Source of the DNA: a virus
Virus record (IMG/VR): IMGVR_UViG_3300042923_001328
Coordinates: 1 to 47,188 of that record
Length of the DNA stretch: 47,188 bases
Reading direction: 5' to 3' (one strand)
Shown: positions 1 through 47,188 of the stretch, piece after piece
How positions within the stretch are numbered: the first letter of the stretch is position 1
How the letters are laid out: each line of letters starts with the position of its first letter
Position numbers and translations under genes: made by a program
The notes under the pieces: model-generated
Databases searched by the model: none
Seen by the model: only the letters and a program-made list of their open reading frames with translations
What the model was told of the DNA's origin: nothing

Positions 1-444
1 TTGATAAGAAGAGATCCTACAAAGCCAAGGGCTATTGAGCTGATTAAAGACAGCGTAACTAAAAGAGAAATAATAGACATTCCTGTTATAGGAAAAGTTA
101 CTGCCGGGCAACCTATTCTGGCTGTAGAGAACATAGAAGATACATTTTCAATACCATTAAATTACGTCAAAAGCAATAATGAGCTATTTATACTGAATGT
201 TACAGGCCAAAGCATGATTGAGGCTGGTATTCTAGATGGTGATTTAGCAATAATTGAAAAGACAAATACAGCTGCTAATGGTGATATTGTTGTAGCACTT
301 ATCGGCAACGATGCCACACTAAAAAGATTTTTTAAAGAAAAAAATCACATAAGGCTGCAGCCAGAAAACAGCACTATGGAACCTATAATAGTAGATGATT
401 GCCAGATAGTTGGGAAATTAGTTGGCCTTTATAGAAGCTATTAA
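1..444 (+). CDS. lexA: LexA repressor, C-terminal part (5' end outside window)
   Basis: SOS-response repressor with a self-cleaving S24 peptidase domain. The visible 147 codons begin just after the winged-helix DNA-binding domain (the opening [12 protein letters not shown] is the usual end of that domain), so the apparent TTG at position 1 is not the real start. Seen: the Ala-Gly cleavage site in VTAGQP (residues 35-36 of this fragment), the catalytic Ser in GQSMIEAG (71) and the catalytic Lys in ATLKRF (108), all intact. It is known to repress DNA-damage genes until RecA filaments trigger cleavage. It is host-encoded and followed by a strong terminator. Certain apart from the missing N-terminus. 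Confidence 0.96.
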
Positions 445-453
445 ATAAAAAAT

Positions 454-504
454 AAGGAAATTTAGAGTTCATCTTATAAGTGACCTCGAAATTTCCTTTT
501 TATT
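454..504. terminator. bidirectional terminator between lexA and PLP gene
   Basis: Perfect 10-bp inverted repeat AAGGAAATTT / AAATTTCCTT, with T-rich DNA on the + side and A-rich DNA on the other. It lies between two convergent genes and can end both transcripts. Confidence 0.8.
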
Positions 505-1788
505 TTAAAGCAATATTTTAGATAAAGCAATTAATATGCCGATTTTTGCATGGTCAAATGTGAGTCCGCCCTGTAGATAGGCTATATAAGGCTCCCTTAT
601 AGGTGCATCAGCTGATAGCTCGATTGAAGCTCCTTGAATAAAGGCGCCAGCAGCCATGATAACCTGATCCTCATAACCCGGCATATCCCAAGGCTCACAT
701 TGTACGAAAGAATCGACAGGTGATCCTGCTTGAATTCCTTTGCAAAAATTAATCATTTTATTTCTATCGTTAAATTTAACTGCCTGAATTATATCTGTTC
801 TCTTCTCATCAAATTTAGGAAGAACCTCAAAGCCTGAAAGTTCCATTATTCTAGCACAGAATATCGCGCCTTTTACGGCTTCAATGGATACATGAGGAGC
901 AAAAAATAGTCCTTGATATAGAAGTCTCATCACTCCGAAAGTTGAACCGCACTCCCCTCCTATTCCAGGTATCGTTAGTCTGTAAGCTGCCTGTTCTACA
1001 TAAGCCTGCCTTCCAGCAACATAACCTCCTGTTGGCGCAATTCCTCCACCTATGTTTTTTATAAGTGAGCCTGCAATTAAATCAGCACCCACATCGGTAG
1101 GCTCAAACTTATCTATAAACTCCCCATAGCAATTATCAACAAAGCATATAACATCAGGCTTTATGCCTTTTATAAAAGAAATTATCTCACCTATTTCAGA
1201 AACTTGAAGTGACTTTCTCCAGCCATAACCTGTTGAGCGTTGAATATGTACGAGCTTTATACTGCTGTCCTGTTCCAAATTAGATTTTATAGCTTTAAAA
1301 TCAATTTTGCCACCTTCAAGCAGATCCACTTGCTTATAGTTTACTCCATACTCTTTAAGTGAACCTATATTAGTATTTTTATTTATTCCTATTATATTAT
1401 GTAAAGTATCATAAGGCGTACCGCAAACTGTAAGCATAGTATTTCCAGGTCTCAAATTTCCAAATAAAGCTGCACCTATAGCATGTGTTCCATTTACAAA
1501 GTGAGGTCTAACTAAGGCGCTCTCACAGTTGAAAACTCTTGCATATACCCTATCCAATGCATCTCTTCCTATGTCGCCGTAGCCATAACCTGAAGAGTTA
1601 GTGAAATGAGCATCACTTATACGTTCCTGCTGAAGTGCATTTAATACCTTAAGCTGGTTATATTCTCTTATTTCATCATAATATTTAAATTCATCTTCAA
1701 TATCTTTTATAGCTTTTTTATACATTTCTAAAACATTATCGTTAATCTTATAAATATTTCTTAACATATTAATAGTAAGATCTAACAT
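505..1788 (-). CDS. methionine gamma-lyase family / aluminium-resistance PLP protein
   Basis: A 427-residue fold-type I PLP enzyme of the family annotated as 'methionine gamma-lyase family' or 'aluminum resistance' protein (YnbB-like). Seen: an N-terminal helical segment, SGYGYGDIGRD near residue 67, and the region FVDNCYGEF then AGSLIKNIGGG, which should carry the PLP-binding Asp and Lys (about residues 218-245). Start ATG has GGGAGG upstream. In clostridia it usually sits beside hfq and lexA as here; its substrate in vivo is not known to me. Family call confident, reaction not. Confidence 0.85.
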   Translation of the reverse strand: MLDLTINMLRNIYKINDNVLEMYKKAIKDIEDEFKYYDEIREYNQLKVLNALQQERISDAHFTNSSGYGYGDIGRDALDRVYARVFNCESALVRPHFVNGTHAIGAALFGNLRPGNTMLTVCGTPYDTLHNIIGINKNTNIGSLKEYGVNYKQVDLLEGGKIDFKAIKSNLEQDSSIKLVHIQRSTGYGWRKSLQVSEIGEIISFIKGIKPDVICFVDNCYGEFIDKFEPTDVGADLIAGSLIKNIGGGIAPTGGYVAGRQAYVEQAAYRLTIPGIGGECGSTFGVMRLLYQGLFFAPHVSIEAVKGAIFCARIMELSGFEVLPKFDEKRTDIIQAVKFNDRNKMINFCKGIQAGSPVDSFVQCEPWDMPGYEDQVIMAAGAFIQGASIELSADAPIREPYIAYLQGGLTFDHAKIGILIALSKILL

Positions 1789-1845
1789 AAACTAAAACCT
1801 CCCCTAGATGCTGCTAATAAAATTACTAAATAATATTAACACATA

Positions 1846-1882
1846 AAAAAAGAATAGGCAAACATCACCTATCTTTTTCATT
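1846..1882 (-). terminator. terminator after hfq
   Basis: On the minus strand GATAGG, a 9-nt loop, then CCTATTC are followed by seven T. It lies directly downstream of the hfq stop. Confidence 0.65.
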
Positions 1883-1886
1883 AGTA

Positions 1887-2135
1887 TTAAATTGTCTCAT
1901 CTTCGCCTGTTTGATTATTAAATAAGATTGGCTTTAATGGAGTGATTGTTGATATTGCATGCTTGTATATAAGCATTTGCTTTCCATCGCAATCAAGGAT
2001 AACAGTAAAGCTGTCAAATCCTTTTACATTGCCTCTTATTTGGAATCCATTAGTCAAATATACGGTAACAGGTATCTTATTTTTTCTAGCTCCATTTAAG
2101 AATATATCCTGTAGATTGTTAGCTGTCTTGTTCAT
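1887..2135 (-). CDS. hfq: RNA chaperone Hfq
   Basis: An 82-residue Sm-like RNA chaperone that forms a hexameric ring and pairs small RNAs with mRNAs. Seen: the Sm1 region with [12 protein letters not shown] and [13 protein letters not shown] (residues 7-35), FDSFTVIL, and the Sm2 signature YKHAISTI (about 58-65), followed by a short polar tail. Length is typical. It follows miaA on the same strand, the common order in Firmicutes. Confidence 0.97.
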
Positions 2136-2205
2136 TATAAATTCCCCTCCAAATAAAATTTGTATAAATAAGTATTCTATGACTTTAATAAAATTCCTCT
2201 AAATT

Positions 2206-3144
2206 TTATAATTTTCTTAATGTATTAAAGCTGTTTATTATAAAATCAGCAACTTCATTATCGTTGTTAAAAAGATCCTTATCGACCCAGTGCACTCTCT
2301 CATCTTTTCTGAACCAGGTAAGTTGTCTTTTTGCATAATTTCTACTGCCCTGCTTTATCATTTCAATAGCTTCTCCAAGAGTTATTCTGCCATCCAAATA
2401 ATAAAGTATCTCCTTATAGCCTATTCCTTTCATTGACTGCATATCTGAATTATAGCCCATTTCCTTAAGTTTAATAACCTCTTCTATAAGACCTTTCTGA
2501 AGCATTTTATCAACTCTAAGATTTATTCTTTCGTAAAGCTTTTCTCTATTCATATTTAGCACGAAATAATAAACTTTATAGGGAATATCATATATGTCGT
2601 CATTCTTGTTAAACTCGCCTATGGTTTGACCTGTAAGCTTATATACTTCTAGAGCCCTAATGACTCTCTTTAAATCATTCGGATAAAGCCTTTTATAAGA
2701 TTCAGGATCTACTTCCTCAAGCAGCGCATGCACGTACTCTTTGCCTTGTTTTTCGGCTTGTTCTGCCAAATATGCTCTATATTCATCATCTTTCTGAGCA
2801 TTTGTAAAACCATAGTTGCAGATTAAAGAATTTATGTATAATCCTGTGCCACCCGCAAGTATAGGCAACTTCTTTCTATGATCTATATCAGATATAGTTG
2901 CCTCAGAAAGTTTTTTAAATTCTGCTGCACTAAACTCCTCACCAGGATCAACAAAATCTATTAAATGATGAGGTACACCTTGCATCTCTTCTTTTGATAT
3001 CTTTGCAGAACCTATATCCATATATTTATAGATTTGCATGGAGTCTGCGGAAATAATTTCACCATTAAGCCGTTTAGCCAGCTCAATTGAAATAGATGTT
3101 TTGCCTACAGCTGTAGGACCTGCTACAATAAGAAGCTCCTTCAT
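2206..3144 (-). CDS. miaA: tRNA dimethylallyltransferase MiaA
   Basis: A 312-residue enzyme adding the dimethylallyl group to A37 of tRNAs that read codons starting with U. Seen: P-loop GPTAVGKTS (residues 9-17), [17 protein letters not shown] with the catalytic Asp region (34-50), [13 protein letters not shown], and the C-terminal [17 protein letters not shown] tRNA-binding segment. MiaB, encoded upstream in this cluster, methylthiolates the same base. Start has a GGGGGG-type ribosome site. Length normal. Confidence 0.97.
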
Positions 3145-3170
3145 GCAATCCCCCCTTCCAAATAAAAATA

Positions 3171-5033
3171 CTACTGAATTCTTTTAAATCTTTTTTCCAG
3201 TTCATTTAAAGTAATTTTGATTATAGTAGGCCTGCCGTGCGGGCACGTAAAAGGCTCTCTGATAAGTCTTAGTCTATCAATAAGAGCTTTCATTTCCATA
3301 ATAGACAGCTTATCGTTTGCTTTAATAGCGGATTTGCACGAAAGGCTTGCAATTTTATTATACTTAACCTCAGAAGCATCACCGCTGCCCATTGCTTTTA
3401 AATTATCAATTATGCTAAGAAATAAAGGTTTAATCTCTATTCTTCCAAGGATTATAGGAACTTCTCTTATACTTATAGTATTCTCTCCAAAAAAATCAAT
3501 ATTAAATCCGGCATTTTTAAATATTTCTTTATTTTCTGTATAAGTAACAAAATCCTCAATATTTAGTTCTATCACAACAGGTGAAGCTAGAATCTGAGCA
3601 ACTATACTCCTATTTCGTACACTGTCAGTATACTGCTCAAATAGAATTTTCTCATGGGCAGCATGCTGATCAATGATGAATAAGTCCTCCCCTGCCTGAG
3701 CCAATATATAGGTATCATTAAACTGTCCAATAACAGAAAGCAGCGGAAACTTTGGAGAATATTCTTGAGCCGATTGAGATATACCTTTACTGTAATATAT
3801 TTCTTCACCTGATCTGATTATGGTTTTATCAGTTTCAGTACTAGCGCCGTAGGAGGCTGCTGCGCTTTCCTCATGCAAATTCCTGACTGCTGTATGATCC
3901 TGCTTGATGGAAAAGCTTAAATTATCTCCGTAAATATTGCTTTTTAAATCTATAGGGATTTGTACTGTAGTTACCTCGCTTTTTTCTTCCTCTTTCTCAA
4001 ACATAGTTATACTAACTGGAGCTACGGTATCGTAAGAATCCTTAAGGCTTCCTCGAATAGCTTCATGCACAGCATCGAATACAAGCTTGAAAATAAATCT
4101 GTCATCTTTAAACTTTATTTCAGACTTAGTAGGATGAACATTTACATCAATAAGATCAGGAAATATATCAAGAAATAGAACAAAAAAGGGATACTTGTTT
4201 ATAGTTAAAAAGGATTTAAAGGCATTTTCTACTGCTGTAGTTATTAATTTGTTTTTTATATACCTTCTGTTTACATATATGCTTTGATTGTTTCTGCTTC
4301 CTCTGCTTATTTCTGAGTTGCCAATAAATCCATGTACAGATGCAATATCAGAGTGTTTTTCGAAAGTTATTATATTTTCATAAATACTTTTACCGTATAC
4401 TGCTCTTATCGTGTCTGATGTTTTTTCGCTTGAGAAGGTTGTAAGAGCCTTGTTGCCATTATTGAATACCTTGAAGGATACTTTTGAGTTTACAAGTGCA
4501 AGCCTTTCAACTATATCTATTATAAGAGCGGCCTCCCTTTGAGGCGACTTCATAAATTTAAGTCTTGCAGGTACGTTGTAGAATAAATCACTTACCTCTA
4601 TGGAGGTTCCTACATTGCATCCACATTCTTTCAGATACTCTATCTGGCCTCCTGCTATGCTTATCTCCTTGCCGTAGTCAAGCTCAGCAGTTCTTGTTTT
4701 AAGATTAACCTTTGAAACAGCAGCTATGCTGGCTAAAGCTTCGCCTCTAAAGCCAAAGGTTCCAATAGAATAAAGATCGTCAATAGCCTTAATTTTACTT
4801 GTAGCATGAGGAAAAAATGCCTTTTCCACATCCTCGGGATGTATCCCCTCACCATCATCGATTATCTTGATAAGCTTTTGGCCTCCCTCACCTATCTCAA
4901 CGGTAACATTTTTTGCATTGGCATCCAAACTATTTTCAATTAATTCCTTTATAACTGAATAAGGTCTTTCAACTACCTCCCCTGCTGCAATCTTGTTGGA
5001 GGTATTAATATCTAAAATATTAATTCTTTTCAA
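3171..5033 (-). CDS. mutL: DNA mismatch repair protein MutL
   Basis: A 620-residue mismatch repair ATPase and endonuclease. Seen: GHKL ATPase motifs ELIENSLDA (about 30-38), IDDGEGI (58) and TFGFRGEAL (92); a variable linker (about 340-430); and a C-terminal domain with [13 protein letters not shown] (about 456), [12 protein letters not shown] and CPHGRPT (about 602). These match MutL proteins of bacteria lacking MutH, which nick DNA themselves. It starts 15 nt after the mutS stop, so it is probably translated from the same message. Confidence 0.97.
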
Positions 5034-5048
5034 TTTATCACCTTCATG

Positions 5049-7703
5049 CTAAATAGATTTGGCTCTATTAATAAGCTCATACAGCTTATTAAACCCCTCC
5101 ATTGGAGTAAGTCTTAAGATATCTATTTTACTTATTTCATCAAGGAATTTCTCTTTGTCTAAATCAGCGAAGCTCAGCTGTTGCATCATGTCGCTTCTAT
5201 CCATAGCTACCTCAGTGTGTATAACCTTGCTTTTTTTCTTTGCTAAAGTTTTATTTTCTGAGGTATTAGAGTCATCCAAAGCGGATAAACTTCCCTTATC
5301 TTCCAAGGTTTTTAATAAATCTTTGGCTCTACTGATAACAGAGCTTGGTAATCCTGCCAGTTTTGCAACCTCTATACCGTAAGACTGGTCAGCACCACCC
5401 CGTACTATTTTTCTTAAAAATACAACTTCGCTGCCAACTTCCTTAACAGCTACAGAATAATTAATAACTCCCTTAATTGAGCCTTCAAGTTTTGTAAGCT
5501 CATGATAGTGAGTAGCAAATAAGGTTTTGCATCTTATGCTATTATTGCTGCAGATATGTTCAATAACGGCCCAGGCTATGCTCAATCCATCATAGGTACT
5601 TGTGCCACGACCTACCTCGTCTAAAAGAACTAGACTTTTTCTTGTGGCGTTGCTTAGAATATTGGATACCTCCCACATTTCAACCATGAAGGTACTCTTT
5701 CCAGCTGCCAGGTCGTCTGATGCGCCAATTCTTGTAAATATTCTATCGCATATTGATATCTCGGCGCTTTTAGCAGGTACGAAGCTTCCTATATGAGCCA
5801 TCAGTGTTATTAATGCAACCTGCCTCATATATGTGGACTTGCCGGCCATGTTTGGACCAGTAATTAATAAAAGAGTTTGATCCTCTGAGTTGATTTCAGT
5901 ATCGTTTGCAACAAAGGTTCCAGCAGGAATCACTTTTTCAACAACTGGATGCCTTCCTTCTTCAATGTGAATCCTGCCGTCCTCTCTTATATATGGTTTT
6001 GTATAATTGTTTTCTAATGCAGTAAGAGATAATGAAAGAAGACAGTCGAGCTGCGCTATTAGCTTTGCAGTATCCATCATTCTAATTGTATGACTTTCTA
6101 CTTGCTCCCGGATAGCTGTAAACAGCTCATACTCTAAACCAATCAGCTTTTCTTCCGCGCCTAATATCTTATCTTCCATTTCCTTTAATTCAGGTGTAAT
6201 ATACCTCTCCGCATTGGCAAGAGTTTGTTTTCTAATATATCTTCCATCAGGAATAAGTTCTTTGTTTGCGTTAGTTATCTCTATATAGTACCCAAATACT
6301 TTATTGTAGCCCACCTTAAGGGATTTTATGCCAGTAACTTCTTTTTCCTTGCTCTCCAAGGCGGCTATCCATTCTTTTCCATGGGACTTGGCCTCCCTCA
6401 ATTCATCTACTTCATTATTATAACCATCCCTTATTATGCCGCCTTCTTTTACTGACAAAGCTGGATTATCAAGTATAGATACATGTAAAAGCTCATATAA
6501 ATCCTGAAGCTCATCTAAGTTTTGATGTATATTTTTTAAAAGCTCCGACCTGCAGCTGGTTAATGTTGCTTTGACAGCTGGAATCTTGCTTAAAGAAGCT
6601 TTTAAAGATACCAGTTCTTTTGCGTTCACGCTCTTTGAAGCAACTTTTCCAACTATTCTTTCTATATCATAGATATTGCATAGCTGTTCCTTTAAATCCT
6701 GTTGCAGTGAAAAATTAACAGCAAACTCCTCTACTGCACCCAATCTCTCTTCTATTTGAGCTTTTTTTATAAGCGGCTGCTCAACCCATTTTCTAAGAAG
6801 CCTGCCACCCATAGCTGTGCTTGTTTTATCAAGCACCCAAAGAAGAGAGCCTTTTTTGCTTTTATCGCGTATGGTTTCTGTTATCTCAAGGTTTCTCCTT
6901 GAATTAATGTCGATATTTAAATATTCATGTATACTATAGTACTCTATCTTGTTTATATTGCAGAGATTTTGTTTTTGGGTCTCATCTATATAGTTTAAAA
7001 GTCCGTTGCCAGCAAAAATTATGCTTTGAGATAAATTACTAAGCTGGCTATGATTAAATTGCCTTTCCAAATTAGTTGATGCATTTTTGCAGAAGAAGTC
7101 TTCGCCTTTTATTGTTGAAATTATACTGAATCTCTCATTAATTAAGGAAAGTAGTTCAGCCTCTAACCCCTCCTGAATAATAATTTCCTTTGGGGAAAAT
7201 TTAGATACCTCATCAATAACAGCAGAAGAAACATACCTTGAATCAGTACAATAAAAATCTCCTGTTGATATATCAGCAAAACATATGCCCATTGAAGTTT
7301 TATCTGCATCTACATGAATGCTCATAACATAGTTATTTTTATTATCTTCCAGGAAACTTGCATCGGTATAGGTTCCCGGTGTAACAATCTTAATAATATC
7401 CCTTCTTACTATACCTTTTGCAGCACTTGGATCTTCCAGCTGCTCGCATATAGCTATCTTATAGCCTTTATGTACAAGTCTGCTTATATATGAATTAGCT
7501 GCATGGAAAGGTATGCCGCACATGGGTGCTCTATTTTCAAGCCCACAGTCTCTCCCTGTAAGCACCAGTTCTAACTCTTTTGAGGCAGTTTCAGCATCAT
7601 CAAAAAACATTTCATAAAAGTCACCTAGTCTAAAAAACAATATGCAATCTTTGCATTTTTCCTTCACCTGTAGATATTGCTGCATCATAGGAGTCAATGC
7701 CAT
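5049..7703 (-). CDS. mutS: DNA mismatch repair protein MutS
   Basis: An 884-residue mismatch sensor. Seen: N-terminal [13 protein letters not shown], the mismatch-wedging FYEMF (residues 29-33), the clamp/lever region, Walker [10 protein letters not shown] (about 617-625), Walker [17 protein letters not shown] (about 690) and a C-terminal dimerisation tail. Ribosome site AAGGAGG lies 9 nt before ATG. A strong terminator hairpin sits immediately upstream, between miaB and mutS, so its expression depends on read-through or on a promoter inside miaB. Confidence 0.97.
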
Positions 7704-7721
7704 AATGTCACCTCCTTAAAT

Positions 7722-7751
7722 TTTAAAAAAAGCTCTTATAAAATAAGAGCC
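7722..7751 (-). terminator. terminator/attenuator between miaB and mutS
   Basis: Perfect 8-bp hairpin GCTCTTAT, 3-nt loop, ATAAGAGC followed on the minus strand by seven T. It ends miaB transcripts or attenuates flow into mutS, whose ribosome site follows at once. Confidence 0.8.
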
Positions 7752-7758
7752 TTTCACT

Positions 7759-9177
7759 TTAAACCTGCTCGCCATTTAGTGAAAATGATAGAGCTTCTGT
7801 AACCTTTACATTAACAAGCTTGCCAATACAGTCAGCGTTCCCAATAAAGTTAACAAGCTTTCCTGTTCTAGTTCTGCCCATTAGTTTGCTGCTGTCATTC
7901 TTGCTGAAGCCTTCAACTAGAACTTCAACAACTTTATCACTGTATTCTTTATTTTTCTTAGCTCCGATTTCATTTACAGCATCAACAAGTCTGTTGAATC
8001 TGTCGTGCTTTATGCTGTCTTCAATCTGCTCTTCCATTTCATCCGCAGGTGTTCCTTTTCTCTTTGAATAAATGAAAGTGAAGGCTGAATCATATTCAAC
8101 TTCCTTAACAAGACTTAATGTATCAAGGAAGTCCTCTTCTGTCTCTCCAGGAAATCCTATTATTATATCAGTAGTAATAGCTGCATTTGGCACAGCCTTC
8201 TTTATCCTTTTTATTAGATCCAAATACTGTTCCCTGTCATATTGTCTATTCATTTTCTTTAGTATTCTGCTTGAGCCAGATTGAACAGGAAGATGAAAGT
8301 GCTCACAAATCTTGTCGCACTCAGCTATTGCTTCTATTACCTCCTGTGACAAATCCTTTGGATGAGAAGTCATAAATCTAATTCTCTCAAGTCCGTCTAT
8401 TTTGTTAATTCTTCTAAGAAGCTTGGCAAAGTTCATCTCATCAGACAGTGTCTTGCCGTAGGAGTTAACGTTTTGCCCAAGAAGTGTAATCTCTTTATAG
8501 CCCTTTGAAACAAGTTCAATTATTTCTTTTTCTATTTCTTCAGGTTCTCTGCTTCTTTCTCTTCCTCTTACATATGGCACTATACAATAAGTGCAGAAGT
8601 TGTTGCATCCATACATAATAGTAACAAATGCTTTAATGTCGCTCTCTCTGTCTACAGGTATTCCTTCTATAATTCCTTCTGCTTTATTCATAATTTCAAT
8701 TATAGATTTATCTTCTTGCTTAACTCTATTTAAATACTCTGGGAACTTATAGGAATTATGAGTTCCGAAAATAATATCAACAAATGGATATTTTTTAATT
8801 ATTGTCTCTGCCATACCCTCCTGCTGCATCATGCAGCCGCAAACAGCAATAATCAAATCTGGATTTTTACGTTTTAGAGCCTTTAATGCTCCTAAATTTC
8901 CATATACCTTAAGCTCTGCATTTTCTCTTACACAACAGGTATTAAAAATAATGATGGAAGCTTCCTCCTTGACTTCAGTTCTTGTATAACCTTGAGATTT
9001 AAGCATTCCGGAAAGCTTCTCGGAGTCCTCCTCATTCATTTGGCATCCCCAAGTTTCCAAATAAAAGAGTTTTCCCCTTCCAGTATTTTCGTGGTCTTTA
9101 TTGGCTTTATAGTCTATTGTTCTTATATTTTTCGTATTTATATGCACTTTTGGTGTATTTTCTGTATTATTATTCAT
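7759..9177 (-). CDS. miaB: tRNA methylthiotransferase MiaB, phage-host chimera
   Basis: Radical-SAM enzyme adding a methylthio group to i6A37 of tRNA. Seen: N-terminal cluster cysteines C45 ([11 protein letters not shown]), C81 (NTCCVRE) and C115 (VCGCMMQ); radical-SAM CxxxCxxC at C191, C195, C198 ([10 protein letters not shown]); C-terminal TRAM domain (about 405-470). The 472 residues exceed the more usual ~450. The prophage junction (9044-9051) falls in the codons of TWGC, so I infer that residues 1-44, the ATG and the AGGAGGT ribosome site are phage-derived and the rest is host. The abandoned native start is at 46014. The reading frame and all six cysteines are intact. Confidence 0.95.
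9044..9069. other. left prophage attachment junction (hybrid attB/attP)
   Basis: Contains the shared core CATCCCCA (9044-9051; TGGGGATG on the minus strand) and, on the phage side, the arm AAATAAAAGAG (9059-9069). That arm is the exact reverse complement of CTCTTTTATTT at 45944-45954 at the other end. Host miaB sequence lies to the left of the core. Confidence 0.85.
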
Positions 9178-9306
9178 TTGTTATACCTCCTCTATATTGT
9201 ATAAACATTAATTTCCATTTATGGTATTTGGTCATTATTTAATCAGTCTTATCAATTTAGTATTCCCATAATTCTACAATTGATAGTAACTCTTAAACAA
9301 TACTAA

Positions 9307-9335
9307 ATTATATCATAAAACTCCACAAGAGTTAA
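9307..9335 (-). promoter_or_regulatory. candidate phage-borne promoter driving chimeric miaB
   Basis: On the minus strand TTAACT (-35-like, 9335-9330), 17 nt, then a perfect TATAAT (9312-9307), about 130 nt before the miaB ATG. It lies inside the prophage. Prediction by consensus only. Confidence 0.5.
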
Positions 9336-9430
9336 TAAAATCTCAAAATATACTAGTAAACAATTTATCAAGGTGTTATTATAAATATGTTAACAAAGAT
9401 TACCATGCTATAGAAAGGGGAGAATAAAAG

Positions 9431-10135
9431 ATGGATGCGAAAAAAATGGAAAATCAAATGAAACAAGACCTTCAAGATGTTTTTACTAAGATACTTGACA
9501 GTTTTCATTATATTTTAGATATAAGTGCTAAGTCAAGAAGCGGTGCTGAAATTAGTGATTATCTTGAGGATGCTTTTGTTGAATACTTTGAAAAACATGA
9601 GCATGAAAGAATATCTGACGCTGAATCTGCACCAAAGGGACAAACTAAAAACCCATATGATATTAAATTCAATTACACCTATACTGACACTGATACTGGT
9701 GAAGAGTTTGACGATGTAATTTGGGGTGATATAAAAGCAACTAAGGCTTCATATGATGACAGTAATCCAGACTTAGGAACTCCAACTAAAATGATTAAAT
9801 TTATGTTGGACGGGCATTTTTACATGGTCTTTGTATTCTTTGAATATGAAGCAACAGACGATAACAAAACAAGGTTTATTCCATATGATGACGGTAACTA
9901 CGCAAGAATAATGTTCTTAAAAGACATACACCATTCTGTCAGAATAAACCCCAAGCCACAATTTCAAGTAAACATACATACAGAAGATGAATATAGAACC
10001 AAGATGGAGTTTATTGACTTATTTGAACAAAAATACAAAGAATCAATAGACAGAATTATTAAAAAACAAAATAAGAAAAAAGATGAATTAGAGGCTTTAT
10101 TTGATAAAGTAAGAAAGGTTCAGAAGGACAAGTAA
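9431..10135 (+). CDS. probable type II restriction endonuclease (PD-(D/E)XK type)
   Basis: A 234-residue protein convergent with an adenine methyltransferase. Seen: an N-terminal helical region with RSGAEISDYLED (36-47), then NPYDIKF (D77) and WGDIKATK (D100, K102), the spacing and residues expected of a PD-(D/E)XK nuclease core; a basic helical C-terminus rich in KKQNKKK. Ribosome site AAAGGGGAG precedes the ATG. Its partner and motif make a restriction enzyme the best reading; I do not recognise the cut site. It is the only clear plus-strand gene of the prophage, which suggests separate acquisition. Confidence 0.7.
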   Translation: MDAKKMENQMKQDLQDVFTKILDSFHYILDISAKSRSGAEISDYLEDAFVEYFEKHEHERISDAESAPKGQTKNPYDIKFNYTYTDTDTGEEFDDVIWGDIKATKASYDDSNPDLGTPTKMIKFMLDGHFYMVFVFFEYEATDDNKTRFIPYDDGNYARIMFLKDIHHSVRINPKPQFQVNIHTEDEYRTKMEFIDLFEQKYKESIDRIIKKQNKKKDELEALFDKVRKVQKDK

Positions 10136-10138
10136 AAA

Positions 10139-10165
10139 GCGATGGATTATTCCATCGCCTTTTTA
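10139..10165. terminator. bidirectional terminator between restriction genes
   Basis: Perfect hairpin GCGATGGA, TTAT, TCCATCGC with T-rich DNA downstream on + and on -. It ends the two convergent genes and overlaps the last codons of the methyltransferase. Confidence 0.8.
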
Positions 10166-12219
10166 ATCTCTTCTTCCAAGAAAACAACTTCAGCACTTGT
10201 TATTTCATAAGAATCGTAAATAAGTTGGTTTAACTCGTTGCTTATATTTTGATAAACTTCTGAGTTAATATCTTGATAAGAAACTTTATCAACTAAATCC
10301 ACTACCCTATCAAAATTTCTATCGTCTATAAATAATCTGACCTCATGTAAATCGCTAATTTTTATTTGTGGAGTTTTGCCATTACCCATTCTTATAATAC
10401 GCTTCTTTTGTGCATAGAAAGTTAAAAGGTTTGAATTAAGCAATGCACATACATATTTTAAAAATCTCTTGTTTTTATCTGAATAGTCTTTATTGGTAAG
10501 AACATATAGGCTATTATTAGCAGCATATTTATCTTCTGTATAGGTTGCTATTAATTCCTTTGCACTTTGTCTAATAAAAATCTTTGGTGCTAAATAGCAT
10601 TCCTTATCGCCTATGGTTACTCTCTTCTTATTTTTTACTCCTAATAAAGTTAGTTCCTCTTTAAATTCATCGGATATCTTAATTTGTAAATCGTAGTCAT
10701 ATTTCAGATATCTGCTACAACTTAAAGGTGCAAATTTATAACTAAAACCTTTTGAACCTTCAAGATAAGGGAAAATAAAATCTTCTGTATCATTTCTATA
10801 ATCTTCTTCTGTAGCCATAAAGTCTTCTGTTCTACCGGTTAAAGCACAACAAGTTCTTAATTGCTTCGCAGGAAAGTAGTGATATAAGATAGGATGTTTT
10901 TCTATCTTAGAAATAATATTAACCTCATGACCAAATAATGGTTTGTAAAATTTATACTCATTATTTGGATCGTACCAATTGGCTTGTCTAATCTCTAAAA
11001 CTTCCTCATTATATCCTTCTATCCATTTAACAATATTGGTATCCCTTAATTCTTTATTGCTTTCTTTCTTAAGTAATATAACCTGCTGACCACTTGCTAC
11101 CCCGTCAAATTCCTTTAAATTTACTGTCATGCTTTCAACGATACAAGTATCTAAAATATATTTTCTTAAATCTCTAAAAGCAGTTTCAAAGAAAGACATA
11201 TCAACTATAAAGCAAATCCTTTGTCCGTCATTAGTCATTCTTATTGCTCTTTCTATAAAGAACATTATAAGGTTGAATTTATTGTTGCCGTTCTTTATCT
11301 GAACAAAATCATAATTAGTATTATAGTAGGTTCTCTTTTCCTCTGTCATATTTCTGCTTCTTCTTCCATACATAGTTACATATGGAGGATTGCTTAATAC
11401 TAAATCAAAGCCGTTTTTAAACTTTCCATTTTTACTTTTAATATCATTTAATTCTGTACTTTCTTCAAACAAATCATTCTTTTCAATAGTAAATGGAACA
11501 ATAGCATTAGGAACAATGGTGAAATCCCCAACAAAAATATTTATCTTATCCATTTGATAATTGTTGTCTTGTATGTAAGCCTGTATTGCTAAATCCATTA
11601 CTTCTATTAACATATTAAGTTCAGTTAAATAACAAGCGAAAGGATCTAAATCTGTTGCATAATAATTATCAGTGATATGTTGCAAGATTTGCTTTGGAGA
11701 ATAGCCATTACTTTGCATGTATTCTTTTAATCTCATAGCAGCATTTATAAGGAATAAACCTGAACCAACTGCAGGGTCAATTATTCTTTTATCAATCATA
11801 ATCTCACCTGAATATTGGGAAGTATTGAGCATATATTCTATTACTGCACTTGACCTTGTATAGAATTGTCCTATATCTTTCCTTTTATCTATACTCAAGC
11901 AGTCTTCATAGAGTTTTCCAATAGCATCCCTTGCCAATTCTCCATTCAAGTTGCTATATATTTCAGTTTTTAAATCCTCTATTATAGGATACATTGTAGA
12001 CAGCCTGTTTTCAAAAATATAAGGATATACTTGCTTTAAAACATTCTTGCCATTTGTATATAAGCCATGCTTACTAACATTATCTTTATATGTCTTTTGC
12101 AGTATTATTTCACTTAAATGTACGAAAACAACTTCATTTAATATATCTTTATCTTCAAAAGAATAACTTTTTAATAACTCTGTTCTTACCTTGTCTGCCA
12201 ACAGTGAATAATTTACCAT
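10147..12219 (-). CDS. N6-adenine DNA methyltransferase (Eco57I/TaqI-like)
   Basis: A 690-residue modification enzyme, presumably protecting the DNA cut by the adjacent endonuclease. Seen: GQFYT (about 117-121, motif X), AdoMet-binding motif I DPAVGSGLFL (148-157), the acidic motif ATDLDPFA, catalytic motif IV NPPY (276-279), and a long C-terminal part (about 400-690) of the size and position of a target-recognition domain. Start chosen at the ATG with GGAGGTG 6 nt upstream, not the GTG three codons earlier. With the endonuclease it forms a two-gene type II system carried as phage cargo. Confidence 0.85.
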   Translation of the reverse strand: MVNYSLLADKVRTELLKSYSFEDKDILNEVVFVHLSEIILQKTYKDNVSKHGLYTNGKNVLKQVYPYIFENRLSTMYPIIEDLKTEIYSNLNGELARDAIGKLYEDCLSIDKRKDIGQFYTRSSAVIEYMLNTSQYSGEIMIDKRIIDPAVGSGLFLINAAMRLKEYMQSNGYSPKQILQHITDNYYATDLDPFACYLTELNMLIEVMDLAIQAYIQDNNYQMDKINIFVGDFTIVPNAIVPFTIEKNDLFEESTELNDIKSKNGKFKNGFDLVLSNPPYVTMYGRRSRNMTEEKRTYYNTNYDFVQIKNGNNKFNLIMFFIERAIRMTNDGQRICFIVDMSFFETAFRDLRKYILDTCIVESMTVNLKEFDGVASGQQVILLKKESNKELRDTNIVKWIEGYNEEVLEIRQANWYDPNNEYKFYKPLFGHEVNIISKIEKHPILYHYFPAKQLRTCCALTGRTEDFMATEEDYRNDTEDFIFPYLEGSKGFSYKFAPLSCSRYLKYDYDLQIKISDEFKEELTLLGVKNKKRVTIGDKECYLAPKIFIRQSAKELIATYTEDKYAANNSLYVLTNKDYSDKNKRFLKYVCALLNSNLLTFYAQKKRIIRMGNGKTPQIKISDLHEVRLFIDDRNFDRVVDLVDKVSYQDINSEVYQNISNELNQLIYDSYEITSAEVVFLEEEIKKAME

Positions 12220-12245
12220 AAAGTACACCTCCGAAATATAATTGT

Positions 12246-12281
12246 ACCATCAACCCATTTAAATTTAAATAGGCTGATGGT
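12246..12281. repeat. 36-bp dyad upstream of methyltransferase
   Basis: ACCATCA...TGATGGT with an inner self-complementary ATTTAAATTTAAAT. It lies between the 12309 gene and the methyltransferase ribosome site; either a terminator for the former or an operator for the latter. Confidence 0.5.
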
Positions 12282-12308
12282 ATTTTGTTGTAGTGTGTCA
12301 TATTTTGT

Positions 12309-12686
12309 TTATTTTTCGATTCTCATGTATATTCCCCAACCTCTTGTTTCAAGTAAGGAAATCATATCCTCTATTAAAACTGAGTATTCCATTCCGTAGT
12401 GGAAGTCCTCACTATCCCCCATAATGCTTGTTATAATTCTTATAGCACTTTCATCATTTATTTTGATATCCATAACATTAAAGAGTTTATCTAAGTCAAG
12501 TTGATTGTTCTTATGGTATCTTGTAAGTAGGTATAAATCATCTGCCATATGAAAAACATAGAAACTAATCTTACTTGCAAACTCCCATCTTTTAATCATG
12601 TGTGGATCTAAGAAATTATGCCTCTTCCAATAATCATATAGTAATTCTGCGATTCTAATTGTATCTTTGTTTTTAATTCCTATCAT
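12309..12686 (-). CDS. hypothetical protein, 125 aa
   Basis: Not recognised. The protein is helical in character with a mix of aromatic and charged residues (YDYWKRHNF, WEFASKISFYVFHMADDLYLL) and no obvious membrane segment or metal motif. ATG preceded by AGGGGGA. It sits between the Rad52-like gene and the restriction methyltransferase on the same strand. It could be an accessory to either, or a lysogenic conversion gene; nothing in the sequence decides. Confidence 0.6.
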   Translation of the reverse strand: MIGIKNKDTIRIAELLYDYWKRHNFLDPHMIKRWEFASKISFYVFHMADDLYLLTRYHKNNQLDLDKLFNVMDIKINDESAIRIITSIMGDSEDFHYGMEYSVLIEDMISLLETRGWGIYMRIEK

Positions 12687-12696
12687 ATGTTTCCCC

Positions 12697-13197
12697 CTAT
12701 CTATTATTTGCTATATTCTTATATTTCTGTTGACACCTCATGCAAAGAGGTTTTCCAAATCTTTTAGAGTAGTTTGCAATCTGTTGAGTTATCTTACTTC
12801 CACAATCGGCACATAAATATTCTTCTATAGGCTCTTCTATATCTTCCTGTTCTACCTCCTGACTTACATGGAATATGCAAGGTATATTAGCCATATGTGC
12901 GGCCTTTTTTATAGCATCGCTTTGTGCTGCTTTTAAACTGTCCCCAATAGAATCATTTATTGCACTATTACCAAACGACTCTATTATCTGACCGTCTAAA
13001 TCAAGTGTTATTAAAACTACGGCCTCCTTTTCAAATACCATATGTTCTTTAATCTTGATACTGTAACTGTTAGTGGACTCTAAAAATCTTTTAAGAACAT
13101 CCTCGGTCTTGATATAGGGATAAACCATATTCTTTTTGCCTTTTCTTTTCTTAATTTGTTCTTTGCTAAATGGCTGTGTTAATATTCTTTTGTCCAT
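12697..13197 (-). CDS. Rad52/Sak-like single-strand annealing protein with zinc ribbon (tentative)
   Basis: A 166-residue protein. Residues about 24-108 fit the Rad52/Rad22 core: YPYIKTEDVLKRF start, beta-rich middle (VVLITLDLDG), then GDSLKAAQSDAIKKAAHMANI, resembling the family signature in which an Ala-x-x-(S/T)-Asp-Ala-x-Lys helix follows a Gly. A C-terminal zinc ribbon follows: CADC near 129 and CMRC near 153. Such phage proteins anneal single strands in recombination. It is shorter than usual (family often 200 or more) and lies beyond the lysis genes, away from the replication genes. Alternative: an unrelated zinc-ribbon protein. Confidence 0.5.
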   Translation of the reverse strand: MDKRILTQPFSKEQIKKRKGKKNMVYPYIKTEDVLKRFLESTNSYSIKIKEHMVFEKEAVVLITLDLDGQIIESFGNSAINDSIGDSLKAAQSDAIKKAAHMANIPCIFHVSQEVEQEDIEEPIEEYLCADCGSKITQQIANYSKRFGKPLCMRCQQKYKNIANNR

Positions 13198-13212
13198 GCT
13201 TTCTTATCCTCC

Positions 13213-13401
13213 TTAAACTGCAAGGTCTTGTGGAGTTAGTGTGATTGGCTTTCTTACTACAGTCTTCTTTTCCTTTATGTCTATAAGTGCTATTATGTCC
13301 CCCCTTTTGTTTTCCTTAATGGCTACAATGTCAACTCTCCTACAGTAAATGTCCTCAAGTTCCTTTTCTAATTGGTCTTGTAGTACCTTTAAATTTTCCA
13401 T
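13213..13401 (-). CDS. hypothetical small protein, 62 aa
   Basis: Not recognised. A charged, probably alpha/beta protein starting MENLKVLQDQLEKELEDIYC (coiled-coil-like helix) and ending in a short beta-rich tail. AAAGGAGG ribosome site 7-8 nt before ATG. It is followed closely by the Rad52-like gene, so probably co-transcribed with it. Confidence 0.6.
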   Translation of the reverse strand: MENLKVLQDQLEKELEDIYCRRVDIVAIKENKRGDIIALIDIKEKKTVVRKPITLTPQDLAV

Positions 13402-13568
13402 TAATACGTCCTCCTTTAAATTTGTGATTTGTATTTTAATTTTTATTGCTTTTGAAATTTATAGCCGGGAGATTTTACTCAACCCGGCTATACACTAAAG
13501 AAGAAAGAAAGGGATTTAACAAATGACACAAAATGTTTGTTGCTTAAATGATCATTTAAAAAACAAAA

Positions 13569-13679
13569 TTAAACTGTTAGATTTGCAATTATGCCTGCAA
13601 GTATCATAATTACACCTGTTGCAAGTGAAACCCAAATAAGTTTGATTGCTGTTCTAAAGAACTTTTCTGACTTTTCCAT
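13569..13679 (-). CDS. 36-aa single-pass membrane peptide
   Basis: Small gene with ATG preceded by AGGAGGTG. The protein starts MEKSEKFFRTAIKLIW and continues as one hydrophobic helix (about residues 12-33, VSLATGVIMILAGIIA). Charged N-terminus, no cleavage motif. It is first in a small operon downstream of the 13844 promoter-like element and a hairpin. Function unknown; size and topology resemble small phage membrane or toxin-like peptides. Confidence 0.6.
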   Translation of the reverse strand: MEKSEKFFRTAIKLIWVSLATGVIMILAGIIANLTV

Positions 13680-13719
13680 GTCTTTTGCACCTCCTATAAT
13701 TTAGAGTTTTTTCTTGAGA

Positions 13720-13810
13720 ATAAAAAAGGAACACAAGGATATAAAGGGTTCAGAAGCCCTTCTATCTATGTATTCCAAATCTATCTTAAGTGAATGAGTG
13801 GTTTTTACAT
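13720..13810 (-). ncRNA. short terminator-ended RNA / attenuator leader g
   Basis: From the promoter-like element at 13806-13844, the minus strand runs into a hairpin whose outer stem is TGTATTCC/GGAACACA (13776-13769 with 13735-13728), inner stem AAGGG/CCCTT, followed by TTTTTT. The 36-codon gene lies just beyond. Either a small RNA or a leader terminator controlling that gene. Confidence 0.45.
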
Positions 13811-13844
13811 GTGTACATTTAGACAAATAACATAAATCTCCTAC
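13806..13844 (-). promoter_or_regulatory. repeated promoter-like element, copy g
   Basis: Minus strand GTAGG, 11 nt, ATTTGTCTAA, then ATGTACACATGTAA. One of seven sites sharing AGG-N11-(T/A)TTTG. Confidence 0.55.
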
Positions 13845-13982
13845 TTTTTTACAAGAAGAATTTTAAGAAATTTTTCTACAATTAAAATATTTATTGATAT
13901 ATGTATAATCGAAAAATAACATATTTGATATTGAAATTATAGGGTCGATATTAGACCGTATTGGGTTGAAATAAGCCTTGTC

Positions 13983-14072
13983 GCCCCGCCCTGATTTAAT
14001 TTCGATATGTAGAGATTTAATTCCGATTTTATTTATTTTATTTTGATTTTATTATTTTATTTTTGGCGGGGC
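13983..14072. repeat. GC-rich inverted repeat around AT-rich DNA
   Basis: GCCCCGCC (13983-13990) and its reverse complement GGCGGGGC (14065-14072) bracket 74 bp of T-rich DNA containing two direct copies of GATTTAATT(T/C)CGAT. No gene is seen in the whole stretch 13845-14126. Confidence 0.6.
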
Positions 14073-14126
14073 TAAAGAGTAGAAACTGCTCTAAAAGTAT
14101 TATTTTCAGTAGGTAAACTTTACGAA

Positions 14127-14154
14127 TAAAAAAAATAACCCCTCCGAAGAGGGG
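14127..14154 (-). terminator. terminator of the late operon
   Basis: On the minus strand CCCCTC, TTC loop, GGAGGGG then TTATTTTTTTT. It follows the last lysis gene. Confidence 0.85.
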
Positions 14155-14161
14155 CAGAAAA

Positions 14162-14536
14162 TTACTTGTTTTTATTTGGATTTTCACCTTTCATTAGGCC
14201 ATTTAAAAGTACAAATACATCTATAAAGAAGTTAATTTTATCTTTGTTTATTTTATCTTCCAAGCCTATTCTTTTAAGTCCATCTAATGTAAATTCAATT
14301 GCTGTGTCTTTTCTATTCTGTCCTGTAGGATCTCCCTTATAGCCTTTATATAAATCTTCAGCAAAGAGAACTGCTTGTGCAAGTATATGAAATACTTTAT
14401 CTACATTGTCTGGACCTACAAGCCTTGCTATCTTCAATCTTAACCACATAACACCACTTTTAAAATAAAACACATAAACAAAGGCAGATATAACAGCCAA
14501 AACCCCTATTATTGCATAAATTAAATTTTCACTCAT
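14162..14536 (-). CDS. phage holin, LLH-type (tentative)
   Basis: A 124-residue protein with one N-terminal membrane helix (about residues 6-27, IYAIIGVLAVISAFVYVFYF) and a soluble helical remainder ending in KGENPNKNK. This matches the layout of LLH-family phage holins or holin-associated proteins, which help open the membrane for the endolysin. It is the last gene of the late operon, after the amidase. A second holin-like protein lies upstream, so one of them may be an antiholin or regulator. Confidence 0.65.
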   Translation of the reverse strand: MSENLIYAIIGVLAVISAFVYVFYFKSGVMWLRLKIARLVGPDNVDKVFHILAQAVLFAEDLYKGYKGDPTGQNRKDTAIEFTLDGLKRIGLEDKINKDKINFFIDVFVLLNGLMKGENPNKNK

Positions 14537-14564
14537 AATAAAAGCCCCCTTTCATAACAATCAA

Positions 14565-14749
14565 CAATATTTAATAACAGATAAGAATAGTTAATAATGA
14601 AAATTAAAAGGCATTATTAATAAATAATAACCGTTAATAATAAATCTGAAATATTACTAACGGTTATTAAATATCAATAAAACCTCTAAATACCTTATAA
14701 ACATATTTATAAATGGTTAATAACAGTTAATAAATAATGTTATATATTA
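14565..14749. repeat. cluster of TTAATAA motifs with an 11-bp inverted repeat
   Basis: Non-coding gap between amidase and last holin. It holds about eight copies of TTAATAA or TTATTAA, many as GTTAATAA, and a perfect inverted repeat AATAACCGTTA (14626-14636) / TAACGGTTATT (14658-14668). Not followed by a T-run, so not a clear terminator. Confidence 0.6.
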
Positions 14750-15625
14750 TTAACCTATCATTTTTGCCCAAGTCTTTGGTCCTACAACACCGTCAGCAAC
14801 AAGACCATTTTTCTTTTGCCATGCTATTACGTGTGCCTGTGTATTGGGCCCAAAGATTCCATCAGGAGGCATAGCCCCTGTAATGAACTGAATATATCTT
14901 ACAGCCACACCTTTAGAACCTCTTTTACATACAGATTTATTTAATACCTGTTGAATTACTCCATTCGTAATAGGTCCTATAATTCCATCGGCAGTTACTC
15001 CTAAAACAGATTGCAATTCTTTAACATTACTGAAATGTAATCTATCTAATATAGCCTTGTTAAAATCTACTTGTGGAGCAGGTTGAGGTTTTACTCCTTT
15101 TATTTCATTATAGAACTCTATAACCTTATTTACAGCGTCCTGCCAAGTATATCCCCATCTTGCTAAATATCCGTCAGGGTCAGTGTGTGTTGAATCACCA
15201 AGATATTTTGTAACCAAATTATGACTCCATATTGTTCCAGTCCCGTCAGGCTGTGCAGGTGTAGCAGGTAAACCTTCTTCTACTAACTTAAGAGCAGACC
15301 AATAACACCATCTGTTAAATGCTTCTATAAATTGTTCTTTTGTTTTACTATGGCATAACTCAATTTGAAAGAACCTTGGGTTTGCATACTTACCTGCACC
15401 TTGGCACATATAAGCCGTATCAGCAATTTCAATAATTCTTGAGTGGTCAGCAAAAGCATGAACAAATACACCTTTTTGGGGATATACTCTTGTCATATAA
15501 GAAATCTCACCTGTAATTACGGAATTGTCATTTGCAGTGTCATGCATAACAACACCTTCAGGTTTTCCTTTTCTATAAGTCTTTTTCTTAAACCCTTTAT
15601 AATCTTTTTCAACAACATAACTCAT
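14750..15625 (-). CDS. endolysin: N-acetylmuramoyl-L-alanine amidase
   Basis: A 291-residue lysis enzyme cutting the amide bond between muramic acid and the stem peptide. Seen: amidase_2 domain (about 1-175) with zinc ligand candidates in VMHDTAN (H28), IWSHNLV and THTDPDG; linker GVKPQPAPQV; then two PG_binding_1-like repeats, about 193-225 (GVTADGIIGPITNGVIQ) and 233-290 (DGIFGPNTQAHVIAWQ and DGVVGPKTWAKMIG). No signal peptide, so release depends on holin. AAAGGAGG upstream. It lies between two holin-like genes. Confidence 0.93.
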   Translation of the reverse strand: MSYVVEKDYKGFKKKTYRKGKPEGVVMHDTANDNSVITGEISYMTRVYPQKGVFVHAFADHSRIIEIADTAYMCQGAGKYANPRFFQIELCHSKTKEQFIEAFNRWCYWSALKLVEEGLPATPAQPDGTGTIWSHNLVTKYLGDSTHTDPDGYLARWGYTWQDAVNKVIEFYNEIKGVKPQPAPQVDFNKAILDRLHFSNVKELQSVLGVTADGIIGPITNGVIQQVLNKSVCKRGSKGVAVRYIQFITGAMPPDGIFGPNTQAHVIAWQKKNGLVADGVVGPKTWAKMIG

Positions 15626-15648
15626 AAAACATTCCTCCTTTCAAAACA

Positions 15649-16161
15649 TTACTTATCCTCATTTTGTATATCATCCTTAAGTCCTTGTTTATATTGGTTT
15701 TCAATTTTTTCAGGTATTCCATTTATAATTCTCTTGACTACGCTGGGTATTGGAACACCTAATTTATCTGCCGTTTCAAACATACTTATAAGTTCCCTTA
15801 CAGCAAAAATAATTGTGAATAACCAAGTTGCATAATAAATAGCAAACGCTACCGTCTTATCTACACCATTAGTGAGAACTAAAAAAAATGAAAGGGCAAA
15901 GAAAACACCATAAGCGGCAACAAATTTTAAAAATGTTTTACCTATCTTATGGCTTCTTATTGCATACCCTTTTAAAACTGAACCTACAACAGCAAAGAAA
16001 AAATCAAACCAAGGTAAGAAAGTTATGATTAAAAACATAATAGATAGTTTGGCTACTATCCCTTCGTCTGCTGCCATATTAAAATATGTAGTAACTAAAC
16101 TAATAAAATAAATGAATGGCTTTTTTAATAACAACACAAGTTTATTCAATGACTCTTGCAT
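15649..16161 (-). CDS. phage holin family protein
   Basis: A 170-residue protein with about three to four membrane segments (about 35-60 LSIMFLIITFLPWFDFFFAV, 80-100, 108-130) and a charged C-terminus ending QNEDK. This layout fits the larger phage/toxin-secretion holin family. It is placed directly before the endolysin gene with a GGGGAGG ribosome site. It probably forms the membrane lesion that lets the amidase reach the wall. Confidence 0.8.
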   Translation of the reverse strand: MQESLNKLVLLLKKPFIYFISLVTTYFNMAADEGIVAKLSIMFLIITFLPWFDFFFAVVGSVLKGYAIRSHKIGKTFLKFVAAYGVFFALSFFLVLTNGVDKTVAFAIYYATWLFTIIFAVRELISMFETADKLGVPIPSVVKRIINGIPEKIENQYKQGLKDDIQNEDK

Positions 16162-16202
16162 TAAAATCCTCCCCTTTCACTACATTTCACACACCCCTTT
16201 AA

Positions 16203-16233
16203 AATATAAAAGAGAGGGAAATTCTCCCTCTCT
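16203..16233 (-). terminator. terminator between tail and lysis genes
   Basis: On the minus strand AGAGAGGGA, GAAT, TCCCTCTCT followed by TTTTATATTTT. It separates the GLUG tail gene from the holin gene. Confidence 0.8.
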
Positions 16234-16237
16234 AATT

Positions 16238-19159
16238 TTATTGAACAGGTATAAAGATTGCTTTTATTCCGTCTTCTGTACAGAGCCTTATTCTATATTT
16301 AGAATCGTTACTATTTGCACTATCTATATCTTGTAATATAATTGCTTTAATTCCGTTTTCTGTACATATTCTTAATTTATTATTTATTAACTTTGAATCG
16401 GTGGTTTCAGCAAATCCTATCCTTAGTATTCCACTCTCTGTCGCTATGTAGAAATAACCTACAATGATAACTCCTCCCGGTCCTTGTCCGGGTCCGGGGT
16501 CTGTTCCTCCTCCGGGTGGTGTTGTTCCTGTGCCCCCTGTTGGATCTGTAGAAGGATTCCAATAATCTATTTCTGTAATTTCCCATTTATAAGCAGGATA
16601 ACCTTCCATTTTCCATGTGTTTACAAAGTCCCAACCTGTAAAAGTTGACTGTGTTTTCATTTCTGTAGTTGTTTTATTTATTCCCCCCATAGTATCTAAT
16701 ATAAAACCTAATACTTCTTTATCATAATAATTGCCCGATATATCTGTAGTAGGGCTTCCATTCCTGCTTAATTCTGAAACAGATGGGTTTGTTTTTATTC
16801 CTTGAATTGCTATTTTACCTGCAAAGTAATTGTTTTTACAATTTACTGTTCCCCATCCTGCATACTGTGAATATCCTGAAACTAATGAACATATGCCTCC
16901 CACTAAATCATTTTCACTCGTATTTCTTATTTCCATATGACTATAACAATAACTTAAATTCATAGTTATGTTTGTAGACCCAGTTGCCGATACATAAATG
17001 CCTGCTGCTATTCCACCAAATCTATAACCTGCACCTGTTGAAACCTCTAAACCTTCTATAATTCCTTTAGTATAACAGTATGTTATTGAAGAATTAGAAG
17101 ACCCTACAGAATCACTTGCTATAGAAACGATACCTCCTAAACCTGTAATTCCTTTAATTGTTCCTATAAAACCACAATTTTGAATTGTTATAGGTCCATT
17201 ATAACCACCAACTATTCCACCAACATAAGATGTTCCTACAACTAAACTGTTTTTTACTCTTACACTTTGAATTGTTCTACTAAATCTTGACACGTATCCT
17301 GTTATATTTCCGTTTATATAACCAACTGCTACTGCCGTATATGTTGTTCCTGTTATAAATGCTTTATCAAATTTAATATTATTTATTACATTTATAGGGC
17401 TACTTGTATTATTTGAAGCACAATAACCAATTAATCCTGTATAATTGCCTTCACTTTTTATAAATAAATTAGATATTGTGAAATTACCACCATCTATAGA
17501 AATATAAGCAGGGTCTTCTGCTACTCCTATGGGTATGAAACCTTGCCCGTTATTCCAATTTTTTGTGTCGGTTGCATCAATATTTGTCATTAATTTAAAG
17601 TATTTTATATTATTTAAAACTCCATTATACAATCTTATATTATATAAATCATTTACATCCCATATTTGATAAGGGTCTTGAATAGTTCCACTACCTAATA
17701 ATATTGCATTTACCTTCTGTAAATATGGATAGTTGCCACTCGTAATAACCCAAACTAATTTAGTATCCCAACCTACATAAGTAGCAGGGGTCTTCATTTC
17801 TGTCGTAGTTTTCCCAACAGGTGTATTTGTTGGTGTTCCCGTTGAATAACCTACAATATTTCTTGTAGTTCTTTCTATATCCCAATAGCAACTATTGAAA
17901 CTGCTTTGTGTTGCAACTGTATTTCTACCCCAAAAACCACCCATAGTTGATTCTGCTAATGTAGTAATAGATATTACAGGTGATGCCGTATAACATCTTA
18001 CTACCTTGCAACCTTCTGAAATTAAACCTACAAACCCTCCTGTTTCTTTATTCCCTTTTACTGTTCCAAAAGCATAACAGTCTTTTATAACCGCAGCACC
18101 GTATGCAGCACCAACAAAACCACCGTTGGAATATGAATCTGATGCATAATCACTTCTTTTATCTATTCCTATATTGGAACTACAATACTGAATTTCGCAT
18201 CGTCTTGCTACTCCACAAAAGCCACCTATGTTAGTTGCACCCTTTAAAGGGGTAGTTCCTGCTACACTACAACCATAAATTGCTGCTCCATTAGTTGAAG
18301 AATTACCTATTAAACCTACTAATCCACCTACTCTATTGTTGCCTGTAAAGTTTGGATTTTCAATGTTTAAATCAAAAACTCTACCTGTATAATCAATTAC
18401 ACCAAATAAAGATACATCGTCTAAAGTAGGTCTATTAATAAATAAATTAGAAATCTTTTTATTATTGCCATCATACTTGCCTTTAAAAGGTGTAGTTTGA
18501 TTTCCTATGGGCACAAAACCTGCTCCATTATCCCATGCAGAAGTAATAGAAGCATTAATATCATATACTTGTCTATACCATGCACTCATATTATTTCTAA
18601 CATTATTTAAGTCTTCTATAGTTTCTACCAAATAGGGGTCTGACTGTATCCCTCCACCTCCTGAGAAGTGGGCTACTTTTATATATGTTTTTCCATTATC
18701 TTTATAGTAATAAGGAAGTTCACAACCTTCGTAATACTCCTCTATAAACCTTACAACAGGCTCTTCATATGTTCCTTCAGCAACATAGATATGACTATAA
18801 TCGTCATATGGAAGTATAATAGTTCCCGGTGTATTTTCTGCTCCATCAACCCAAACTGCCTCACGTCCATGTGGAACTCCCTCTCTTTTTTCTGCTTCTA
18901 TTATTGCTTCGTTTTTAGGTTTAATATCTAAAGTAGGAATTTCAGCGTCAACTATTACGATAATAGTATCGAGAGGATCTTCCTCAATAGGTTCATATGT
19001 AAGAGATTTAAACACAGCCATTTTATTTAAAAAAGGAGAGGCTTCTTGTTCTGCCTCTCCCTCTTTGTTCTCTTCTATTGGTGTTTCTATAACGGGTTGT
19101 TTAGGTATTAACTTTAATATAGTCTTACCGTTCTCTACAATAATCTTCTTTTCAAACAT
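16238..19159 (-). CDS. GLUG-repeat tail protein, probable receptor-binding/adhesin
   Basis: A 973-residue protein at the end of the tail module, where receptor-binding proteins usually lie. Order: N-terminal 1-165, acidic with a GREAVWVDGAENTPGTIIL segment; two halves (about 170-470 and 490-860), each opening with an 'SDPYLVETIEDLNNVRNN'-type element and then GLUG-like repeats (NNRVGGLVGLIGNSS, KETGGFVGLISEGCKV, SYVGGIVGGYNG) and closing with TTTEMKTPATYVGWD or TTEMKTQSTFTGWDF; a Pro/Gly hinge (PPGGGTDPGPGQGPGG); and a tail of three related strands (ATESGILRIG, RICTENGIKAII, RLCTEDGIKAIF). GLUG repeats are known from bacterial surface adhesins. Role in host binding is inferred. Confidence 0.75.
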   Translation of the reverse strand: MFEKKIIVENGKTILKLIPKQPVIETPIEENKEGEAEQEASPFLNKMAVFKSLTYEPIEEDPLDTIIVIVDAEIPTLDIKPKNEAIIEAEKREGVPHGREAVWVDGAENTPGTIILPYDDYSHIYVAEGTYEEPVVRFIEEYYEGCELPYYYKDNGKTYIKVAHFSGGGGIQSDPYLVETIEDLNNVRNNMSAWYRQVYDINASITSAWDNGAGFVPIGNQTTPFKGKYDGNNKKISNLFINRPTLDDVSLFGVIDYTGRVFDLNIENPNFTGNNRVGGLVGLIGNSSTNGAAIYGCSVAGTTPLKGATNIGGFCGVARRCEIQYCSSNIGIDKRSDYASDSYSNGGFVGAAYGAAVIKDCYAFGTVKGNKETGGFVGLISEGCKVVRCYTASPVISITTLAESTMGGFWGRNTVATQSSFNSCYWDIERTTRNIVGYSTGTPTNTPVGKTTTEMKTPATYVGWDTKLVWVITSGNYPYLQKVNAILLGSGTIQDPYQIWDVNDLYNIRLYNGVLNNIKYFKLMTNIDATDTKNWNNGQGFIPIGVAEDPAYISIDGGNFTISNLFIKSEGNYTGLIGYCASNNTSSPINVINNIKFDKAFITGTTYTAVAVGYINGNITGYVSRFSRTIQSVRVKNSLVVGTSYVGGIVGGYNGPITIQNCGFIGTIKGITGLGGIVSIASDSVGSSNSSITYCYTKGIIEGLEVSTGAGYRFGGIAAGIYVSATGSTNITMNLSYCYSHMEIRNTSENDLVGGICSLVSGYSQYAGWGTVNCKNNYFAGKIAIQGIKTNPSVSELSRNGSPTTDISGNYYDKEVLGFILDTMGGINKTTTEMKTQSTFTGWDFVNTWKMEGYPAYKWEITEIDYWNPSTDPTGGTGTTPPGGGTDPGPGQGPGGVIIVGYFYIATESGILRIGFAETTDSKLINNKLRICTENGIKAIILQDIDSANSNDSKYRIRLCTEDGIKAIFIPVQ

Positions 19160-19173
19160 ATTATCCCTCCTCT

Positions 19174-19548
19174 CTAATTGCCTGTTGTGCCTGTTAAATC
19201 ACCTGTAGGATTATCTTGAAATCCTGTTTGTGATAAGTAATATATTTCCCCTACTTTATAATCTCCCGGGTCTTGACTTAAAACAGGTAAGCAAAACCTT
19301 TTGCTATTATTTAATCTTGCTTCTTCTATTGCTTTGTCTTTTTCGTCTATTTCACTCCATTTTACATTACCATTTTCTTGTGAAGTAACTGCTATAAACT
19401 TACCTGATGGAACTCCATGCACACCTTGTTTAAGATTGTTATGTGCGTCTAAATCTTTCTTTGCTTCGTCATATTGCGATTCTATATTATTTAACCTTTC
19501 AGGTGTAATTGCGGTTGTTAAATTCCAAGGGGTTTTTAAGTATCCCAT
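19174..19548 (-). CDS. small tail/baseplate-associated protein
   Basis: A 124-residue protein. It begins MGYLKTPWNLTTAITPERLNN, of the kind found at the N-terminus of tail-fibre proteins ('...W... T.I....LN.ME...'), followed by a helical segment and a Gly/Thr-rich end (DLTGTTGN). It lies between the baseplate hub protein and the GLUG protein, so it may link the two. Not recognised beyond that. Confidence 0.55.
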   Translation of the reverse strand: MGYLKTPWNLTTAITPERLNNIESQYDEAKKDLDAHNNLKQGVHGVPSGKFIAVTSQENGNVKWSEIDEKDKAIEEARLNNSKRFCLPVLSQDPGDYKVGEIYYLSQTGFQDNPTGDLTGTTGN

Positions 19549-19553
19549 TTATA

Positions 19554-21272
19554 TCACCATCCTTTCAAATCACTCTTTTGAATTTGGAATATATCTAAAC
19601 TACTCTTTTCAATGTTAAAGGGTTGTCTATCAAAGCAAGAGCCACTTAATGAGGTCTTACTTGCTCCTCCTCCCCACCAACTCAAATGCGTTATAAGCCC
19701 TTCTACAGGACTGTTATTGTGTTCGGCAGGTATTACCCCTATACTAAACACCTCGCCATTATTAACGGTTTGAGAGGTTATAGCAATTCTCCCAAGTTCT
19801 ACTCCGTCCCTCTCCCATGCAAGATATGTAATCTTCTGTTTTGGATCTATACCGGGGAAAGTTGTAGGACCGGGAAATGTATTACTACCGGGATAAAGTT
19901 GTTTTCCAAATAGGTTAGGAACTTCTTGTTCAACCCAAGTTTTGGAGAATGTATATGTACTTAATACAGTTCCACTTTCAGCCATGCTTCCTTCTATCAT
20001 TGCTTTTTCCTTTTTATCTTTTACAAAGAATTTAGTCCATGTTTCATTAGTAGGTCCTTTTACACATTTGATAGTATAAATAAGTTCGTCATTTACTTCC
20101 TTTGCTGCTACTTCTGTAATCAAATAAACATCATTTATAATTCCATATTCTTCTAAATAAACAGGCTGTATCATACCGGGTTCTAAACCACTTAAATCAG
20201 TATCATAGGATAACTCATTACCTTCTACCTTTAACTTGTTTAATTTTACTTTCCCTAAGTAATAGGCATCATCAAAGGAGTCTAATTGTGCTTCTTCTAC
20301 GGCTTCAACTATTCCTGTTGTTCTTGTAAGAGCAGCCCTTTTAATTACTTCGTCAGGGTCTTCTAATTTAACAACAATAGGATATAATCCTTTATAAGTA
20401 ATCCTTACAAAATCCTGATCCGTGAGAGGATCTGCATTTTGATCATAAGATATAGTATTGGAATCATATTGCCAATAAAACTGATATCCTTCTTTGTCCA
20501 ATCCATTTACTCCAACAGAAGCAGGAGTAAATGCTCCACCTCCAAGGCTTATTTCAATGACAGGCTTCTTAGCGATAGGCAATGATACAATAAAGTTCTT
20601 TTCCCCTTTTACATTAAACACTTCTATTCTTTCGTCTGTCTGTCCTCTACTGCCTAAAACATATTGTGTATTACGATACAAAGGTTGTGTTTTATCTACC
20701 CTTTCTGTGCCTCTTAAAATTACATCCCAAGTACATGGGAAAGGTGCTACTTCTTCCCCTACTAATTTGAAATAGAAATACTTATCAGGGGTTATATACC
20801 AAACACCTCTGCTTCTTTCTGCTAATTTATTCAAGGCTTCATTTACAGTTATATAATTAAAAACGATACTGTTTATATTCTCAAAATTAGATATACCTCC
20901 GAGCATTATGCCTTCAGGTTTTAGGAATTTATCATAAATATAATGGGCTATTTCATAAGCATTCGTATTGCTAAAGGCTTTAGGTATTCTTCTATTTATC
21001 GTTACATATTCAGTTCCTTGTGTTGTAATCTCTTGCTCTATATAACCGAGTTGTGATAATTGACCTGCACCTGCTCCAAAGACAACACCACTATAAATTA
21101 TCTTTCCTCCGTTGTCATATACTTCAACGGTTTGACCGTCTTTATATAAAACAAAAGGAGGAGTAAATTGTTTTACTATAAATCTACAAGTGCTTTGGTT
21201 TTCAATACTTCTGCTTCTACTGAAACTTCCACTTGCAACCATTACCTCTTGTTTATCAATAAGTATTCTCAT
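19554..21272 (-). CDS. tail/baseplate hub protein (prophage endopeptidase-tail family-like)
   Basis: A 572-residue protein. The first ~350 residues look like a phage tail-hub fold: MRILIDKQEVMVASGSFSRS, then VEVYDNGGKIIYSGVVFGAG, a helical EALNKLAERSRGVWYITPD and RTTGIVEAVEE. The C-terminal third adds a beta-rich, Gly/Pro region (PGSNTFPGPTTFPG) possibly for carbohydrate or fibre contact. It follows the tape measure gene, the normal place for the distal tail/hub protein. No peptidase residues could be assigned. Confidence 0.65.
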   Translation of the reverse strand: MRILIDKQEVMVASGSFSRSRSIENQSTCRFIVKQFTPPFVLYKDGQTVEVYDNGGKIIYSGVVFGAGAGQLSQLGYIEQEITTQGTEYVTINRRIPKAFSNTNAYEIAHYIYDKFLKPEGIMLGGISNFENINSIVFNYITVNEALNKLAERSRGVWYITPDKYFYFKLVGEEVAPFPCTWDVILRGTERVDKTQPLYRNTQYVLGSRGQTDERIEVFNVKGEKNFIVSLPIAKKPVIEISLGGGAFTPASVGVNGLDKEGYQFYWQYDSNTISYDQNADPLTDQDFVRITYKGLYPIVVKLEDPDEVIKRAALTRTTGIVEAVEEAQLDSFDDAYYLGKVKLNKLKVEGNELSYDTDLSGLEPGMIQPVYLEEYGIINDVYLITEVAAKEVNDELIYTIKCVKGPTNETWTKFFVKDKKEKAMIEGSMAESGTVLSTYTFSKTWVEQEVPNLFGKQLYPGSNTFPGPTTFPGIDPKQKITYLAWERDGVELGRIAITSQTVNNGEVFSIGVIPAEHNNSPVEGLITHLSWWGGGASKTSLSGSCFDRQPFNIEKSSLDIFQIQKSDLKGW

Positions 21273-21290
21273 ATTCTCCTCCTCCTTTCA

Positions 21291-23213
21291 TTAATCTTTA
21301 CTGCCTGTAAGAACTCTCACATTATTTACTAACTTTCTACCTACGACTCTACTATCTAATTGGATAACAACTTGAAGAGGTCTTCCGTCAGAAGTTGTTC
21401 CACCTATCACTCGTCCTCCATTTGCATATGGATTAAATTTCTTTGGTATTACTGCCTCTCCCTCATGTATCATTGCCAACATATCTTTAGGAACATAGTT
21501 TGTTCCAACTGCAAGCATTGGAATTTCAGGGAGATTAAAGTCTATTGTTTTACCTCCTACAATTGGCACCCAATCAGGGACAGTAAATTTAATTGCATTC
21601 AATGCCTTTATCATTAGGTTTATTGTCATTAGAAAACCGTTAAATGGGAATAAAATTACATGTAATATACCTTTAAATAGATCGCCTATAAAGGCTGCTC
21701 CTACTTTAAGCATATCAACAAATCCTTCCCATCCTTTCTTAAGGAAGGCTATTACCTTATCCCAATTTTTATATAGTAATATAACTACTCCTATGAGTGC
21801 TGCAATAGCAATTATAATAAGCCCTACGGGTCCTAACGCAAAGTTGATAGCAACACCTAAAGCAGTGGTAGCAACACTTAATGCAGAGGTAATGGCTGTT
21901 CCTGCTGTAGTGGCTAAGTTTAAAGCCCATTGTGCTGCGGTTTGCAACATAGTTGAATTCTTTAACCACTTAAACAACTCAACAACTGCAGTTAAACCTT
22001 CCCACATTTTCATCATTGCAAGGCCTGTTGTAGCAAGTAATCCGATGGCTGCTACTGCCCCTAAAACTAACATTATAATTTGTCCGAGAATTGGGTGGGC
22101 ATCTATTAATCCTGTAAATGATTTCGTCCATTCTATTACTTTTTCCCCTGCACTTACAAGAACAGGAACTACTGTATTACCAATTGATTGTGCTAATAGG
22201 TTTGCATTGTTCCAAATTTCTTTAAAGGTATGTTGTAAGTTATCTTTTTTATATGCCTCATTTGCCTCTTGTAGTGCGTTCATATTAAGTTGAACCTCTT
22301 GCATTCCTTGTGCGTACTGCCTAAAGAACTCAAGACCTATATCTTCGCCGGCACCACCTGCAAGAATAGAGGCAATACTCTTTGCTTTTGCTTCGTCTTT
22401 TACCATACCTATTCTACTTATAACTGTATCCATTGCTTCTTGTGCCCCTTTACCTCCTTGCTTCATTTGTTGTTCTATACCATTAGCATAAAGTCCTAAC
22501 TGATTTAACGCCCTCTTCTGTTCCTCTGTAAGAGTTCTTAATCTTAAACCCATTTCTTTAAATGTATCCCCAACTTTATCTGAGTTGAATGCTCCATTTT
22601 TCATACCTGTAATAAGCATTTTTGTAAATCTATCTGCGTCTATTCCTAACTCTTTCATTTGTCCTGAATACTCCCAAAAGGTGTCGGCTAAATCCTCGGC
22701 AGGATCTCCCGTTTGTTGTATAGCGTCTGCGATATGTTTCATTGCTTCTTCACCTGTAATGCCGAAGGCTTGACTCATTTTTTGTGCTGCTTTTAAACTA
22801 CTATTCATTTCAACATCAAATATCTGTTGCAATTGTAAAGCACTACGGGTTACATCTTGCACATTTGTATTTGTATTCTTAAACATTTGTGAGGCTTTTG
22901 CAGAGGCTTGTGCTGCCCCTTCTAACCCCTCTCCTAATCCTTCGCTATACAATCCTCTTATGTTATCCTTAAACTCTTCAGCCTTATCTACTGCTATACC
23001 TGCCTTTGCGACTGCTTTATTTAAGTCGTCAGAAGCCATAGCCGCAGCGGTAGAGATTGCACCTATCGCAATAGCCGCCTTTTGACCTGCACTTTCCATT
23101 GCTTCAAATGCTTTTGTAGTCTTGTCTTTTAAATCAGTTGTTCCAGCGGCTACTTGATTTATTACTTGAGTAGCCTTATCATGGGCTTTTATTATGAGGT
23201 CTAATACTGCCAT
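21291..23213 (-). CDS. tail tape measure protein
   Basis: A 640-residue protein determining tail length. Seen: Ala/Lys/Gln-rich coiled helices at the start (KAHDKATQVINQVAAGTTDLK), a TP901-type core (about 70-330), hydrophobic membrane-like segments (about 385-405 and 440-490, LGVAINFALGPVGLIIIAIAALIGVVI interrupted by polar residues), and a C-terminal GTNYVPKDMLAMIHEGEAVIP motif typical of tape measure proteins. It starts inside the stop of the frameshift reading frame (TAATG). It is relatively short, suggesting a short tail. Confidence 0.9.
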   Translation of the reverse strand: MAVLDLIIKAHDKATQVINQVAAGTTDLKDKTTKAFEAMESAGQKAAIAIGAISTAAAMASDDLNKAVAKAGIAVDKAEEFKDNIRGLYSEGLGEGLEGAAQASAKASQMFKNTNTNVQDVTRSALQLQQIFDVEMNSSLKAAQKMSQAFGITGEEAMKHIADAIQQTGDPAEDLADTFWEYSGQMKELGIDADRFTKMLITGMKNGAFNSDKVGDTFKEMGLRLRTLTEEQKRALNQLGLYANGIEQQMKQGGKGAQEAMDTVISRIGMVKDEAKAKSIASILAGGAGEDIGLEFFRQYAQGMQEVQLNMNALQEANEAYKKDNLQHTFKEIWNNANLLAQSIGNTVVPVLVSAGEKVIEWTKSFTGLIDAHPILGQIIMLVLGAVAAIGLLATTGLAMMKMWEGLTAVVELFKWLKNSTMLQTAAQWALNLATTAGTAITSALSVATTALGVAINFALGPVGLIIIAIAALIGVVILLYKNWDKVIAFLKKGWEGFVDMLKVGAAFIGDLFKGILHVILFPFNGFLMTINLMIKALNAIKFTVPDWVPIVGGKTIDFNLPEIPMLAVGTNYVPKDMLAMIHEGEAVIPKKFNPYANGGRVIGGTTSDGRPLQVVIQLDSRVVGRKLVNNVRVLTGSKD

Positions 23214-23467
23214 TATTTATTTCGCCTCCTTTCTTCTATTTTTCTTCTTACCTCTGCCTTTACATCTTCGGCAGTTTGAGGCTTATCACCGTTTGGTGAA
23301 TTATTATATTCTTTTTTATAAGCGTTCTCTTGAAGTTCTAAATGGTGTTTTTTCATATAAATTAAAAATATCCTTTGCAAGGGTGTCAGATCTCTTTGAC
23401 AACCCGTTGCAATAGGATATCCCATCTCATGTAATAACAATATTTCTAAACCTTCTTCCGACTTAAC
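23213..23467 (-). CDS. tail assembly chaperone, C-terminal extension in +1 frame
   Basis: The frame from 23467 to 23213 encodes about 84 residues (SEEGLEILLLHEMGYPIATG... ending RRKIEERRRNK), ending exactly at the tape measure start. In siphophages the second chaperone is made by ribosomal frameshifting from the first. Here a +1 slip at TTT C (23471-23468), just before a CGT codon and the stop of the first protein, would fuse the frames into about 242 residues. Alternative: independent start at TTG 23440, which has GAAGAAGG upstream. Confidence 0.6.
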   Translation of the reverse strand, partial: VKSEEGLEILLLHEMGYPIATGCQRDLTPLQRIFLIYMKKHHLELQENAYKKEYNNSPNGDKPQTAEDVKAEVRRKIEERRRNK

Positions 23468-23942
23468 GAAAGGAATCTATTTCTTTTATAACCTCGCTAT
23501 CTTCGCTTTGTATATTTCCTAATAGTTCTTTATCTTTTTCTACTTCTTCTATTACTCCACTTAATATGTAGATATGTTTTGATATTTGTTTTACATATCC
23601 TGCAGGTAGATTTCTTATATCTTCTTCAATCCATTCTTCCCCTGCTTCTGGAATAAGGCCATAGAAGACTGCCAATACATCGCCTTCAAACTCTGCCTTT
23701 TGTAATTGAACTAAATCTATTTTTACTCCTGCTCCTTTGAGGTCTTTATCTTTCTTTAATTTTTGTATATCGCCCTTTATATCAAGGTCTACACCTTTGT
23801 TCTTTATAGCCTTAATTTCGTTATATTCTCCGTCCGAGAGCGGTCTTATATCAACCGCTATTTCTTCTCCCTTAGTCCCTTTTATGAATACTGTTTCACG
23901 GTATTTAGTTCCATTTACAATCATGCTTTTATTCAACTTCAT
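23463..23942 (-). CDS. tail assembly chaperone (gpG-like)
   Basis: A 159-residue protein lying between tail tube and tape measure, the place of gpG/gpGT chaperones that coat the tape measure protein during assembly. Sequence: beta start MKLNKSMIVNGTKYRETVFI, then LSDGEYNEIKAI and an acidic helical C-terminus. Start ATG at 23942 chosen for AGGAGG upstream, which also overlaps the end of the tail tube gene. It ends IDSFR-stop next to the proposed slip site. Confidence 0.7.
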   Translation of the reverse strand: MKLNKSMIVNGTKYRETVFIKGTKGEEIAVDIRPLSDGEYNEIKAIKNKGVDLDIKGDIQKLKKDKDLKGAGVKIDLVQLQKAEFEGDVLAVFYGLIPEAGEEWIEEDIRNLPAGYVKQISKHIYILSGVIEEVEKDKELLGNIQSEDSEVIKEIDSFR

Positions 23943-23944
23943 AA

Positions 23945-24934
23945 TTAAATCGCCTCCTGTTCGCAATTAACAACCACATAGATATCAGTATTTATAGTGC
24001 TACCGTTTAAAAGATTAACTGCCCCTGACATAGCCGTAATAGTAAGAGCCTGAGTTATTTCTTCTCTTCCATTTATTTGTTGTTGAGTTGCTGATATATA
24101 AACTCTTGGTAATATTACCTTCATATTACCTTCTGCTCCTCCATCAAAATAGAACTCCATTGAGAACTCTTCTGCCTCTGAATTTTCAGTAGGTCCTGTT
24201 GTGCCTCCCCAATACTTCTTTAAATACTCAAGGCTATTAAATAAAAGATTTGCAGTTATTGTAGTTGTTCTTTCCCCTGCAGGTATTCTTCTTGTAAATC
24301 TACTTCCTATTGTTTTACCTGCGTCAGGTGAAAGGTTATTTGCAACATTTAATTTGAAGTCCTTCGTAATAGCACTTATATCTACCCCATTAATCTTTGC
24401 AGTTACTTGATAGTAAGCCAAAGGTGCATATGGAGGTAATAGCAATTGACTTAAATCTTTTATTTGTTCAAGTATAGAATCCCTTGCACAATTCAATTCG
24501 GAAGTCCCCATGCAAAGTTCTCCATTTACTTCTAAATCTAAAGAGTTAGAAACACACCCATGAAATCTATGCTCGAAAAAGTCTTTCCCCACTTCAACAA
24601 ATAGTGAAGGTAATATGTTATCTTCAATACCATAGAACTCATGCTTATTTAAACCTGCTCCTCCGTCAGTAAATCTATAGCCTCCTAAAGTTGCTTTTAA
24701 AAGGTATCTTAAACTACTAAGGTCAAAAGCATAAGCAATATTTCCATTAGGTCCAATATAGAAACCTGATTTCTTTTTTTTGGTTGTTCTACCAATACCT
24801 CCGGGAACTTTTATATGAGTATCGGCAGGAGTATCTAAACTACTTGAAGCAGCGTCTAAATGTATTGTTGCTTCAGGGGCAGGTTCTTGATTAAATTGAC
24901 TTTCAAAGGCTAAACCAATATATTTTGTACTCAT
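23945..24934 (-). CDS. major tail tube protein
   Basis: A 329-residue beta-rich protein (MSTKYIGLAFESQFNQEP start; ALTITAMSGAVNLLNG near the end) in the tail tube position between tail terminator and chaperones. The N-terminal stretch naming the host-independent 'GLAFESQFGQ' type is common to phage tail tube proteins of clostridial siphophages. No sheath gene lies beside it, supporting a non-contractile tail. Moderately confident from position and composition. Confidence 0.7.
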   Translation of the reverse strand: MSTKYIGLAFESQFNQEPAPEATIHLDAASSSLDTPADTHIKVPGGIGRTTKKKKSGFYIGPNGNIAYAFDLSSLRYLLKATLGGYRFTDGGAGLNKHEFYGIEDNILPSLFVEVGKDFFEHRFHGCVSNSLDLEVNGELCMGTSELNCARDSILEQIKDLSQLLLPPYAPLAYYQVTAKINGVDISAITKDFKLNVANNLSPDAGKTIGSRFTRRIPAGERTTTITANLLFNSLEYLKKYWGGTTGPTENSEAEEFSMEFYFDGGAEGNMKVILPRVYISATQQQINGREEITQALTITAMSGAVNLLNGSTINTDIYVVVNCEQEAI

Positions 24935-24953
24935 TATTTATCCTCTCCTTTCA

Positions 24954-25418
24954 TTAAAATTCATTACTTATAAAGGTAATAGTTAATTGAGCAGCACTCG
25001 TATAGATATTACCTTGTTGATATTCCTCTCCCTCTGATAAGAAAGAAAGGTCTTTAATATCTTTTATAAAATCGGGATAACCCAAATTTCTTGATTTCAA
25101 AAGAATACTTCTTGCAATGGCTGTATATTCTTCTGCTTTATCTTGTCCTATTTCAGGTTCTTCGTCTTGATATACACATACAATAGTAATAGGTATTTGC
25201 CATACCACTTTAATTGTTGTCCTCTCTAAGGCTTGTGCTTGTTCTCTAAATATCATTAAAAAAGGCGGAGTTGGCTTAACTCTCACCCTTTCACCTTTTA
25301 CTATTTCTGTTATACCTTCTAATAATTTTCCCTCTCCTATTTCTGCTTCTAAGGTTGCTTTTACTCCACTCATAACGTCTTTTAAAGCCTGTTTTAAAGG
25401 TTTGTTGAATCTATCCAT
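24954..25418 (-). CDS. tail terminator / tail completion protein (tentative)
   Basis: A 154-residue protein just before the tail tube gene and after the HK97 gp10-like protein, the usual slot for the tail terminator. Features: amphipathic N-terminal helix, then strands (IKVVWQIPITIVCVYQ; AAQLTITFISNEF), fitting the small alpha/beta fold of these proteins. No specific motif. Role inferred from order. Confidence 0.55.
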   Translation of the reverse strand: MDRFNKPLKQALKDVMSGVKATLEAEIGEGKLLEGITEIVKGERVRVKPTPPFLMIFREQAQALERTTIKVVWQIPITIVCVYQDEEPEIGQDKAEEYTAIARSILLKSRNLGYPDFIKDIKDLSFLSEGEEYQQGNIYTSAAQLTITFISNEF

Positions 25419-25430
25419 ACTACACCTCCT

Positions 25431-25946
25431 TTAAGGTCCTACGACTGCTATAGCCCTTCTTATAAACTCGTCAACTCTTGAAGAGGCTTGTTGTACTGAC
25501 CTCTCTACATACTTACTTCCCTTTTGTCCTTTTGGCCATGAGAACATAGGCTCCATTCCGTTATCTTTAGCCCACTTTGCAAATGCTGCTTTTGATTGTT
25601 TATTAGGTAAATCACCTTTTGCAATAATGGTTTTACCATGCCATATAAACTTCAAGGCTTTCTTTGTCTTTGGTTTTATTGGTTGTCCTGTTGGTCCATA
25701 TACACCTGTTCCGTTATTTACATCAAGAGCATATCTAACACCTGATATAATACGATACTCATAATCGTCTATCTTATTTAACAAGAAAGAGTTTGCTAAA
25801 CGACCATGATCCTTTGGAACATTTATCCTCATTTTTCCCCATGTTTCAAGGGCTGTATATTCTAATGCTTTCGCAGTTACTTTCCTTGCATCTCTTACAA
25901 ACTGCATTTGAGGATTACCACGAATAGGCGGGTCAAATTGTATCAT
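25431..25946 (-). CDS. HK97 gp10-like neck/head-tail joining protein
   Basis: A 171-residue protein. The block RINVPKDHGRLANSF then RIISGVRYALDVNNGTG matches the HK97 gp10-like pattern (an Asp-x-Gly-x-Leu motif followed by 'V....YA..VE.GTG'). These proteins sit in the neck between connector and tail. Next: PTGQPIKPKTKKALKF and a basic C-terminus (PFMRKA-type 'EPMFSWPKGQKGSKYVERSV'). Confidence 0.75.
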   Translation of the reverse strand: MIQFDPPIRGNPQMQFVRDARKVTAKALEYTALETWGKMRINVPKDHGRLANSFLLNKIDDYEYRIISGVRYALDVNNGTGVYGPTGQPIKPKTKKALKFIWHGKTIIAKGDLPNKQSKAAFAKWAKDNGMEPMFSWPKGQKGSKYVERSVQQASSRVDEFIRRAIAVVGP

Positions 25947-25948
25947 AT

Positions 25949-26362
25949 TTAATCACCTACTCTCTTGCGTTTAGGCACTCCTATAAAGAGTTTAAAGGGC
26001 TTTGGGTAAGCATCTATCTGTGCCTTTATATCTTCTGTTAAAAGGCTTACACTAACCAATGTAGGCACTTCTTTATAATTAACTACTAAATTACTGCCTC
26101 TCCTTAATTTGATTGTTAATACGTGATTTGAAGCCATTTGTAAGGCTAATAAATGTATGCCTTCGTCTATGGTTTGTTCCTTATAAAAGTCTTGTTTTGC
26201 TTGCCTATCTATTAAGGCTTTTATTCCTTTAAGCCATAACACTATACTATTATTTAATGTTTCTTCTGTTTGTTCTCCAAGGTCTTTTGGATTAACTCCT
26301 GTAGAGGTAATAACCTCTTGAGGGCTTGAGTAATATTCATTTGTTCTGCCACTATATGCCAT
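25949..26362 (-). CDS. head-tail connector/completion protein (tentative)
   Basis: A 137-residue helical protein (NNSIVLWLKGIKALIDRQAKQDF; IHLLALQMASNHVLTIKL) in the head-completion slot after the major capsid and an 88-residue protein. The gene overlaps its upstream neighbour by the ATG/TGA junction. Probably the adaptor protein of the neck; inference is from order only. Confidence 0.5.
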   Translation of the reverse strand: MAYSGRTNEYYSSPQEVITSTGVNPKDLGEQTEETLNNSIVLWLKGIKALIDRQAKQDFYKEQTIDEGIHLLALQMASNHVLTIKLRRGSNLVVNYKEVPTLVSVSLLTEDIKAQIDAYPKPFKLFIGVPKRKRVGD

Positions 26363-26628
26363 TATTCATCCCCACCCTTTTTCTTTTTGGAGGGTTTTTT
26401 ATCTACGATTTTTTCTTCTTGTGTTTTTATAGTTATATCATTTTCTATCTGTAAGGAAGCATCATCATACTTTGTTATCCTTAATTCTTCGCAGGCTCTT
26501 ACTTCTAATAATCCTGTATTAGAAAGTCTTACTTCTTTTTCTTCCCCTGCAATGAATGTATAGCCTCCTCTATATATGTTTCTTTTACTGTTATTTTTTA
26601 CTGTATAAGTTTTTAATTCACTTAACAT
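26362..26628 (-). CDS. small head-associated protein, 88 aa
   Basis: Not recognised. A beta-type protein (YTVKNNSKRNIYRGGYTFIAGEEKEV) ending in a very basic tail (KKPSKKKKGGDE). It lies between the capsid gene terminator and the connector genes, with AAAGGAGG upstream; possibly a head-fibre or capsid-decoration protein. Confidence 0.5.
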   Translation of the reverse strand: MLSELKTYTVKNNSKRNIYRGGYTFIAGEEKEVRLSNTGLLEVRACEELRITKYDDASLQIENDITIKTQEEKIVDKKPSKKKKGGDE

Positions 26629-26649
26629 ACCATTACCTCCTTTCTGATT

Positions 26650-26693
26650 AATTTAAAATAAAATACGGGGATGTCTTTTTAACACCCCCGTAT
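26650..26693 (-). terminator. terminator after major capsid gene
   Basis: On the minus strand ATACGGGG, 15-nt loop, CCCCGTAT then TTTATTTT. It probably lowers transcription of tail genes relative to capsid. Confidence 0.85.
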
Positions 26694-26699
26694 CATTTG

Positions 26700-27680
26700 T
26701 TATACCCTTTGCTTGTCTATAAATGCTACTACAGCAGCGTCTTTTTCTTCATAACCTGCATCACCTTGGATAGAAGCGATAATGTCAGTTCTGAATGCTT
26801 TTTCTTCTCTTTCTGTTACTATTTTTACATCCTTAAATACTCCCCATACCATGTTAACTGGGTTAGAAAGCATTGCTATTCTACCTGTTCCATTGCCTAC
26901 ACCCTTCTCAAGAGTTGGCTCATAAACTATTTCAATTCCCTTGTAGATTAACTTACCGTCAGTAGTTATGTAAGCATCTCCCATGTTAGTTGGTCTTGTA
27001 GCAAGATAGTTTCTGTAAGCATTGCAATAGTCAAAGTCTAAGAAATACTTCCAATCAGTTACATTTTTTAAGAATACTTTTGGAACGGATAAAAGCATTT
27101 GCTCCAATAGTACATTTATTTGTGTTGGGTCAAAATCTCTACCTGCACCTAAGCCATAAAGTTTTTGTCCTGCTTTCTTTGCCCAACCATTACCTAAGCA
27201 AAGCAAGTCGTCAGTTGCATAAGGAATAGTATCGTCTGCAAATATAGCATACTCTGCTATGTCCTCTCCTGCATTTCTACCTACTAAATCAAGTATAGTA
27301 TTTTGAAGTGCAGTTCTTTCAATATTCACGTCAAGAGCCTCGTCATGGATACTTGCTAAACCTACCATTTTCTTAGCGATTAAAGTATCCTTTCCGAAAC
27401 TTGGGCTCTTGCTATCAGTATTAGGATCTAATATCTTATTAGTTCCATCTGCTCTCTTGGCAGAAGATAGCATTCTACCACTAAATACGATATTGTCGAT
27501 TTCGTGGATTTGTGTTTGCATATCAACTCTACGAGTCATTTGTAGGATCTTATTTTCCAACTCAGCCTTTTGAAGGAATTGGGTTCTTTGTGTTGGTAAT
27601 AATATACCATTAGCACCTAAAGCATTTGAATCTGTTATGCCTTTTACAGCCATTTTAATTAATTGTTCTGCAGTATACAT
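26700..27680 (-). CDS. major capsid protein (HK97 fold)
   Basis: A 326-residue protein in the capsid position: after the protease/scaffold gene and before a terminator. Sequence traits of HK97-type capsids: helical N-arm, an E-loop-like segment (RMLSSAKRADGTNKILDPNT), a spine helix (IERTALQNTILDLVGRNAGEDIAEYAI) and a C-terminal beta region. Capsids of this group can also look encapsulin-like. No long N-terminal delta domain, which fits a separate scaffold encoded just upstream. Confidence 0.85.
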   Translation of the reverse strand: MYTAEQLIKMAVKGITDSNALGANGILLPTQRTQFLQKAELENKILQMTRRVDMQTQIHEIDNIVFSGRMLSSAKRADGTNKILDPNTDSKSPSFGKDTLIAKKMVGLASIHDEALDVNIERTALQNTILDLVGRNAGEDIAEYAIFADDTIPYATDDLLCLGNGWAKKAGQKLYGLGAGRDFDPTQINVLLEQMLLSVPKVFLKNVTDWKYFLDFDYCNAYRNYLATRPTNMGDAYITTDGKLIYKGIEIVYEPTLEKGVGNGTGRIAMLSNPVNMVWGVFKDVKIVTEREEKAFRTDIIASIQGDAGYEEKDAAVVAFIDKQRV

Positions 27681-27710
27681 TATTTATCCTCTCCTTTCAT
27701 AAACATTACA

Positions 27711-28097
27711 TTATTTCTTCAAAGGTCTTCCGTAGATATCCCTGTCAGGAACAACGGTTTGAACACCCTTTTGAGCAACACCTGTATCTATTACCTTGCT
27801 TTGTGGAGCAGGTTTGCTTTTTACAGATAACTTACTTTCAATAAGTTCTTTTACTTTGTTTAATATTGATTCTGTTAAATCATTATTTTCTTCTGTAGTT
27901 TGTTCTACAGGTGCTTCCTCAACTTTTTCAGCAGCGGGTTCAACTACTCCATCTTCTGATTTAGCAGTTGCATCTACTTCCTCATTGGAAGTTTCAGAAC
28001 CCTCTAATGTATTTACTTTTTCTTGTAATTGATTAACTACATCTAACACAGGTTGTAAGGCTTGTGTTATTAACTCCATTACTTTTTGCTCGTCCAT
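27711..28097 (-). CDS. nested scaffold protein from internal start (inferred)
   Basis: In frame within the protease gene, ATG at 28097 (start MDEQKVMELITQALQPVLDV) follows AAAGGAG at good spacing. The product would be 128 residues, acidic and coiled-coil-like, ending DRDIYGRPLKK. The arrangement parallels lambda C/Nu3, where the scaffold is the C-terminal part of the protease gene made from its own start. Seen: ribosome site and composition; expression inferred. Confidence 0.5.
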   Translation of the reverse strand: MDEQKVMELITQALQPVLDVVNQLQEKVNTLEGSETSNEEVDATAKSEDGVVEPAAEKVEEAPVEQTTEENNDLTESILNKVKELIESKLSVKSKPAPQSKVIDTGVAQKGVQTVVPDRDIYGRPLKK

Positions 28098-28730
28098 ATT
28101 ATCCACTCCTTTCTTTGAACTACTTTCAAGTTCAACAATAAAGTCTTCTAACTTCTTGGCTTCTTCTTGGCTTTTAAATATATTAGATAACCTCTTAATG
28201 AGATTGTCTTCCTTGGATTTGAGTGTAAAAAAACGAGCCTTCGGAACTGCTGGCTCGTCTACTATTGAAACGTGAGTAACTACTATTCCATTACCCATTT
28301 GCTTTAAATCTTGTAATGTTGTTCTTCCTTTTTCTACATTGTCTACTCTCTTTGTTGATTTTGGAAAGGCTGTAATACTAAACCCTTTCTTTTTACCACT
28401 TACAATGTCAGCCCATACTTCGGGCTTATAGACCTTTGCCCCCATAACCCAACTGCCTTGAGGGATAACTGTTTCTTTCCCGTCTATTTCAACTGTTAGG
28501 TCATAAGGTGTAATATAACTTTCTACAACATTAGCAGCGTTATTAAAAGCATGGTCGCTATCTATGTTTTTGTAGTTCTCCATCCATTCATGTGAGTATT
28601 CTTCTATTTCTTCCTTTGTAAGAATATCGCCGTCAAAGTCTTCTTCGCCCGGCACAAGAACAGGTGCGTATGCTATTTGCTTATACTCGTTTTTTAAAAC
28701 AATAGGACCACCTAAATTAACTCCCTTCAT
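27711..28730 (-). CDS. XkdF-like prohead serine protease fused to scaffold
   Basis: A 339-residue protein. Residues about 1-165 resemble XkdF putative phage serine proteases (IAYAPVLVPGEEDFDGDILTKEE, then NIDSDHAFN with a His, and VVTHVSIVDEPAVPKARFF with a Ser). Residues about 175-339 are acidic and Glu/Ala-rich, the composition of a scaffolding protein. An internal in-frame start at 28097 could give the scaffold alone. It precedes the capsid gene, as expected. Confidence 0.75.
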   Translation of the reverse strand: MKGVNLGGPIVLKNEYKQIAYAPVLVPGEEDFDGDILTKEEIEEYSHEWMENYKNIDSDHAFNNAANVVESYITPYDLTVEIDGKETVIPQGSWVMGAKVYKPEVWADIVSGKKKGFSITAFPKSTKRVDNVEKGRTTLQDLKQMGNGIVVTHVSIVDEPAVPKARFFTLKSKEDNLIKRLSNIFKSQEEAKKLEDFIVELESSSKKGVDNMDEQKVMELITQALQPVLDVVNQLQEKVNTLEGSETSNEEVDATAKSEDGVVEPAAEKVEEAPVEQTTEENNDLTESILNKVKELIESKLSVKSKPAPQSKVIDTGVAQKGVQTVVPDRDIYGRPLKK

Positions 28731-28745
28731 ATTTATCCCTCCTCT

Positions 28746-29606
28746 CTATTTCTTTACTTTTATTAATTCGTGTTCGTAGAAATATCTTTTTCCCGGAGGA
28801 GCCATATAACCCTCGGGAATAAAATAAGGGATACAAGTACAACGGCAATTAATTGTTTCAGCAGGTTTGCCAGCACTTCTATCCCCGGGGTGTTCTAAAC
28901 CATTAGAGAACTTATCCCCTCGCTTTGTTATTTGTCCATGTAATTTTCTATGGTTTGCCTTGGGTCCTTTTCTTACTCTTTCGTCATGGGCTGTAATCCA
29001 CATAATATATTCAACTTCGTATTCTTGCATTGTTACATAACTTCCAAAGTTTTGTGCATTATTTATTTCTGTTCTTGCTATTCTCTTACTCTCATAATCT
29101 TGAAGGCCTGTAAATACCTCGTCTAACTTTTTAGCAGCATCGTCTATACCTAAACCATCCTCATAACTTTTTGCTAAGTTCTCCATGACATTTCCTGTTA
29201 TCCTATCCATTGTTCTTTGACTTGCCTGAAAGATATGTTCTTGTAATATCTTCTTAAAGAATGGACTTGATTGTGTTAGGGAAACTCCAAAGCCTACGCC
29301 TTGTAAAACGGCTAATACTTGGCTTCTTCCATGCTCCATAGCAGGGGTTGCAAATTGTAAAAGGTGTTTATTATATACCAGAGAGGCATCTGTTAAGGAA
29401 CTTATTATTCTCTTCCTCTCTAAATCACTTGAAGGCACTCTACCACTTTCAATCATAGCGGCGACTATTCTTACATTTAACCATTTAAACATTCCTCTTA
29501 ATAACTTCTCTAAACCTAACTCATAAGACAGTTTCCCCTTTGCAATATATTGCATGGCTTCAATTCTTTCTATTGCTTGGTCTATAGTTTCTATTGCTTT
29601 TTCCAA
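28746..29606 (-). CDS. minor head protein (Mu gpF / SPP1 gp7 family)
   Basis: A 286-residue protein. The C-terminal block AHDERVRKGPKANHRKLHGQ...PGDRSAGKPAETINCRC is the hallmark of phage head morphogenesis proteins of the Mu gpF/SPP1 gp7 family. The N-terminal part is helical. It overlaps the end of the portal gene by 16 bp. Such proteins are ejected or packaged with DNA in small copy number. Confidence 0.88.
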   Translation of the reverse strand: MEKAIETIDQAIERIEAMQYIAKGKLSYELGLEKLLRGMFKWLNVRIVAAMIESGRVPSSDLERKRIISSLTDASLVYNKHLLQFATPAMEHGRSQVLAVLQGVGFGVSLTQSSPFFKKILQEHIFQASQRTMDRITGNVMENLAKSYEDGLGIDDAAKKLDEVFTGLQDYESKRIARTEINNAQNFGSYVTMQEYEVEYIMWITAHDERVRKGPKANHRKLHGQITKRGDKFSNGLEHPGDRSAGKPAETINCRCTCIPYFIPEGYMAPPGKRYFYEHELIKVKK

Positions 29607-31102
29607 TTAAACCACCTACTCTTTTTTACTTCTTTCATTTCTTCGTCTACTGCTTTCTTAACAGTATTTAGTTCTTGTAATACCATATCAGCGATACTAT
29701 TATCGACTTGCTTTTGTGTATCTGATAAACCAAAAGGGTCTGTAGAGGCTTGGGCTTGTTGTGATAATAATTCAATCGCTTGACCGTTTAAATAGTGGTA
29801 GTTCATTTCAGGGAGATCTATTTCAGGAAGTCCGTTTCTTTTTCGTACTTCGTTAGGAGTTAAACCTGCCATAGCAAATATCTTTATGTCTTTTTCTAAC
29901 TCTGCAGTTTCGTCTTCTATATCAATACTCTTAAACTTAAACTCCCAATCTTCTATACCTAACTCCGTTCTAATTAGAAGGTTCATAAAGGCTTCTAATT
30001 CGCTTTGTCGTGGCTCTACGATACTTCTTTTATATATTTCTGTACTCTCCCTTGCTGTTGTCCCTCCAAGGGCTCCTACCTCTGCTATACCTAAACGGTA
30101 AGGAGGAACGCCATGTGCTGCTAATATTTCGTCCCTATTATCAACTCTATATAAACGAAAAGAGGCTTCCTTCTGTTCAACAGATAGCCTCTCGAATTTA
30201 ATCTCTACATTACTATCCCTACCACCTGAAGGAATACCTAAGATCATAGGTGCATGGGGATTAGCCTGTATTTCTTGAAATTTTGCTTCTATTATTCTTT
30301 CTATGTCTGTAAGTCCGTCCTCTCCTACAGGTCCCGGGTTATAGTGCCCTGTGATATAAACTGCGTAACTTGGAACACCATAGTTATCGAAGAAAGCAAT
30401 GTTATAATCTCTTAAAGCAACACTACCTGTAATAGCCCCCATAGCAGGTATAATATCAGCCATACCGTAGTAATTATCCCTTGGACTATATTTACTCCAA
30501 TACATAAAGGAAGTCGCTATTTTGTCTTCTATGAGTTCTACTAATTGTTCTCCTGTTTCACTATTTATTTCTATATCTTCTAAACCGTATCTTTTAAAGA
30601 ATACTCTTAGGTTTGCAATAACCTGCATAGCCTTTGTCTTGCTTAAACCTATTCTAAAATATATAGAAGGTATATGTCTTAAGTCAGGTGTGCCGTCTTC
30701 CTTATGGGAGATTTCTAAAGCACCATAGCCTATTGAATGATAATCTATTTCCTCATTCTTTAAGGTAGTCATTAAGTCAACTGTAAATCCATTTATCATA
30801 TCAATAATTGTCTGTTTATTTATATCTAAAGCATTTTGTGATAAGGGGAGAATTTCCCAACCATTGCCTACAATATCACCTGCCTTAGTCTGTACTGCTC
30901 TTGCGTGATATACATTCTGTTCTATTAGGCTTGCCAACATATAAGGGTCATACGAAGGCTCTATAAGATTTGCAGGTCCATAAAACTTAGTAAAACCATC
31001 GTCTATTACTTTACTCTTTATAGCGTATTGTTCTAATATCTCTTGTCTTACAAACTTACCGCTTTTACCAACAACCCCGAAAGGTCTTATTTGTTCATTC
31101 AC
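29591..31102 (-). CDS. portal protein (PBSX/SPP1-type)
   Basis: A 503-residue portal, the dodecameric DNA gate at one capsid vertex. Seen: YMLASLIEQNVYHARAVQTKA near 55, YGMADIIPAMGAITGSVALRDYN (about 218-240 as a split motif), HGVPPYRLGIAEVGALGGTTARE (about 345) and an acidic, Gln-rich C-terminus. It follows the large terminase gene by 5 bp. Confidence 0.9.
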   Translation of the reverse strand: MNEQIRPFGVVGKSGKFVRQEILEQYAIKSKVIDDGFTKFYGPANLIEPSYDPYMLASLIEQNVYHARAVQTKAGDIVGNGWEILPLSQNALDINKQTIIDMINGFTVDLMTTLKNEEIDYHSIGYGALEISHKEDGTPDLRHIPSIYFRIGLSKTKAMQVIANLRVFFKRYGLEDIEINSETGEQLVELIEDKIATSFMYWSKYSPRDNYYGMADIIPAMGAITGSVALRDYNIAFFDNYGVPSYAVYITGHYNPGPVGEDGLTDIERIIEAKFQEIQANPHAPMILGIPSGGRDSNVEIKFERLSVEQKEASFRLYRVDNRDEILAAHGVPPYRLGIAEVGALGGTTARESTEIYKRSIVEPRQSELEAFMNLLIRTELGIEDWEFKFKSIDIEDETAELEKDIKIFAMAGLTPNEVRKRNGLPEIDLPEMNYHYLNGQAIELLSQQAQASTDPFGLSDTQKQVDNSIADMVLQELNTVKKAVDEEMKEVKKSRWFNWKKQ

Positions 31103-31107
31103 TTATT

Positions 31108-32355
31108 TCACCTCCTTCTTCTTACATTTACATGTATCTGTATAGGATCGTAGTTTTGGTTATCTAACCACTCTCTTAATGAATAAAGCATTGCGTCTAA
31201 TAAGTGGTCATTGCCGTCTATTAATTTATCCATAACATTTCCGTTACTGTCTTTCCTCCAACGATATAAAGAAATCTCTTTAATGAAGTTCTCACAGTCA
31301 GGGTGTACATAAATCTTCTTTTTCGATAACTGACTTACTGCTTCTTCTTTATTTGTCTTTATAGCATTCACCATATTCCTATAACCTAACTTTATAATTC
31401 TTGCTTGCCTATTTGGTGCATGGTCTGCATGTATAAGTGCGTTTAAAGGCACATTTGCAACATCTTTCATTAATTCAAACAACTCGTCATCAGTTATACT
31501 ATCTACTTTTAATTCGTTTAAAATATAAATTTCTTGGTCTTTGATACCTACCTTGACAAGTGCATTCGGATCATTAAAACCAAAGTCTAAACCAAAGTAA
31601 ATATAATCATAATAGGTATCTTCAAGAGGTATATTTTTAATCTCATAATTTCTATAAACAATATCACGGAGGTTTCCCCAATTACCTATACCTATAATGT
31701 CGTATAGTTCTGGGTCTTCTTCTTTTAGCCTCTCCATCCTATCTATAAAATCCTGATTTAAGAATTCATTATCTAAATAATTAGTTCTTAAAACATAAGC
31801 GTCTTCCCTTGGCCTCTCAAAGAACTCTTTGTAAATCCAACTTTGTTTATTTACAGGATTAAATGTAAATATAATTTGAGGATTAATTCCTCTTATTGTA
31901 AAGTCCATAGTTTGAAAGTCTGTAGGATCTATTTGATCTCCTTCTTCAAACCATATATCACTTAAATCTTTACCATTGGCAAACATTATAGATTTTAATT
32001 TATCAGCGTTATCTAAACCCCCACATACAATTTGATTGCCATTAGGGAAAGTAAATGTCATAGTGGTTAAATTAATCTCTATAAGATCTTGTAGTCCCCA
32101 CCTATTAATACAGGCTCTTATGTAGTTAAATGTTGAGGTCCTACTACTCTTCGCAGTTTTCCTTAATGCTAAAGCATTTCGTCCAGAGGTATATAGATAT
32201 AAGATAACTAAAAAAGAAGCAGCCCAATGTGATTTGCCACTTCCTCTACCTCCAAAGACAACCTTATATCTTTTATTGCTATTCATAACGGGGATATAAA
32301 CCTTGTTAAAGGTCTTTGCTATGTTTATATTAACCTTTATCTTCTTTAGTGCCAT
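31108..32355 (-). CDS. terminase large subunit
   Basis: A 415-residue packaging motor. Seen: Walker A GGRGSGKS (35-42 from the chosen start), Walker B DIWFEEGDQ (about 133), coupling motif FTFNPVN (about 165) and nuclease-domain acidic residues in YFGLDFGFNDP (about 240) and HADHAPN. The ATG at 32355 is chosen over an upstream GTG at 32370, which has no ribosome site. Overlaps the small subunit gene by 26 bp. Confidence 0.93.
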   Translation of the reverse strand: MALKKIKVNINIAKTFNKVYIPVMNSNKRYKVVFGGRGSGKSHWAASFLVILYLYTSGRNALALRKTAKSSRTSTFNYIRACINRWGLQDLIEINLTTMTFTFPNGNQIVCGGLDNADKLKSIMFANGKDLSDIWFEEGDQIDPTDFQTMDFTIRGINPQIIFTFNPVNKQSWIYKEFFERPREDAYVLRTNYLDNEFLNQDFIDRMERLKEEDPELYDIIGIGNWGNLRDIVYRNYEIKNIPLEDTYYDYIYFGLDFGFNDPNALVKVGIKDQEIYILNELKVDSITDDELFELMKDVANVPLNALIHADHAPNRQARIIKLGYRNMVNAIKTNKEEAVSQLSKKKIYVHPDCENFIKEISLYRWRKDSNGNVMDKLIDGNDHLLDAMLYSLREWLDNQNYDPIQIHVNVRRRR

Positions 32356-32854
32356 TACTATCAGCCCCACTATTTAAACCAAGTAAGTTTAATTCCCCAC
32401 CTTCAGTATTTATATCTATTTGTAATTCTCCTGAATGTTCAATACTTTGCTTATCTTTATAATCAGGTACTCTATTAGTTATCATAAACTTTGCCATTGT
32501 TGCATTAGGAGGACAGAAGTCTTCTACTTCTACTATTTCTATCCTTTCAACTGGGAAAGCCTTGCCATCAATTATCTGAACATCTTTTACTTTTATAGCC
32601 ACTTGTTTCTTATATGTAAACCCAGTTGATTGCAATTTTGCACTACAGAGGATTTCCCCGTCTGCAATTTTTTTACCTTTCATGAGTGCCTCCATAAACT
32701 CTTTTTTGTCCTTTTTCCATTTATAAAAGAGGGACTCACTAATGTCTAACATTTCACATATTTCTTTATCGGTTGAGCCATGCATTGCCCAACCTCTGAC
32801 TGCATCTAATTTTTGATCCATATTTAATTGCTCCCATTTATCAGGCCTTGCCAT
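32330..32854 (-). CDS. terminase small subunit
   Basis: A 174-residue DNA-recognition subunit. N-terminal helix-turn-helix (about 25-55: STDKEICEMLDISESLFYKWKK), a middle beta region (VAIKVKDVQIIDGKAF) and an acidic C-terminal tail that overlaps the large subunit gene. ATG preceded by AAAGGAG. It follows a terminator and starts the structural operon. Confidence 0.85.
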   Translation of the reverse strand: MARPDKWEQLNMDQKLDAVRGWAMHGSTDKEICEMLDISESLFYKWKKDKKEFMEALMKGKKIADGEILCSAKLQSTGFTYKKQVAIKVKDVQIIDGKAFPVERIEIVEVEDFCPPNATMAKFMITNRVPDYKDKQSIEHSGELQIDINTEGGELNLLGLNSGADSNGTKEDKG

Positions 32855-32889
32855 GTTCTCAACTCCTTTCTAAATAAAACACATTTATA

Positions 32890-32930
32890 AATATAAAAAG
32901 ACAGGACCTAAACATAAATTAAGTCCTGCC
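32890..32930 (-). terminator. terminator before the terminase genes
   Basis: On the minus strand CAGGAC, 15-nt loop, GTCCTG followed by TCTTTTTATATTT. It ends the sigma-like/zinc-ribbon transcript; late genes then need read-through or their own promoter in 32855-33012. A TATATATATA stretch lies at about 32957-32970. Confidence 0.65.
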
Positions 32931-33012
32931 TTCTTATTTTGAGGTGATGTGCGTGTTCATATATATATACACATCCTGTAAGCAATTTTGGCAATGTTTT
33001 TATAAATTATTT

Positions 33013-33294
33013 TTATTCTTTACACCTTGAATTGTAAAGGTGTTTAATTTCCCTTTTTAGCCTTTCATTCTCTTCAATTAGTTCGTCTTCCCTATCCCAT
33101 AGTTCATTAATCTTTCGTTCTAACTCTTGAAAATACTTCATTGTAATCTCTTTGTTTTCAACTAATTTAAAGTCATATTCAAAGTGAGTTCCACATTTAG
33201 TACAATATAAACATAATGCTTTGACATTTCTTTTAAAACAATCTAAATTATTACATTTAGGACATCTTACATTTCTAATTTCAATACTTTCCAT
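33013..33294 (-). CDS. zinc-ribbon coiled-coil protein
   Basis: A 93-residue protein with N-terminal zinc ribbon (CPKC near residue 11 and CTKC near 31) and a C-terminal coiled coil (about 45-88, rich in E/L/K). ATG at 33294 overlaps the stop of the sigma region-4-like gene (TAATG), with AAAGGAG upstream, so it is translationally coupled to it. It may act with the two sigma-like proteins in late transcription; that is inference. Confidence 0.7.
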   Translation of the reverse strand: MESIEIRNVRCPKCNNLDCFKRNVKALCLYCTKCGTHFEYDFKLVENKEITMKYFQELERKINELWDREDELIEENERLKREIKHLYNSRCKE

Positions 33295-33593
33295 TAATAA
33301 CACTCTCCTTTCAGAATACTTTCTAATTTCTTTAATCCCTTGAGTTTTAAATCTCCCACAGTTCTTGGGCTTATTCCTAATCTCCTGCCTACTTCCTCAT
33401 GAGTATCAAACCCATATACATAATAATAAAGCAGCACTCTCTTTTGCTTATAAGATAACTGATTTAAGGCATTCTCTATATCTACTTTTTCTATTACAGT
33501 TTCAGGTGTAGAGAATGTATGGGAGTTACTATAAAACTCTGTAAGGTTTTCAAGTATCGCAATTATTAAACCCTGTGTATAGTTCTCTAACAT
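33294..33593 (-). CDS. sigma factor region 4-like protein (late activator half B)
   Basis: A 99-residue protein whose C-terminal half is a sigma-70 region 4 helix-turn-helix: LNQLSYKQKRVLLYYYVYGF, then HEEVGRRLGISPRTVGDLKLK. No region 2 is present; that lies in the preceding gene. The two overlap by 7 nt (ATGTTAG), with AAGGGTGA as ribosome site. Position just upstream of terminase is where many Firmicute phages keep their late activator. Confidence 0.75.
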   Translation of the reverse strand: MLENYTQGLIIAILENLTEFYSNSHTFSTPETVIEKVDIENALNQLSYKQKRVLLYYYVYGFDTHEEVGRRLGISPRTVGDLKLKGLKKLESILKGECY

Positions 33594-33865
33594 ACCATAT
33601 CACCCTTTAAGATCTCTTTATTGCTATAGCCTCTCATGGTGTTAATGGCAGCACGCTTTACAATGGTATAGAAACTAACTATTTCCCCGTCCTTAACAAG
33701 CAGGTTTTTACTAACAATTTTACTGTGTAAATTTATATAAAGGTCTTGCAAAATGTCTTCTTCGTTATAAGTAATATTAGTATCATAAAGAACTTTATTT
33801 AAAAAATCTTTTTTACTTAATAAATATCCCCATGCTTCTTCGTCTGTAAATCTCTTATATATCAC
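33587..33865 (-). CDS. sigma factor region 2-like protein (late activator half A)
   Basis: A 92-residue protein resembling sigma-70 region 2: YNEEDILQDLYINLHSK (core binding helix) and FYTIVKRAAINTMRGYSN (about 66-83, the -10-binding helix). It ends ILKGDMVC without region 4. GTG start with AGGGGGG 5-7 nt upstream. Split sigma factors are known, e.g. SigO/RsoA of Bacillus subtilis, where the two proteins work together. Confidence 0.7.
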   Translation of the reverse strand: MIYKRFTDEEAWGYLLSKKDFLNKVLYDTNITYNEEDILQDLYINLHSKIVSKNLLVKDGEIVSFYTIVKRAAINTMRGYSNKEILKGDMVC

Positions 33866-33886
33866 ACTAATCCCCCCTTACATACA

Positions 33887-33940
33887 AAAAATAAAAAAGA
33901 GCAGAATACTACAGTAGCCTAATACTGTAATAAACTGCTC
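33887..33940 (-). terminator. terminator after the tRNA-like RNA
   Basis: On the minus strand GAGCAG...TACAGTA, loop, TACTGTA...CTGCTC, about 18 paired bases, then TTTTTTATTTTTT. It ends the transcript holding the tRNA-like RNA and separates it from the sigma-like genes. Confidence 0.85.
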
Positions 33941-33964
33941 TCATAGGCTGTCTTAAAATAATAT

Positions 33965-34107
33965 AAAAGTAGGCGAAAATCGAGGTGAATATTTTTAAGT
34001 GTCTTATCCGTTAGACCATTTCCACCTTATAAGGTGGAAAGTTGGAGTCGAACCAACATTACTGGATTAGAAGTCCGGTGTAATTCACCTCTGCACATCC
34101 TACACTT
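33965..34107 (-). tRNA. candidate circularly permuted tRNA-Arg(UCU)
   Basis: In transcription order: outer stem; anticodon arm (34078-34062, loop CTTCTAA); T-arm GTTGG TTCGACT CCAAC (34057-34041); 3' acceptor TTTCCACC (34040-34033); TTATAA; 5' acceptor GGTGGAAA (34026-34019); TG; D-arm GTCT AACGGATA AGAC (34016-34001); closing stem. Rejoined as 34025-34000 plus 34078-34033 it makes a 72-nt tRNA with a perfect acceptor and D-stem, U8, A14, G18G19, A21 and the arginine identity base A20 with anticodon UCU. Flanks pair: GAGGTGAAT (34091-34083) with ATTCACCTC (33990-33982), GTAGG with CCTAC. Flaws: a C-A mismatch in the anticodon stem, C73. Alternative: an ordinary tRNA-Arg at 34105-34033 with a poor acceptor stem (one mismatch, two G-U) and A8. 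Confidence 0.65.
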
Positions 34108-34109
34108 AT

Positions 34110-34143
34110 ATATTATATTAAACAAAACTTATAAACATCCTAC
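34110..34143 (-). promoter_or_regulatory. repeated promoter-like element, copy f
   Basis: Minus strand GTAGG, 11 nt, TTTTGTTTAAT, then ATAATATATAA. A start about 7 nt past TTTAAT would fall at the outer stem of the tRNA-like RNA. Confidence 0.6.
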
Positions 34144-34200
34144 AAAAAAATCAGATTATTTTAAAATATTTACTGTATTGTCAGGGGAGGCAATACAATA

Positions 34201-34503
34201 TTAAAATGAAATTGCGATACTTCTTCTTATGTAATCTTTTCTGCCTGTAACTTCTTTTAAGCAGTCCTTTGCAGAAAGACTTGGGTTATCAAATACCATT
34301 CTAAAGAACTCAATAGCGGCCTCTCTAAACTCTCTTTTAAACTTTACGACCTTTAATATTTGCTCGTCTATATCTTCCTCTGATATATGTTTTAAATACC
34401 CCTTATCAATTAAACGGGACATTAATATGGCTTCTGTATATTTACCTTCCCATTCATTAATAAACAGTTCTAAAGCGATTTTCTTATCAGTTAAACAATG
34501 CAT
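34201..34503 (-). CDS. hypothetical protein, 100 aa
   Basis: Not recognised. Start ATG at 34503 chosen because AGGAGGTGTTG lies immediately upstream; the longer frame would translate that ribosome site. The protein is helical and charged: MHCLTDKKIALELFINEWEG, EEDIDEQILKVVKFKREFRE, then SLSAKDCLKEVTGRKDYIRR. The last part has the feel of a small DNA- or RNA-binding region. Promoter-like copy e lies just upstream. Confidence 0.65.
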   Translation of the reverse strand: MHCLTDKKIALELFINEWEGKYTEAILMSRLIDKGYLKHISEEDIDEQILKVVKFKREFREAAIEFFRMVFDNPSLSAKDCLKEVTGRKDYIRRSIAISF

Positions 34504-34527
34504 ACAACAACACCTCCTATAAAATCT

Positions 34528-34565
34528 TGTACATATCATTTGAACAAAACTTTGCTGATACCTTT
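34528..34565 (-). promoter_or_regulatory. repeated promoter-like element, copy e
   Basis: Minus strand AAAGG, 11 nt, TTTTGTTCAAA, then TGATATGTACAA; about 25 nt before the 34503 start. Confidence 0.55.
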
Positions 34566-34593
34566 AAGTAATTTATGGCAATTACATTGGATA

Positions 34594-34682
34594 AAAAAAG
34601 AAAGCACTCTATCGTCTTGGCTTCGATAAAATACTTTCTTTTTAAAATAGTGTTGTGTATGTTTAACAAATGGGTTTCACAC
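34594..34682 (-). ncRNA. short terminator-ended RNA d
   Basis: About 85 nt run from promoter-like copy d to a 15-bp hairpin (34638-34624 with 34614-34600, including three G-U pairs) followed by TTTTTTT. No ribosome site with an ORF lies between, so this looks like a small RNA. Its 5' part also has AGTGT/ACACT complementarity. Confidence 0.5.
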
Positions 34683-34715
34683 TTATCTATTGGACAAAAG
34701 TCCTTCAATCCCTGC
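34678..34715 (-). promoter_or_regulatory. repeated promoter-like element, copy d
   Basis: Minus strand GCAGG, 11 nt, TTTTGTCCAAT, then AGATAAGTGTG. Confidence 0.55.
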
Positions 34716-34723
34716 TTTTTTAT

Positions 34724-34945
34724 TTAGTTTTTTAACAAAAATATTCTTTTAATTTTCCATAGATTACTTTGTATTATAACTAAAGAAGTTAAAACAGTTG
34801 AAAGAGTAATTAAAGCAATTCCTGAATATTTTATTATGTTAGTTACTATATAATTAAAAGCAAATATTTCTGCTGCAACTATTATTCCAGTAGCCATTAT
34901 TATAATTTCCAATAAAGCAATTAAAGCACGACTTGTTTTATCCAT
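34724..34945 (-). CDS. small membrane protein, 73 aa
   Basis: Start at ATG 34945 with GGAGGTG 7 nt upstream. Two hydrophobic helices, about residues 8-30 (LIALLEIIIMATGIIVAAEI) and 38-60 (YSGIALITLSTVLTSLVII), and a basic end (WKIKRIFLLKN). Function unknown. Preceded by a CGAGTTATAAT promoter-like site. Confidence 0.65.
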   Translation of the reverse strand: MDKTSRALIALLEIIIMATGIIVAAEIFAFNYIVTNIIKYSGIALITLSTVLTSLVIIQSNLWKIKRIFLLKN

Positions 34946-34976
34946 TAAATACACCTCCGTAAATTTATTATAGACA

Positions 34977-34988
34977 AATTATAACTCG
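34977..34988 (-). promoter_or_regulatory. CGAGTTATAATT promoter-like site
   Basis: Minus strand CGAGTTATAATT, containing a perfect TATAAT, 32 nt before the 34945 start. The same box stands at 39266 (32 nt before its gene) and, as CGAGTTAAAATT, at 45820 (27 nt before the integrase). Confidence 0.5.
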
Positions 34989-35044
34989 TTTATCAGAATT
35001 ATGCAGGTCCATCCTTACATAATTTAAAAATATTTTTCGATATA

Positions 35045-35084
35045 AGTAAAACAAGAAACCACCTGCCTTTGCAAGTGGTTTTGT
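35045..35084 (-). terminator. terminator after the 35230-35141 genes
   Basis: On the minus strand AACCAC, 12-nt loop, GTGGTT then TCTTGTTTT. The stretch 35085-35140 shows nothing else. Confidence 0.6.
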
Positions 35085-35140
35085 GTAATTTTCTATTCTT
35101 TTATCCTCTTTATTATTTATCGGAAGACTTAACTATGTAT

Positions 35141-35230
35141 TTAATAATCACATATTAAAACTACAAGTACAGCGACAAAAGGTAATAAACTAAAGAATAA
35201 TTTAACTCCTGTGCTGATTCCCTCACACAT
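35141..35230 (-). CDS. 29-aa membrane peptide
   Basis: Start ATG at 35230 overlaps the previous stop (TAATG) with AGGTGG upstream. MCEGISTGVKLF then a hydrophobic helix (FSLLPFVAVLVVLI) and CDY end. Translationally coupled to the 35673-35230 gene. Too short to assign. Confidence 0.55.
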   Translation of the reverse strand: MCEGISTGVKLFFSLLPFVAVLVVLICDY

Positions 35231-35673
35231 TACTTACCACCTGCTCTTGCTTTTACAATTAAGCCCTCATATGATTTCATATCACTACCACTAAAGAAGA
35301 AATCTTCAATAGATTCTCCAATAGATAAGTTTCTTACTCTCATATGTTCTATTTTTTCACTTTTAGGAATCCACTTCAAAAGCAATGATAATGATTTAAT
35401 TTCCTGGTCTAAACTATTTATTCTTTCTTTGTTATTTTTAATTCTTAATTGCCACTGTGCAATTCTTTTCTTATTATTTGAGTTAAGGATATTTTGATAT
35501 ATATTGGAATTACTTTTATCAAGTCTAAGGCTTTCATTTTTTAAAAATTTTATTGTTTCTTTAATCATATTATCTGTATTAAAAGGCATGAATATTGTAG
35601 GCTTATATTGATTTTCTATATAAGGATCTGGTAAAGATAATAATGCGTCAAACATTTCTTCTACACTAAACAT
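35230..35673 (-). CDS. hypothetical protein, 147 aa
   Basis: Not recognised. Start ATG at 35673 (MFSVEEMFDALLSLPDPYIE) chosen for AAAGGGGG upstream. The middle is a long helix rich in N, K and R (about 60-100), predicted coiled coil, and the end is basic (VKARAGGK). It lies in the early block between two tiny membrane genes. Confidence 0.6.
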   Translation of the reverse strand: MFSVEEMFDALLSLPDPYIENQYKPTIFMPFNTDNMIKETIKFLKNESLRLDKSNSNIYQNILNSNNKKRIAQWQLRIKNNKERINSLDQEIKSLSLLLKWIPKSEKIEHMRVRNLSIGESIEDFFFSGSDMKSYEGLIVKARAGGK

Positions 35674-35688
35674 TGGTATCAACCCCCT

Positions 35689-35778
35689 TTACATAAAAAC
35701 CTTTAATATCATATGGAGAACTATATATATTACTAATCCAATGATTACACATTCTAAACCTGATATATCCCTCTTCAT
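35689..35778 (-). CDS. 29-aa membrane peptide
   Basis: ATG at 35778 overlaps the stop of the DUF1064 gene (ATGA) with AAGGAG upstream. MKRDISGLE followed by one hydrophobic helix (VIIGLVIYIVLHMIL) and KVFM. A second tiny membrane peptide in this block; function unknown. Confidence 0.55.
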   Translation of the reverse strand: MKRDISGLECVIIGLVIYIVLHMILKVFM

Positions 35779-36170
35779 TCGTCCCTCTCCTTACTGAAAT
35801 AATCAACCCAGCCTTTATCATAAACAACCCATAGAAGAGGCAAATCAGGATATCTTAATAAAAACATTTTTCTTTTTATCTTCGCTACATCAGTAGCATC
35901 GCCTTTTACATCTATGATCTCTATAGAACCATCGTTATGTACTACTTTAAAATCTGCTATATATGTAATAGACCTTATCGTTTTACCGTCCTTGGTTTTA
36001 AACTTATCTTGTAGAGTGAAAGACGGCTGCAACTCAAAATCTTTTATTTCCCCTTTTGCTTTTCTATCTTTTAAGTAAAGATAGTATTTACTCTCTACCT
36101 TACTATCAAATTTAAACCCGTCTATATAAGTCTTCTTTGCATTATATTTGCTTTTCTTCCTCTTATACAT
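35775..36170 (-). CDS. DUF1064-like phage nuclease-type protein
   Basis: A 131-residue protein: MYKRKKSKYNAKKTYIDGFKF, then FDSKVESKYYLYL, ELQPSFTL and a core ADFKV...IEIIDVKGDA, the pattern of DUF1064 proteins with a PD-(D/E)XK-like site (D in ADFKV, D and K in DVKG). These are phage-encoded and proposed to act in recombination or DNA processing. ATG at 36170 chosen for AGGTGA spacing. Overlaps the methyltransferase end by 8 nt. Confidence 0.75.
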   Translation of the reverse strand: MYKRKKSKYNAKKTYIDGFKFDSKVESKYYLYLKDRKAKGEIKDFELQPSFTLQDKFKTKDGKTIRSITYIADFKVVHNDGSIEIIDVKGDATDVAKIKRKMFLLRYPDLPLLWVVYDKGWVDYFSKERDE

Positions 36171-37116
36171 TGGCATCACCTGCCAATAGTTCTTTTAATA
36201 TATTCTCAACCACTATTACAACTATACTATTGCCGGCCATTTTATAAAGTTTTGTATCTGTAAATCCATTTTCCCTAAGCAATATATAATCGCTATCGTC
36301 ATAGTCCATGAGCCTGAAACATTCTAAAGGAGTTAATTTTCTTACGGTTCCGTTTTTTATAACTCTCTTTTTACCACATGAATCGCCTGTCGTAAGAGTT
36401 CCAAATGTTTTATTTTTAAATACTCTAAAGGTGGTTTCAAAGGATCTATCGGCTAAAATTAATTCTTGAGAATTATATAAATCTCCGAGGAGTTCAATTT
36501 CTTTATCTTTATAATATCTTTGCTCTACATTCTCTTTTAAGATATCTTCTATCTTGATATCTTTAAAAACGGTTGATTTGAAGTTAAATTCTCGGTCTAT
36601 ATCTTTTCTTATACTTACTATAAAAACTCTTTCCCTGTGCTGCGGGATACCAAAATTTTTACTATCTAAGACTTTAAAATAGTTATTATATCCTGCAGTA
36701 TCTAAATCGTTCAATATTCTTATAAAATCGTCTTTAAACTTTTTATGCGTAACAAGGGCTTTTACATTTTCTATGATGGAATATTTAGGCTTCTTACTTT
36801 TCAATATCCTTAAACCTTCGTAGTACAATCCACTTCTTGTTTCCCCTTCAACTATCCCTCTTTGTTTGCCAGCAATGGATATATCCTGACAGGGAAAACC
36901 CCATGTCATTAAATCAAAATCCTCTAACTGTGCAGCATTTACTTTTGTAATATCACCTAAATTTAATTCTTCAGATACATTATGTAAAAGTGAATATGCT
37001 TTACTTACCTGTTTATCAATCTCACAATAGTTAATTAATTTATAATCTATTCCTTGCCTCTCTAAAGCCTTTTCAAATGAGCCAAGGCCAGAGAATATAC
37101 TTAACATTCTAATCAC
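36163..37116 (-). CDS. C5-cytosine DNA methyltransferase
   Basis: A 317-residue methylase. Seen: motif I MLSIFSGLGSFEKALE (about 4-19), motif IV with catalytic Cys in WGFPCQDISIAG (about 87-98), motif VI ENVKALV (about 128), motif VIII QHRERVF, and motif X near the end (YKMAGNSIVV). A single short target domain lies between. GTG start at 37116 has GGGGGAG upstream. No partner endonuclease is adjacent, so it likely guards phage DNA from host enzymes or marks it. A diverged copy of the leader hairpin element precedes it. Confidence 0.9.
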   Translation of the reverse strand: MIRMLSIFSGLGSFEKALERQGIDYKLINYCEIDKQVSKAYSLLHNVSEELNLGDITKVNAAQLEDFDLMTWGFPCQDISIAGKQRGIVEGETRSGLYYEGLRILKSKKPKYSIIENVKALVTHKKFKDDFIRILNDLDTAGYNNYFKVLDSKNFGIPQHRERVFIVSIRKDIDREFNFKSTVFKDIKIEDILKENVEQRYYKDKEIELLGDLYNSQELILADRSFETTFRVFKNKTFGTLTTGDSCGKKRVIKNGTVRKLTPLECFRLMDYDDSDYILLRENGFTDTKLYKMAGNSIVVIVVENILKELLAGDANV

Positions 37117-37165
37117 TACAAACTCCCCCTTCCGTTGCGTAAACAACAAAAGAAGCGGGGCTGTT
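37117..37165 (-). promoter_or_regulatory. hairpin leader element, diverged copy 4
   Basis: On the minus strand GTTGT, TTAC, GCAAC then GGAAGGGGGAG before the methyltransferase start; upstream AACAGC box. Weaker match to the copies at 38235, 41609 and 41842. Confidence 0.4.
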
Positions 37166-37213
37166 TTTGTGCTGTATTAGATTTCTTTGTTTATACTCTT
37201 ATTCGCCTCTAAA

Positions 37214-37345
37214 TTATTTTCTTTTTAACCATAAATACAGAATTACAAAAATTAATACTAACCACCAAGCACGTTTTAAATATTCAATTCCTAACAGGAA
37301 ATATAATTTATTTAACTCAACAAATGTAAATTGTGATAAGTCCAT
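37214..37345 (-). CDS. 43-aa single-pass membrane protein
   Basis: ATG at 37345 has AGGAGGTG upstream, encoded in the last codons of the preceding gene. MDLSQFTFVELNKLYFLLGI, then EYLKRAWW and a hydrophobic helix (LVLIFVILYLWL) with KRK end. Function unknown. Confidence 0.6.
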   Translation of the reverse strand: MDLSQFTFVELNKLYFLLGIEYLKRAWWLVLIFVILYLWLKRK

Positions 37346-37346
37346 A

Positions 37347-38234
37347 TTAAAACACCTCCTGTTTAAACTTACATATTTCAATAGTTTTAATTATCTTGCA
37401 CTTCTCCATAGTTTCGTGCTTTATGCCTCTCCTTTTATGTTTGGCACTATTTTCGCCCTTCTCGTTTATAGTAGCGGCTCTATAGAGGTAATCGTCAGGG
37501 AAGGCTTCTAATATACTGTTTAAATCTTCTCTATACTCTTCTGTTTGCCTATAAGCCTCCATACGGGGTCTTACTATACTATCTATAATTAACTTCCTTA
37601 ACTTCTCTATATTGGCTACAGAGGCAGTATTCTTTGTTATAAAGGTCTTCATTTTTTCGTTTAATGGTTTTCCTTCGTCTTCAAGTAAAACAGACCTTTT
37701 AAATATTTCCTTTAATTCTTCTTTGGAGATTTTATTTGCTTTGAGAGTTGCTTTGTTATAGATAAGAATATTGCCATTATGATTATCTTTAAGAGGTAAA
37801 TACACTAAATCATTTTTATCTGTGGTTACATGAAAATAATCACTAAAATCAATTGGTGCATACTTTTGCTTTTGAGAATATGTAAGTTCTGCCTCTAAAC
37901 AATCTAAGAACCTACCGGGGGCTACACCAAAGATTTCTTTTAAACAGAACCTTACGGTTAATTTATAGAAGTCTAAAGGGTAATCGTCTTTTACTATATT
38001 TCCTTCTATTACTCTTATACGGACGAAATCTTTAAACTCAAGAACTAAATCATATTCGGAGTCCTTAGCGTCCTTATGGGCTTCCTTTGTATTTTCTTTT
38101 ACCTTTCCCCACTTAACACCTAAATGAACACCAAACTCCTTTTGCATTGCCAAGACCATTAATTCTATTTCTTTTTCAAACCCTGATTTACTTTGGTTAT
38201 AACAATCTTCTTGTAATTGAAATAACTCTTCCAT
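37347..38234 (-). CDS. hypothetical early protein, 295 aa
   Basis: Not recognised. Start ATG at 38234 (MEELFQLQEDCYNQ) follows the conserved GGTGTTGTGT leader. Mixed alpha/beta, with FEKEIELMVLAMQKEF, VRIRVIEGNIVKDDYPLDFY and a long basic helical C-terminus (KHKRRGIKHETMEKCKII). No clear catalytic motif. Largest unknown gene of the early block. Confidence 0.65.
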   Translation of the reverse strand: MEELFQLQEDCYNQSKSGFEKEIELMVLAMQKEFGVHLGVKWGKVKENTKEAHKDAKDSEYDLVLEFKDFVRIRVIEGNIVKDDYPLDFYKLTVRFCLKEIFGVAPGRFLDCLEAELTYSQKQKYAPIDFSDYFHVTTDKNDLVYLPLKDNHNGNILIYNKATLKANKISKEELKEIFKRSVLLEDEGKPLNEKMKTFITKNTASVANIEKLRKLIIDSIVRPRMEAYRQTEEYREDLNSILEAFPDDYLYRAATINEKGENSAKHKRRGIKHETMEKCKIIKTIEICKFKQEVF

Positions 38235-38282
38235 ACACAACACCTGCCTTTCCCTTGCGTGAAAGCAAAGTGCTGTCTTTTG
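38235..38282 (-). promoter_or_regulatory. hairpin leader element, copy 1
   Basis: Minus strand AAAAGACAGCA, hairpin CTTTGC-TTTCAC-GCAAGG (38270-38253), then GAAAGGCAGGTGTTGTGT directly before ATG. Confidence 0.65.
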
Positions 38283-38319
38283 TAAAACCTAATTTGTCGG
38301 TGTAATCACGACTTTACAA

Positions 38320-38478
38320 TTAATCTATCAATGTAGTAGTTCCAACACAATTTTGAATAGACATTATACCGTCTTCTACCTCTACACATATTGGTTTTTC
38401 GATTTTAGCGTTTCTTATAATACATACAGGGGTATCTTCGGATACTTCCTTTCCATTAACGATAATTTTTATATCCAT
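38320..38478 (-). CDS. hypothetical small protein, 52 aa
   Basis: ATG at 38478 overlaps the previous stop (TAATG) with AAAGGAGGTG upstream. MDIKIIVNGKEVSEDTP... with three Cys (residues 19, 31, 44) and beta-strand pattern (ICVEVEDGIMSIQNCVG). Likely a small phage beta-protein; function unknown. Confidence 0.6.
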   Translation of the reverse strand: MDIKIIVNGKEVSEDTPVCIIRNAKIEKPICVEVEDGIMSIQNCVGTTTLID

Positions 38479-38747
38479 TACTCAACACCTCCTTTTATTA
38501 ACTCTTCAAACATTTTTATAATCTCCCTCTTAGCCTCATTCATTTCTATACTGCTGCTTGTAAGGTCTTCCTTCCTTAAAGAGGAAACTCCGTACTTATA
38601 AATGTCCCTCTCTATATTGGCTTTATCATAACCATAATTCCGAGCATTCCTTATCAGGAGTTCCAAAAGGTTTTCTAATCTTTTCTTTTTATCTTCTGTC
38701 TTTGCTTTATCTAAAAGTTCAAATAAGAGATCTAAATTATCTTTCAT
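38478..38747 (-). CDS. hypothetical protein, 89 aa
   Basis: Not recognised. Highly charged helical protein (MKDNLDLLFELLDKAKTEDKKKR; NEAKREIIKMFEELIKGG). It starts 1 bp after the previous gene's stop. Co-transcribed with its neighbours. Confidence 0.6.
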   Translation of the reverse strand: MKDNLDLLFELLDKAKTEDKKKRLENLLELLIRNARNYGYDKANIERDIYKYGVSSLRKEDLTSSSIEMNEAKREIIKMFEELIKGGVE

Positions 38748-38748
38748 A

Positions 38749-38922
38749 TTACTGCTTCCCCCTATTTGCTCTTCTTGATTCTTTAGCCATTTTTCTTCTT
38801 GCCTTTACTTTTTTATAATCATATTTTCTTTTACATCTTTTCTTTTCAGGCTTACCAAGGCCTAATAACTTAATTAAAGTTTTAAGGGAAACAACAGAAC
38901 CTAACTCATTTTTCTTTTCCAT
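38749..38922 (-). CDS. small basic protein, 57 aa
   Basis: Start at ATG 38922 (AAAGGAGTGTGTTGTTC upstream), not the longer frame, which would translate the terminator hairpin. MEKKNELGSVVSLKTLIKLL then a strongly basic tail (KPEKKRCKRKYDYKKVKARR). Probably nucleic-acid binding. It follows attenuator-like RNA b. Confidence 0.6.
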   Translation of the reverse strand: MEKKNELGSVVSLKTLIKLLGLGKPEKKRCKRKYDYKKVKARRKMAKESRRANRGKQ

Positions 38923-38939
38923 GAACAACACACTCCTTT

Positions 38940-39030
38940 CAAAAAATAAAAAACAGAACAATAACACGGGAGAATGTCCCATGCCTTTTGCTCTGTTAAA
39001 ATACTATAATTATCTTATAAAATTGTTATA
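38940..39030 (-). ncRNA. short terminator-ended RNA / attenuator leader b
   Basis: From promoter-like copy b the minus strand runs into a long hairpin, AACAGAGC... GGGA-CATTC-TCCC ...GTTCTGTT, then TTTTTTATTTTTT, and then the ribosome site of the 38922 gene. Confidence 0.5.
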
Positions 39031-39064
39031 TATGTCTATTAGACAAAACCATTGCTATCCCTGC
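39026..39064 (-). promoter_or_regulatory. repeated promoter-like element, copy b
   Basis: Minus strand GCAGG, 11 nt, TTTTGTCTAAT, then AGACATATATAA. It contains a perfect TGTCT-AAT-AGACA palindrome. Confidence 0.6.
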
Positions 39065-39075
39065 TTTTGAAAGGA

Positions 39076-39234
39076 CTATTTACACAATATTTTTGTAATT
39101 TCAGAAGGAAGAGGCGGTTGTTCCATAACATACTCCTCTCCGTATAACTCCCTTATGTACTTAACTAAATCGTCCGGGTCCATATCCCAAATTGAATCGT
39201 CTATGGGCTTTTCTATAAACTTAATCTCAGACAT
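39076..39234 (-). CDS. hypothetical small acidic protein, 52 aa
   Basis: ATG at 39234 with AAAGGGGG upstream and a CGAGTTATAAT site 32 nt before. MSEIKFIEKPIDDSIWDMDP then DDLVKYIRELYGEEY and a Pro-rich end. Acidic; function unknown. Lies beside the candidate origin. Confidence 0.6.
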   Translation of the reverse strand: MSEIKFIEKPIDDSIWDMDPDDLVKYIRELYGEEYVMEQPPLPSEITKILCK

Positions 39235-39265
39235 ATAAATCCCCCTTTTAAATAGTTGATAAGTA

Positions 39266-39277
39266 AATTATAACTCG
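39266..39277 (-). promoter_or_regulatory. CGAGTTATAATT promoter-like site
   Basis: Second exact copy of CGAGTTATAATT, 32 nt before the 39234 start. Confidence 0.5.
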
Positions 39278-39316
39278 ATATAAAAGAAGAGGCAGCGGGA
39301 ATGTTATTCTGTAAAA

Positions 39317-39629
39317 TATACCGTTTCCATACCACTAAATATACCGGTCATATACCACTTTTTAAATTCTAAACCCATTGAAAACAGTGCCTTTGAACCA
39401 CTTATACCATTTATACCGCCTTTTTCTAAAGCATAGACTTATATATAAATCAAATTAATATCTATTAAACTTATATATTATATAAATATAAATTCTTTTA
39501 CTTTTAAAATTAGTGGTATAAACGGTATAAGTGGTATAAACATAGTAATATCAACGGTTTCAGAAGATAGGTTAGTGGTATATTGGTGGTATGTTTTTGT
39601 TTAAAAGTGGTATAAAAACGGTATATAAA
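39317..39629. other. candidate phage replication origin (iteron array)
   Basis: No gene in this 310-bp stretch. Left part (39317-39420): about seven TATACC units (TATACCGTTT, TATACCGGTC, TATACCACTT and similar). Right part (39512-39625): about seven units in the opposite orientation (AGTGGTATAAA, ACGGTATAA). Between them lies ~95 bp of almost pure A/T. It adjoins the primase/helicase gene. Inverted iteron clusters around an AT-rich core are expected of an origin. Confidence 0.6.
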
Positions 39630-39658
39630 AAAGAAGTCCCCGTTTTAGAGAACTTCTT
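39625..39658 (-). terminator. terminator after primase gene
   Basis: On the minus strand AAGAAGT, 14-nt loop, ACTTCTT then TTTTTATA. Confidence 0.75.
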
Positions 39659-39665
39659 TTGAAAT

Positions 39666-41246
39666 TTAGTTATTATTTTTAGTGCAGTAGAAAGCAAATT
39701 TTAGGTTTGTATATGTGTTATCTACTTCAACTTCTTTAAGTTTTATACCATAGTAGAACCTTTTACCTCCACTTGTAGAGTCTTTCTTCTTTTCTATTCC
39801 AAGTCTTGAGAGTTCCTTTTCTATGATTTTTTGAGTATTCTTGATTTTGTCATTTTCTAAGACCTCTAAACAGAAGTATTTAAACATTTCATTTACCCTA
39901 CTTGCATTGAGTTTATCTTTCTTATCACCTGTTACTTCTATATATTCGTCAAGGAATTGTAATGATATATTATTGCTATATCTATATTCATGCAATTCCT
40001 TTTCAGCAACTTCGGATTCAGTAAATTTAAAGCCTTTGCTTATAAGTCTATCTAAACCTTCTAAAGCCCACATAAGAATAAAATCTTTTTCTAAGGCTAA
40101 CTTCTCTAATAGGCTTAAATCTCTTTTGTCAGGAGCCACAGGATTATTGAAAGGAATAATAGTAATTCTTTCGTAGAAAGCAGCAGTCTTATCCTTTGAA
40201 TAGTTTGGAGGCAAGTTGTTCATACTGAATACGAACTTTGCTTTGTTATAGAAATTGAAAGGATGTCCAAACTTTCTTCTTGCTGATATTGGATCTCCTC
40301 CTGATGCCTTCTTGAAAAATCCAACATCTTCAAGAGGTTTATCAGATATATCACCAGAAGTATTTACAGTCTTACCAAATAAATCTGCTTTGTTATGTTC
40401 CACGTCAAGTTCTTGAAGGTCAAAAGCAGTTCTGAAATCTTGTGGTATTAAACCATTTATTACTGCTTCAAGGAATGTACTTTTACCACTTCCCGGTTCT
40501 CCAAGCAAGAAGAAAAACATTTTTCTACTGTTGGTATAAGTTGTAAGACAATAGCCTGCCATTTCTTGTAATACCATTTGAAGGTTCTTATCAGGAATTG
40601 CTTGATTTAAGAACTTCATAAAGTTTTCACCTTTAGCATTAATATCATAATTTGCGTCTAACTGTAATGTAGAAATATATTCAGGTGTATGTTCTTGAAG
40701 TTCCTTTGTTTTTATATTGTATAATCCGTTTTTAAGATTTAAAATATTTGGATTTGGATTTAAGTCCTCTTGAAACTTATTAACTCTATCGTCAATTTTC
40801 CATTGGTTGGCAGCATCTCTTATAATGTCCATAGTAGAGAACTCAATACCTAATTCGCTTTTTATAATACCTAATTCTTCGTTTTGTTTAGCCTCTCTAT
40901 AATATCCATTGCTATAGAAGTAGAACTGACCTGTTGCATAAATTGCTTTGTATTTCTTAATAATAAACTCTGCCAATTTACCTTTATGAACATACATTTT
41001 ACCATTAGAAGTAACATTTAACCAAGATGCTTTAACTATATGCTCATTGCCTTCTGCGTCATACTTAACTTCCTTATCATTGTTTTTGTTAGTATTCTTA
41101 TTGTTTCCTTTCTTGCTACTTTTCTTTTTATTATTATTTTCAGAAACACTATCATTTTTAACTACAACACTTAAACCATTAAAAGCATTCACGTCATTAG
41201 GACTGCCAAGACCCCATTCGTTTTGAATAACATTATTATTGTTCAT
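39666..41246 (-). CDS. P4-family phage primase/helicase
   Basis: A 526-residue replication protein. N-terminal Asn/Lys-rich low-complexity linker (about 1-70), then D5_N-like domain (IIRDAANQWKIDDRVN, EDLNPNPNILNLKNGLYN) and superfamily-3 helicase motifs: Walker A GEPGSGKST (about 250), Walker B-like and motif C in FVFSMNNLPP (about 335), and a winged-helix C-terminus. No complete primase polymerase domain is visible at the N-terminus, so it may act as helicase only. ATG at 41246 follows AGGAGGTGTTGTGT. Confidence 0.87.
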   Translation of the reverse strand: MNNNNVIQNEWGLGSPNDVNAFNGLSVVVKNDSVSENNNKKKSSKKGNNKNTNKNNDKEVKYDAEGNEHIVKASWLNVTSNGKMYVHKGKLAEFIIKKYKAIYATGQFYFYSNGYYREAKQNEELGIIKSELGIEFSTMDIIRDAANQWKIDDRVNKFQEDLNPNPNILNLKNGLYNIKTKELQEHTPEYISTLQLDANYDINAKGENFMKFLNQAIPDKNLQMVLQEMAGYCLTTYTNSRKMFFFLLGEPGSGKSTFLEAVINGLIPQDFRTAFDLQELDVEHNKADLFGKTVNTSGDISDKPLEDVGFFKKASGGDPISARRKFGHPFNFYNKAKFVFSMNNLPPNYSKDKTAAFYERITIIPFNNPVAPDKRDLSLLEKLALEKDFILMWALEGLDRLISKGFKFTESEVAEKELHEYRYSNNISLQFLDEYIEVTGDKKDKLNASRVNEMFKYFCLEVLENDKIKNTQKIIEKELSRLGIEKKKDSTSGGKRFYYGIKLKEVEVDNTYTNLKFAFYCTKNNN

Positions 41247-41341
41247 ACACAACACCTCCTCTTTTTCAATGAACAACACTATTTAAAGGGTGAGGAGTGT
41301 ATTCGTACTTCGTTAGATTGCTGTTTTTATACACTTAATGT

Positions 41342-41402
41342 AAAACCCTTTTTACAATATCTATAGCGATATAGATACTCTAAAAGGGGTTTTATCCCCT
41401 TG
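41342..41402 (-). promoter_or_regulatory. overlapping alternative hairpins before primase gene
   Basis: Hairpin 1: AAGGGG-ATAAAA-CCCCTT (41402-41383) followed by TTTT, a terminator. Hairpin 2: AAAACCCCTTTT...AAAAAGGGTTTT with inner ATCTATA/TATAGAT (41393-41342). Both use the same CCCC, so only one can form. Confidence 0.5.
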
Positions 41403-41404
41403 AA

Positions 41405-41608
41405 TTATTTTGCTTGACTTTTGGCTTTTATCTGTTTGTATTCAGCCATAATTTGCGGTCTTATTCTTTTCTTCAATTCTTCAATAACTCCTGCAACTTC
41501 TTCTTCATTTTCTACTTCTGCAGTCATTTCAATATTTATTCTGATATTCTCATAATTACCGATATTAGCCAAGACTTGCATTCCATATTTAACTTCTTTA
41601 ATTTTCAT
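41405..41608 (-). CDS. hypothetical early protein, 67 aa
   Basis: Start ATG at 41608 after the leader hairpin element. MKIKEVKYGMQVLANIGNYENI then an acidic helix (EEEVAGVIEELKKRI). Family of small phage early proteins without known role. Translated before the primase. Confidence 0.6.
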   Translation of the reverse strand: MKIKEVKYGMQVLANIGNYENIRINIEMTAEVENEEEVAGVIEELKKRIRPQIMAEYKQIKAKSQAK

Positions 41609-41657
41609 ACACAACACTTCCTTTCCTTTGCGTACTTGCAAAGTGCTGTCTTTTGTA
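41609..41657 (-). promoter_or_regulatory. hairpin leader element, copy 2
   Basis: Minus strand AAAAGACAGCA, perfect hairpin CTTTGC-AAGTAC-GCAAAG (41643-41626), then GAAAGGAAGTGTTGTGT before ATG. Confidence 0.7.
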
Positions 41658-41700
41658 TTAGAGAAGGTCCTTCTCCAATGAACAATCTATCTTAAACCTT

Positions 41701-41841
41701 TTAATAAGGTATGTATTCAGATTCAATCTCTATCTTGAAATAAACTTCTTCAAAGTTTTCAGTATCAATATCAACTTCCTTAAAATAAACCTCTTGAATT
41801 TCTTCTTCTGCCAAGAAATAAGTTTCATTATATTTTTTCAT
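41701..41841 (-). CDS. hypothetical acidic small protein, 46 aa
   Basis: ATG at 41841 after leader element copy 3. MKKYNETYFLAEEEIQEVYF, with an internal repeat of (E)EVYFK at about 17-21 and 32-36. Acidic. Function unknown. Confidence 0.6.
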   Translation of the reverse strand: MKKYNETYFLAEEEIQEVYFKEVDIDTENFEEVYFKIEIESEYIPY

Positions 41842-41890
41842 ACACAACACCAACCTTTCCCTTGCTGTAATTGCAAAGTTCTGTCTTTAG
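41842..41890 (-). promoter_or_regulatory. hairpin leader element, copy 3
   Basis: Minus strand TAAAGACAGAA, hairpin CTTTGC-AATTACA-GCAAGG (41877-41859), then GAAAGGTTGGTGTTGTGT before ATG. Confidence 0.65.
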
Positions 41891-41918
41891 TGCCGCTCTC
41901 TGCCTCTAAGTTTTATTA

Positions 41919-42062
41919 CTATTGTTCGCTTTCTAACTTTCTAATTTGTTCATTTACATATGATATGGTTGATTGATTTACCATAAATTTGTTTATTGTT
42001 TCATAATCAGTTAAGATTCTTCTTAGTTCATATAAGGCTCTTAATTCCTTTTCTTTATTCAT
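41919..42062 (-). CDS. hypothetical small helical protein, 47 aa
   Basis: ATG at 42062 lies inside the last codons of the upstream gene (8-nt overlap) with GGGGGTGTTG upstream. MNKEKELRALYELRRIL and ISYVNEQIRKLESEQ: two helices, likely coiled coil. Confidence 0.6.
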   Translation of the reverse strand: MNKEKELRALYELRRILTDYETINKFMVNQSTISYVNEQIRKLESEQ

Positions 42063-42360
42063 TTACAACACCCCCTTTCATTCTGAATTTTGGATTTATA
42101 ACTTTACTGTCAAAGTCTTTTACAAGTTCATATCCTTGTTCTAATAGATTATCAATTATGTCCCTATATCTTTTCGTTACTTCAATGAAATCAGTTTTCA
42201 TAGATTTTGTATTATACTTTGCATAAATAGCAACTCTTTCGCCACAATTGCTTGTCAATCTTTTAAAGCCTAACTTTTCTAAGTCCTTCTTTTTTAATCC
42301 TTTTAGTTCTCCGTGTGGAGTAACACAAACACCAAGTTTTTCATTTATGAAACAGTACAT
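42055..42360 (-). CDS. hypothetical early protein, 101 aa
   Basis: Not recognised. Start ATG at 42360 (MYCFINEKLGVCVTPHG) with AAGGAGGTGTTG upstream. Basic middle (GLKKKDLEKLGFKRLTS), then a helical part (EVTKRYRDIIDNLLEQGYEL). Promoter-like copy a lies just upstream. Confidence 0.6.
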   Translation of the reverse strand: MYCFINEKLGVCVTPHGELKGLKKKDLEKLGFKRLTSNCGERVAIYAKYNTKSMKTDFIEVTKRYRDIIDNLLEQGYELVKDFDSKVINPKFRMKGGVVNE

Positions 42361-42382
42361 TTGCAACACCTCCTTAAAATAT

Positions 42383-42421
42383 TTATATATGTCTATTGAA
42401 CAAAACTCGGTTACTTCCTGC
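42383..42421 (-). promoter_or_regulatory. repeated promoter-like element, copy a
   Basis: Minus strand GCAGG, 11 nt, TTTTGTTCAAT, then AGACATATATAA; about 23 nt before the 42360 start. Confidence 0.6.
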
Positions 42422-42425
42422 TATT

Positions 42426-42514
42426 TTGATAAAAATATTTAATTTTTTTATCAATGGCAACGGCTGAAAATCCATTACTGCCCGGCTCATATGTCCGTTG
42501 GAATGGCAGCCGTT
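42426..42514 (-). repeat. structured intergenic region: GC-rich cruciform and AT hairpin A
   Basis: On the minus strand, outer stem AACGGCTG (42514-42507) / CAGCCGTT (42466-42459) with inner CCATT/AATGG and CGG/CCG, then a 10-bp hairpin TTGATAAAAA / TTTTTATCAA (42454-42426). No T-run follows the first structure. The second hairpin resembles one at 42950-42978. Confidence 0.55.
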
Positions 42515-42520
42515 ATTGAA

Positions 42521-42868
42521 CTATTGATTGTTTACATATGACAACATTACACTTAAATAATCTACTAACTCCATATCTAATCCACCGTCAATATCCATAG
42601 TGATTAAGTCGTTTATTTCTTCTGCTGTTGCTATTAATTCTTCAAAGCATTCACTTTGTAGTAATTGAGTGAAAAGACTGTTCTTAATATACCTAACTGT
42701 ATATTCCTGTTCTGAATTGAAATTATCTTTCCAACAATCTATGTTGTACTCAAATTCGTCTTTTACTTCTTCTGCGATTTCTGTAATATCAAGGTCTTCA
42801 ATATTACAACCGACCTCTTTACCTAACAACTCTAACTCATTTATAAATTCTCTAATTTTATTTGCCAT
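42521..42868 (-). CDS. acidic hypothetical protein, 115 aa
   Basis: Not recognised. Start ATG at 42868 with AAGGAGGTGTTG upstream. Strongly acidic and helical: INELELLGKEVGCNIEDLDI, EIAEEVKDEFEYNIDCW, then EECINDLITMDIDGG-like ('TAEEINDLITMDIDGGLDME'). Such charge is seen in phage DNA-mimic or antirestriction proteins, but no motif supports a call. First gene of the early operon. Confidence 0.6.
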   Translation of the reverse strand: MANKIREFINELELLGKEVGCNIEDLDITEIAEEVKDEFEYNIDCWKDNFNSEQEYTVRYIKNSLFTQLLQSECFEELIATAEEINDLITMDIDGGLDMELVDYLSVMLSYVNNQ

Positions 42869-42949
42869 TTGCAACACCTCCTTATAAATCAATGGCTTCA
42901 CAACATTTATACCTGTCATTTCAATTTTTCTTTTGAGTCTCCTGCAATT

Positions 42950-42978
42950 TTGATAAAATTATTTTATTTTTTTATCAA
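42950..42978. repeat. AT hairpin B
   Basis: TTGATAAAA / TTTTATCAA with AATTGCAGGAG on its minus-strand side, matching hairpin A at 42426-42454 (AATAGCAGGAA). In the 42869-43286 non-coding stretch. Confidence 0.5.
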
Positions 42979-43005
42979 TTACTTTTAAAAAAAAATGATT
43001 AATAA

Positions 43006-43044
43006 TTACATGTGTCTATTTGATAAAATTCTTTAATCTCCTTG
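43006..43044 (-). promoter_or_regulatory. repeated promoter-like element, copy c
   Basis: Minus strand CAAGG, 11 nt, TTTTATCAAAT, then AGACACATGTAA; upstream of the 42868 early operon. Confidence 0.55.
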
Positions 43045-43079
43045 TTTTTTAGGGGAAATATTTTTAATTTATTTATATT

Positions 43080-43161
43080 TTATAACAACAAAAAACACCA
43101 TTAAAGCATTTAGTAATATAAGTGTAAATAGGCTACAATCGAGTAATATCAATGCTTTAAT
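43080..43161 (-). other. inverted repeat with T-run, possible terminator or small RNA
   Basis: Perfect 11-bp arms ATTAAAGCATT / AATGCTTTAAT (43161-43151, 43110-43100), then GGTGTTTTTTG on the minus strand. No gene seen. It lies between integrase operon terminator and early promoter c. Confidence 0.45.
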
Positions 43162-43249
43162 TAAAATTAATGAAATTTTATGAAAAAATATTTTCTACAA
43201 TGTTGTCTATAAACCGTGTTTCGATTTTAAAATGGGTAAATATATATGT

Positions 43250-43280
43250 ATAAAAAAATAAAGCCCCTTGTGGAGGCTTT
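43250..43280 (-). terminator. terminator of the integrase operon
   Basis: On the minus strand AAAGCC, 8-nt loop, GGGCTTT followed by ATTTTTTT. Confidence 0.8.
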
Positions 43281-43286
43281 TGGAGA

Positions 43287-43616
43287 TTACGATTTTGTTT
43301 TGCGATAACCTGATTCAAGTGCAGTTCTTGCATAAAGCAATGATTCAACATCTTCTTTTCTAAAGTCTTCAACAAGTTCTAAATACATGTTGAACTCGCT
43401 GTTGTAAAATCTTTCAGGGTTAATTCCATTCTCGATACAATATTTCTTTACTTCTTTTATTGTAAGCCAGTCAATAAGTTTAATCCTGTTTTTGTAACTT
43501 AACTTTGTATCTGTAATGATATCACAGGCCAAATATGTTATATCGCCAATAAATTCAAGCAGAGTCCAATCATCGTAAAACGGCAAAGGCATTCGTGGAA
43601 TAGGTCTAATTACCAT
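43287..43616 (-). CDS. hypothetical protein coupled to integrase, 109 aa
   Basis: Not recognised. ATG at 43616 overlaps the integrase stop by 7 nt. Contains PIPRMPLPFYDDWTLLEFIG, a helical middle and RFYNSEFNMYLELVEDFRK; basic end (SGYRKTKS). Its position directly after a large serine recombinase makes an accessory role in integration or excision possible, but no known directionality factor is recognised. Confidence 0.6.
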   Translation of the reverse strand: MVIRPIPRMPLPFYDDWTLLEFIGDITYLACDIITDTKLSYKNRIKLIDWLTIKEVKKYCIENGINPERFYNSEFNMYLELVEDFRKEDVESLLYARTALESGYRKTKS

Positions 43617-45793
43617 TCAATCCCCCCAAGCATACTAAAATTAATAAACTTACTTAATAACCCTTTTTGTTCTACAGAAATATTCTCAACGGGTGCTTCC
43701 CTATCATTATATTCAGTCCTTACCCATAAACCTTTTTTAGTTAAATATTTAATAAATTTATCTATAATAGATATTGTGTTTTTATCTTGCTGCTCTATCT
43801 TATCTATAAGGTTTTTAATAAAGTCCATGTTAGGCTTTATAAATTCGTCATTTTGTTGTACTTGTTTGTCTAACGCATATTGCTCAAAACTAAAGTCTAT
43901 ATGGCTTCTAATCCTCGCAGGTTCTATATTGTAACTATATCTTGTAAGAACTCTACTAAACATAGTATCAATAAATTCTTCTTTTTCCCAAATCAAGCCT
44001 TTATATGAAGCAAATGAATTTATTGACTCATTTATTTCTTCATCACTATAGCCTAAAGACTTTCCTATCTGAACAAGATTATTGTCAAAATTGTATTCAA
44101 CTTCGTCAAGTTGGTATTTCTTAAATCCGGGTCTTGATATAACTGCTTTTTTAAGAATTGATTCTAAAAGGTCTTTTTGTTTATCTTGATCTAAACTAAA
44201 GAAATATTTCCTTAAATTATCTTGAGAACGCATATTTAGATTTTTTAGTTCAGTATAGTCTTCAAATGTTTTCAGTATTTTTCTTATTTTTTCTTCCCTT
44301 CTTAAAATAAGATTGTTTATATTGCTTTGTATTATTTCTTGCTCTTCCCTTAACTCTTTAAGTTTGCTTGTAAATACCTCAGACAAATCTCCATCGGATT
44401 TTATAATTAAGTCTGTTGTCTTGTTGACCTCTTTTTTCTTACTTTCTAAATCCTTGGATAATCTATTGATATTGTTTTCTATATCTAAAATTTCTTTATT
44501 ATTCTCAGGTTTACTTTTTAATTCTAACTTTGGAAGAAACCCTACATATATAGTTAATCCATTAAAGAACTTATCAAATATTAAATCTTTAATGTTATCT
44601 TCCTTTAAAGAAGAGGCTGATTTACATAGCCGTCCAGAGGAATAGTTATAACATTTATAATAGACCTCCTTTATGGTTTCCCCATTGTGAAGGTGCCTCG
44701 AAGAAAGTCCCCCTGTCATTTGGCTGCCGCATTCAGGACAGGTAAGAATAGAAGAAAATATATGACTATTCTTAATTCCACGCCTAAATCTCTTCATGCC
44801 CTCATTATCAACTACAAAGTTATCGTTCTTGCTTCTTCTATCTTTTAGTATTAATTGGACCTTCTCAAAGTCTTCTAAAGACACGATGGCTTCGTGTTCT
44901 CCTTTTACCATGTTGACAGTAGGCTCTGCCTTAAACTCTTGTACTACCTTTCCATTTTCAAATTTAACCCTTGTCTTTCCCCAACTAACATGGCCACACA
45001 TTAAAGGATTCTTCAAAATATCACCTACAGTTTTACTTGTCCATGTGCCTCCCTTTTTTGTCTTGTATCCATGCTCGTTAAGATACTTTGTGATTCTATA
45101 TGTGCCTTCACCTGATAAATATTGTTCGTATATAAGTTTTACAACAGGTGCTTCTTCTTTGTTTATGTAGAGTTTTCTTCTTGATTTTCTATTTCCCTCA
45201 GAATCAACTTCATATTGATCATCACCTATTGCCTTTAAATCAAAGCCGTATGGCACCGTTCCACCTTGCCATTTACCACATATGTTTCCGTCTTCGTCTA
45301 TACCTCCTCTTTTAGCACTTTCTTCCATACCAGCCGGGACACGCACTTTTAAATTTTCTACGTATAGTTGGTTCAACAAACTTAAGATGGTGGTTAATAT
45401 AAGTCTGTTTGCAGAGTTTAAATCATTTCCATCGGTAGGAAACAAACCGTCCTTAATTGCAACAATTTGATATTTACCTTCTTTTTCTAACTCTAATAAT
45501 GTCTGTGTATCTTTAATAGAACGGGAAAGTCTATCAAGGGCATAAACAAATACAGCATCGATTACTTTATTACTTTTATCTTGTGTTCTTACTGTTTCTA
45601 TAATCTCTTGTATGCCATCACGGTATAAACTCTTTCCACTTATGCCCTCATCTTTTATTACTTTGGTTACTTCAAAGTTATGCATTTTAGCAAAGAAACG
45701 GCATTGCTCTTCTTGAAAGCCAAGGCTATATCCCTCTTCTGCTTGTCTTAATGTACTTACACGACAATATATCCAACATTTCTTTTTAGCCAT
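43610..45793 (-). CDS. large serine recombinase (phage integrase)
   Basis: A 727-residue site-specific recombinase. Seen: catalytic domain (about 1-150) with nucleophile Ser13 in CRVST and arginines of ALDRLSRS (about 86-93); recombinase domain (about 190-300, GTVPYGFDL, GGTWTSKTV); zinc-ribbon domain with CPECG (about 355) and CYNY...LC (about 385); coiled coil (about 420-490, LSKDLESKKKEVNK); and a long C-terminal extension not usual in ~500-residue members. It inserts attP into attB without long homology. The start lies about 175 bp from the core at 45968. Its ribosome site is inside an inverted repeat. Confidence 0.95.
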   Translation of the reverse strand: MAKKKCWIYCRVSTLRQAEEGYSLGFQEEQCRFFAKMHNFEVTKVIKDEGISGKSLYRDGIQEIIETVRTQDKSNKVIDAVFVYALDRLSRSIKDTQTLLELEKEGKYQIVAIKDGLFPTDGNDLNSANRLILTTILSLLNQLYVENLKVRVPAGMEESAKRGGIDEDGNICGKWQGGTVPYGFDLKAIGDDQYEVDSEGNRKSRRKLYINKEEAPVVKLIYEQYLSGEGTYRITKYLNEHGYKTKKGGTWTSKTVGDILKNPLMCGHVSWGKTRVKFENGKVVQEFKAEPTVNMVKGEHEAIVSLEDFEKVQLILKDRRSKNDNFVVDNEGMKRFRRGIKNSHIFSSILTCPECGSQMTGGLSSRHLHNGETIKEVYYKCYNYSSGRLCKSASSLKEDNIKDLIFDKFFNGLTIYVGFLPKLELKSKPENNKEILDIENNINRLSKDLESKKKEVNKTTDLIIKSDGDLSEVFTSKLKELREEQEIIQSNINNLILRREEKIRKILKTFEDYTELKNLNMRSQDNLRKYFFSLDQDKQKDLLESILKKAVISRPGFKKYQLDEVEYNFDNNLVQIGKSLGYSDEEINESINSFASYKGLIWEKEEFIDTMFSRVLTRYSYNIEPARIRSHIDFSFEQYALDKQVQQNDEFIKPNMDFIKNLIDKIEQQDKNTISIIDKFIKYLTKKGLWVRTEYNDREAPVENISVEQKGLLSKFINFSMLGGIEW

Positions 45794-45804
45794 AAAATAA
45801 CATA

Positions 45805-45843
45805 CCCCCTTTATAACAAAATTTTAACTCGTTATAAAGGGGG
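45805..45843. promoter_or_regulatory. 13-bp inverted repeat covering integrase ribosome site
   Basis: CCCCCTTTATAAC (45805-45817), 13-nt spacer, GTTATAAAGGGGG (45831-45843), perfect arms. The AAAGGGGG ribosome site of the integrase is in one arm and a CGAGTTAAAATT promoter-like box spans the spacer. Operator or RNA hairpin hiding the ribosome site. Confidence 0.65.
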
Positions 45844-45920
45844 TTGTAAATAGAATTCATTTATTTAATTTATAATTTCTTAAGTTGTTAAAACATGAAT
45901 TTATTTGTTAATATATTAAG

Positions 45921-45936
45921 TGTTGATTTATCAACA
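45921..45936. promoter_or_regulatory. 16-bp palindrome near attP
   Basis: TGTTGAT-TT-ATCAACA, perfect 7-bp arms, 32 bp before the core. A repressor or accessory-factor site is possible. Confidence 0.4.
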
Positions 45937-45943
45937 TTCTGCA

Positions 45944-45975
45944 CTCTTTTATTTAAGTTATAACGTACATCCCCA
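45944..45975. other. right prophage attachment junction (hybrid attP/attB)
   Basis: Arm CTCTTTTATTT (45944-45954), then the core CATCCCCA (45968-45975); host miaB start codons continue to the right. Joined to 9052-9069 it rebuilds a symmetric 50-bp attP. Confidence 0.85.
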
Positions 45976-46014
45976 GGTTTCAATTAAATATTTTAAATTC
46001 AATGTTTCGCTCAT
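45958..46014 (-). pseudogene. miaB: stranded 5' end of native miaB
   Basis: ATG at 46014 with AAAGGAGA upstream encodes MSETLNLKYLIETWGC, then phage-derived TL-stop. The ETWGC cluster-cysteine motif is the one MiaB has at its first cysteine. The rest of the gene is 36.9 kb away at 9043-7759. I infer the native protein began here and had 29 fewer N-terminal residues than the chimera. Confidence 0.8.
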
Positions 46015-46309
46015 TCTATTTCTCCTTTGTATATAGTTGTATATAAAGTTAAATATATTACATTATTTATAAGTTGATAAGAAGTTAAGAAGCTATAACA
46101 TTAATATTATATATAATTACTCTCAATTTTTAAAGAGGTTTATTCTACTGAATTACTTGCTTATGAATAATAATTTGCTTTTTTAATTTAAAAAGTATAA
46201 AATTTCCCTAATACTTTCACAAAATCGTTATGAAGGAATTATTTCAGCAACAGTATTAAAATAATTAATTTTTTATCAAATGAAATATATTAAACATTTA
46301 ATAAAAATA
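46015..46309. other. intergenic region, probable native miaB promoter region
   Basis: Very AT-rich host DNA between the divergent native miaB start and the aminotransferase. No gene seen. It should contain the promoter that served miaB before insertion; no clear -35/-10 pair could be chosen on the minus strand. Confidence 0.5.
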
Positions 46310-46339
46310 TTGAAACTATTGCTGCATTTTTGATATAAT
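46310..46339 (+). promoter_or_regulatory. promoter of aminotransferase gene
   Basis: TTGAAA (46310-46315), 18 nt, TATAAT (46334-46339), about 58 nt before the ATG. Confidence 0.65.
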
Positions 46340-46397
46340 GTAATCAGGATATGCAATCGTTTAGATATCAAATTAATAAATTTTGGGGGGACTATTA

Positions 46398-47188
46398 ATG
46401 AATCTACGTTTTTCAGAAAGAACATCTGCTATAAAAGCTTCCGAGATAAGAGAATTGCTAAAGCTTACCGAAAGACCAGATATAATATCTTTTGCAGGTG
46501 GTCTGCCAGCTCCTGAACTGTTTCCAATAGATAAGATGGTAAGCATTAGTTCCAGGGTTTTAAATGAGGATGGAAAGTCTGCTCTTCAATATAGTGCCAC
46601 TGAAGGATATGTACCTTTACGAGAAATAATTGCTGAGCAAAGAATGTCTGCTGCCGGAATAAAAGCAGATATTAGCAATATAATGATAACTAGTGGATCT
46701 CAGCAAGGGCTCGAGTTTTCAGCTAAAATTTTTATAGATAAAGATGACATCATCTTATGTGAAAGTCCAAGCTATTTAGGAGCTATAAATGCTTTTAAAG
46801 CCTATCAGCCAAGGTTTATTGAAATACCTATGGATGATGACGGAATGATAGTTGATGAGCTTGAAAAAGCCCTTAAAGCTCATCCTGAAGCAAAGATGAT
46901 ATACACTATACCTGATTTTCAAAATCCAAGCAGCAAAACTATGTCCGTAGAAAGAAGAAAACGTGTAGCTGAACTAGCAAAAATTTATAGCATTCCTGTT
47001 ATAGAAGACTGTCCTTATGGGGAACTTATATTTGAAGGAGAAGCGTATCCTTCTATAAAAAGCTTTGATACGGAAGGTTATGTAATTTATCTAGGAACCT
47101 TCTCAAAGACCTTTTGCCCTGGACTTAGAATCGGCTGGGTATGCGCTGAACCTGAAATAATTCAAAAATATATAATAGTAAAGCAAGG
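46398..47188 (+). CDS. PLP-dependent aminotransferase (2-aminoadipate/MocR-type class I/II), 3' end missing
   Basis: 263 codons visible, running off the window. ATG with GGGGGG ribosome site. Seen: ISFAGGLPAPELFP (about 35-48), TSGSQQGLEF (about 98), IPDFQNPSS (about 174, PLP-contact Asn/Asp), EDCPYGEL (about 205) and the PLP Lys in GTFSKTFCPGLRIGW (about 240). This is the transaminase domain of the LysN/2-aminoadipate type. The N-terminus lacks a GntR domain, so it is an enzyme and not a MocR regulator. Host gene, unaffected by the prophage. Confidence 0.92.
   Translation, partial: MNLRFSERTSAIKASEIRELLKLTERPDIISFAGGLPAPELFPIDKMVSISSRVLNEDGKSALQYSATEGYVPLREIIAEQRMSAAGIKADISNIMITSGSQQGLEFSAKIFIDKDDIILCESPSYLGAINAFKAYQPRFIEIPMDDDGMIVDELEKALKAHPEAKMIYTIPDFQNPSSKTMSVERRKRVAELAKIYSIPVIEDCPYGELIFEGEAYPSIKSFDTEGYVIYLGTFSKTFCPGLRIGWVCAEPEIIQKYIIVKQ

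Follow-up and report, generated by a model that had tools for sequence, protein, structure and literature searches.

Does a bacteriophage encode a tRNA whose two halves stand in reverse order? The question is raised by a short minus-strand locus in a virus record of 47,188 bases, the whole of which was analysed and is called the window here. An initial annotation had described the locus as a circularly permuted tRNA-Arg(UCU) gene. Reviews list permuted tRNA genes from algae and one archaeon and none from bacteria (PMC3978253, PMC4033280), and our text searches of the literature found none in phages. Host genes (methionine gamma-lyase-like, miaA, mutL, mutS and miaB) fill positions 505-9177 of the window and positions 43610-45793 encode a large serine integrase, which marks the record as a prophage from a low-GC, Clostridia-like host; the best MiaB match in the 299 genomes compared is 58-59%. 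At the host/prophage border after miaB, a SwaI-like restriction endonuclease (+) adjoins an Eco57I-type methyltransferase (-) at 9431-12228, and a C5 cytosine DNA methylase is located in the early region of the prophage (36163-37149). The RNA lies between small ORFs at 33587-33865 and 34201-34539, upstream of both the sigma-like and the terminase genes. Promoter-like matches in 33500-35000 are at the level of chance (9 found, 8.2 expected), and the promoter-like copy proposed for this RNA is thus not borne out. As to the strong terminator, a hairpin followed by T6 can be seen by eye, but a consensus scan found none.

It is evident that the permuted order of the tRNA halves is real. On the minus strand the 3′ half precedes the 5′ half, with TTATAA between them, as had been described. 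We compared two covariance models made from the same 26 real tRNAs, which were cut at 26/27 with the halves swapped in R1 and left unswapped in R2. The permuted model R1 scores 57.0 bits (34078-34000), whereas the conventional model R2 scores 35.1 bits (34105-34033). Since the 3′ half alone reaches 28.7 bits with R2, the conventional 5′ half adds 6.4 bits, compared with the 28.3 bits that are added by the permuted 5′ half. It follows that real tRNA sequence makes up the permuted 5′ half. The scan allowing permutation, a check proposed in the initial annotation, therefore supports a permuted tRNA geometry in a phage, and the outcome named there as contrary, a better conventional pairing, did not occur. 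No close homologue of the RNA was found by blastn in phages or by Arg(UCU)-specific permuted patterns in viral and genome contigs, these searches giving only true tandem tRNA arrays or nothing. Likewise, no copy was found in the TerL relatives, which are at most 40% identical.

The features of the RNA are collected in Table 1. Read along the minus strand, P0, loop B, P1 and loop A lead into the anticodon arm (GGA-CTTCTAA-TCCAG), TAAT, the T arm and the acceptor 3′ strand (TTTCCAC C); after TTATAA follow the acceptor 5′ strand (G GTGGAAA), TG, the D arm, A and CT, and then the second strands of loop A, P1, loop B and P0. The 3′ half thus comprises the anticodon arm (UCU at 34071-34069), the V loop, the T arm, the acceptor 3′ strand and C73, and the 5′ half comprises the acceptor 5′ strand, the D arm and C27-U28.

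Table 1. Features of the prophage RNA and its surroundings (window coordinates)
Feature	Position	Strand	Evidence
P0 outer helix, 5′ strand GTAGG	34099-34103	-	Pairs with 33969-33973; in MFE fold
Loop B, 5′ side ATGTGCA	34092-34098	-	Place and similar sequence as in class members
P1 helix, 5′ strand GAGGTGAAT	34083-34091	-	9/9 pairs with 33982-33990
Loop A, 5′ side TACACC	34077-34082	-	Class consensus TACTTC
tRNA-like 3′ half, positions 29-73	34033-34076	-	R1 57.0 bits; cross-half junction 28/29
TTATAA closing the acceptor hairpin	34027-34032	-	Hairpin in fold has 9 pairs and a 4-nt loop
tRNA-like 5′ half, G-1 to U28	33998-34026	-	Contributes 28.3 bits beyond the 3′ half
Loop A, 3′ side TAAAAAT	33991-33997	-	R3 alignment
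P1 helix, 3′ strand ATTCACCTC	33982-33990	-	Fold, shuffle test, R3 alignment
Loop B, 3′ side GATTTTCG	33974-33981	-	CGAUUUU agrees with class consensus
P0 outer helix, 3′ strand CCTAC	33969-33973	-	MFE fold
Probable terminator, long hairpin GAGCAG..CTGCTC then T6	about 33893-33941	-	By eye from sequence

The acceptor (UUUCCAC/GUGGAAA) forms 7/7 pairs and C73:G-1, which accounts for the eight acceptor pairs claimed, and the D-stem (GUCU/AGAC, 4/4) and the T-arm (GUUGG/CCAAC, 5/5) are also fully paired. U8, A14, G18G19 and the anticodon were found where they had been placed, and A20, U33, A37 and A38 are likewise present; CCA is not encoded. The halves do rejoin to 72 nt (plus G-1), but the join proposed earlier leaves a C28.A42 mismatch in the anticodon stem. 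This mismatch is removed when positions 27-28 are supplied by the 5′ half: C27-U28 (33999-33998), together with G29-G30-A31 from the 3′ half, give the perfect anticodon stem CUGGA/UCCAG. The D arm is identical to that of a phage tRNA-Arg(UCG) in record L021, and the 18-nt stretch TGGTCTAACGGATAAGAC of the 5′ half recurs in a phage tRNA-Arg(UCG). The claim that the outer ends pair also holds for both helices, with a further A/U-rich extension of the P0 5′ strand to about 34111. The outer-strand duplex has an energy of -24.8 kcal/mol, compared with -11.1 +/- 2.6 kcal/mol after shuffling (1/5000 as good), and folding of the whole RNA gives z = -4.5 (0/200 shuffles as good).

The prophage RNA, apparently unique as a "permuted phage tRNA", belongs to a large class. 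We searched IMG/VR contigs for a T arm with a D arm behind it and kept loci whose acceptor strands are complementary in 6 or more of 7 positions; this yielded about two dozen elements outside conventional tRNA calls, which have in common an outer helix and either a TTACTTC or a TACAGCAA motif. Scans with these motifs brought the total to at least 231 distinct phage elements with the permuted layout. The sample is biased by the common D-arm sequence that the patterns required, and the 231 listed elements include a few chance pairings inside tRNA arrays. The layout of the class is a P0 helix, an internal loop, a P1 helix, a loop and a permuted cloverleaf. On the 5′ side, loop B reads cattgca in L372 and TGCGCAG in other members. 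In the TerL relatives, R1 found one further candidate (L018:2718-2799, +), a permuted tRNA-like element that is flanked in its phage contig by the terminase and portal genes; it overlaps the 3′ end of a small ORF and has no clear anticodon arm and no TROVE.

Two further features of the elements played no part in their selection. The 3′ half contains an anticodon arm, defined by U33 and three inner pairs, in 120 of the 231 listed elements, compared with 9.2 expected by shuffling, and the 5′ half makes the 27:43 and 28:42 pairs in 102 of these 120, compared with 29.6 when the 5′ halves are exchanged. In an alignment of 30 sequences, for which P1 and the acceptor were partly selected but 27-28:42-43 was not, the 28:42 pair is kept with both sides changed in 12 sequences, and the covariation score of the whole structure was reached by 0/500 shuffles. 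The -1:73 pair, unexpected in an ordinary tRNA-Arg, occurs in 157 of the 231 listed elements as well as in the prophage RNA. RtcB was rejected as a general partner of the class, being encoded in 4/41 of its records; it is also absent from the window.

In 2014 Chen is reported to have described Y RNAs close to Ro60 in over 250 bacteria and phages. The group with the TACUUC loop is linked to this protein. Using two loci as blastn queries, we identified unannotated copies in Xanthomonas phage Olaya and its relatives, Microbacterium phage FuzzBuster and Bacillus phage G. The RNA is directly upstream of a TROVE/Ro-like ORF in Olaya and FuzzBuster; the adjoining FuzzBuster gene carries the annotation "Ro-like RNA binding protein". 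In phage G, the gene for a "putative TROVE domain ribonucleoprotein" follows the RNA at a distance of about 2 kb. Olaya has three consecutive unannotated Y-type RNAs directly upstream of its TROVE ORF (L440:2013-2614, +). The Rfam YrlA family RF02553 matches the RNAs of these three phages at 33-50 bits, below its gathering score. TROVE is encoded in 31/32 records of this group, the three phages included, and in 0/12 others; a homologue of one TROVE protein of about 530 aa lies within 2.5 kb of 81 of the 98 TACUUC-loop element loci. In bacteria, a model of 30 phage Y-type RNAs that left out the prophage RNA (R3) found eight Y-type matches of 75-102 bits in Bacillota genomes (398 bacterial genomes sampled). 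These eight RNAs (L443-L450) carry anticodon-like arms. Two of the 59 bacterial genomes tested encode TROVE (G230 and G339); both are among those with strong R3 matches, and both have a Y-type RNA within 0.9 kb of TROVE. YrlA has been described as having a long 5′/3′ stem with D, T and acceptor arms and as binding Rsr and PNPase (PMC8394870), and it has been proposed to be a decoy against an anticodon nuclease (PMC7790460). TROVE proteins with a tRNA-like partner have been noted in jumbo phages (PMC7824862).

The TACAGCAA-type RNAs differ in their neighbours. TROVE was found in 0/42 of their records, and the recurrent neighbour is a DUF2828/DUF7788 protein (e.g., L176:4644-6095, +). PF11443 is present in 23/34 TACAGCAA-type records, compared with 0/11 Ro60-group records and 0/14 control genomes. 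In an AlphaFold model of one DUF2828 protein (pLDDT 79.8), the five best PDB matches are all Ro60/TROVE structures (E 2e-7 to 1e-5), with TM values of 0.32-0.57 that make the predicted likeness a match at the level of the fold; the DUF2828 sequence profile reaches TROVE proteins weakly. It is possible that DUF2828 is a second Ro60-like family with its own Y-like RNAs. No paper treating DUF2828 together with such RNAs was found in the literature.

Where does the prophage RNA stand in relation to these groups? R3 matches it along the full length (126 positions, 64.4 bits); in this match P1 is fully paired and the CGAUUUU of loop B agrees. The score alone is no proof of membership, since tandem tRNA pairs score as high as 62 bits, although P1 is broken in them. 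By its loop B, the prophage RNA comes nearest to the Ro60-linked group in the R3 alignment. Among the features of YrlA, it has the permuted D, T and acceptor arms and the paired 5′/3′ basal stem. On the other hand, RF02553 gives no match at E up to 10, the 47-kb record, which is possibly incomplete, encodes neither TROVE (PF05731) nor DUF2828, and loop A is UACACC instead of UACUUC, although loop A of FuzzBuster also departs from UACUUC (UUAUCAC) next to Ro60. We therefore name the RNA Y-RNA-like instead of filing it as YrlA. The prophage RNA is probably an orphan Y-RNA-like tRNA mimic, and YrlA membership proper is not claimed. What counts against a mimic is the complete, tRNA-like anticodon arm, which is more than a non-decoding mimic would seem to need.

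An alternative is a true permuted tRNA-Arg(UCU) gene, of one or two pieces, that reads AGA codons. RNase P and RNase Z would remove the TTATAA loop, CCA would be added and the pieces would be ligated or held together. Every arm is intact, including the perfect anticodon stem from both halves, U33, A37, A38 and A20 are present, and both host and phage use AGA as their main codon for Arg. There is also a precedent in the unligated two-piece permuted tmRNA of bacteria and phages (PMC3978253, PMC9004378). Nevertheless, the acceptor runs through G-1:C73 into a closed hairpin, so that no unpaired site for RNase P or CCA is left. C73 is unusual for a tRNA-Arg, the CCA is not encoded, no bulge-helix-bulge is present, and RtcB is absent from the record and from most class members tested. 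AGA is used less in phage genes (24 per 1000) than in host genes (31 per 1000), so that no need for decoding is visible, and the class tracks Ro60 and not translation. A tRNA-Arg gene needing a permuted precursor, as originally proposed, is thus not the best supported reading. The outer helices correspond to the basal stem of the class and not to the bulge-helix-bulge at which permuted pre-tRNAs are spliced, and we consider such a gene unlikely. It is slightly less likely still that cleavage at the acceptor loop and addition of CCA turn the RNA into a working tRNA-Arg(UCU) in one or two pieces, with phage Y-like RNAs generally being permuted tRNAs and not pure mimics, even though many of these RNAs retain both a proper anticodon loop and an anticodon stem formed across the halves. 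If true, no permuted tRNA from a virus or bacterium would precede it.

The same 3′-half/5′-half order is left by tandem duplication, and the locus could be what is left, without function, of a tandem pair of tRNA-Arg genes after loss of the outer halves; conventional tandem arrays score up to 64 bits with R1. This explanation is improbable, because the outer strands pair far above chance, all inner arms are intact and the layout is that of a conserved class with covarying pairs. An ordinary tRNA-Arg at 34105-34033 is what ARAGORN reports and what Rfam calls weakly (RF00005, 30.3 bits, its only call at the locus), but the alignment has six broken pairs and the 5′ half adds far less than the permuted one, which makes this reading hardly tenable and the two calls a warning about weak conventional tRNA calls of this kind. 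Finally, the orphan Y-like RNA may have as partner a different, unrecognised ring protein of phage or host, just as DUF2828 proteins appear to bind the TACAGCAA-type RNAs. This is a sub-version of the explanation that we favour, with which its probability overlaps, and we regard it as less likely than not. It would agree with the lack of TROVE here and in the TACAGCAA-type records, and with the frequent presence there of DUF2828 with its predicted Ro60 fold, whereas DUF2828 is absent here too and loop B resembles the Ro60-linked group.

As an orphan Y-RNA-like tRNA mimic, the prophage RNA would be a phage-encoded non-coding RNA of about 130-150 nt. Its paired ends would form a basal stem in two parts, with loop B between P0 and P1, emerging from a complete cloverleaf. 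The permuted order of the cloverleaf would follow from an acceptor arm that is closed as a hairpin and an open end that falls in the anticodon stem. The RNA most likely stays in one piece. A Ro60-like ring protein could bind the basal stem and would come from the host or another phage, since the record encodes none that is recognised. The tRNA-like module may dock on a tRNA-recognising partner, such as PNPase, a tRNA-modifying enzyme or an anticodon nuclease, and serve as a tether or decoy. Three points appear to be new: the complete anticodon arm with cross-half covariation (not mentioned in the D/T/acceptor description of YrlA consulted; PMC8394870), the orphan state in a prophage, and the DUF2828-linked class of tRNA-like RNAs. 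The Y RNA class of tRNA look-alikes is widespread, usually accompanied by Ro60 and barely annotated, and tRNA finders miss its members or misreport them as weak conventional tRNAs. Why a mimic should have an anticodon loop is directly testable in the cultured phages FuzzBuster, Olaya and G.

Among known systems, the permuted tRNA genes of algae and Thermofilum pendens are similar in that the 3′ half stands before the 5′ half, the outer ends pair and the rejoined cloverleaf is intact. The bulge-helix-bulge is a 4-bp helix between 3-nt bulges (PMC3978253). The prophage RNA has instead 6- and 7-nt loops around the 2-bp 27-28:42-43 helix, and its acceptor hairpin extends beyond position 73. The splicing endonuclease is not known from bacteria. 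With two-piece tmRNA, bacteria and phages already offer an example of a permuted tRNA-like RNA, but the prophage RNA has no tag reading frame and does have a D stem and an anticodon arm; neither ARAGORN nor Rfam called a tmRNA at the locus. YrlA, the bacterial Y RNA (RF02553), shares with it the permuted D, T and acceptor arms closed by the acceptor hairpin and a two-part stem, interrupted by internal loops, in which the 5′ and 3′ ends pair, and phage relatives of the prophage RNA adjoin TROVE genes and match RF02553. Apart from RF02553, TROVE and loop A, the prophage RNA differs from YrlA in its complete 7-nt anticodon loop, carried on a 5-bp stem to which both halves contribute.
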